The position numbers were made by a program, and so were the translations under genes. Shown here piece by piece: positions 1 through 35,978 of a DNA stretch of 35,978 nucleotides (the first letter of the stretch is position 1; each line of letters opens with the position of its first letter). The DNA comes from Chloroflexaceae bacterium. Its GTDB lineage: Bacteria; Cyanobacteriota; Cyanobacteriia; Cyanobacteriales; JAAUTE01. The stretch spans positions 1-35,978 of the forward strand of contig JAAUTE010000004.1 in NCBI GenBank assembly GCA_012031815.1. The letters are read 5' to 3'. Below the pieces are notes generated by a model. That model was not told the DNA's origin. It did no database searches and saw only the letters and a list, made by a program, of their open reading frames with translations.

Positions 1-410
1 GTGAGGATCTACGCAAGTATCTGGCGCGTCGCAAGCATCCCCTGGCTAACTTTGCTCGCATTCAGTCGATGGAGATTGTGGAGCGATCACGATCGGGTCG
101 GGTGCTAAAACTGGTTGTGCAAACGGACAAGGGGATGGTGGCGCTGCACAAAACCGAGGTTCGCAGTGCCTTTGTCCCGCCGCGCAGTACTTTATTTTAC
201 TTAGAGCCGGTGTATGGCACCAATCGGGCCTTACAGGGCTATGCCTTTGTCGGGGGCGGATTTGGTCACGGCGTCGGGCTAAGTCAATACGGCTCCTATA
301 ATTTGGCGCGTTTAGGCTGGACGCCAGCCAAGATTTTGTCCTTTTATTACCCCGGCACGACGATTCAGCCCCTCAATGATTCCCTGGTGTTTTGGCGGCG
401 CGGGGAATAA
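1..410 (+). CDS. SpoIID/LytB domain protein, 3' part only
   Basis: The frame is open from the window edge (codons in phase with position 3) to the TAA at 408-410, so the true start lies outside the window. The visible 135 or so residues form the end of a SpoIID/LytB domain. The diagnostic stretch is GHGVGLSQYG followed by an aromatic-rich segment ending YYPGTTIQPL, where these proteins contact glycan strands. In sporulating bacteria SpoIID is a lytic transglycosylase acting on peptidoglycan stripped of peptide; the cyanobacterial homologues are cell-wall proteins of undefined role. The ATG at 69 is internal. No downstream partner shares the strand nearby. Confidence 0.85.
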   Translation, partial: EDLRKYLARRKHPLANFARIQSMEIVERSRSGRVLKLVVQTDKGMVALHKTEVRSAFVPPRSTLFYLEPVYGTNRALQGYAFVGGGFGHGVGLSQYGSYNLARLGWTPAKILSFYYPGTTIQPLNDSLVFWRRGE

Positions 411-483
411 ACACTTCAACAATGGCGATTAGGGGAGCGATGGGTTGCCGGCCAGTGGTAACAAGCTGAGCCGGAAAGTTAGA

Positions 484-600
484 TCGCAATTTTGGAAACA
501 TCCCTGCGATCGCCAATCCGTCCCCTACACTAACACGATCGCGATTTTGGAAATTCCGCGATCGCCATTCCGTCCGCTGCACTGCCCTGGTTAGATGTCG
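484..600. repeat. Two degenerate tandem copies of a ~55 bp HIP1-containing unit
   Basis: Two neighbouring segments, starting at 484 and 539, share the order TCGC-A/G-ATTTTGGAAA, then TCC, then GCGATCGCCA-TCCGTCC, then CT-CACT. The second copy continues with CTGCACTGCCCTG and TTAGAT. The offset is 55 bases with small gaps, so the copies are diverged. They lie in non-coding DNA. Confidence 0.6.
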
Positions 601-753
601 ATAGTCTAGTAAATCTGACAACAACGGGACAAAATCAGTAGATCTCAAGTCCTGATTCAAATCGACTTACCCTGAACGGGGGAAGCAAGCTCTGACGGCT
701 TAAGTTAGCGGCGGTGAGGATGCTTGGGACAACGCCCGCGATCACCCTTGACC

Positions 754-780
754 TCCGCTGCACTGCCCTGTTAGATCGTC
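754..780. repeat. Third partial copy of the intergenic repeat
   Basis: The sequence TCCGCTGCACTGCCCTG followed by TTAGATCGTC nearly matches 573-600, where one extra G and one missing C are the differences. It is a direct repeat of about 27 bases displaced by about 181 bases, in the spacer upstream of the toxin gene end. Confidence 0.65.
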
Positions 781-807
781 GCACCACGACTACTTATCTG
801 GAGATGT

Positions 808-1131
808 CTAAAGAGAGAGCCAATCTCTCAGCCCGTTTTCAATTAATTCCATCTGTGAACCCGATAGCATTCCAAGCTTTTTCACAAAATATGCTGGAGG
901 AACAGTTACAAAACCCTGAAGTAGAAAGACCCCATTTTTTTTCAGAAAGGGGGGGCTGACCTGGATCTCATATTTGGATCTTCTGATACTGGTTGTATGA
1001 GGAACTACAGCAATCAAAGCCCGATCCTCATCTCCATGAGGTTCACTCACAACAAGAGCGGGTCGCACTTTTGCTGCTATCCCAAAATCGATGAGCCAGA
1101 CCTCACTACGAACTGGCTTCGGATTCCCCAT
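808..1131 (-). CDS. PemK/MazF-family toxin (endoribonuclease)
   Basis: A protein of about 107 residues with PemK/MazF landmarks: the N-terminal RSEVWLIDFG, then RPALVVS, then VPHTTS followed by arginines. Family members form dimers with an SH3-like barrel that cut mRNA at short single-stranded motifs. I chose the ATG at 1131, giving MGNPKPVRSEVW, because AGGAGG lies three bases upstream; an in-frame ATG at 1149 is possible. The gene starts inside the 3' end of the upstream antitoxin gene, a 26-base overlap that suggests translational coupling. Family assignment is secure; the cleavage sequence cannot be read from this. Confidence 0.85.
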   Translation of the reverse strand: MGNPKPVRSEVWLIDFGIAAKVRPALVVSEPHGDEDRALIAVVPHTTSIRRSKYEIQVSPPFLKKNGVFLLQGFVTVPPAYFVKKLGMLSGSQMELIENGLRDWLSL

Positions 1132-1318
1132 CCGCCTCCTCTTCTGCATCTAGACGAGCAAACGATTGAGCAGCAAGCAAGACTGCATCATCATTACTCC
1201 AGTCGCCATAGTCTCCATAGTCTCCATTCGGACTCAGGCTGGCTGCAAGGAACTCAGATCTTTCGCTGGCTGAAAGTTTTTTGAACTGTCTAAGAAGTGT
1301 TACAACTGCTTCACTCAT
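1106..1318 (-). CDS. Antitoxin partner of the PemK/MazF toxin
   Basis: A small acidic protein of about 70 residues starting MSEAVVTLLRQF, with a charged C-terminal half (DDAVLLAAQSFARLD, then an Glu/Ala/Ser tail). This arrangement matches the short cyanobacterial antitoxins encoded just upstream of PemK-type toxins. The start is taken at the ATG at 1318; a GTG at 1354 in frame would add 12 residues, and neither has a strong Shine-Dalgarno. The gene overlaps the toxin start by 26 bases. In the middle, a 9-base unit (CCATAGTCT on the plus strand) is duplicated at 1206-1223, giving GDYGDYGD in the protein. Antitoxin identity rests on position and general pattern, so it is less certain than the toxin. 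Confidence 0.65.
   Translation of the reverse strand: MSEAVVTLLRQFKKLSASERSEFLAASLSPNGDYGDYGDWSNDDAVLLAAQSFARLDAEEEADGESEASS
1206..1223. repeat. 9-bp tandem duplication inside the antitoxin gene
   Basis: CCATAGTCT occurs twice head to tail and is followed by CCAT. The period is a multiple of three, so the duplication keeps the frame and encodes GDYGDYGD. It looks like a recent slippage event. Confidence 0.8.
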
Positions 1319-1578
1319 TGCTTCAACTGGACGCTTGTAGATCCCTATTCTCACTACTTTAGTCGTTCCAAAAGCGATCGCTCCAGCCCCATGTGGCTCC
1401 CCGCTAAGATTGGTTTTATTGGGGGATTGTCTCGACTTTCGCGCTTTAAATTGGGAATTTTGGCTCGACAGCAGGATTCTTCACAATCGGAGCGGCTGAC
1501 AGGCGATCGCCCATCGAATAGAATGGCGGTTGTGACAGCCCACAGAGGATGTCATCTTCCCCGGAAAATAGTGGTGAT

Positions 1579-1806
1579 ATGATCGTCGCTAACGAAGTCA
1601 AGATTGTTCTGCCGCCCAGTATCTCCGAAGAAGAAGCCAAAATCTTGCTAGCTATCAAGCTATACGAGGTTGGCAAAGTCTCCCTCGGACAAGCTGCCAA
1701 AATCTCTGGATATTCCAATCGCTCCTTCATGGAAATGTTAGGCCGCGATCGCATTCCTGTTTTTGCCTATGCAGCCGAGGAACTTGTCCTGGAGGTTGAG
1801 CTGTGA
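1579..1806 (+). CDS. UPF0175-family antitoxin
   Basis: About 75 residues with the UPF0175 layout: LPPSISEEEAKILLAIKLYE, then GKVSLGQAAKISGYS, a helix-turn-helix-like segment, then the end-motif RIPVFAYAAEEL. Family members are DNA-binding antitoxins paired with PIN-like toxins, and the downstream gene here is such a toxin. The start at 1579 matches the usual family N-terminus; an ATG at 1549 would add ten residues (MSSSPENSGD) that look unlike the family. The stop overlaps the toxin start as GTGA, a typical coupled operon arrangement. The gene is likely self-regulated by its own product, by analogy with other antitoxins. Confidence 0.85.
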   Translation: MIVANEVKIVLPPSISEEEAKILLAIKLYEVGKVSLGQAAKISGYSNRSFMEMLGRDRIPVFAYAAEELVLEVEL

Positions 1807-2288
1807 ATCCCGCGAAACAAACCATCGTCACCAATAGCACCTGCCTCATCGGCCTGGAAAAAATCGGCGGACTCGACGTGCTGAGCGAACTATTTGACCC
1901 GGTGCTGATGACCCCCTACATGCAGCAGGAATTTGGGATCTCCGTTCCCTGGCTGCATATCCAGGTTCCCACCGACATGGGCATGGTTGCCACCCTGCGC
2001 ATGCTGGTCGATGAAGCAGAATCTGCCTCCATTGCCCTCGCTTACGAACTAGGCTGCGCTATTATTCTCGACGATCGGCGATCGCGCTCCGTGGCCCGTA
2101 ACCTGGGCTTAACCATTATTGGCACCATTGGCATCCTCGTCAAAGCCAAAACAACGGGCTTAATTTTCTCCTTGCAGCCCATCTTGGACGAACTACAACA
2201 CCAGGGCTTTTTCCTTGACCCCGCCCTTCGCGCCCAAGCTCTCAAGATTACCAGCGAGCTACCCAACGCCCAAACCGCTAGCGTCTGA
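1803..2288 (+). CDS. DUF3368 PIN-like toxin
   Basis: A 161-residue protein with DUF3368 features: N-terminal VTNSTCLIGLEKIGGLDVL, the central EAESASIALAYELG with acidic metal-ligand candidates, IILDDRRSRSVARNLGL, then GTIGILVKAK and a C-terminal PILDELQHQGFFL. PIN-fold nucleases use clustered acidic residues and Mg2+ or Mn2+ to cut RNA. The start is GTG at 1803, overlapping the antitoxin stop by four bases. With the upstream gene it forms a complete type II toxin-antitoxin pair. The target RNA cannot be inferred. Confidence 0.85.
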   Translation: MNPAKQTIVTNSTCLIGLEKIGGLDVLSELFDPVLMTPYMQQEFGISVPWLHIQVPTDMGMVATLRMLVDEAESASIALAYELGCAIILDDRRSRSVARNLGLTIIGTIGILVKAKTTGLIFSLQPILDELQHQGFFLDPALRAQALKITSELPNAQTASV

Positions 2289-2372
2289 GCGGCAAAGTTA
2301 GCGATCGCCTTGAACTGGGAGAGCAGATTTTGCCACAATAAACCAGCGCCTACCATCGTGACGGGGAGTCTC

Positions 2373-4620
2373 ATGTCTCATCCGCTGTATGTCGCCTTTA
2401 TTTGGCACCAACACCAACCGCTCTATAAGTCCCGCGATTCTCACCCCGATGCGATGGCACAGTACCGCCTGCCCTGGGTACGCCTCCACGGAACCAAAGA
2501 CTACTTAGATTTGATGCTGGTGCTGGAGCAGTATCCCCGGCTCCACCAAACGGTCAACCTCGTTCCCTCCCTGATCCTTCAGTTGGAAGACTACATCGCC
2601 GGGAAGGCCATGGATCCCTACCTGGCTTTGGCATTGACCCCGGAAGGCCAACTGCAAGACCCGCAAAAGCGCTTTATTATCGAGCATTTCTTTGACGCCA
2701 ACCACCATACCCTCATCGATCCCTTTCCCCGGTACGCTCAGCTTTATGGGCAGCGACAGGACAAGGGCCGGGACTGGTGTTTAGCCAACTGGGGCCCCCA
2801 GGACTACAGCGACCTGCTGGCCTGGCACAATCTGGCCTGGATTGACCCCATTTTTCACGATGATCCGGAAATCGCCGTTTGGCTGGAGCGGGGCCGGAAT
2901 TTTACCCTCAGCGATCGCCAGCGCCTGTACTCCAAACAGCGACAGATTTTAGCGCGTATCCTGCCGCAACATAAACAAATGCAGGACGCGGGCCAGATCG
3001 AAGTTACCACCACGCCCTATACCCATCCGATTTTGCCCTTGCTGGCCGATAGTCAGGCGGGACGGGTTGCCATTCCCAATATGGCACTGCCCCAGGGGCA
3101 TTTTGCCTGGTCAGAGGATATTCCCCGCCACCTGCGTAAAGCCTGGCAAATTTATCTGGAGCGCTTCCATCGGGAGCCGCGCGGCCTCTGGCCCTCGGAG
3201 CAATCGGTCAGCCCCGCCATCCTGCCCGCCATCGGCAAAGCCGGTTTTAAGTGGATTTGCTCGGATGAAGCGGTATTAGGCTGGACAATTCAGCACTTTT
3301 TCCATCGCGACGAACGGGGCAACCTCTACGACCCCGAATTGCTCTATCGCCCCTACCGCCTGGAAACGCCCTACGGCGACCTGGCCATTGTTTTCCGCGA
3401 CCACCGCCTGTCTGATCTGATCGGCTTTACCTACGGCGGCATGGAAAGCGATCGCGCGGCAGGGGATTTGCTGGGCCATTTAGCATCGATTCGCCAGAGC
3501 TTGATTGCCCGTCAAGATAGCGGCGCTAGCGGATTAGAACAGCCCTGGTTGGTGACCATTGCCCTGGATGGGGAAAATTGCTGGGAGCATTACTATCAAG
3601 ACGGCTTACCCTTTCTCCATGGCCTCTACCGCCGCTTGAGTGAGCTAGAAACCTTAAAATTGGTCACTGTCTCCGAATTTCTGGAGCGCTTTCCGGCTAA
3701 GGCAATGATTCCCCCCCTATCGCTTGCACAGCGGCTCCTGGGTAGACGGCAGTTTTAGCACCTGGATCGGCGATCCGGCGAAAAACCGGGCCTGGGATTT
3801 GCTGGACGAAGCGCGGCGCACCTTAGCCAAGCACCCGGAAGCCACGGAAGAAAATAACCCGGAAGCCTGGGAAGCCCTCTACGCCGCTGAAGGTTCGGAC
3901 TGGTTCTGGTGGTTTGGAGAAGGCCATTCTTCCAACCAGGATGCCATTTTCGACCAGCTTTTCCGGGAACATCTCTGCGCTCTCTACCGGGCCCTCAATG
4001 AACCCATTCCTCCATACCTGCACCAGCCCGTGGAAAGTCACGATCGCAAGGGCGATCGCCAACCGGAGACCTTGATTTGTCCGACCCTTGACGGCCAGGG
4101 CGACGAACAGGATTGGGACAAGGCGGGGCGCATTGAAATTGGGGGAGCGCGGGGAACCATGCACCGCAGCAGTTTGGTGCAGCGCTTGTTTTACGGGGCA
4201 GACCACCGACATTTCTTCCTGCGCTTCGATTTTAAAGCCGGTGTCCAGCCGAGCCGAGATTTGCCGCCTCAACTGCATCTTTTCTGGTACTATCCAGGGA
4301 TTTCAAGCCCTGTTAGTCCCATGCCCCTGGCAGCGGTTCCTGATGAGCCTCCCGTAAATTATTTATTCCGCCACCACCTGGGCATCGATCTCGCCACCCA
4401 AACCACCTGGTTGCGAGAAGCTGGAGCCAACTATACCTGGCAAGCCCGCTGGACTGAAACCGCGATCGCCTGGGGTCGCTGCCTGGAAATTGCGGTTCCC
4501 TGGGCAGATTTACACGTTGAGCCGGACTCTGTTCTGCACTTAATTGCAGTACTGGCCGATGACGGCAGTTTTCACAGCCCAGTCCTCGAACAAGGGATTA
4601 TCGCCCTCAAGGCTCCCTAG
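2373..4620 (+). CDS. Glycoside hydrolase family 57 (alpha-amylase/glucanotransferase type), one frameshift
   Basis: Reconstructed as one protein of about 748 residues acting on alpha-glucans. GH57 landmarks in order: WHQHQP near residue 11, GLWPSE near 272, WICSDE near 294 with the likely catalytic Glu, and ALDGENCWEHY near 397 with the likely acid Asp. The C-terminal third (HSGSWVDGSF, then TWIGDPAKNRAWDLL) is typical of the long COG1449 type. The start at 2373 has GGGGAG four bases upstream. The frame breaks at a run of seven C at 3711-3717; with six C the protein reads IPPYRLHSGSWVDGS and continues to 4620. The exact substrate (starch, glycogen or a modified glucan) is not determinable. 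Confidence 0.85.
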
Positions 4621-4628
4621 GACTCCTG

Positions 4629-5581
4629 CTAGCTAGCTAGGTATTCTCTCATCTCGCCGTGACGCTTGCGTAGCTTGGCGATCGCTTCCCGCTCAATTTG
4701 GCGCACTCGCTCCCGGCTGAGGTTAAGTTGGTCGCCGATTTTAGCCAGGGTCAGGGGCTGTCCGTCGCTTAACCCGTAGCGGAGATTTAACACCTCTCGC
4801 TGCTGGGCCGTCAGCTCTGACATCAAGGAGTCGAGATCGAACTGCAGGGAAGCATGAACCGCGTACTCTTCCGGGGACTGGCCCTGATCTTCTAAGAGTT
4901 CTCCTAGCTCGGTGTCATTGTTTTCTCCGACGCGCAAGTCTAGGGACAGGGTTTGCGGCTTTCTCCAAATAGTCCCGTACCTGTTTGGGGGTTAGGTCTA
5001 ATTCTTCGGCTAGCTCGGCGACCGTCGCCGCTCGCCCTTTCTGCTGGGCCAGTTGCCGCTGGGCTTTTTTGATTTTGTTTAACTTTTCGGTAATGTGGAT
5101 GGGCAGGCGATGGTGCGACTCTTTTCGGCGATCGCCTGGTGATGGCCTGACGAATCCACCAGTAAGCATAGGTTGAAAAACGATAGCCTTTGGTAGGGTC
5201 AAACTTTTCCACGCCGCGCTGCATGCCAATGGTTCCTTCCTGGATTAGATCTAGGAGATCCAGGTTGCGTTTTAGGTATTTTTTGGCGACGGATACCACT
5301 AACCGCAAATTGGCTTCCACCATCTTGCGCTTGGCAAAATCTCCTGCCCGCACAGACTCCTGCAATTCCGGCTCGCTCAGTCCCGCCGCTTGGGCCCACT
5401 GGTCTTGGCTCGGTTCTTCTCCCAAACGCTCCCGCAGGGTCTCTCTCATCCTCTCCAAGGCGATCGCTTTTTGTACCTGTTTGGCGTAGAGGATTTCTTC
5501 CTCGTGGGTCAACAAGGGCACCCGGCCAATCTCCTTAAGATAGGCGCGAACAGTATCCGTTGAGGTCTTTGAGGGTCTCAT
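4629..5581 (-). CDS. Group 2 sigma-70 factor (SigD-like), interrupted by three indel sites
   Basis: RNA polymerase sigma factor of the primary-like group 2 type. Region 1.2 is [16 protein letters not shown]. Region 2 is [16 protein letters not shown] through [17 protein letters not shown]. Region 3 is [14 protein letters not shown], and the region 4 helix-turn-helix is [19 protein letters not shown]. Reading it as one protein needs three repairs: a base missing at about 5135 (gives ITRAIAEKSR), one missing at about 5109 (gives TIRLPIHI) and two missing at about 4944 (gives [12 protein letters not shown]). The repaired length is about 318 residues, the usual size of cyanobacterial SigD-type factors. 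The ATG at 5581 is preferred to the TTG at 5590. The gene converges on the GH57 gene with an 8-base gap. Promoter specificity is unknown. Confidence 0.85.
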
Positions 5582-5590
5582 AGGGTTCAA

Positions 5591-5991
5591 CTTGGATGGG
5601 ATAGGCTCATCAATGAGAGAACAAAATAAGCAGCCGCTCTAACTGAATCGTTTCTAGCAGCAGCAAGCAGCAGCAAAATGAGAAAAAGAGTGGACTATTA
5701 GATTTTTCTTGGTGGGCTGGAAAGAACGACGCTATTTTAGCTTTCTATCCGGCTGGGGCTAGGGCATCATTTTGTCTCAGCATTATAACTATACAAGAAG
5801 CATTAAGTTTTGTAAAGATACTGAGAGCGATCGCTGGGGGGCCAAAAAAGCCCGGTCAGCAGGGCCGCCCCGCCGAGGCAAAGGGGTGGTAATGATTTAC
5901 CCAGCCAGGTTTGCTCAAACTCGGAAAATCAATGCCAAAAAGCCAACGTCTATACTGGACTGGCGATGAGTCTTTCCACAGAGGAGGGTTA
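5591..5991. promoter_or_regulatory. Divergent promoter region between the sigma factor and the phosphatase
   Basis: About 400 bases without a gene. On the minus strand a perfect TATAAT lies at 5787-5782, overlapping TATAGT; it points to the sigma-factor gene, but I see no good -35 box and the leader would be about 195 bases. On the plus strand TATACT at 5951-5956 lies 36 bases before the phosphatase ATG, also without a clear -35. The leader of the sigma gene has the 10-base unit AGCAGCAGCA in two exact tandem copies at 5656-5675. Confidence 0.35.
5656..5675. repeat. Tandem AGCAGCAGCA x2 in the sigma-gene leader
   Basis: Two exact head-to-tail copies of a 10-base CAG-rich unit lie about 75 bases upstream of the sigma-factor start codon. 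No function is apparent. Confidence 0.7.
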
Positions 5992-6630
5992 ATGTCCCAG
6001 ACGGTTTGGCTGGCTAGGCATGGAAATCGCCTTGATTTCGTCAATCCTGATTGGTTTATCACCGCTGAGCGTCCTTACGATCCGCCCCTGTCTGAGGATG
6101 GGGTCATTCAAGCGCAGCAACTAGGCCGGCGCCTCCAGGGAGAAGGAATTGGTCATATTTTTGCCTCGCCTTTCTTGCGGACCTTTCAAACAGCCTATGA
6201 GGTCGCAAACTGCCTGAATTTGTCGATTAAGCTGGAAGCGGGCTTGAGTGAATGGCTCAATCCTGGCTGGATGGCTCAATCGCCGGAAATTCTGCCCAGG
6301 GCGGTTTTAGCTGAGAAATATCCCCGTCTCGATTTGGGCTATACCGATCGGGTCTTGCCCCAATACCCCGAAAGCAATGAAACGGTTTTGAGGCGGACGG
6401 CGGCGACGGTGCAGCAGCTTGTCAATGACTATGGAGAGGATATTTTGCTGGTGGGCCACGGGGCTTCGGTGGTGGGCGCGACGTTAGGTTTGGTAGGGGG
6501 CAGTCCCGAAATTAAGGCGGCGCTCTGCTGTTTGGTGAAAATTGTCCGCCAAGGCGATCGCTGGCTGCTGGAACTTAACGGCGATACGTCTCATCTTAGC
6601 CAATCGGAGCGTACTATTCGGTTTCACTAA
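5992..6630 (+). CDS. Histidine phosphatase superfamily protein
   Basis: A 212-residue protein of the phosphoglycerate-mutase-like histidine phosphatase fold. The catalytic RHG is in VWLARHGNRLDF at residues 5-16, the second Arg is in ASPFLRTFQTA near residue 60, and the C-terminal His is in ILLVGHGASVVGA near 155. The insert WFITAERPYDPPLSEDG matches a subfamily related to UBASH3/STS-type phosphatases, common in cyanobacteria. The start at 5992 is fixed by GAGGAGGG just upstream; a longer frame from 5911 lacks such a site. Substrate unknown. It stands alone, about 60 bases before the calcium-binding protein gene. Confidence 0.85.
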   Translation: MSQTVWLARHGNRLDFVNPDWFITAERPYDPPLSEDGVIQAQQLGRRLQGEGIGHIFASPFLRTFQTAYEVANCLNLSIKLEAGLSEWLNPGWMAQSPEILPRAVLAEKYPRLDLGYTDRVLPQYPESNETVLRRTAATVQQLVNDYGEDILLVGHGASVVGATLGLVGGSPEIKAALCCLVKIVRQGDRWLLELNGDTSHLSQSERTIRFH

Positions 6631-6690
6631 TCTAAAAAGTTAGACAGCTTAGCTTGATAAAAACTAGGGACAGCACAGGAGAGTAGAGGT

Positions 6691-8443
6691 ATGTTGCAAT
6701 CATTGGGAATTCCCCAAACCAGTATTCAGGAATTGTTGATTTTCGCAGGGGACAATAATCGCGTCCGCCAGCAGCTCGATCAAACCCTGACTTTCTATCC
6801 CATTGTATTAGATGAGGTTGTTGACGTTGAGCTGTTTCAAGTCTTTATTCAAGCCAATTTTTTGTCTGGGAACAACAATGCGATCACCCAGGTAGTTAAT
6901 CAGGTTGCGCCCAGGATTGCCTTGTTTGAGAATCAGTTGACGGGAGATGTTCCAGCGGATTTAACGCTAACATTTGACGAGTTTATCAATAATGACGGCG
7001 TTCTTGATACGGTTCAGTCAGCGACTCAATCCGTTGATATTCTGGGAGATGACAATCAGGTAATCCAGGCGGCAGAGCAGTCGATTTTAGATCTTTCTTT
7101 CTTTGACCTGAGGGTTCCCAACCCGCTGGCTGGGGCAGCAACCGGAGATATTAATCAGTTTCTTGCAAATATTGCTAATTCCGAGATTTTGGATGGGCTG
7201 CAATTTGCATTTCAGGAGATTATCATCGAAGGCAGCGGCAACTTCGTCGAGCAGCGAATTGAACAGGCGATCGCCGCTTTTGTTGTCCTTGATGAAGCAG
7301 CTCTGGCCCAGTTAAATAACGCAGAAGCCAGCCCGATTCAATTCAGCATTCAAGAGTCCTTTGGGGAAGTTGCTGCGACTGACACAGACAATAATTTCAT
7401 CGAGCAGGAAATTAATCAAACCCTGGTTTTTGACCCTCGATTTGTTTTGGATTTTGATGCTGTCATTGACAATAGTAATGGAACCAGGCTTGAGGATTTC
7501 ACCTTTGCCATTGATGATTTTCTGGAGCGCATTACCAACGAGTTAGAAGTCCTGGCCACTCAAAACATTGTTCAAGAAAATTTGATTACAGGCAATGAAA
7601 ATCAAGATAATGCCTCCAGCAAGCAGCAAACTATTCTCACCGAAACCAGCGAATTGATCTTTGGCGATCGCGAAGGCAATGTGATAGAAGCTGGGGTAAC
7701 GGTGACGGCGACGGGTTTAGTGGATGGCATTGATGATTTGATTTTTGTGGGTGGGGGCAGCGACTTGGTGGATCTAACCGCAGCTCCGCTAGATTTTTTT
7801 CTTAGAATTCGGCTTTGAAGTTGTCACGAATTCGCGAATTTATGGCGGCAGTGGTGAAGATGAAATTATTGCCAACAGGAGCGATCGCCTGTTTGGGGGG
7901 GGCGGTAATGATTTATTGGAAGCTGGGGCGGGTTTGGGCGATAATCGACTGTATGGCGGCGCTGGCAATGACGAACTCATCGCTGGGGCAGCAGGGGGCG
8001 ATCGCCTGTTTGGGAATAATGGTGATGATGTTTTAGATAGTTCTTTAAGTCTCGGTGAAAATCGGCTTTACGGTGGCAACGGCGACGATGTTTTAATTGC
8101 TGGCCTAGGCGATCGCTTAATCGGCGGCAGCGGCAGCGATCGATTGTTTGCCATGCTGGGAGGCGATAATACGCTAACCGGCGGCCGGGGCAACGATCAA
8201 TTTTGGCTGGGGGGAATCGAGTTAGGGGAAGAATTGAATCTCGTCACCGATTTTACCTCCGGGGAGGATAGCCTTGGCCTTGGCGATTTAACCCTGGATT
8301 TTGACGAAATCGCCCTACGTCAAGCAGGGGCTGATACGGTGATTGGGATTGGCGATCGCGACATTGCTCGGCTGATTAATGTTAATGCGAGCAGTTTAAG
8401 TGCTGGGGACTTTATCTTAAATTCGTCTCCGGTTTTAGCTTGA
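6691..8443 (+). CDS. RTX-type calcium-binding protein with N-terminal curlin-like N/Q repeats, one frameshift
   Basis: Reconstructed as one acidic protein of about 583 residues. Residues 1 to about 330 carry repeats of the form G-x-N-N-x-[VI]-x-Q-x(3)-Q-x-[LI]: GDNNRVRQQLDQ near 20, GNNNAITQVVNQ near 60, GDDNQVIQAAEQ near 119, GSGNFVEQRIEQ near 181 and TDNNFIEQEINQ near 232. The C-terminal third has RTX nonapeptides such as YGGSGEDEI, FGGGGNDLL, YGGAGNDEL and YGGNGDDVL, expected to form a Ca2+-binding beta-roll, then a closing DFTSGEDSLGL segment. No N-terminal signal peptide is visible, which fits type I secretion. The frame breaks at seven T at 7794-7800; with six T it reads DFFLEFGFEVVTNSRIYGGSG. 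The 3' end overlaps the convergent ligase by nine bases. Confidence 0.8.
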
Positions 8444-9969
8444 AACTGATCGGATTGACTCTGCTGAAACCTCAAGGGAAGGCGACTGAAACAGCTTAAC
8501 AACCGCTGGCTTTGTCACTTTTCCCAGGGCATTTCGCGGCAGATCTTCAACACACAGAATTTGAGTAGGGAGTTTATAAAAGGCCAATCTCTCTTTCGCC
8601 CAGCGCCTTAATGCCGAAGCACTTAACTGGCTTCCCGGCTGTAAAACTAAGGCAGCAGCCACTTTTTCTCCCCACTCTACATCCTCAATCCCCACCACCG
8701 CGCAATCCTGGATCTCTGGATGCGATCGCAGCACTTCTTCGATTTCTAAGGCTGACAATTTATAGCCGCCGGTTTTGATAATATCCACACTCATGCGACC
8801 CAAAATCCGATAATAATTGTCCTCAAGAACGGCTGAATCTCCCGTACAAAACCACCCATCTCGAAAAGCTTTAGCGGTGGCTTCAGGATTTTGCCAATAT
8901 TCCAAAAATACGCCCGGCCCTTTTACTTGAATTTCTCCCGCTGTTCCTGGTGCGACAACTGCTCCCACTTCATTTACCAATCGCACCTCCACCCCTGGTA
9001 GCGGCTGACCCACACATCCGGCCCGGCGCTGACCCCGCAGTGGATTCGAGAGTGCCATGCCAATTTCCGTCATACCGTAGCGCTCTAGCAGGAAATGACC
9101 GCTAATCCTCTGCCATTTCTCCAAAACTTCCACTGGAAGCGCCGCTGATCCCGAAACCATCAATCGCATGTTGGCGCAGCCTGCCGACAACTGTTTTTGT
9201 CGCTCTGCCGGGGCTGTCTCCCAAGCGGCAATGAGTTTGGCATAAATGGTCGGAACAGCCATAAATAGCGCTAAATCCCCCTGGGCGATCCGATCCCAGA
9301 CGATTTCGGCATTAAACTTACTAAGCATGTGACATTCTGCTCCAGCCCAAAGCGCGCAGCTTAGGACATTGACAATGCCATGAATGTGATGCAGCGGCAA
9401 GACATGCAGAATTCGGTCTGAAGCCGTCCAGCCCCACGTCTCAATTAAGCTCGTAATCTGAGCCTGGAGATTGAAATGAGTGGTAATAACGCCTTTCGGC
9501 TTCCCTGTTGTCCCGCTAGTAAACAGCATCAAGGCCCTTCGGTTCAAGTCTATCTCTGGTAGGACGCTCGCTTGAGCGGGAGGCTCCTCCAAGGAGACAA
9601 TGAAACGTAACCCCCGTTCTTGGGCGATCGCGCCGAGAAGTTTCTTACGAAACCGGGGATGGCGATCGCGATCGAGGCGTCCGCGTGGGCGATCGCATAT
9701 TCCAATTCCAGTCGGGGATGAGAAATACACAGAGGCACGGAAATGCCACCCGCCCGCCAAATCCCCCATTGGGTAGCGACATACTGAAATCCTGGGGGGA
9801 GGAGAAAAGCGACGCGCTGCTCTTGTAAATCAGTTTGTCCCTGTAGAAGATGGGACGCGATTTGAGCGGAGACGCGCAGTAAATCCCGATAAGTAAATGT
9901 ACCTTCTGAAGCAACGATGGCGACGCTTTCACAATGTTGTTGGGCGCGAAGGATCGGGGGAAGATTCAC
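8435..9969 (-). CDS. Acyl-CoA ligase of the malonyl-CoA synthetase/ACSF3 type, one frameshift
   Basis: AMP-forming ligase of the ANL superfamily, about 511 residues once repaired. Visible motifs: the P-loop-like LFTSGTTGKPKGV, LPLHHIHGIVNVL, the adenylate motif RYGMTEIGMALSNP, the hinge GWFCTGDSAV...YRILGRMSVDIIKTGGYK, and the C-terminal catalytic Lys in PRNALGKVTKP. The LHHIHG and GMTE context is closest to malonate/methylmalonate-CoA ligases (MatB/ACSF3), but long-chain or o-succinylbenzoate ligases cannot be excluded. The start is GTG at 9969. The frame breaks at about 9661, where one base is missing beside a GATCGC site; repair gives ASIAIAHPRFRKKLL. The gene converges on the calcium-binding protein gene with a nine-base overlap. 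Confidence 0.8.
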
Positions 9970-10364
9970 GTTTCTATACCAAAATGAGGACGGATTTAGG
10001 TTAGTTACGATCGGACGATTTAAGAAGCGAAAACGATAGAAAATCGCTCCCGCTTACCAGACCGAGAGAACGATTGCTACCCAACCATAGGATAAAATTT
10101 GCGCCTGTGCAATGGGTTGCAGGGTTGCGATCGCCTAAATAGCAGTGACTTGATCCGAGCCGTCCTGCTGGTTTCCGCTAAGCAATTCTGGGAGATTAAC
10201 CGTTTTTAGTAACTTCTACTGCTAGGAGTGCAGTCCTGGTTCTGCCCGCAGGCGGACGGAGAAATTAAACTGGAGTGTATATAGTTATAAGGTAGCGGAA
10301 ATAATTCTTTACGTTACTGGTTCATCGAACCAAATGAATTTTTAGAAATTCTAGGTATTTCAAT
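9970..10364. promoter_or_regulatory. Divergent intergenic region, no gene seen
   Basis: About 395 bases between the ligase (leftward) and the diiron-protein gene (rightward). It must hold promoters for both. An AT-rich stretch at 10276-10292 with overlapping TATA-like hexamers is the best -10 candidate for the rightward gene, but I see no convincing -35. No tRNA or small ORF stands out. Confidence 0.3.
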
Positions 10365-11474
10365 ATGACAACTGCTTTGCGTCCCAATCGCCAAGATCGG
10401 GGGACATCAACAGGGTTGCCCTTCGCCTCAAACGCGTTCAGTTATGCAGCAGCAGAGCAACAACTGCTACAACTTTTAGCAACGGATAGTCTAGATCAAG
10501 TCATTGAACAGCAGCCAGAAAACGCTCAACTGCTTGAAGCGGCGATCGCTGCTGCTATCGAAGTTGCCTACAGGGGTAAAATCGACACTGAAACTGATTC
10601 AGCTCACTTATTTTTGCAGCGAGTTCTCTATCGTATTAACCGGCTAAATTTATTCTGGTACGACGATTTACACCATTACAAAAACGAACGATCCTATTAT
10701 CTACACTCAATCCGCGATCGCATCGAAGAACCCTGGCAAGAATGGGAATTAGCCCAGCTTGATGTCCCTCAAATTCAGCAACTAGATGTCAAGCAAGCTT
10801 TAATCGAACGGGGAGCGGCCGATCTCAATCCGCCCATCAGCGACAATAAGCGGTATCTACGGGAAGAAATGTCCTTAGAAGGCTATCGCCACCTGTTAGC
10901 GATCGCGTCTTTAGACGGATTAGTAGAAGCCAGCCGCCTATCGCGAATTTTAGGAGGAGCGAGCAACGAAGTCCAGGCTACCTTAATAAGGGTGCTGTTG
11001 GAAGAATACGGTAATGGCCGCCTGTCGCGCAAACATTCAACTTTCTTTGCCAAAATGATGGCAGAGTTAGGCTTAAAAACCGATCCAGAAGGGTATTTTC
11101 AGATTGTGCCCTGGGAAGTTTTAGCAACCATCAATCACAACTTTTTGCTAACAGAGTGTAAGCAGTATTTTTTGCGATACAACGGCGGTCTAACCTACTT
11201 TGAAATCGCCGGCCCGACCTTCTACACGGACTATTTGCTCGCAGCCCAGCGCTTAAACCTTTCCGATGGTGCTAGCGGATATTGGGAACTGCACATTCGC
11301 GAAGACGAACGGCACGGTCAGTGGATGCTACAACAAGCGGCCCTGCCGTTGATGGAAATGTATCCGCAACGAGCCTGGGAATTGGTTTTAGGCTATGACC
11401 AGGAAAAACTCATGGGCGATCGCGCGGGTGATGCCGTGATTCGGGCGATTAAACGGGTAGAACTTTTGGACTAG
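10365..11474 (+). CDS. Iron-containing redox enzyme family protein (heme-oxygenase-like diiron fold)
   Basis: A 369-residue, mostly helical protein. Candidate metal ligands lie in LHHYKNERSYYLHS near residue 100, EEMSLEGYRHLL near 165, and the C-terminal HIREDERHGQWML near 310, which carries the E/D-x-x-H pattern of heme-oxygenase-like diiron oxidases (HDOs). Known HDOs perform N-oxygenations, desaturations or C-C cleavage on varied small molecules, so the reaction here is open. The methyltransferase that follows 87 bases downstream on the same strand may act with it. The start at 10365 begins MTTALRPNRQ; the ribosome-binding site is weak. Confidence 0.7.
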   Translation: MTTALRPNRQDRGTSTGLPFASNAFSYAAAEQQLLQLLATDSLDQVIEQQPENAQLLEAAIAAAIEVAYRGKIDTETDSAHLFLQRVLYRINRLNLFWYDDLHHYKNERSYYLHSIRDRIEEPWQEWELAQLDVPQIQQLDVKQALIERGAADLNPPISDNKRYLREEMSLEGYRHLLAIASLDGLVEASRLSRILGGASNEVQATLIRVLLEEYGNGRLSRKHSTFFAKMMAELGLKTDPEGYFQIVPWEVLATINHNFLLTECKQYFLRYNGGLTYFEIAGPTFYTDYLLAAQRLNLSDGASGYWELHIREDERHGQWMLQQAALPLMEMYPQRAWELVLGYDQEKLMGDRAGDAVIRAIKRVELLD

Positions 11475-11561
11475 TTTGCATCCGGCTATGGCAGCTTATC
11501 TTATTCGGTTAACTGCCTTCAACCCACGATAATTCTCATCTAAAACCTAATTCTTCCTTTC

Positions 11562-12317
11562 ATGCAAAACACCTTGTCAACTGACAATCGAGCGGTTGAA
11601 GCCTACTCGCCCAACGACGTTTTTTTTCTGTCCTGAAGAGTCACAATTTTACTCTCAGTGTTTAGAAAAATGGTGATTAATCGCTGTACGCCCCTGGACA
11701 CGATTGTTGAATTTGGCTCCGGCGATGGTAGTCCCGTCATTAACTGCCTGACCAAGACTAATTTTTCTGGTTCCATCCACGGCTACGAGTTAAAGGCATC
11801 GGCCTGTGAATTGGCCATGTCACGAATTCGGCAATATCAGCTAAAAAAACATTACATTGTTGATAACAAATGCTTCTTTAAGCATTTTCTCGACACAGTT
11901 AACGGCAGCGTTGATTATTTGATTTCCAACCCGCCCTATCTGCCTGCCCCCGATCGCGATCTTTACATGCCCTCACTCCACGGCGGCATGGACGGCTCGG
12001 CGATTTCCCGAAAGCTGTTGACCTTAGACTGTCAAAATGTCCTGTTAATGATTTCTGCCTATTCCAATCCCGTTGAAACCGTCGAACATGCCCATGCCCA
12101 CGGCTATCAAATCGTCGATTTCACGATTTCTCCCCTTAAATTTGGCTACTATAGCTGCGAACCCAAGGTCAAACAAGCGATCGCCAACTTGAGAAACCAA
12201 CGAAAAGCCTTTTATTCCCCCAATATTTACTTCCTTGCCGGGGTTCTTTTCAAGAAGAAACACCCTTGCCAATTAGATTTATCAACCGAGTTTCTCAAAG
12301 TCATGACCGTTTTGTAA
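11562..12317 (+). CDS. SAM-dependent methyltransferase, HemK-like, two compensating indels
   Basis: A class I methyltransferase with the SAM motif VEFGSGDGSPV and the catalytic NPPY in LISNPPYLPAPD, the signature of amide or amino-group methylases such as HemK/PrmC. The substrate is unknown. The obvious open frame starts at GTG 11658, but the upstream ATG at 11562 starts an in-phase peptide MQNTLSTDNRAVEAYSPNDV. Removing one base near the eight T at 11620-11627 and adding one A at 11666-11670 joins them through PEESQFYSQCLEKMVINRC. The net frame is unchanged and the length is about 251 residues. This start is inferred from the coding look of the upstream segment. The gene follows the HDO gene on the same strand. 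Confidence 0.7.
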
Positions 12318-12427
12318 AACCTGACAAACAAGACGGTGGTAATTTCCTCCCAAATCCCTCCTAAGGCTGTCATTAACGCTAGGGTAGATAAAATGCCCTA
12401 TTAGCCTGATTGAGATTACCAGCGACG

Positions 12428-14508
12428 ATGACTGAAGCGACCCTTGCTGAAAACCCGCTTTTAATTGGCAAAGGCTTGCCGCCATTTGACCAAATTCGAC
12501 CCGAACAGGTCATTCCTGCCATGACGGAGTTGTTAGCCCGTTTAGAGCAGGACTTGGCTACTCTAGAAGCCACCGTTAGCCCTACCTGGGCCGGTTCCAT
12601 CGAACCCTTAACCGCCACACGCGATCGCCTGTATTGGACGTGGGGAATTATTGGTCATTTGATGGGCGTCAAAAACAGTCCAGAACTCCGCCAAGCTTAC
12701 GAAACCGTCCAGCCGGAAATTATCAAGTTCACCAGCAAACTGGGACAGAGCCAACCCCTCTATCAAGCTCTGAAAACCCTCCGAGCCGGAGACACCTGGG
12801 ACAGCTTAGAACCCGCGCAACAGCGCATCATCGACACAGCCATTCAAGAGGCGGAATTATCGGGCGTAGGCTTACAGGGAGAGCTACAGGAGCGCTTTAA
12901 CCAAATCCAGCAGGAATTGGCAGAATTGTCGACACGGTTTGGGAATAACGTCCTGGATGCCACCAAAGCTTTCAGGCTCGAACTCACCCGTCCCGAAGAG
13001 GTGGCCGGACTGCCAGCCAACATCCTGGCCCTGGCCGCCCAAACCGCACGCAATGATGGGTTAGAAACCGCAGCCCCAGCCGGGGGCCCGTGGGTATTTA
13101 CCCTGGACTACCCCAGCTATCTTCCCTTTCTCAAATACAGTACCCAGGAAGCCCTGCGAGAAAAACTCTACCGCGCCTTTGTTAGCCGTGCCGCTTCCGG
13201 CGAATTCGACAACAATTCCCAAATCGAGCGGATTTTAGCCCTACGGCAAGAAATGGCGAACCTGCTCGGCTTTAAGACCTACGCCGAACTCAGCCTCGCC
13301 CGTAAAATGGCTCCCTCCGTTGAAGCCGTCGAAGCCCTTTTGGAAGAACTCCGCCTGGCTAGCTATCCCGCTGCCGTTCAAGAATTGGCAGACTTAAAAG
13401 CCTTTGCCGCTAAAGACGACCTCAAACCTTGGGACGTTGCTTTTGGGCGGAGAAACAGCGAGAAGCGCAATTTGCCTTTTCTGCCGAGGAGCTACGGCCC
13501 TACTTTCCCCTGCCCCAGGTCTTGAGGGGACTTTTCGCCCTGGCTGAGCGAATTTTTGCCATCAATATCGCCCCTGCCGACGGTGACGCTCCCGTTTGGC
13601 ACGAGGACGTACGCTATTTCCAGGTCAGTGACGAAACCGAAGTGGCGATCGCCCATTTTTACCTTGATCCCTACAGCCGACCGGAAGAAAAGCGTGGTGG
13701 GGCCTGGATGGACGAATGTATCGGTCGCGGCAAAATTTCAGAAAACGGTCAAACCGTCCTGCGCTTACCCGTCGCTTATCTAGTGTGCAATCAAACCCCG
13801 CCGGTGGATGGCAAACCCGCCTTGATGACTTTTGAAGAGGTAGAAACCCTATTCCACGAATTTGGCCACGGTTTGCAGCACATGCTCACCCAGGTAGACT
13901 ATCCCGGAGCCGCAGGCATCAACAACATTGAATGGGATGCGGTAGAACTGCCCAGCCAGTTTATGGAAAACTGGTGCTACGACCGCGCCACCCTAATGGG
14001 CATGGCCCATCACTACGAAACCGGGGAGACCTTGCCGGAACATTATTATCAAAAACTGCTAGCGGCACGCAATTACATGAGCGGTTCAGCCATGCTGCGC
14101 CAGTTACACTTTAGCCTGCTGGATCTGGCACTGCACCACCACTACCAACCTGAGCGAGACACCCCGCAACAAATCAGAGAGCGCTTGATTCCCACAACCA
14201 CCGTGCTGCCTCCCCTCCCCGAAGACCAGTTTCTCTGCGCGTTCGGCCATATTTTCGCAGGCGGTTATGCGGCAGGTTACTACAGCTATAAATGGGCCGA
14301 AGTCCTCAGCGCTGATGCCTTCTCCGCCTTTGAAGAAGTAGGACTGGGAGACGAAATTGCGATCGCAGCCACGGGACGCCGCTTCCGGGAAACGATTTTG
14401 TCCCTCGGCGGCAGTTTACACCCGATGGAAATTTACAAAATCTTCCGGGGTCGAGAACCACAGACCGCGGCCATCCTGCGCCACAGCGGTTTAGTTCCAG
14501 CCGTCTAG
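12428..14508 (+). CDS. prlC: Oligopeptidase A-like M3 metallopeptidase, one frameshift
   Basis: A cytosolic zinc peptidase of about 693 residues that degrades short peptides, such as cleaved signal peptides. The zinc motif HEFGH lies near residue 477 in ETLFHEFGHGLQHML, followed by the third ligand region with EWDAVELPSQFMENW. The N-terminus NPLLIGKGLPPFDQIRPEQV is typical of PrlC. The start is ATG 12428; a TTG at 12410 lies upstream in frame. The frame breaks at TTTT 13441-13444; adding one T gives WDVAFWAEKQREAQF and restores the rest. The symbol follows the E. coli homologue; physiological substrates in cyanobacteria are not established. Confidence 0.88.
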
Positions 14509-14518
14509 CATTATTGAC

Positions 14519-14550
14519 TTTAAGCTTGGCGAATCTCCACCAAGCTTAAA
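14519..14550. terminator. 11-bp perfect inverted repeat after the M3 peptidase
   Basis: TTTAAGCTTGG at 14519-14529 pairs exactly with CCAAGCTTAAA at 14540-14550, with a 10-base loop. It starts ten bases after the peptidase stop codon, as a terminator hairpin would. No U-tract follows on the plus strand, so it may be a Rho-independent-like stop or only an mRNA-stabilising hairpin. Confidence 0.55.
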
Positions 14551-14676
14551 ATCCCTCACTATTTTCCTGAAAAGGTATGGATAAGAGCGAGCCTAAAAAC
14601 TTTAGGAACGTCCAAAAACGTTGCAACCATACAAATTTGGTGTTGTTACAAACAAAGCCTGTAAAGCAATAGTGAA

Positions 14677-15474
14677 CTAAAATACTCTAATGCGGCTACC
14701 AGTCAGCAGCGCCAAGACGGTCACCCCAAGGAGACCAAATTCTGTCGCTGGTTCAGGAACCTCCTGAACGCTCGGGGACCTTTCCTGAAAGATTACATTG
14801 TCAATCGCTGCTGCGTCGGTAGAATCGGCAGAAACTGCTTGAATGTCGATTGCCGTGATACGGACATCATTCTCAAGAATCTGAACGCCAAAAAAGTTAG
14901 AAGTTGCCTGATTCTCGTCTACAAAGACTGTTTGTTGGAACTGCGTGTTATCCGAGGCAAAGACAGTGATGTTGACGTTACCGCTTTCGAAAAGTCTAAC
15001 TAGATCGAAACCCAATCTGGTAATGGGGCCGCTGGTGGCGGTAGGAACTATTCGCAGCGTATCGGCAAAATCTGACACGGCAAGGACTGTGCTAGTCAGC
15101 GCCAATCCTGAATCTTCATTGTAAACACTCAAGGCATTCTGCGTACTCTCGGGCACTCTAAATTCCAGGTTAGGAACAATATCCCCCGGAGCAAACACCT
15201 GAACGCCAGATTCAGCTCCGATTCTGGAAGATGTGGAATTCAAGGGAGAGTTAAAGGCATCAAATCCAGGAAAATCAACAGAACTTGCAGGATTGTCTAC
15301 AATGACAGCTGCTTCAAAATCTTCTTCCCCAGTTGGTGCAAAATTTGGCGTAAATAATGTGTTTCGGCTAGTGAAAGCCTCAAAAGTCGCTGCTGCAGAG
15401 GGAAGAGTGAATGCTGCAACTCCCACAGATACAATCACGGCACTAGCCGCTGTCTTGCAAATCATCATTTTCAT
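14677..15474 (-). CDS. Secreted PEP-CTERM sorting-domain protein
   Basis: A 265-residue exported protein. It has an N-terminal signal peptide (KMMICKTAAS start, hydrophobic core, cleavage likely after PSAAA near residue 29) and a C-terminal sorting tail. The tail is VPEPATEFGLLG near residue 238, then a hydrophobic helix, then basic residues (GSRIRVF). PEP-CTERM proteins are processed by exosortase and placed at the surface or in the exopolysaccharide matrix. The middle, rich in Thr, Ser and Asp, resembles no catalytic domain I know. CAGGGG seven bases before the ATG supports the start. The gene is divergent from the lasso precursor across a 531-base gap. Confidence 0.8.
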   Translation of the reverse strand: MKMMICKTAASAVIVSVGVAAFTLPSAAATFEAFTSRNTLFTPNFAPTGEEDFEAAVIVDNPASSVDFPGFDAFNSPLNSTSSRIGAESGVQVFAPGDIVPNLEFRVPESTQNALSVYNEDSGLALTSTVLAVSDFADTLRIVPTATSGPITRLGFDLVRLFESGNVNITVFASDNTQFQQTVFVDENQATSNFFGVQILENDVRITAIDIQAVSADSTDAAAIDNVIFQERSPSVQEVPEPATEFGLLGVTVLALLTGSRIRVF

Positions 15475-16005
15475 ATTACAACCCCTGGATAGACTGACGT
15501 ATATGGATTTTTGGCGAAAGAAGCAGCTTTTAACCTGTCCACCTCTCTCAAGCTAACCCGGAGTCCAAATTTTACCTAGCACTGGGCGCCGCTGGTCTGA
15601 TTATACCCAAAAATTGTAGATTGTCATCTCCTGATGGCTAAATCTGGAATTAGTCAGCATCCTGGGTCATCTTCACAGCACAAGAGTACTTATTCTGGCA
15701 TTGTAAATTGCGCTTGACCCAGGGCTGATCCCCGGCGTTTAGTTTAGTATTCTTAAATAAGTTCGCTATTCCTTACAAATATGGGTGGTAAAAACAGGAG
15801 ACGGCACTATTCTGCCTGGCAAGCTTGAGCTAAAGGTATTTACAGCAAAGAGGGGCTAAGCTAAACTGGCATTCAGATTTCATGCTATGAATACGTTGGC
15901 TACCATGGCCAAAATTTAACGCTATCCTCACAAATAAAGCGGATTTTGTGCACTAACATCTGTCCATTTCACCCCATACCTAAAATACCGACAAGGCGAT
16001 CTACT
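15475..16005. promoter_or_regulatory. 531-bp spacer upstream of the lasso precursor
   Basis: No gene is recognised. The region must contain the promoter of the PEP-CTERM gene (leftward) and of the lasso precursor (rightward). An inverted repeat TTGGC-N7-GCCAA at 15896-15912, about 95 bases before the precursor ATG, is a possible operator. No clear -35/-10 pair was found. Confidence 0.3.
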
Positions 16006-16146
16006 ATGTCAAACAAAACTACATACACAAAACCAACGTTGACCTATTTTGGTACCGTTACCCTGATTACGGAAACAAACATGATGGGGGGGGTTGCTGA
16101 CAATCCTGGCACCAGGGGCAGCGATTCCAAGCTGCTTTCTCCCTAA
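16006..16146 (+). CDS. Lasso peptide precursor (A gene)
   Basis: A 46-residue peptide. The leader starts MSNKTTYTKPTLTYFG and carries the YxxPxL motif recognised by lasso RRE proteins, then a Gly, then Thr six residues after that Gly. If that Thr is the conserved leader -2 residue, cleavage after ITE gives a 23-residue core starting TNMMGGVAD. Asp9 is then in place for a nine-residue macrolactam with Thr1. The tail contains one Arg-Gly and ends KLLSP. An alternative is cleavage after ETN, with Met1 and Asp7. The ATG at 16006 is preferred to an upstream start at 15946. A run of eight G at 16086-16093 makes the frame sensitive to sequencing error, although one G more or fewer gives an implausible product. 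The gene converges on the cyclase gene, 42 bases away. Confidence 0.75.
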   Translation: MSNKTTYTKPTLTYFGTVTLITETNMMGGVADNPGTRGSDSKLLSP

Positions 16147-16188
16147 TGTTTGTCTGTTGGCTGCAAGATGCACTGGGCTGTTTTGTTG

Positions 16189-18029
16189 TCAACTTATGGT
16201 GTTGTTAAGGTGAACAAGCCAGAGGTTTAGAAGTAGGGGACGCAGACCCGTATAGATACCCTCGCTCCCTATTTCAGCCGAGGTAATTTTCGGGATTTCA
16301 TGAGAAACAATGTAAGCTGACAATTCAGGAACTGGCTTCCAGCGATCGAGCCAGTCTGTTCCGGCCCTTCTAACCAAAGAGTCTTGTAAGTTTCCTAAAG
16401 GTGTTTTGGGTCGTTGGACAACGGGATCGGGTAAGACTTCCTGCATGGCGCGACGAATTAGATATTTTCGGAATAGCCAGGGATAGGGCGATATAGCTAA
16501 AATCAGCTCGATTAACCGTAAATCCAGAAAAGGGTCGCGGTTTTCCAGCGCATGGGATTTAGTCTCATCTAAATACTCGCTTTCTCTGTACCAGTTTGGA
16601 AATACCATCCATCGGTGAACCGCCGGGTGACGCTGGTTAAGGGGCGAGGGATGCCACGACCAAACCTGCTGCCATCGTTCCCGAAGCTGAAGCCGCTCGG
16701 TGAAGGACGGATTTAACCAGCTGGGAAAAGCATAGGCAGGCGCATCACTGTTTTGGCGGGAGCGTCCCCGGAATTTAGCAATTAATCCAGTTCCCAGGGA
16801 TAGACGAATGTTATGGCGTAATTTTAGCTGTAAGGCTTCTTGTACAATGGCTAGGAGATTCTTTTGTCTGAGGCGGCTAAAAATGGTTGGGGAAGGCGGT
16901 AAGCACAGGAGATTATCGGCGCAGTCCCCGGTTAATAAAACTGGGCTGTAACTCGCCATTCGCCGAGCGAGGTCAACCCCCTGGATTGGGGTGTAGTTTT
17001 CACTCGGTTCGACGGGCGGACAGGGCGGTTGGAGTAGGGCATAGTTGTCACAAACAAAGTAGTCAATGGGCAATTCTAGCTTTTTGGCGACTAATCCAGC
17101 AAAATAGCGTTCCCGATCTGGATGGATGTGGTCGTAAACAGCGGTTACGGCTTGTAATTGGGTCGAACTAGCTCCTTCTCCCACGAGCTGGCAGGCTGTG
17201 GCCGCGACGGCGGTGGAGTCCATGCCGCCACTCATGGCAATCACGGCGCGATCGCAGCGGAGGCGGTCTTGAACGCAGATCTTAAAAACGGTGCGGAAGT
17301 GCTCTATGTAGTCTTGGTCATTTTTATATTTAAGTAGCGGGACTTCCAGGGGAAAATCCCAGTAGGGTTTGATGACAAGCTCGCCCCCGCTCCAGCTTAA
17401 AGAAGAGGCTGGCGGTAGTTTCTGAATATCGGCAAAGGGGGTGATTGATTTGTCTAGCCAGGTATGGCTCCCAAACAGCAAAAAATCTGCGATCGCCAAT
17501 TCATTTAAAGTATTGGTCACTCCTGGATAGCCCGCACGCAGTTCAGGCTGTTACTAAAAACCAGGGTATTGCCCAGGCGAGCGTAGTAGATAACTCTCAA
17601 ACCAAAGCGATCGCGGGCGCAAAATAATTTTCTGTGCCGTCGATCCCAAAGAGCAAACACAAAATCACCCAGCAAAGACTCCAGACAGGTTTCGCCCCAC
17701 AATTGGTAGGCATGAAGAATCAGGTTGACATCAGGATCGCTGGCTGACACAAGACAACCTTGGGCTTGCAGCCGAGGAATCAAGGTCGCGCGATCGTCGA
17801 TGCGGGCCTGGGCGGTTATGTAAACTTGCCCGTCCAAGGTGCAGGGCTGCTGTTCCCCTGCCGATTCCCAGGTTGTCCGTAACAGGGTATGGCCGAAGCC
17901 GACGTTGCCATCCAGCCAAATGTCTTGGGCGTCCGGCCCCCGATAGGTGAGGTGGGCCAGCAGGGTTTCTACGGATTGCCGGGGGACTGGCCGGTTGTCC
18001 AGGTTAATAATGCCGCAAATACCGCTCAT
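16189..18029 (-). CDS. Lasso peptide cyclase (asparagine synthetase-like, C protein), split by a frameshift or coupled ORFs
   Basis: The predicted macrolactam synthetase that adenylates the ring Asp and closes it on the core N-terminus. The N-terminal part (residues 1-170) is a glutamine-amidotransferase-like domain starting MSGICGIINLDNRP. The C-terminal part is an ATP-pyrophosphatase domain with SGGMDSTAVAA. The first frame stops at 17517-17519 and the second starts as GTG 17520, overlapping as GTGA. One added base near 17519 gives RAIQDVTNTLNELAIADFLLFG, the continuous form expected of a cyclase of about 613 residues. Either this is another one-base error or the two halves are separate, coupled proteins. 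It is the last gene of a minus-strand cluster that includes B1, B2, kinase and methyltransferase. Confidence 0.85.
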
Positions 18030-18067
18030 AAAGAGTCTATTAATCAATTTACCTCAGTCAATCGCCC

Positions 18068-19207
18068 TCAGCCGTAGCGTTGGGATAGGTCAGCCACATA
18101 GTTAAAGGCTTTTTTGTAGCTGGGAAAGCGCTGGGGAAATTGTTGGTGCAGTTTTTCGGCGATCGCTTTGAGGGTTTGGGGTTGTCCCATCTGAACCAGG
18201 AGCCAAGCGTCGATTTGACCGACTTCGGTGAGCTGGGGCTGGTAGACTTCGCTCCGCTTGCTCAAGGCTGTCATGGACAAGGGCTGGCCGAAAAACGTTG
18301 ATTGACGAAATTGGGCTTTAAGGAGGCGATCTCCGCTGGTAATTTCAGTTTCCCAGCGCCAGAGATAGTCTTCCCCCACAAGGCTAGCCTGAAGGGTAAC
18401 TGCGACGCGATCGCCGCTCGCCAAGGCTACTTCCTGTTGCCAGGGAAAAAAGCTGCGTCCGTAGACTAAATCCGCAGCCAGCGGCGAATTAGAATAGCCA
18501 ATTCCCGGCCCCAGGGTGGCATCAAACCACACCAGTAAACCGTGGCCCGTTCGCGGCTGCTCTAGGGTCCAACTCAAGGTATTTGACCAGTTTGGCTCTG
18601 AGATCGTGGTGTAATCCAGGGTTGCCCAAAGTTGCGGCTCGCCTACTAACTGCTCTGCCGCGACCTTGCCCTTACTTGAGGTGTTGATCGTGCGCGATCG
18701 CCCTGGCGTCATGTCGATGCCATAGGGACGGTTGGGCCAAGGGCCGTCGTGCCGAGCGTAAAGGGACGAATCTTCCACCAGAGCAACCCAGATCCGATCT
18801 TGGCAAGGAATGAGCTGGCCGCCAGGAGCCAGGAAGCGCCGGCGAGCATCGGCGATCGCGGCAATATGATCGCCAAACAGGGGCAAAACCCCGCGCAAGT
18901 CAGAAACAATGACATCCGCTGGTTCGGGGAGTTCCACCGCCGTTGACAGGGCCTGGTGAAAGTGAATGCGCCCTTGATAGCCGTTGTGTGCTGCAATTTC
19001 TCGGGCCACCTGAATGGCATCGCTGGGTTCAATGGCATATACCTGCCGCGCTCCCAACTGACAGGCAATCAGGGCAAAAATTCCGGTTCCCGTGCCGATA
19101 TCGACGACCACAGACCCCGGTTTTACCTGCTGGCTCAGAGCTGCAACGTAGGCATCCGTGCGCGCCGTATCGGCAATCATTTGACCGTAGTTGGTAATGC
19201 TATACAT
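18068..19207 (-). CDS. PRMT/L11-methyltransferase-like SAM methyltransferase with a PqqD-like C-terminal domain
   Basis: A 379-residue protein. The SAM motif I is VVDIGTGTGIFALIACQLGA near residue 33, then AIEPS (motif post-I). VIVSDLRGVLPLFGD near residue 100 sits where protein arginine methyltransferases have their SE-x-MGY double-E loop; the first Glu is Asp here. The middle is a beta-rich PRMT-barrel-like region. The last 60 residues (QIDAWLLVQMG, TLKAIAEKLHQQFP, then ADLSQRYG) resemble the winged-helix PqqD/RRE fold, which would let it dock on a leader peptide. Its place between kinase and cyclase genes suggests tailoring of the lasso peptide, perhaps its single Arg. It overlaps the kinase gene end by 31 bases. 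The substrate is inferred only. Confidence 0.75.
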   Translation of the reverse strand: MYSITNYGQMIADTARTDAYVAALSQQVKPGSVVVDIGTGTGIFALIACQLGARQVYAIEPSDAIQVAREIAAHNGYQGRIHFHQALSTAVELPEPADVIVSDLRGVLPLFGDHIAAIADARRRFLAPGGQLIPCQDRIWVALVEDSSLYARHDGPWPNRPYGIDMTPGRSRTINTSSKGKVAAEQLVGEPQLWATLDYTTISEPNWSNTLSWTLEQPRTGHGLLVWFDATLGPGIGYSNSPLAADLVYGRSFFPWQQEVALASGDRVAVTLQASLVGEDYLWRWETEITSGDRLLKAQFRQSTFFGQPLSMTALSKRSEVYQPQLTEVGQIDAWLLVQMGQPQTLKAIAEKLHQQFPQRFPSYKKAFNYVADLSQRYG

Positions 19208-20179
19208 GGAAGGGTGGCAAAATCCTGAAGAATTGCTTGGGTGAGTTGGGGTAGTTTCGCCAGATTTCGGTAGTTGTTGAGGCGTCGGAGGGGAACGCTG
19301 GCAGCTAACCGTCCAAAGATGCTAAATTCCTGCTTCTGTAGCCAAGAATCATGCCACCGGTAGCGATAGCTCTCTCCGATCAGGGCTAGCCATCCTTCCT
19401 GCTTCTCACAAGGCTGAATCCCTATTTCTTCCCCGGCTGTTCCCTGAAGGAGGTAAATTGCCCCTAGGGGTAGGGGAGTCGCTTGAAAGGCGCAATTTTG
19501 GCTGAGATCGAGGTAGCGCTTGTCGTAGCTAGGGGCAAGCCGGGGTTGGGGCGTCGCGATCGCCACAAAGAACTTCTACCGAATCTTCCCAAAGGCGCAG
19601 GCGGGGATAGCCGGGAACTGCCAGAAATCCGTTATCTCGCTCTACCAACGGCAAAACATCGTCACTGACTGCGGGATAGCCCTGTTGGGTTAGGGCAGCG
19701 GCTGTGGTTGATTTGCCTGACCCCGACGGCCCGACCAGGGCTAGAGCGCGATCGCCTACGGCCACGGCACTGGCATGGAGACAGATCCTTCCTCGTCGCC
19801 GCACCAGAAATCCCATCACCGGCCCCAGCAGGTAAAGGGCCGCATCTTCCAGGGTGAGGGAGGGGCACCAATCTCCCCAAAGGGCCATTCCCTGGCGATC
19901 GCAAACGAATTCAATCCCTTTCTCGTAACCAATGTGAAAATAAGCGCCCCCTGCCACTATCGTTACGGTCAACAGGGGCTGACCCGCTTCGTCTAACCAG
20001 GGAGAGGTGTAGTAGGGAGTCCGCTCTCCCCGGCAGTATTCCTGCAACCAGCCAGGAAACGGCCCGCAGGTAACACAGATATCTGCTGCCCCCGTAGCCA
20101 AATCCGACCGCAGAACGGTTCCGGGAATCGGGCAGTTGGCCTGCAGGTGCAGGCCGTAGATTAAAGTATGCCAGCTCAA
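19177..20179 (-). CDS. HprK-like kinase of the lasso cluster, one frameshift
   Basis: Repaired length is about 333 residues. The HPr-kinase-like core shows RICLHASAVAVGD, a P-loop GPSGSGKSTTAA near residue 151, and an acidic motif VSDDVLPL near 173. In other bacteria such kinases in lasso clusters (paeninodin type) phosphorylate a Ser at the precursor C-terminus. The precursor here ends Ser-Pro and has two more tail Ser residues. The frame breaks near GGGG 19548-19551 (plus strand); with one G fewer the protein reads LCGDRDAQPRLAPSYDKRYL and ends at 19177. It may be a tailoring enzyme, but HprK-related proteins also occur near PqqD proteins in other peptide pathways. Confidence 0.78.
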
Positions 20180-20256
20180 AAATAGCCCTCTGGTCGTTTT
20201 TTCTAGAAATCGGCAGTTTGTTTTCTAGTTTCGGCCCCTTGAGAATTTCTGTCAAT

Positions 20257-20754
20257 CTAAAACTGGGCCAGCCCTCGATCCTTAGCGGCGGTTCGGAACC
20301 AGGAAATCCCAGGACGCGACCCAAAGGCTGCATAGGCAGAAACTGCTTCTGGGGTATCGTTGAGCACCGCGTCCCCCGACTCCACCCAGGCATGGGCTTG
20401 AAATTGCGCTGATGCTCGTCTGACTCCTAGCCTGAGTTCGCTCTCAATGCCTCGCGATCGCAACAGACAATGTAATACCAGCGATCGCTGCAAACAGTTG
20501 CCAGTGCGGGTGTAACGAGCTGCCAATTGACACTGACGGGCGATCGCTCGGGCCCCAGTCTCATCTACTGTTTGGATGGGGGGAGCTGTCAGCCAGCAGG
20601 AGAGCCAGCGAGCCGTCGCTTTCAAGCCAAGCAAAGGCAGGAGACCCCTAACCGCCACCAATAAGGCCAGAGCCTGCCAAAACAGCGTTTTTTCCCAGCA
20701 GGACAACTGGCTCCAGGTGCGACACTTACGACTGAGTAATTTCCACCAATCCAT
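20257..20754 (-). CDS. Lasso leader peptidase, transglutaminase-like (B2)
   Basis: A protein of about 165 residues starting MDWWKLLSRKCRTWSQ. The catalytic Cys is in RTGNCLQRSLVL and the His in FQAHAWVESG, with a downstream Asp in AVLNDTPEA, the Cys-His-Asp set of the lasso B2 family. It removes the leader peptide in an ATP-dependent maturation complex with B1 and the cyclase. A hydrophobic stretch near residues 25-45 may be a membrane contact. The start at 20754 overlaps the end of B1 by 29 bases, implying coupling. The longer upstream frame from 20919 is out-of-frame B1 sequence. Confidence 0.85.
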   Translation of the reverse strand: MDWWKLLSRKCRTWSQLSCWEKTLFWQALALLVAVRGLLPLLGLKATARWLSCWLTAPPIQTVDETGARAIARQCQLAARYTRTGNCLQRSLVLHCLLRSRGIESELRLGVRRASAQFQAHAWVESGDAVLNDTPEAVSAYAAFGSRPGISWFRTAAKDRGLAQF

Positions 20755-21025
20755 GAGCGAGCAGGCTTTGAACGAAGGCGAGTAAATCTTGCTCCAAGCG
20801 GTCAGCTTCCACATCGTATTCATCCAGCAGCAGTTGAGCTGCCGCCGCAATGGAGTTTGATGCCTGCAAAACAGCCAGCATCCGAGTCCCAATGGCGTCC
20901 AAGCCAAAATATTCTTCACTAGCGCAGTTGAGAAACACGCTTTCCCCGCCTAAATCCTGCATCAACACCTGGGAGGATAGGGAAACTTTTTGGGTCAGCG
21001 CCAGGGGAGTTTCAGTTTGCGTCAT
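20726..21025 (-). CDS. PqqD-family RiPP recognition protein (B1)
   Basis: A 99-residue PqqD-fold protein (MTQTETPLAL start) with a beta-hairpin region LMQDLGGESVFLNCASEEYFGLD, then helices AIGTRMLAVLQ and LEQDLLAFVQSLLAHGLVEI. RREs of this type bind the lasso leader through its YxxPxL segment and deliver it to B2. The ATG at 21025 is preferred to an in-frame start at 21058. It is the first gene of the minus-strand lasso cluster and begins 44 bases after the leuA stop, on the same strand. Confidence 0.85.
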   Translation of the reverse strand: MTQTETPLALTQKVSLSSQVLMQDLGGESVFLNCASEEYFGLDAIGTRMLAVLQASNSIAAAAQLLLDEYDVEADRLEQDLLAFVQSLLAHGLVEITQS

Positions 21026-21069
21026 AGTTCTAGAGAAAATATGCTGGATTCTGCCCAATCTAAACTTAT

Positions 21070-22669
21070 TTAAGTTCCAGCGGCCGTGGAACTCAGTTGT
21101 GCTGTCCGCTGTTGGGCGGCGTAAAGACGGTTGAGGGCGCTGACGTAGGCCCGAGCTGAGGCAACAATGATGTCCGTATCCGCCCCATGACCTGAATAAA
21201 TCCGCTCCGCCTGCTTGAGGCGAATTGTTACTTCCCCAATGGCATCAATACCCGCCGTCACCGACTTGACGGAAAATTCAATGAGCTGGTTAGGCACGTC
21301 GATCGCCCGATTGATGGCTTTGTAGACCGCATCCACAGGGCCCGTGCCAATGGCTGCATCGGTTAATTCCCTGCCATCGGGGGCGCGCAGGGTAACAGTA
21401 GCGGTGGGACGGGCGCGATCACCACAGGAAACCTGTACCAATTCCAGGCGAAAGAGTTCCGGCTGCTGCTGAATTTCGTCGTTGACGATGGCTTCTAAAT
21501 CCCAGTCGGTGATTTCTTTTTTCTTGTCGGCAATGTCTTTAAAACTGACAAAAGCCCGGTTAAGTTCGCTCTCACTCAGCTCGTAGCCCAATTCCTTGAG
21601 GCGAGAACGGAAGGCATTACGGCCCGAATGCTTGCCCAAAATAATTTGGTTGGTGGTGAGGCCGATGGACTGGGCGTCCATGATTTCGTAGGTCAGCTTG
21701 TTTTGAGGACGCCGTCCTGGTGGATGCCCGATTCGTGGGCAAAGGCGTTGGCCCCCACAATGGCTTTATTGGGCTGTACCATCATGCCCGTCAGGTGGGA
21801 AACCAGGCGGGAGGTTTTATAAATTTGGGTAGTGTCGATGTTGGTGAGGGGGTCTGGGGATTCGGGCAGTCGACCCAGGAAGGGATTGAAATACTGACGG
21901 CGCACGTGCAGGGCCATGACCAATTCTTCCAGGGCCGCATTACCGGCGCGCTCGCCAATGCCGTTGATGGTGCATTCCAGTTGGCGGGCCCCGTTTTTGA
22001 TCGCTTCCAGGAAATTAGCCACGGCTAAGCCTAGATCGTTGTGGCCGTGAACGGAGATGATCGCGCGATCGCAACTGGGCACATTGTCTTTAATGCCGCG
22101 GATTAAGGCACCAAATTCTGCCGGGGTCGTGTAGCCGACGGTATCGGGAATATTAATCGTGGTCGCGCCCGCTTCAATGGCCAGCTCTAGCACCTGATAG
22201 AGAAATTCCGGGTCGCTGCGTCCGGCATCTTCCGGGGAAAATTCCACATCTTCCGTCCAGGATTTGGCATAGGCGACCATTTCTGGAACAATAGCTAGGA
22301 CTTGCTCGCGGGTTTTCCGCAGTTTATGGGTCAGGTGAATGTCTGAAGTGGCAATAAAGGTGTGAATTCTCGGCTTAGCTGCTCCCTTGAGGGCTTCCCC
22401 AGCCGCTTTAATGTCGGCTTTGGTGGCTCGGGCCAGGCCGCAAATGGTCGGGCCGCCTTCGCTGCCAACCTGCTCGGCGATTTTCTGGACTGCCTCAAAA
22501 TCCCCCGGACTCGCGTAGGGAAACCCGGCTTCAATCACATCTACGCCCAGTCGCGCTAGGGCACGGGCGATCGCCAGTTTTCTTCTACGTTTAAGGTGGC
22601 CCCAGGAGACTGTTCGCCATCCCGGAGGGTGGTGTCAAAGATAATAATGCGCTCAGGTGCCGTCTGCAT
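21070..22669 (-). CDS. leuA: 2-isopropylmalate synthase, two frameshifts
   Basis: First committed step of leucine synthesis: acetyl-CoA and 2-oxoisovalerate give 2-isopropylmalate. Repaired length is about 533 residues. N-terminal [19 protein letters not shown] holds the Arg-Asp of the active site; the metal ligands are in [26 protein letters not shown] precedes the regulatory C-terminal domain that senses leucine. Two one-base losses lie in A runs (T on the plus strand): TTTT 22578-22581, where one more A gives [13 protein letters not shown], and TTTT 21701-21704, where one more A gives [15 protein letters not shown]. Both repairs restore an ordinary enzyme, so error is more likely than inactivation. 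The lasso operon follows at once. Confidence 0.92.
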
Positions 22670-22739
22670 CGCTTTCTTGTGGGCTGGGGGAAAGGGATTG
22701 ATTGGAATCTATTCTAGTGAATTTTAAGGGAGTTGGAGG

Positions 22740-23270
22740 TTAATAATCGTTTTTCTCAATATATTTACGGATATCATTTAAGTCAATGTAGCGATCGGTG
22801 GCGTTTCTTAATTCACGGGCGATCATGCCTTCGGTGGAGACAACAGTAATATGCGTATTTTTCGATCGCAATAGTTCAATAGCCCGCTCAAAATCCCCAT
22901 CGCCGCTAAAGAGAATCACCTGATCGTATTGCTCAACGGTGTTGAACATATCGACCACAATTTCAATATCTAGATTCGCTTTTTGCGAATAGCGCCCTGA
23001 GGAATCGTCATAATATTCCTTGAGAATTTTGGTGCGTACTGTATATCCCAAGCTAATCAACGCATCGCGAAAGCCCCGCTGGTCTTGAGAATCCTTAAGG
23101 CCCGTATACCAAAAGGCATTGACCAAAAGCACGGTGGTATCCTTGGTAAAGTACTCTAAAACCCGACGGGGATCAAAAAACCAACCATTTTTTTGTTGGG
23201 CATAGAACATATTATTCCCGTCCACGAAAATAGAAAGGCGGGAACGCGAGCAATTATTGGAATAATTCAT
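22740..23270 (-). CDS. LabA-like NYN-domain protein
   Basis: A 176-residue NYN (PIN-like) domain protein with the conserved acidic sites: Asp in SIFVDGNNMFYAQ near residue 17, Asp residues in LDIEIVVDMFN near 106 and SGDGDFERAIE near 123. The family includes LabA, which acts in negative feedback of the cyanobacterial clock output, and related proteins of unknown nuclease activity. The first ten residues (MNYSNNCSRS) look like a disordered tail. The start at 23270 has no strong Shine-Dalgarno. It lies 70 bases upstream of leuA on the same strand. Identity with LabA itself, rather than a paralogue, is unproven. Confidence 0.8.
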   Translation of the reverse strand: MNYSNNCSRSRLSIFVDGNNMFYAQQKNGWFFDPRRVLEYFTKDTTVLLVNAFWYTGLKDSQDQRGFRDALISLGYTVRTKILKEYYDDSSGRYSQKANLDIEIVVDMFNTVEQYDQVILFSGDGDFERAIELLRSKNTHITVVSTEGMIARELRNATDRYIDLNDIRKYIEKNDY

Positions 23271-23487
23271 AGAGACGAATGACTAAAACTGGCTGAATAG
23301 ATAAAATAGGTGGATGTATTCGTATAGCCTATATACTGTAGCAAATTTTTTTGCCATTGAGTTCAAGGGGTTGATAAAGGACTTTCAACGCAGCAAGATA
23401 AGGCGCACTTGCAGCCACCTGTCTGATTGTAAGCCGCAACGGACTCTAGTATCAACTATCCTTCGTTCCCCCTAGAACAAGCTGCCC

Positions 23488-24300
23488 TTAGAAGTAGGAA
23501 CACCATTGGCTCCAGCCCCCAGGATAGAGTTTGGCGTTGCGACCGAGAAGATGGAGAGAGAACAAATCGACACAGGCCGTGATCCCCGAACCGCAATAAA
23601 CCCAAATATCTTCGGCCTCCTGATAATCCGCCCACAGTTGAGCCAGCTCCTGGGGCGATCGCAGATAGCCTTGCTCATCGCTGACCTGCTGCCAGTAGAG
23701 GTTAACGGCTCCGGGGATATGACCCCGGTGGGGATCGATGGGTTCCCATTCCCCCCGATAGCGCCTGGGATCGCGAGCATCGACTAACAGGGTTCCAGGA
23801 GGAAAATTGAGCAAAGCTTCCCGCTTCACGATCCAGTCCTGACGCGGCACGGCGGCAAACCGACCCGCCGCCTTGGCCGGGGGTAGGGCCTCGCTAACCC
23901 CATATCCCCCAGCTACCCAAGCAGGCCAGCCTCCGTCGAGGAGCGCTACGCGATTGTGGCCGAAGTAGCGCAGCAGCCACCAAAGCCGAGCGGCAAAGGC
24001 AAACCGGGCATCATCATAGGCGATTACCCGTGTCTTTCCCTGAATAATGCCCAATGCTGCTAGCTTTGCCCCTAAACTATCAGGAGTCGGCAAAGGATGG
24101 CGGCCCGCGCGATCGCTTGGGGGGTCAGACAGATCGCGGTTGAGATCCAAATAAAATGCCCTCGGAATATGGGCGCGATCGTATTGCTGCCGGCCCCAGT
24201 GGGGATTATCGAGGCGAAAACGGCAGTCAATGACGATTATGTCTTCCTGAAGCAGTTGCTCCGCGAGCCAGGGAGCGCCAACAACCGAAGGTAAGTCCAT
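23488..24300 (-). CDS. Two-domain rhodanese sulfurtransferase
   Basis: A tandem-rhodanese protein of about 270 residues, SseA/thiosulfate sulfurtransferase type. Domain 1 (residues 1-140) has VIDCRFRLDNPHWGRQQYDRAHIP but no catalytic Cys. Domain 2 ends in the active loop YCGSGITAC near residue 240, where the first Cys carries the persulfide. The start is taken at ATG 24300 (MDLPSVVGAPWL), since the upstream frame extension is not family-like. Thiosulfate or 3-mercaptopyruvate may be the donor. Confidence 0.88.
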   Translation of the reverse strand: MDLPSVVGAPWLAEQLLQEDIIVIDCRFRLDNPHWGRQQYDRAHIPRAFYLDLNRDLSDPPSDRAGRHPLPTPDSLGAKLAALGIIQGKTRVIAYDDARFAFAARLWWLLRYFGHNRVALLDGGWPAWVAGGYGVSEALPPAKAAGRFAAVPRQDWIVKREALLNFPPGTLLVDARDPRRYRGEWEPIDPHRGHIPGAVNLYWQQVSDEQGYLRSPQELAQLWADYQEAEDIWVYCGSGITACVDLFSLHLLGRNAKLYPGGWSQWCSYF

Positions 24301-24459
24301 AGGATTTTCACTCCAACACATCGTTAACTCAAACTCACCAGACAGAAACGGAAAAACCGTTGCCTCCACCTAGAGGGAGCTAACCACCGACCCTGCCCCA
24401 AGAGCAATCACAGCAATCCTCCTGCCTAAAGACTATGTCTCCCAGTGGAGTTGATTAGA

Positions 24460-24612
24460 ATGAACCCAGATTCTCAGTTCACCCTTAAATCGGGGCGGCT
24501 GGTCACCATCGGAGGCGAAACAGTAACCGGAAAAAGCGTGACAATTCTAGCCCCTTGGCAGCAAACACTGATCTCCCGGCGCCAACTGACCCGCGTCCGG
24601 GTTCTAGATTAA
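24460..24612 (+). CDS. Small hypothetical protein, 50 residues
   Basis: A complete small frame from ATG to TAA that reads like coding sequence: SGRLVTIGGETVTGKSVTILAP, then WQQTLISRRQLTRVRVLD in the second half. It looks like a small beta-strand protein with alternating hydrophobic residues. GGAG lies about 12 bases upstream. It sits between the divergent rhodanese and response-regulator genes. I do not recognise the family. Confidence 0.45.
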   Translation: MNPDSQFTLKSGRLVTIGGETVTGKSVTILAPWQQTLISRRQLTRVRVLD

Positions 24613-24791
24613 GTTTAACGGAACAGATTTTCTGGTTTATTCCTGGGGAACGCTAAGTATTAGAACTTGTAAAGGACTTAGCTATCTCCTGGAACGTTTA
24701 GCTTCCGTAAACGAGTTTTTTAGCGTTGAAGCCAAGGAAAAGCCTGTTTACGCTCTTTTTGTCGGCTCTTACTCCAACTAGCAGATTGGCT

Positions 24792-25931
24792 ATGGCTCAC
24801 ATTTTAGTCATTGATGACGACCCAGCAATTCAAGTTTTGCTGAAGCGAACGCTGACTCGCCAAGGCTATCAGGTTAGCGTGGCTAGTGATGGCAGGGAGG
24901 GCCTCGAAAAGGCGTTGCACCTGCGTCCAGCACTAATTCTTTGTGATTGGTTGATGCCCTATTTAGACGGCATTGAGGTCTGCCACCGGATTAAATCAGC
25001 TCCGGAGTTAGCTACAACGTTTTTTATCCTGCTGACGTCCCTTAGCTCCATTGAAGACCGAGTCAAGGGGTTGGATGCCGGGGCCGATGATTTTTTGTGC
25101 AAGCCCGTAGAACTCTACGAGCTGAAGGCTCGCGTCCGGGCCGGATTGCGGCTGCACCAGCTCAGTCGCGATTTGCAAGAGCAAAAGCGCCGTTTAGAGG
25201 CCGAATTAGTGGAGGCGGCGGAGTACGTCAGCTCAATCTTACCCGAACCGCTGAAAGTTCCCTCGGTGGAGATCGAAGCCCGGTTTATTCCCTCCCGCCA
25301 GTTGGGGGGGGATAGTTTTGATTATTATTGGCTGGATGGGGAACATTTGGCCATTTATCTGCTGGATGTGTCGGGCCACGGGCTGCGGGCGGCGCTGCCT
25401 TCGCTGTCGGTGCTGAATTTGTTGCGATCGCAAGGGCTGAATCGAGTGAATTTTTATCAACCCTGTCAAGTGTTGCAGGGATTAAATCGCACGTTTCCTA
25501 TGACCCTGCGCAACGATAAATATTTTACGATTTGGTACGGAATTTATAATATCAAGCGGCGACAATTGGTGTTTGCCAGCGCCGGCCATCCCCCGGCCAT
25601 CTTAATGGCTCCCAATCGGCAGGGCAGCTTAGACATTGAGCGGATGAAGACGCCGGGATTTCCCATCGGCATGTTTCTCGACGCCCAATACCGCAACGCC
25701 AGTTGTCGGGTCGCTCCCGGCTCAAGCCTCTACATTTTTAGTGATGGCATTTATGAATTTGATGGCCGTGATGGGTCAATTTGGGGACTGGATGCTTTTA
25801 TCGAGCTGCTACAAACCCACCGTCAATCGGGCAAGCAATCCCTGGATCGGCTCATTGAGCAAGTCAGCCATTGCAATGCTAAAACCTATTTTGACGACGA
25901 TATTTCCCTTATGCAAATTCACTTTGAGTAA
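24792..25931 (+). CDS. Response regulator with PP2C (SpoIIE/RsbU-type) phosphatase output
   Basis: A 379-residue two-domain regulator. Residues 1-125 are a receiver domain: Asp triad at residues 8-10 (VIDDDPA), phosphoacceptor Asp52 in LCDWLMP, and Lys in LCKPVE. A coiled-coil-like linker (DLQEQKRRLEAELVEAAEYVSS) follows. The rest is a PP2C-like Ser/Thr phosphatase with metal-site motifs GGDSFDYYW, LLDVSGHG, IFSDGIYEF and DDDISLM. Such proteins reverse Ser/Thr phosphorylation of anti-sigma-factor antagonists or other partners on a two-component signal. No partner kinase is nearby. The ATG at 24792 is chosen because the receiver domain starts at once. Confidence 0.9.
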   Translation: MAHILVIDDDPAIQVLLKRTLTRQGYQVSVASDGREGLEKALHLRPALILCDWLMPYLDGIEVCHRIKSAPELATTFFILLTSLSSIEDRVKGLDAGADDFLCKPVELYELKARVRAGLRLHQLSRDLQEQKRRLEAELVEAAEYVSSILPEPLKVPSVEIEARFIPSRQLGGDSFDYYWLDGEHLAIYLLDVSGHGLRAALPSLSVLNLLRSQGLNRVNFYQPCQVLQGLNRTFPMTLRNDKYFTIWYGIYNIKRRQLVFASAGHPPAILMAPNRQGSLDIERMKTPGFPIGMFLDAQYRNASCRVAPGSSLYIFSDGIYEFDGRDGSIWGLDAFIELLQTHRQSGKQSLDRLIEQVSHCNAKTYFDDDISLMQIHFE

Positions 25932-25966
25932 TTCAGGGGAACCCAGGCCGGGCGATCGCCGCCCCT

Positions 25967-25972
25967 TATAAT
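25967..25972 (+). promoter_or_regulatory. Perfect -10 hexamer before the Nudix gene
   Basis: TATAAT lies 21 bases before the ATG at 25993, in the 61-base gap after the phosphatase gene. No -35 match is seen at the usual distance. A GGCGATCGCC palindrome sits just upstream. Confidence 0.35.
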
Positions 25973-25992
25973 AAGAAGACAAAACTGCAAAA

Positions 25993-26448
25993 ATGCTGTA
26001 CCGCTGGTGGCGCTACGTTAAAACCCTACTAAAAGTGATTTTCCGCCATCCTCTGCCGGGAGCGGTGATTATTCCGATTTTGCCCGATGGACAAATTGTG
26101 CTGGTTAGGCGTCGAGATACGGGACAGTGGAGCCTGCCGGGGGGGTTAGTAGACTGGGGCGAAACCGTGGCGACAGCGGCCCGACGAGAATTAAGAGAAG
26201 AAACCGGACTAGAATTAATTAAACTACGCCGTTTGGTAGGAGTTTACTCGAATATGGAGCGCGATCCTCGCATTCACTCCATCGCCATCTTGGTGGAGGC
26301 AGAGGTGCAAGGAGCGCTAGCCGTCGAAGATGCAGCCGAAATCAGCGAGGCTAGGGCTTTTTCCCTGGAGGCCGTACCGGGTAATCTTGCCCACGATCAC
26401 GATCGCCTACTCAGTGACTATTTTCAGGGGTCAACGGTCTTGGCTTAG
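25993..26448 (+). CDS. Nudix hydrolase
   Basis: A 151-residue protein with a full Nudix box: [20 protein letters not shown] followed by ETGLEL near residues 50-75, supplying the Glu residues that bind Mg2+. Nudix enzymes hydrolyse nucleoside diphosphates linked to another moiety; the substrate cannot be read from the box. The N-terminus ([17 protein letters not shown]) is amphipathic to hydrophobic, perhaps a membrane contact. It follows the phosphatase gene by 61 bases. Confidence 0.88.
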
Positions 26449-26472
26449 AAAAATGGAGCAATTGCCTGGATT

Positions 26473-27063
26473 TCAACCATCTAATCTGGCTTTTGTAATC
26501 CAATCAACGGCGTTTTCCAAATCTGCCGCGATGTAATCTGGGCGCGTGGCGTGTTGATAATCCCCCGCTAGTACCTGAGAACCAAAGCCTGTTTTGACCA
26601 AAATCCCCGTCAGTCCGGCATTATGAGCGAGATCGATATCAGTTGCCTTGTCTCCGACCATAAAACTTGAGGCGAGATCTAAATCGTGTTCCCAAGCAGC
26701 GGCAACTAACATGCCCGTATTGGGCTTGCGCCAGGTACTCCATCCCGTAAAGTCGGGATTAACGCCCCCGGCTGCGGGACTCAGGTAGGGACAGTAATAC
26801 AAAGCATCCAACTGAGCGGCGGCTTCCTCGGCGAGCAATTGTTGCAGGCGATTGTGGAGGGCTTCAACATGGGCGGCCGGGTAATAGTTGCGGGCGGGGC
26901 CGGATTGATTGGAGATCAGACAGCAAAATAAACCCAGCTCATTAAGCTGGCGCACGGCTCGGGCCGTTCCCGGAATCAGTCGCAAATCTTCCAAACGGTG
27001 GAGATAACCGGCTTCAACGTTGAGAACCCCATCGCGATCTAGAAAAACTGCTGCTCTAGCCAC
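26473..27063 (-). CDS. HAD-IIIA phosphatase, GmhB-like
   Basis: About 196 residues. The HAD motif I is AAVFLDRDGVLN near residue 4, motif II is the Ser in LISNQSG, motif III is WRKPNTGML, and motif IV is FMVGDKATDIDLA. This pattern is that of D,D-heptose 1,7-bisphosphate phosphatases and histidinol-phosphate phosphatases. The Cys/His zinc loop of classic GmhB is not present: YYCPYLSPAAGG has one Cys only. The start GTG at 27063 overlaps the end of the glycosyltransferase gene by eight bases, which suggests a joint role in heptose or other surface-sugar metabolism. Confidence 0.8.
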   Translation of the reverse strand: MARAAVFLDRDGVLNVEAGYLHRLEDLRLIPGTARAVRQLNELGLFCCLISNQSGPARNYYPAAHVEALHNRLQQLLAEEAAAQLDALYYCPYLSPAAGGVNPDFTGWSTWRKPNTGMLVAAAWEHDLDLASSFMVGDKATDIDLAHNAGLTGILVKTGFGSQVLAGDYQHATRPDYIAADLENAVDWITKARLDG

Positions 27064-28022
27064 GCCACACCTGCGATAAGACGGTTTCAGGGGCAATGTC
27101 GGCGATCGCATCGGTGGGGGACTGGACGCCCACAAAGCGAGGGGTCGACCGGGGGGGATGGAGTTTTTTGGCGTCGGTGGGGCCAAAGAGGGGCGATGGT
27201 GTAGGTACCGACGGCAATGGAGAGGTGCATGGGAGCGCTATCGGTGCAAAGCATCAAATTGGCTCCGGCAATTAAAGCGGCTAGTTTGCCAATATCTCCC
27301 GGACTGCTGGTTTTCAAGCCGGGAGCAGTAGCAGTCATCTGGGCGATCCATTGGCTGTCTTCGGGGCCCTGGAGCAGAACAATGGGAAGATCTGGCTGCT
27401 TTTGCTGAAAATCTGCGACGATCTTTTGCCATTGAGAGACGGGATAGATTTTATCAATGCCTTTTTCTTGGGAGAGTTGGCTGGCTCCCCCGTGGATGAG
27501 GACATAGCCACTGTCCTTAATCTCTAGACGCTGCTGCTCGGCCTCGGCCCACTGAATATCGGCTTTGGGCAGAACAACCTTCAACGGCGGACAGGCGGTA
27601 TTAATCCCCAATCCTTGCAACAAGTCGTGATACATGTGAGCTGCATACTGTTCCGGCTTCAGGGGGACGGAATTGGAGAGAAACCAGGCTGGTTTGACTG
27701 GGTAGCCGACCCGCTCAGGAATGCCATTGAGCCACAGCAATAGGCTCACCGTCCATCGCTGTCCCAGGGTTAGGGCAATTTCGTATTCGCGATCGCGAAT
27801 GAATGCCGAGGAGTTGAGATGAGTCGGCATGCCGTTGCGGGCTTTGAAGTCGAAGGTCAGCACGTCGCGAACGTAGGGACAGACCCGATAGGCCCCTTTG
27901 GAGCGGGGTTCGACAATGACATCAATGCCTGCTTGGGGATAAGCCCGCGCCAGGTCTTCGAGGGTGGGGAAAAAGAGAATTTGGTCGCCAATACCGCCGG
28001 GAACCAGAGCTAAAATTCTCAT
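27056..28022 (-). CDS. Glycosyltransferase family 9 (heptosyltransferase-like), one frameshift
   Basis: About 321 residues. MRILALVPGGIGDQILFFPTL begins the GT9 fold. YVLIHGGASQLSQEKG and the C-terminal LMLCTDSAPMHLSIAVG, then ALFGPTD, mark the nucleotide-sugar site. ADP-heptose:LPS heptosyltransferases are the known members; the acceptor in cyanobacteria is uncertain. The frame breaks at GGGG 27190-27193 (plus strand); with one fewer it reads TIALFGPTDAKKLHPPRSTP and ends at TAG 27058-27056. It overlaps the GmhB-like gene and is divergent from ispD. Confidence 0.83.
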
Positions 28023-28050
28023 CGCAGGTCACTAGGGGAGCTTAGTGGCT

Positions 28051-28078
28051 TTGTCAGCATTCATTGTAATGGTATAAG
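28051..28078 (+). promoter_or_regulatory. Sigma-70-type promoter of ispD with extended -10
   Basis: TTGTCA at 28051-28056, 16 bases, then TATAAG at 28073-28078. A TG dinucleotide at 28070-28071 forms an extended -10. It lies 33 bases before the ispD ATG. Confidence 0.5.
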
Positions 28079-28111
28079 TAGCCAGCAAATCCTTAGTGTT
28101 TGTGAAACCAA

Positions 28112-28800
28112 ATGCATTTACTCATTCCGGCGGCGGGCGTTGGCAAGCGCATGGGCCAAAACCGCAATAAGCTTCTCCTGCCCCTACTCGGTCAGCCGCT
28201 CCTGTACTGGACGCTCCAAGCGGCGGCGATCGCCGAGGAAATTACTTGGATCGGTATTGTCGGACAACCGTTAGATTTTCCCGATTTCAAAGAAATGTTA
28301 GCGGCAGCTCCCGTGAACAAACCCGTGGAGTTAATTGTCGGTGGGATTACGCGCCAGGCGTCGGTCTACAACGGCTTACAGGCGCTGCCTCCTGGAGCGG
28401 CACGGGTCTTGATCCACGATGGAGCTAGATGTCTGGCAACGCCGGAGCTGTTTAATCGTTGTGCTGGGGCGCTGATGGCTTTTTCTGGGTTAATTGCCGC
28501 AATTCCGATGAAAGATACTATTAAAGTTGTGGATGCCGAGGGGATTATTCAAGCGACGCCCGATCGCGCCCAACTATGGGCGCCCAAACCCCCCAGGGAT
28601 TCGAGGTGCAGCTCCTCAAGGATTGCCATCACCAAGGGGAAAGCTTGGGCTGGCAGGTGACCGATGATGCGGCTTTGCTGGAGAAGTGCGGCTTCCCGGT
28701 TCGTATCGTCCTTGGCGAAGAAACCAACCTTAAAATCACTACGCCGCCAGATTTACAGCTTGCCGAATTAATCTTGCGCCAGCGATTAGTGAAGGTTTAA
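28112..28800 (+). CDS. ispD: 2-C-methyl-D-erythritol 4-phosphate cytidylyltransferase, one frameshift
   Basis: MEP-pathway enzyme that joins CTP and MEP to make CDP-ME for isoprenoids. Repaired length is about 229 residues, normal for IspD. The N-terminal nucleotide motif is [32 protein letters not shown] and the middle IPMKDTIK are also typical. The frame breaks at about 28580, where one base is missing in TGGGCGCCC; repair gives [16 protein letters not shown]. The gene is essential in cyanobacteria, which argues for a sequence error. It is transcribed away from the GT9 gene. Confidence 0.92.
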
Positions 28801-28941
28801 TCCAAATTGTCAAAAATTTTCCCATCAATCTCGCCTTTACCTTGGAAAATCAACTTATCGTTTTACTCAGTGATATCAAGGTTGTTTTTTAGGTTAAGGC
28901 ATTGCTGCAAAAGAGAATTTAATTGCAGTTTCAGGTCAAAT

Positions 28942-30467
28942 TTAGCCAAATTGGGCTTCTATCTGACGCACAGCGGTTAGGGCCGAATAACTCACCCCCG
29001 CCGTTCCCTCCCCCGGATGGGTAGAATCCCCGACCTGCCAAAGTCCCCGAATCGGCGTGCGGTCGCCAATCCAAAGGGGCCAAAGGTGGACAGGCGCTGG
29101 CTAATGCCGCCCACGATGCCCCACTCGCGATCGCTAAATCGAGCAAAGGTTCGGGGGGGTAGCGGCTTCTTGGTGAACTATCGTCTCCGGGGTCAGGTGA
29201 AAATACTGACCCAAGCGGGAAATGGCCGTTGCTGTGTAGTGTTGCTTTAAGGCACGATAGTCGGCCTCGCTGCCCTGCCACCATTGACGAGTATCAGTGA
29301 ACGAAGAAGCGGTAATCGTTGCTTTTCCGTCGGGAGCGCGGCCATCCCCCGGTTTGCTGACTGAAACAAATAGCGAGTTATTCTCTCCAATGGGGCCCTC
29401 GTAATCGTAGAGAAATTGCAGGTGCGGCGGGCAACCTTGAGGAATCGCTGCTGCCTCGACGCCCAGATAAACCACAAACGCCCTGAAGCCACGGGGAGCT
29501 TATCGATACGCTGCTTAAACCGTTTTAACTGGGTTGGTAGTTGGTTGGTCTCATCGGCAACCAGCTTGAGTAAATTTTGGGCTGTCACGTTAGCTACAAC
29601 AATATCGGCTGCGTGCCGCCAGGTTTTGCCCGTATTATCTCTGACCGTAACCGCGATCGCCCGTCCATTTTGGGTATGAATGCGCTCCACCCGATGGCGC
29701 AGCCGAAGCTGGCCCCGATGTTGTACCAGGGCCTCAACTAGGCGATCGCTTAAAACTTGCATACTTCCCTGGAGATGATAGAGTCCTTGGGGGTTTTGGG
29801 CAAGACACAGCGCCGTAGCGGCATACAACAAAGCCGTTTTGTCAGCATCCACCTGAGAGTAGAGCTTAAGCTGTAAGTCGAGAAAGGTTTTAAAGCGGCG
29901 ATCGCCGTAGAGTCCGTAGAGTTTTAGAGCGTCGCCGACCCGCATTAGCGCAAAGGGAGCCGTGACTAGCGTATCGGGACGCACCGCCCCAAGCAATTGC
30001 ATCAAGTCCCAAAGATTGCGGGGGGGTAACACCGGCTCCCGTCCCTGAAATCGCCAGCTTGCCAGAAATAAACGCTGTAGCAACTGCCAAAACGGTTCGC
30101 TGCCGGGGAACTGACGCTGTCTTACTGCCGTCCAGTGAACGGGATCGCGCCAAACAAAAATGGGTTCCGCCTCCCCTGGTAAAAACACGGCACAGGCCGG
30201 ATCGCAAGGCACCGCCATCGGCAACTCCACGGATAAATCCTCAAAGATGCGGTGGTGAATTCCTCCAGGCTCCAATCCAGCCACCTGGGTAGCTCCCACA
30301 TCAAAGGTAAAACCGCGCCGTTTGAAAGTAGAAGCACAGCCTCCGAGCGCGATCGCCTGTTCAAAGACCACAACATCATAACCCCGGCGGGCCAGCAACG
30401 CTGCGGCAGTTAACCCTCCAATCCCCCCTCCTACGACTACAACACCTAACCGGCTCAAATCCGCCAT
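28942..30467 (-). CDS. Carotenoid desaturase/isomerase, CrtD-like, three frameshifts
   Basis: FAD-dependent protein of about 508 residues. The dinucleotide motif is VVVVGGGIGGLTAAALLARRG at the N-terminus, then GGCASTFKRRGFTFDVGATQVAGLEPGGIHHRI in shorter pieces, and the C-terminal GLWQVGDSTHPGEGTAGVS. The ATQVAGLEPGG type matches cyanobacterial CrtD (C-3',4' desaturase of myxol glycosides); CrtH (prolycopene isomerase) is a relative. Repairs: one G added at CCC 29481-29483 (plus strand) gives ASGAFVVYLGVEAAA; one C removed at GGGGGGG 29153-29159 gives ATPRTFARFSDREWG; one C added near 29060 gives LATRTPIRGLW. It ends with TAA at 28942-28944. Confidence 0.82.
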
Positions 30468-30959
30468 AACTATTTACATTTCTTTACTGTTACCCCTCGA
30501 ATTTTAACTCGATCTCCTCAAGCAGCGGGGAACAAATCGGGCCGGTAGCGGTAAATGTCCCTGAATTTCCGGGTAAATGCTAGTGCTAACGAAGATACTG
30601 CCCCGTCCGCAAGTATATGCATTTAGGTGCCTGTGAGGGGTTTGCCGCAGCCCCTCAGTTAACTAGCGGTAAATCCCTTGACATTTAGCTGCAATTACGC
30701 AAACATAGAGGAAATATGCGGAAGCCAATCAACTACACTTTTGGTCATAGGGTTTGTTCCCGCAGCCTGGTAATTTCTTACTGCACTGTACTGCTGGTAC
30801 TATGGACAGAAACCTCGCTTTTTCCTCAAAAAGCAGACAAGGCTGCGGCTTGCTGGGATCTGCCGACTTTTCACTGGCTTAATGATTGATACCAAGTGGT
30901 TTACGCGATGACTTCAAGAAAGGTTCAAGGTTTCGTTTACAAGGGCAAAGGGGTTTGAA
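30468..30959. promoter_or_regulatory. 492-bp divergent spacer with hairpin, TTGACA box and a possible small ORF
   Basis: This spacer lies between the crtD-like gene and the FHA-PAS gene. A hairpin TGAGGGG/CCCCTCA with a 10-base loop lies at 30634-30657. A consensus TTGACA at 30678-30683 faces right, with only a weak AACATA at the -10 distance. A possible 57-residue frame follows (listed separately). Confidence 0.35.
30716..30889 (+). CDS. Possible 57-residue small protein
   Basis: A frame from ATG to TGA with GAGG just upstream. The middle has a hydrophobic stretch (LVISYCTVLLVLW) after a basic N-terminus, like a signal anchor. The TTGACA box at 30678 is too near for a transcript to include the ribosome-binding site, so promoter and frame do not fit well. 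It could be chance; no family is recognised. Confidence 0.25.
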   Translation: MRKPINYTFGHRVCSRSLVISYCTVLLVLWTETSLFPQKADKAAACWDLPTFHWLND

Positions 30960-31864
30960 ATGCACTTAAATTCAACTTTAATCTTAGACGAAGCAAAGCA
31001 GAACGATTGGCATTATTTCGTGATGGAAACCTCTCAGGAAAAAAAGCAATTCTCCTGGATAGAGCCGTTTACAAAATCGGCAGGCATTCTAGCAACGATA
31101 TTATTGTGCTAGACAAGGCAGTTTCTCGCTTTCAAGCAACCCTGATCCGGCGAGTTAATTCAACAGGACAGGTTTCCTACTGGATTGTCGATGGCTTGCC
31201 TCAGGGATTGAGGAGCAGCAATGGTACAATTGTCAACCGAGAAAGATATGTTGTGCGTGAATTAAAATCCGGTGATATTTTACGACTGGGAAAAGGTCTA
31301 GATATTAGTTACTTTGTTATTAACACGGGCGATGCCGGTATTCTAAAAAAATTTAATGATTGCCTCCTTTCCCAGGAAGATTGGGGGGCTTATCAAATTA
31401 TCATCGATCCTGACCGAGATATTTTGGTTAAATCTAAAGACTCATGGGAGCAAGAATTAATGGTTGAATCCACCGCTATCGATAATCCTTTTGATGCGGT
31501 AGTATGGGTTGACGCAATTCGATTAAAAATTTATGGAGCTAATCAAGTTTTCCTCGATCTGTTGGGCTACGATCGCAGCCAACTGTTAAAGCTGTCTCTC
31601 TATGACATTGTCGATGGAGTGCCAGAAAAACTTAATGGTCAATTACTATACGATCTTACAGAAAGCCGGACGATTATTGGTGAAACGCGCTATCGCGGTC
31701 AAAGTGGACTACCGATTGATGTTCAAGTCAAAGCTTCGCTGGCTCGGCTTGGTCGGCAATCAGCCTTTGAATTAGCGCTCCGTAAACTGCCGGAATGTGC
31801 CCAACTAGAGGACATTCTAAAAAACATGCTTCGTCAGCTTGGGTTCGCCATCGCGACCATTTAG
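30960..31864 (+). CDS. FHA-PAS signalling protein, one probable frameshift
   Basis: Residues 15-115 form a forkhead-associated domain: VYKIGRHSSNDIIVLDKAVSR and the SSNGTIVNRE loop, which bind phosphothreonine. Residues about 165-285 look like a PAS domain (IYGANQVFLDLLGYDRSQLL, then LPIDVQVKASL). Such proteins link Ser/Thr phosphorylation to a sensory input. The visible long frame begins at TTG 31007, but ATG 30960 has AAAGGGG six bases upstream. One A added at AAA 30995-30997 joins it as LILDEAKAERLALFRDG, a family-like N-terminus. No kinase is adjacent. Confidence 0.78.
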
Positions 31865-31967
31865 CCGAAGGTTAAAAACGCTATTGAAACAGTGCCGTTG
31901 ACATTAGCGATTCTTTTAAGAATTTAGCTTAATCGGCGGGTAAGCCAGGCACTCTGCCGTTGGCCCA

Positions 31968-33028
31968 GCCTGCCCGCAGGGCTTAGGCCCGTGTCGGGAT
32001 GGAAGCCGCGTCACTGAGCGAAGCGAAGGAGCTATCTCTGATGCACCTTAATCCAGCGTTTATCGGATTGCTGTGTTTATGCGAAGATAGCAATATGCTG
32101 AAAGCAATCAAGGTCAGAATCTATCCCACTGATGAACAAAGCATCGCACTAGCCAAACATTTTGGCTGTACAAGATGGCTATGGAATCATTGCCTTTCGG
32201 TCATGACAGAAGTGTATAAGACGACAGGTAAGGGATTTCTGCTTTCAGCATGAAGAAACAGATCCCAGCGCTAAAAACTGAATACGAATGGCTGAAAGAG
32301 TGCTATTTCCAATGTTTACAGCCATCAGTATTGAATCTGTCTCAGGCGTTCCAGAACTTTTTTGAGGGCAGGGCCAAATATCCAAGTTTCAAGTCGAAAC
32401 ATCACCGCCAGTCCGTCCAGTTTTCTCAGAATGTCAAAGTGCTATCTGAATCTGCCCTCAAGTTCCCCGGATTGCTGGGGAGGGTTGCAGCACGGATTCA
32501 CAGACCGAGTGAGGAGCAACTGAAAACGGTTACGGTGTCTAAGCTGCCAGATGGAAAATACTTTGCATCTCTACTGGTGGAAGACGGCACAGAGAAACCG
32601 GAATCATCCGGTGAAGGTAAGGCGATTGGGATTGATTTAGGTTTAACCGACTTTGCGATCGCATCTGATGGTTCAAAGTATGCCAACCCCCGCCATCTCA
32701 AGAAGCATGAGCGCAACCTGAAGCGGAAGCAGCGGAAGCTGTCTAGGAAAAACCAAGGCAGTCAAAACCCCGACCCGCGTCAAAAACGGCACGACAGGGA
32801 CATTAACGCCGCGAGCAACGTCAGAAATGAAGGCTTGCGGATTTTGGCCTTAGGAAGTGGGGCCTCTGCTTTGGGAGGGTCTGTAAGACCAAAGGGAGGA
32901 AGGCGCAAGTTTACCCTCTCCGAGGCGCGTCCCGATGAACAAAGAAGCCCGCGCTCTACCCCGACCCGCCTGGAATCCGCAGGAGGAACGCGGATGCACC
33001 CCGCATTGCGTAGCAATGAGCGTCGGGA
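31968..33028 (+). mobile_element. Decayed IS200/IS605-type (IS1341-like) element carrying tnpB only
   Basis: Bounds are approximate. The left side holds an imperfect hairpin at 31968-31988: GCCT GCCC-gca-GGGC tt AGGC. The right side holds CATTGC-gta-GCAATG at 33004-33018. Both are followed by GTCGGGA (31993-31999 and 33022-33028). Subterminal hairpins and no terminal inverted repeats are the pattern of IS200/IS605 elements. There is no tnpA, so movement would need one from elsewhere. The stretch 32870-33028 is where an omega-RNA would be encoded. The element lies just upstream of the ClC gene. Confidence 0.55.
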
Positions 33029-33149
33029 CTTCACTGGTATCCGAATCGATCGCCCCTATCCGCCCCGGTTTCACCCCAAGCATGGCTATCCTTCAGCGCT
33101 GGCTTGCCTTCTTCCATCCTCTGCGATCGCTGAGCAAGCGTTCCGTTGA
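32095..33149 (+). pseudogene. TnpB-like transposon-encoded protein, internally deleted and frameshifted
   Basis: TnpB is an RNA-guided nuclease of IS200/IS605 elements. MLKAIKVRIYPTDEQ at the N-terminus and the RuvC-I motif AIGIDLGLTDFAIASDG are intact, and RuvC-III HDRDINAASNVRNEG is present. Between KLSRKNQGSQN and HDRDIN only about seven residues remain. The normal stretch holding the RuvC-II Glu and the CPxC zinc finger, over 80 residues, is missing. An added base at GGG 32232-32234 joins the first frame (TGKG) to the second (ISAFSMKKQIPALK). After GGRRKFTLSEA the frame runs on through the element end to 33149. Cleavage activity is unlikely. Confidence 0.75.
33004..33018. repeat. Right-end hairpin of the tnpB element
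   Basis: CATTGC and GCAATG form a perfect 6-bp stem with a GTA loop, followed by AGCGTCGGGACTTCAC. Such hairpins near element ends are bound by TnpA of IS200/IS605 transposons. Confidence 0.55.
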
Positions 33150-35726
33150 TGTTCGCTACGCCCTGATAGAAGCTTGCATTATTGGTTTATTTTCCGCCGT
33201 GGCTGCCCTGTTTCTCAAAGCTGGCATTGGCTGGCTGGGCGGCTGGCGGATTCAAGCGACAACCCTGTTAGGCGGCGCGACCCTTCCCTTGATGGGCCTG
33301 GTGATGGGACTGCTGGCGGGTTGGCTGATCGAACAATTTGCCCCAGAAGCAGCCGGGGGCGGTATCCCTCAAGTTAAAGCTGTCCTGGCCCGCTTTCCCA
33401 TCGCCCTATCTTTACGCGTGGCCGCCGTGAAAGCGATCGCCACCAGCTTAGTATTGGGAGCGGGCATGACCCTGGGGCGGCGCGGGCCGACGGTACATAT
33501 CGGCGCGGCCCTGGCTGCCCAGTTAAGCCAGTGGGTTCCCACCTCCCCCGAACACCGCCGCCAGATGATTGCCGCCGGGGCCGCAGCGGGCTTAGCCGCC
33601 GGATTTAATACTCCCATCGCCGGGGTCTTGTTTGTCGTCGAAGAACTCATGCGGGATATCTCCGGGCTAACCCTGGAAACCGCCATCCTCGCCTCCTTTG
33701 TGGGAGCGGCCCTATCTCGCGCCCTCTCCGGGTCGGACGATCTGGGATTGTCGGCAGAGATGCTCAGCCATACAGCCCGCCTTTTCAACCCCAAAGAAAT
33801 TCCCTTTTATCTATTGTTAGGCACGGCGGCCGGCATTTTGGGGGCGGTTTTTAATCGGGGCGTTCTCGCAGCCCTGGCCTTCAATCGTCGCCTGAAGCTG
33901 CGTCTCTCCTGGCGCATTGGCCTAGCTGGGGCTATTTCTGGAGGCGTGATTGCCTTGCTGCCGCCGGTGTTCCACGACAATGCGGGCCTGCGGGAATTTT
34001 TGATGATGAGCGACGGCCATTGGCAAATCACCGCGATCGCCTTTGTCACCCACTTTGTCCTGACCATTGTGGCCTACGGAGCAGGCGCGCCGGGGGGACT
34101 GTTTGCCCCGGCCTTGGTACTTGGCTCAGCCTTGGGCTTCCTGGTAGGCACCGGCCAGGAATATTTTCTCGGCTTGGGATCGGCCAACACTTACGCTCTC
34201 GCCGGCATGGGGGCGTTTTTTACGGCGGTGGTGCGGGTTCCGGTGACGTCCATCGTCATTGTCTTCGAGATGACCGCTGACTTTAACCTGGTGCTGCCCT
34301 TGATGGTGGTCTGCGCCATCGCCTACGTGGTTGGGGAAAGTGTGTTTGCGGGATCGCTCTACACCCACCTCCTGGTTCCCAGCGGCATTCACCTCAGCGA
34401 CGACCACCAGCCGGAACAAAATTTGTTGACGCGCCTGCGGGCAGCAGACGTGATGCGCTCTCCGGTGGAATCTCTGGAAGCAGACATGACCGTGGAAGAA
34501 GTCCTCCAGGCGATCGCGCGATCGCACCACCGGGGATTTCCTGTCCTAGAGCGGGGTTGGCTGGTGGGCATCGTCACCCAAGGGGATTTTGAGAAGCTGA
34601 CCACCGGGGGATCTGGCCCGCGCTATCTGCGAGAGATTATGACCCCCGGTCCCATCGTGGTGAAACCCAGTGTTTCCCTCAGCCACGTCCTCTATTTACT
34701 CAATCGCTACCAAATTTCCCGCCTCCCCGTCGTCGAGGGTCACAAACTGGTGGGCATAATTACCCGCAGCGATATCATCCGTACCGAAGCCGAGCAGTTA
34801 AGCGGCCAGCCCCCGGTGCAAGCTATTCCCTCCTACGTGGTCTATCAAACCCGCTCTCCCGCCATCGGTCGCGGTCGCTTGCTCCTGCCTCTGGCTAACC
34901 CGGACACGGTACTGGAACTGCTGCGGGTGGCCAGCGCCATCGCCCTTCACGAGCAATATGAGCTGGAGTGCTTGCAGGTGATAACCATTCCCAAACACCT
35001 GACGCCCTCGGAAACCCCGGTGGATCTGGCGGCGGGACGAAAACTCATGGAAACCGTGGAAGCAATGGGAGCTGAGTGGCACCTAAGCGTCCATACCCAA
35101 ATCCGGGTGGGCCACGATGTAGCTGAAACTATTTTGGAAGCCATTGGCGATCGCCACATTAACCTGCTGCTGATGGGCTGGAAAGGCAGTGCCACTAGCC
35201 CTGATGTCATCTTTGGCGGGGTTGTTGACGTACTCATCCGCCGCGCCCCCTGCGAGCTGGTGTTGATGAAGCCTGCTCCCGGCAAGCCCATCAGTTCCCG
35301 GGCCGGAAAAGTAGCGAGGCAAATTGGCTGATTCCCACCGCTGGCGGACCTAACGCCGAAAAAGCCCTGGAATTGCTCCCTGCCCTCACCCGTCTTTATT
35401 CTCAAGGGGAAGCGCCCACCATTTGGCTCTGTCAGGTTTATCCCCCGGAATCTGACCCCGAAGCCGAAGCTTTAGACAAAATCGCCCGCTCGCTCCAGGA
35501 AAAACTAGGGCTGACGGTGCTGGCCCTCTCGGTGCGTTCCTACTCCGTGGCCGATGCCATTGCTCGTCTGGCCGCCGATCGCCACAGTGACCTGGTGATG
35601 CTAGGGGTGAGTCGAGAAGGACTACTCCAGCAGGTGGTCAAGGGCAACATCCCCGAAGCGATCGCCCGCAGAGTGGACAGCACGGTGATCTTGGTGCGCG
35701 GCCCCCTGGATCGACCTCAGTCCTAA
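33082..35726 (+). CDS. ClC-family anion transporter fused to CBS pair and two Usp-like domains, one frameshift
   Basis: About 881 residues. Residues 20-450 form a ClC transmembrane core with GGGIPQVK, LGRRGPTVHIG, FVVEELMRD and GAPGGLFAPAL. Residues about 455-575 are two CBS domains (AADVMRSPVESLEADM; REIMTPGPIVVKP). Two universal-stress-protein-like domains follow (LLLPLANPDTVLEL; WLIPTAGGPNAEKAL). The gating Glu of GREGP is Arg here, whereas the internal proton Glu (VVEE) is kept. The frame breaks at about AAAA 35307-35310; one added A gives GKSSEANWLIPTAGG and the second Usp domain to 35726. The start at 33082 lacks a clear Shine-Dalgarno, and the tnpB element ends just upstream. Confidence 0.87.
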
Positions 35727-35748
35727 CCCGCTCCCAAGGAACCGCGCA

Positions 35749-35978
35749 ATGTATTGGTATGCTGGACAGCTAATCTCTAGCGATCGCCTGGAACTCGACC
35801 TGAACGACCCCGGATTGCTCTACGGTGCCACGGTATTTACGACCCTGCGGGTTTATGGTCAATCTCTGGATCACCCTTTAACCCACTGGCAGGCCCATTG
35901 CGATCGCCTGCGCGGGGAGTCTAGAAACCCTGGGCTGGAACCTTCCCCCACTGGCCCCAACTGCAACAAGGCGCTCAA
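35749..35978 (+). CDS. Class IV aminotransferase, probably aminodeoxychorismate lyase, 5' part with one frameshift
   Basis: The window ends inside this gene. MYWYAGQLISSDRLELDLNDPGLLYGATVFTTLRVY is the start of the PLP fold type IV family (4-amino-4-deoxychorismate lyase or branched-chain aminotransferase), in which DPGLLYG and FTTLRV are typical; I favour the PabC type of folate synthesis. AAGGA lies eight bases before the ATG. The frame breaks at GGGG 35914-35917; with one G fewer it reads SLETLGWNLPPLAPTATRRS. It lies 22 bases downstream of the ClC gene, same strand. Confidence 0.75.
   Translation, partial: MYWYAGQLISSDRLELDLNDPGLLYGATVFTTLRVYGQSLDHPLTHWQAHCDRLRGESRNPGLEPSPTGPNCNKAL

What the first reader, a model, noticed from the sequence alone, without database searches (positions are those of the whole stretch)
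16006..21025. Cyanobacterial lasso-peptide cluster with both a kinase and a PRMT-like methyltransferase
All core lasso functions are visible: precursor, RRE (B1), transglutaminase-like peptidase (B2) and cyclase (C). Between B2 and C lie an HprK-like kinase and a PRMT/L11-type methyltransferase. Lasso kinases (paeninodin type) and C-terminal O-methyltransferases are known separately; I know of no described cyanobacterial lasso peptide with kinase plus PRMT-like enzyme. No exporter or isopeptidase gene is present, so release may use a distant transporter.
Basis: partly seen in the sequence, partly recalled or inferred. Interest (0 to 1): 0.82.

Follow-up and report, generated by a model that had tools for sequence, protein, structure and literature searches.

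The report
Doubly tailored lasso-peptide gene cluster
A cyanobacterium carries genes for a knotted (lasso) peptide that is probably both phosphorylated and methylated; the same kinase-plus-methyltransferase gene set recurs in several bacterial phyla, and the methyltransferase is built like an arginine methyltransferase but has lost the residues that grip arginine.

Summary
On the minus strand lie RRE/B1, B2 peptidase, an HprK-like kinase, a PRMT-fold methyltransferase (MT) and a lasso cyclase, with a precursor gene convergent on the plus strand. The kinase and cyclase frames are each interrupted once, probably by sequencing indels (leuA and opdA in the same contig break at homopolymers).

The combination is not a one-off. 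Homologous clusters with B1, B2, C, kinase and MT occur in about a dozen other cyanobacterial genomes and in Acidobacteria, Blastocatellia, Rokubacteria, Chloroflexi and proteobacteria. Genomes with an unlinked MT still hold a lasso cyclase elsewhere. Relatives also carry an ABC exporter and a nucleotidyltransferase; this genome has that pair on another contig.

The MT is a true PRMT homologue (PDB profile match E = 4e-39), but its double-Glu loop is replaced by SD[LI]RG...H and its THW loop is lost, so arginine is an unlikely acceptor. Precursors of MT-positive clusters carry Lys/Arg near the C-terminus (24 of 26; usually K-[S/T]); kinase-only cyanobacterial clusters mostly do not (5 of 14). 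I infer Lys methylation beside a phosphorylated Ser/Thr; this is untested. It is a new variant of a known kind; I found no description in the open library searched.

The parts
16006..16146 (+). lasso precursor A, 46 aa; leader ..YTKPTLTYFGTVTLIT-E, predicted core TNMMGGVADNPGTRGSDSKLLSP (ring T1-D9 under the Thr(-2) rule)
   Evidence: NF033528 E 3e-4 below cut-off; only strict leader-pattern hit in the window; paralogous precursor with a similar ring (ENGMLGRVDN) on own contig C140
16189..18029 (-). lasso cyclase C (asparagine-synthetase-like), frame interrupted once near 17532
   Evidence: GATase_7 and Asn_synthase; NF033535 on both halves; relatives have one ORF
18068..19207 (-). PRMT-fold SAM methyltransferase, clade A (SDLRG...H loop, no double-Glu, no THW)
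   Evidence: PrmA/PRMT_C; profile vs PDB PRMT1 E 4e-39; Foldseek PRMT6 E 1.5e-23; loop comparison
19177..20179 (-). HprK-like peptide kinase, frame interrupted once near 19550 (GCCCCAACCCC)
   Evidence: Hpr_kinase_C, TIGR04352 partial; 41-48% to relatives' single-ORF kinase; LHASA..GPSGSGKS..SDD motif intact
20257..20754 (-). B2 leader peptidase (transglutaminase-like); 20754 is the likely start, the open frame reaches 20919
   Evidence: Transglut_core3 E 1e-20; NF033537 E 1e-23
20726..21025 (-). B1, PqqD-like RiPP recognition element
   Evidence: PqqD E 6e-13; NF033536 E 1e-13, below cut-off

Best explanation
The locus makes a lasso peptide that carries two tailoring marks. Shown by sequence: B1 (leader-binding RRE), B2 (leader peptidase), C (macrolactam cyclase), an HprK-like kinase with its catalytic motif, a PRMT-fold SAM methyltransferase and a precursor with the lasso leader motif. 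Inferred from characterised families: B1 binds the YxxPxL leader; the kinase and MT act on the linear precursor; B2 cuts two residues after the conserved Thr; C joins residue 1 to Asp9 around the tail. Inferred here: the kinase phosphorylates a tail Ser/Thr and the MT methylates the tail Lys (window: S-D-S-K-L-L-S-P), because a tail Lys/Arg is the feature shared by MT-positive precursors. The exporter and a nucleotidyltransferase act from contig C87. Confidence in the Lys site alone is about 0.4.
For: Conserved co-occurrence: 8 of 100 same-order genomes have B1-B2-C-A-kinase-MT, and the three whose operons were read further downstream continue into an ABC exporter and nucleotidyltransferase (L016, L019, L020). 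The set recurs in Acidobacteria, Blastocatellia, Rokubacteria, Chloroflexi, Pseudomonadota and other cyanobacteria. Genomes with an unlinked MT still have the lasso cyclase, and mostly the kinase, with NKTN precursor tails in G027 and G051. Tail Lys/Arg in the last 8 residues: MT-positive cyanobacteria 13/13, all MT-positive 24/26, kinase-only cyanobacterial loci 5/14 (Fisher p about 6e-4); [KR][ST]: 10/13 vs 1/14 (p about 3e-4). The distance from this Lys to the C-terminus varies from 1 to 5 residues, which argues against a carboxylate acceptor. The feature follows the MT more than the kinase: MT-positive clusters with a divergent kinase lineage keep a basic tail residue in 4 of 5 cases, while the kinases sister to the main MT-positive clade (L147-L153), without MT, mostly lack it.
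Against: No product has been seen. The window's tail (SKLLSP) has Lys but not the K-[ST] order, and no C-terminal Ser as in paeninodin-type kinase substrates. The Fisher tests ignore shared ancestry; the number of independent contrasts is small (perhaps 2-4). Two MT-positive precursors lack a tail Lys/Arg (L037, L185), and L042 was left out of the count because its leader lacks the usual motif. PRMT-fold lysine methylation is not something I can cite. The frame breaks could be real mutations.
Confidence: 0.65

Rival explanations
1. The MT esterifies the C-terminal carboxylate, as LasF/StspM do in lassomycin-like lasso peptides; the conserved Arg105 and His114 that replace the PRMT Glu pair bind the carboxylate, and the tail Lys is only a recognition element.
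For: C-terminal methyl esters are the precedented lasso methylation (PMC9266682, PMC8498205). Loss of the double-Glu and gain of Arg/His suit an anionic acceptor.
Against: The K-[ST] motif sits at varying distance from the C-terminus and the C-terminal residue itself is not conserved. The fold is PRMT, with no match to StspM-type families in Pfam or NCBIfam.
Confidence: 0.15
2. The MT methylates the Ser/Thr hydroxyl or the phosphate that the kinase adds (or Asp, as PIMT-type aspartimide enzymes do), so the two enzymes act in series on one residue.
For: Kinase and MT genes are almost always found together, often adjacent, and the [ST] next to Lys is nearly as conserved as the Lys.
Against: No phosphate O-methylation precedent known to me in RiPPs. 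Clusters such as L034, L154 and L043 keep a basic tail residue but not the K-[ST] pair. No PCMT/PIMT match.
Confidence: 0.12
3. In this particular strain the cluster is decaying: the kinase and cyclase frameshifts are real and no lasso peptide is made.
For: Both genes are split over two frames; gene order is rearranged, the precursor is convergent, and exporter and nucleotidyltransferase are on another contig.
Against: leuA and opdA in the same contig have the same kind of single-base breaks at homopolymers, which points to sequencing error. Both halves keep their catalytic motifs and align end to end with relatives.
Confidence: 0.15
4. The MT is a housekeeping protein methyltransferase (L11 type or true PRMT) that lies beside the lasso genes by chance.
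For: Best Pfam model is PrmA, the L11 methyltransferase.
Against: It matches PRMT1/PRMT6 over both domains, is found in only 6 of 386 cyanobacterial and 14 of 396 acidobacterial genomes, and in all five genomes checked for it a lasso cyclase is also present.
Confidence: 0.03

Closest known systems
Paeninodin-type lasso clusters (PadeK/ThcoK kinases)
   Same: A, B1, B2, C, exporter (in relatives) and an HprK-like kinase with the same H - GxGK[ST] - DD motif
   Different: paeninodin-type precursors end in the phosphorylated Ser; here the tail is K-[ST] plus a few residues, and a PRMT-fold MT is added
Pseudomycoidin (PsmK + PsmN) and the bsf cluster of Bradymonas (BsfK, BsfN)
   Same: kinase plus nucleotidyltransferase; BsfK shows that lasso kinases can modify an internal residue (Ser3)
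   Different: no MT described as a cluster member in the text read (PMC9266682, PMC10368454)
Lassomycin-like clusters (LasF / StspM O-methyltransferases)
   Same: a SAM methyltransferase tailors the lasso precursor
   Different: StspM was modelled on mitomycin-7-O-methyltransferase (PMC9266682); this enzyme has the PRMT fold, and no kinase is part of the described lassomycin-type clusters
Cellulonodin-2 / lihuanodin (PIMT homologues, aspartimide)
   Same: protein-methyltransferase family recruited to a lasso pathway
   Different: PIMT fold acting on Asp of the threaded lasso; no PIMT match here
Eukaryotic PRMT1/PRMT6
   Same: Rossmann fold plus beta-barrel domain, profile E 4e-39, Foldseek E 1.5e-23
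   Different: double-Glu and THW loops absent; extra C-terminal helical domain

Membership tests
lasso-peptide biosynthetic cluster | PqqD-like RRE (B1) and transglutaminase-like B2 | tested here: met
lasso-peptide biosynthetic cluster | Asn-synthetase-like macrolactam cyclase | tested here: met
   both halves match NF033535, though below its full-length cut-off because the frame is split; relatives have one ORF
lasso-peptide biosynthetic cluster | precursor with YxxPxL leader, Thr(-2) and Asp/Glu at core position 7-9 | tested here: met
   YTKPTL, Thr(-2), Asp9
lasso-peptide biosynthetic cluster | threaded [1]rotaxane product | not testable with these tools
   needs MS and NMR
lasso-peptide HprK-like kinases (PadeK/ThcoK/BsfK) | H - GxxGxGK[ST] - DD catalytic motif | tested here: met
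   motif as given in PMC10368454
paeninodin-type kinase clusters | precursor with C-terminal Ser | tested here: not met
   window core ends LLSP; relatives end KSKA, NKTNT, NKT etc.
protein arginine methyltransferases | Rossmann domain plus PRMT beta-barrel | tested here: met
protein arginine methyltransferases | double-Glu loop and THW loop that bind and orient arginine | tested here: not met
   SDLRGVLPLFGDH and LVYG in place of SE.........E and THW
PIMT-type lasso aspartimide enzymes | PIMT (PCMT) domain | tested here: not met
   no PCMT match among Pfam hits at E <= 0.01
lassomycin-type C-terminal O-methyltransferases | modifies the C-terminal carboxylate | not testable with these tools
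   needs enzyme assay; StspM was not compared directly

The most novel reading that the evidence does not exclude
A PRMT-fold methyltransferase family dedicated to lasso peptides has traded its arginine-gripping Glu pair for an Asp/Arg/His loop and methylates a lysine in the peptide tail next to a phosphorylated Ser/Thr. This would give a multi-phylum family of lasso peptides bearing both phosphate and N-methyl-lysine, some of them with a 10-residue ring.
Probability: 0.35. Interest if true: 0.75.

Novelty: new variant of a known kind. Interest (0 to 1): 0.58.

Why it matters
Lasso tailoring enzymes are few, and each has been seen singly or as kinase plus nucleotidyltransferase. A conserved, multi-phylum kinase-plus-PRMT-fold set gives a directly testable substrate motif (K-[ST] in the tail), a candidate family in which the PRMT scaffold has changed its acceptor, and named strains to work from (Phormidium sp. 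LEGE 05292, Nodosilinea sp. P-1105, Spirulina sp. CCY15215).

Tried and rejected
A direct protein scan of genome contigs with the window MT found nothing; the alignment-based scan worked. I tested whether the MT's C-terminal helical domain is an RRE: profile comparison with B1 proteins gave no support (P 0.021 over 24 columns). The N-terminal extension of the clade-B MT on C140 resembles B1 over 93 columns (P 0.002), but the hhalign probability is 13% and Pfam gives no PqqD match, so 'RRE-MT fusion' stays a suggestion. I first read L184 (genome G701) as an MT-positive cluster without a kinase; the kinase turned out to be on another contig, so it is not a kinase-free test case. The 'housekeeping L11 methyltransferase' reading was rejected. 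Tietz 2017 and Zhu 2016 are not held, so their survey tables could not be checked for this combination.
Full report
WHAT IS THERE. The window is contig C120 of a 3.79 Mb cyanobacterial draft genome (86.6% complete). It lies in the same order as Spirulina: G051 counts as 'same order', and its MT contig C188 has the same length (15,372) as the Spirulina sp. CCY15215 contig that gave L035. On the minus strand, in transcription order, are B1 (20726-21025), B2 (about 20257-20754), an HprK-like kinase (19177-20179), a methyltransferase (18068-19207) and a lasso cyclase (16189-18029). The precursor gene (16006-16146) is on the plus strand, convergent with the cyclase. The assignments rest on Pfam and NCBIfam matches. 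The precursor is short, so its family score is weak (NF033528 E 3e-4, below cut-off). It is nevertheless the only strict leader-pattern hit in the window, against 0.11 expected in shuffled sequence, and a paralogous precursor with a similar ring (ENGMLGRVDN against TNMMGGVADN) is on contig C140 of the same genome.

BROKEN FRAMES. The kinase and the cyclase each change frame once; in relatives each is one ORF. The kinase break lies in GCCCCAACCCC and the cyclase break near CGGGC. leuA (near 21706, AAAA where the conserved protein needs AAAAA) and opdA (near 13441, TTTT for TTTTT) are broken the same way. That these are sequencing indels is an inference, not shown.

NEIGHBOURHOODS. The MT was the bait. 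Of 100 same-order genomes, 14 have a match at E <= 1e-20; in 8 of them (L016-L023) it lies in an operon B1-B2-C-A-kinase-MT. In the three whose downstream ORFs were listed, an ABC exporter of about 600 aa and a nucleotidyltransferase follow (L016, L019, L020). Outside Cyanobacteria the same set, with MT 36-55% identical, is in Acidobacteria (L030, L031, L037), Blastocatellia (L041), Rokubacteria (L039), Chloroflexi (L042), a gammaproteobacterial MAG (L036) and another pseudomonadotan MAG (L043); some of these contigs are short and B1 or B2 was not found on every one. Many of these are metagenome bins, so single assignments may be wrong, but the pattern over several phyla is unlikely to be. The MT is rare: 6 of 386 cyanobacterial genomes at E <= 1e-50 and 14 of 396 genomes of the phylum of L030, an acidobacterial MAG, at E <= 1e-60.

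Three genomes have the MT away from lasso genes (G051, G027, G844). Each has a lasso cyclase elsewhere, and G051 and G027 have the kinase beside it. The precursors of G051 and G027 end in NKTN. The association therefore holds even when the genes are unlinked.

EXPORTER. The best exporter homologue in the window's genome is on C87 (604 aa, 41% identity, E 6e-152), followed by a nucleotidyltransferase (PF14907, E 4e-61). It is flanked by unrelated genes, so the pathway appears split over contigs. That these genes serve this peptide is inferred.

THE METHYLTRANSFERASE. A profile of nine relatives matches PRMT1 at E 4e-39 over residues 8-271. The AlphaFold model (mean pLDDT 75.5, only 12 sequences) matches PRMT6 and PRMT1 at E about 1e-23. 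Alignment of the catalytic loops separates two groups. Clade A, which includes the window and the clusters above, has SD[LI]RG...H (with a few variants) where PRMTs have the double-Glu loop, and [LI][IV]YG where they have THW. Clade B keeps SE(I/T)IG...E and the Trp; it includes the C140 enzyme of this genome, whose precursor has one Arg in the predicted core, in the ring. So clade A has the PRMT fold without the known arginine determinants.

WHERE THE MARKS MIGHT GO. MT-positive precursors share the leader, the ring Asp/Glu and a basic residue near the C-terminus (24 of 26; K or R followed by S or T in 19 of 26). Kinase-positive, MT-negative cyanobacterial loci show it in 5 of 14 and 1 of 14 (loci). 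At the threshold 13 of those 14 genomes lack the MT altogether; the other, G033, has the MT in a separate cluster. The kinase tree shows the MT with two kinase lineages, both with basic tails in most members, while the kinases sister to the main MT-positive clade lack the MT and mostly the basic tail; two of those end in Ser, as paeninodin-type substrates do. The simplest reading is that Lys is the methylation site and Ser/Thr the phosphorylation site. The tests treat related sequences as independent, so the p-values overstate the case.

PRECEDENTS. Lasso kinases: PadeK/ThcoK at C-terminal Ser, BsfK at Ser3 (PMC9266682, PMC8498205, PMC10368454). Kinase plus nucleotidyltransferase: pseudomycoidin and bsf. 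Methylation: LasF/StspM at the C-terminus and PIMT homologues at Asp. No paper in the library holds 'lasso peptide' with 'PRMT' and 'RiPP' or with 'lysine methyl' and 'tailoring'. The library is open-access only, and Tietz 2017 and Zhu 2016 are not held, so absence of a description is not established.

VERDICT. The chemistry and the site remain untested.

Noticed in passing
precursors in L016, L017, L019-L023, L033, L039, L184, L189, L192: Under the Thr(-2) rule, 12 of 26 MT-positive precursors have their ring Asp at position 10 and, apart from L021 (Asp6), no other acid at a usable position. Described lasso rings have 7-9 residues (PMC8498205), so either a 10-residue ring or a shifted cleavage site is predicted.
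   Followed up: partly
L029:7151-8498 (own genome, contig C140): A second lasso-type precursor (..LTLENGMLGRVDNLVTMTMALS) directly followed by a PRMT-like MT that keeps the double-Glu loop and has an N-terminal extension, with no B or C genes nearby; it may borrow the C120 machinery.
   Followed up: partly
L182:7944-11076 (own genome, contig C87): Orphan lasso-type ABC exporter plus NTP_transf_5 nucleotidyltransferase, apart from the rest of the lasso genes.
   Followed up: partly
window 21070-22538 and 12410-14508: leuA and opdA are each split by a one-base deficit in a homopolymer, a sign of indel errors in this assembly.
   Followed up: partly
clade-B-like MTs: L029, L051, L193: MTs that keep a Glu in the first double-Glu position go with precursors containing Arg (ring R7 in L029; RKRS, SRASR tails), whereas clade-A enzymes go mostly with Lys: a possible acceptor switch.
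   Followed up: no
L020 and L153 (both genome G033): One cyanobacterium has two kinase-bearing lasso clusters: with MT the precursor ends NKTGYNM, without MT it ends AAGS.
   Followed up: no
L162:2834-4844: Five lasso-type precursor genes in a row in one cyanobacterial cluster.
   Followed up: no
window 14677-15474, minus strand: Secreted-looking protein whose C-terminus (VPEPATEFGLLGVTVLALLTGSRIRVF) looks like a PEP-CTERM sorting signal; not tested by a family model.
   Followed up: no

Follow-up and report, generated by a model that had tools for sequence, protein, structure and literature searches.

The question raised by the 35,978-nucleotide stretch analysed here (the window) is whether a short reading frame near its middle, gene A, encodes the precursor of a lasso peptide and, if it does, which two residues would close the ring. 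A sequence-only reading of this DNA had proposed a nine-residue ring from Thr1 to Asp9 and had regarded several features of such a peptide as atypical. We find that the 46-residue product of gene A very probably is a lasso precursor with the unusual first residue Thr, and that Thr1-Asp9 is the best supported, and in our judgment a likely, reading of its core, with product, ring and threading all predicted. The larger question opened by this precursor is the ring size in those relatives that carry Asp at position 10 or 11.

Gene A and the genes beside it

Gene A runs from an ATG at 16006 to a stop codon at 16144-16146 and encodes MSNKTTYTKPTLTYFGTVTLITETNMMGGVADNPGTRGSDSKLLSP (Table 1). When a profile of 36 homologous precursors, from which the window precursor had been left out, was run against the six-frame translation of the window, gene A was recovered at an i-Evalue of 1.6e-6 and the runner-up at 1.3; judged by this result, the frame is not a product of chance. 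In the comparison with NCBIfam NF033528 (lasso_cyano), the leader part (residues 4-23) aligned with an E-value of 3.2e-4, although the score of the window precursor was below the curated cut-off of 33 bits, as were those of relatives with intact clusters (26.3 and 28.9 bits). The leader contains YxxPxL and Thr(-2), and the core has an Asp at position 9, within positions 7-9. The sequence-only reading had noted that the spacing of YxxPxL, Gly and Thr(-2) fits lasso leaders; this register is indeed the published one of the characterised precursor BsfA (PMC10368454), which itself carries Ile at -2.

Table 1 Features of the lasso locus in the window
Feature	Position	Strand	Observation
Lasso precursor gene A	16006..16146	+	46 aa; leave-out profile i-Evalue 1.6e-6; NF033528 20.6 bits
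Leader, 23 aa, MSNKTTYTKPTLTYFGTVTLITE	16006..16074	+	Tyr(-17), Pro(-14), Leu(-12), Gly(-8), Thr(-2); register as in 38 precursors and BsfA
Predicted core, 23 aa, TNMMGGVADNPGTRGSDSKLLSP	16075..16143	+	inferred from leader register
Predicted macrolactam ring Thr1-Asp9	16075..16101	+	Asp9-Asn10 coincides with the family's conserved acid
Run of eight G	16086..16093	+	lengths 5, 8, 11 keep frame; other lengths lose acid
Cyclase C, C-terminal part	16189..17520	-	Asn_synthase domain PF00733 1.7e-23, SGGMDS motif; NF033535 2.7e-37, below cut-off
Cyclase C, N-terminal part	17517..18047	-	GATase_7 PF13537 4.2e-23; NF033535 2.6e-56; frame break from rest
PRMT-fold methyltransferase	18068..19207	-	PRMT8 E 4.5e-40 by profile; 44-60% identity to family members
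HprK-like kinase, C-terminal part, other frame	19177..19566	-	continuous with N-terminal part in homologues
HprK-like kinase, N-terminal part	19529..20179	-	TIGR04352 5.7e-10, PF07475 1e-4; His, GPSGSGKS, Asp-Asp motifs
Leader peptidase B2	20257..20919	-	NF033537 84.1 bits, cut-off 33; likely start 20754
B1 / RRE (PqqD-like)	20726..21058	-	PF05402 6.3e-13, NF033536 1.2e-13

The lasso cluster lies on the opposite strand, convergent with gene A, and ends 42 bp past its stop codon. It comprises a PqqD-like B1 (RRE), a B2 protease, an HprK-like kinase, a PRMT-fold methyltransferase and an Asn-synthetase-like cyclase, so that B1, B2 and cyclase are all present near the precursor. The frames of the precursor, B1, B2 and the methyltransferase are intact. 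The cyclase, a single ORF in homologues, is divided by a one-base break at about 17517-17545; its two pieces scored 191.5 and 128.7 bits against NF033535 (lass_lactam_cya), missing the curated cut-off of 525, and its N-terminal part has a likely start at 18029 (MSGICG...), without Cys at position 2. We found no Rfam family or tRNA in the window, and the stretch between A and C showed neither a terminator-like fold nor any other special RNA structure.

A family reached through the methyltransferase

With the window precursor as the sole query, no relative was found at E 0.01 among 60 order-mate genomes. Relatives were reached via the methyltransferase gene and then by reading the DNA around each match. 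When 391 genomes from the order were searched, the window methyltransferase had about 25 strong matches, about 15 of them in clusters with the constant order B1-B2-C-A-K-MT; in the cyanobacterial clusters an ABC transporter and a nucleotidyltransferase-like gene follow, and the C and K frames are intact. As a single-sequence query against the contig collection the methyltransferase gave no match, whereas an alignment of nine methyltransferase relatives succeeded, and a profile scan of the same collection added members from Acidobacteria, Proteobacteria, Chloroflexi and others to those from Cyanobacteria. The resulting set of 38 distinct precursors consists of the window's, another one encoded in the source genome and 36 found elsewhere. 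Being related, these sequences are not independent observations, and the position of the acid played no part in collecting them. The window precursor is a member of a lasso family combining a kinase with a PRMT-fold methyltransferase; our literature search found no description of a lasso family that pairs these two enzymes.

All 38 precursors contain the leader pattern Y..P.....[YF]G.....T. in one register. The cores are 16-33 residues long, a range that accommodates the 14-residue tail previously called atypical. Core position 1 is A in 11, S in 8, N in 7, G in 5 and T in 4, the Thr1 cores being those of the window, L071, L084 and L085. A, S, N and G are all commoner than Thr. Gly1 is in the minority, and Thr1 is less odd here than the sequence-only reading supposed; its predicted presence in three relatives supports the predicted ring. 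The earlier remark stands in so far as our literature search found no experimentally proven Thr1 lasso peptide; Asn1 was reported as new in 2025, for metanodin (PMC12670498). If Thr1-Asp9 is right, the lasso repertoire gains a first residue that has not been reported before. The two Met residues in the ring, also considered atypical, recur as Met-Met in L065 and L066 (AVDMMG.AD).

Two side observations were made. Tandem precursors with the cores AVDMMGMADGGGGMMNKT and AVDMNGMADGGGGGMNKT lie in one acidobacterial cluster (L066:6448-6717 and 6739-6996) and are Met-rich like the window ring. Cyanobacterial peptides in L158, L159, L163 and L171 have a lasso-type leader (YSEPELKAHGKISGLTQ) and cores such as QVGGSGGFGTTT, without an acid at ring distance.

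Position of the ring acid

Asp or Glu occurs somewhere in core positions 8-11 of every precursor, and no acid was found at positions 12-15 in any of the 38 cores. Taking the last acid between positions 7 and 11 of each core, we find it at position 8 in 2 cores, 9 in 17, 10 in 17 and 11 in 2. The residue that follows is Asn or Gly in 29 of the 38, and in 15 it is Asn, as in the window. Because Asp9-Asn10 of the window matches both the acid positions of the family and the Asn or Gly behind them, Thr1-Asp9 is well supported as a prediction. The sequence-only reading had staked this ring on homologues having an acid at position 9, and on this point the family is split. The Asp10 class leaves the window's own Asp9 standing, but it shows that the family is not bound to a spacing of 9; with Asp as often at 10 as at 9, spacing alone leaves the ring unfixed.

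In published lasso peptides the ring acid is at 7-9 (PMC9266682, PMC10368454), and in 19 of our 38 members the last ring-type acid is at 10 or 11. In 16 of these 19 cores, D10 or D11 is the sole acid between positions 2 and 14; L034, L091, L089 and L047 are among those with a single candidate ring acid. Thus half of the family appear to be outside the published range, provided that the start is fixed. We considered whether the D10 members are simply cleaved one residue later. Pairs that share their first residues and differ in acid position, namely SIT-GTVNSD9 (L067) and SIT-KTHVTAD10 (L091), AVN..D9 (L079) and NVN..D10 (L080), and SIG..D9 (L082) and NIG..D10 (L039), speak against this, in a suggestive way only, and such pairs suggest a fixed start with a variable ring size.

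That the family closes rings of variable size from 8 to 11, with a first residue other than Gly as the rule and with tailoring by a new type of enzyme, the PRMT-fold methyltransferase, is a tentative proposal to which we give somewhat less than even weight. Ten-residue rings, if true, would exceed the range of 7-9 given for lasso peptides. The relatives form a natural series with the same leader, related cyclases and the acid at 8, 9, 10 or 11, which permits a direct test of what determines the ring size that a lasso cyclase makes, and of whether rings of more than nine residues can close and thread.

The G run and the broken frames

A run of eight G, which the sequence-only reading had marked for re-sequencing, is present within the predicted ring, its first G completing the second Met codon. 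Candidate frames with 6 or 9 G ended in an immediate stop and those with 7 or 10 G in a long tail without any acid, and were rejected; with 5, 8 or 11 G, VADNPGTRGSDSKLLSP is retained. Because only these three lengths yield an acid, the reading frame of gene A is safe, and it is supported by the conserved Asp-Asn. The worry was fair, given the one-base breaks in five genes of the window, and it reaches the ring size alone: this hinges on the run being eight, and 8, 9 or 10 could result.

The five genes, those for the AMP-ligase, the M3 peptidase, leuA, the cyclase and the kinase, are each broken at or beside short homopolymers (9540-9660, 13400-13520, 21660-21760, 17500-17560 and 19530-19600). 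The sites in the cyclase and the kinase were located by the intact frames of relatives, and the other three were read from two overlapping frames alone. We infer that the breaks are probably sequence errors of the draft genome; because leuA and other genes show the same type of break, general sequence error is likelier than decay.

Putative tailoring enzymes and a proposed pathway

The kinase contains HAS, GPSGSGKS and SDD within 19529-20179, corresponding to the listed His, Lys and Asp-Asp motifs (PMC10368454), and its frame is broken downstream. The C-terminal Ser is phosphorylated in paeninodin (PMC9266682). In the family, [KR][TS] occurs near the C-terminus of 33 of the 38 precursors, and by analogy with paeninodin this Lys/Arg-Thr/Ser is a plausible kinase target; the window core ends in SKLLSP and has neither this pair nor a C-terminal Ser.

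In profile comparison, the window methyltransferase aligned with PRMTs over about 265 residues, sharing the fold and the SAM-binding region with PRMT1 and PRMT8. Two glutamates of the PRMT double-E loop bind arginine. In the alignment the window enzyme has Asp and Gly in their place (SEWMGYCLFYES in PRMT8, SDLRGVLPLFGD in the window), which makes arginine methylation doubtful. Arginine was thus set aside as the methylation target, and an acceptor other than arginine is likely because the double-E glutamates are replaced. This PRMT-fold enzyme possibly has a new acceptor specificity, and given its altered active site it may be a candidate source of a peptide modification not seen before. We also note that the sequence in place of the loop is SDLRGVLPLFGDH, and that Asp103, Arg105, Gly106 and His114 are invariant in the nine relatives.

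In the pathway that we propose, gene A would encode the precursor of a lasso peptide that lacks Cys and is of class II type. Its YxxPxL leader would be bound by B1 and removed by B2 with a cut behind Thr(-2)-Glu(-1). The cyclase would adenylate Asp9 and link it to the Thr1 amino group, so that a ring of nine residues would carry a 14-residue tail, partly threaded. We expect the kinase and the methyltransferase to act on this tail. The route is probably completed by an ABC transporter and a nucleotidyltransferase that are encoded on a different contig, C87.

Weighing other explanations

If the peptidase cut one or two residues later, the ring would be Asn2-Asp9 (8 residues) or Met3-Asp9 (7 residues), the latter being the Met1-Asp7 alternative raised earlier. 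Rings of 8 and 7 are known (PMC9266682), and metanodin has been shown to have Asn as its first residue (PMC12670498). However, a later cut violates the Thr(-2) register of all 38 precursors, and position 1 is small in the family (A, S, N, G, T), whereas the D9 class mainly has V or I at position 2. We consider such a cut rather improbable, and the Met3 start, a conceivable but weaker reading, was set aside on the register and on the missing conservation of Met3. We give very little weight to a G run that is off by exactly three, which would place Asp at 8 (five G) or at 10 (eleven G). At least five window genes contain one-base errors of the homopolymer type, and with eleven G the peptide would be grouped with the Asp10 members, among which L039 (NIGAAGKVAD10) is similar to TNMMGGGVAD10; yet every error observed involves a single base, a miscount by exactly three is rarer, and D9 itself is common in the family.

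The window also departs from its family in gene order, in the convergent gene A, in the absent C-terminal Lys-Thr/Ser and in the weak NF033528 score. Together with the frame breaks in the cyclase and the kinase of one draft genome and the location of the transporter pair on another contig, the rearranged order and the missing Lys-Thr/Ser might indicate a decayed relic, with a real frameshift in both enzymes, a scattered operon and no peptide product. We regard this as unlikely, since the same one-base breaks in leuA, the M3 peptidase and the AMP-ligase point to sequence errors and the precursor, B1, B2 and methyltransferase frames are whole. A RiPP with a lasso-type leader and another final structure, e.g., a branched ring without threading, would agree with the family spacing of up to 11, beyond known lasso rings, and sequence cannot reveal threading; against it stands the presence of B1, B2 and an Asn-synthetase-like cyclase, a combination that is the hallmark of lasso systems, and we judge it very unlikely. 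A lasso peptide closed between Thr1 and Asp9 is the reading that we prefer.

Comparison with known systems

Among the closest known systems are the phosphorylated lasso peptides of the paeninodin / pseudomycoidin type (PadeK, PsmK, PsmN; PMC9266682, PMC8498205), with which the window shares the split B1/B2, cyclase C and the HprK-like kinase, and the window's relatives also the ABC transporter and nucleotidyltransferase-like gene. In contrast to these systems, the window family adds the PRMT-fold methyltransferase and its gene order is unlike theirs; their plain Ser end is replaced by Lys-Thr/Ser in relatives and by Ser-Pro in the window, whose core starts with Thr. The BsfA system of Bradymonas (PMC10368454) has in common YxxPxL at -17 to -12, the kinase, B1 and B2, and differs in Ile(-2) and Gly1-Asp8 as opposed to Thr(-2) and Thr1-Asp9. 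Metanodin shares a non-Gly polar first residue, Thr(-2) and a nine-residue ring; it starts with Asn1, and the consulted passages of its report (PMC12670498) make no mention of a kinase or a PRMT-fold methyltransferase in its cluster.

The rest of the source genome

The source genome is a draft of 352 contigs and 86.6% complete, with only one B2 and one lasso cyclase, both in the window cluster, where, unlike in relatives, the cyclase comes after the methyltransferase. The ABC transporter and the nucleotidyltransferase-like gene lie side by side on contig C87 (L187:9943-13075), as in relatives' clusters and apart from the window cluster; C87 was scanned for a further precursor and none was found. 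A second lasso-type precursor, NQSNTQPKKPYRQPQLTKYGSINMLTLENGMLGRVDNLVTMTMALS with the core ENGMLGRVDNLVTMTMALS, lies on contig C140 (L058:14106-14291). It has Glu at position 1 and Asp9-Asn10, and it is followed by its own methyltransferase of 400 aa, with an N-terminal stretch of about 115 residues without assignment. No further member of the source genome's family turned up, and neither B2 nor cyclase was found near the C140 precursor. Because the genome has a single B2 and a single cyclase, this precursor would have to share the window enzymes or adjoin enzymes missing from the incomplete assembly.

At 14677-15474 the window also encodes a secreted-looking protein without a Pfam match, which ends in VPEPATEFGLLGVTVLALLTGSRIRVF, a tail resembling a PEP-CTERM sorting signal.
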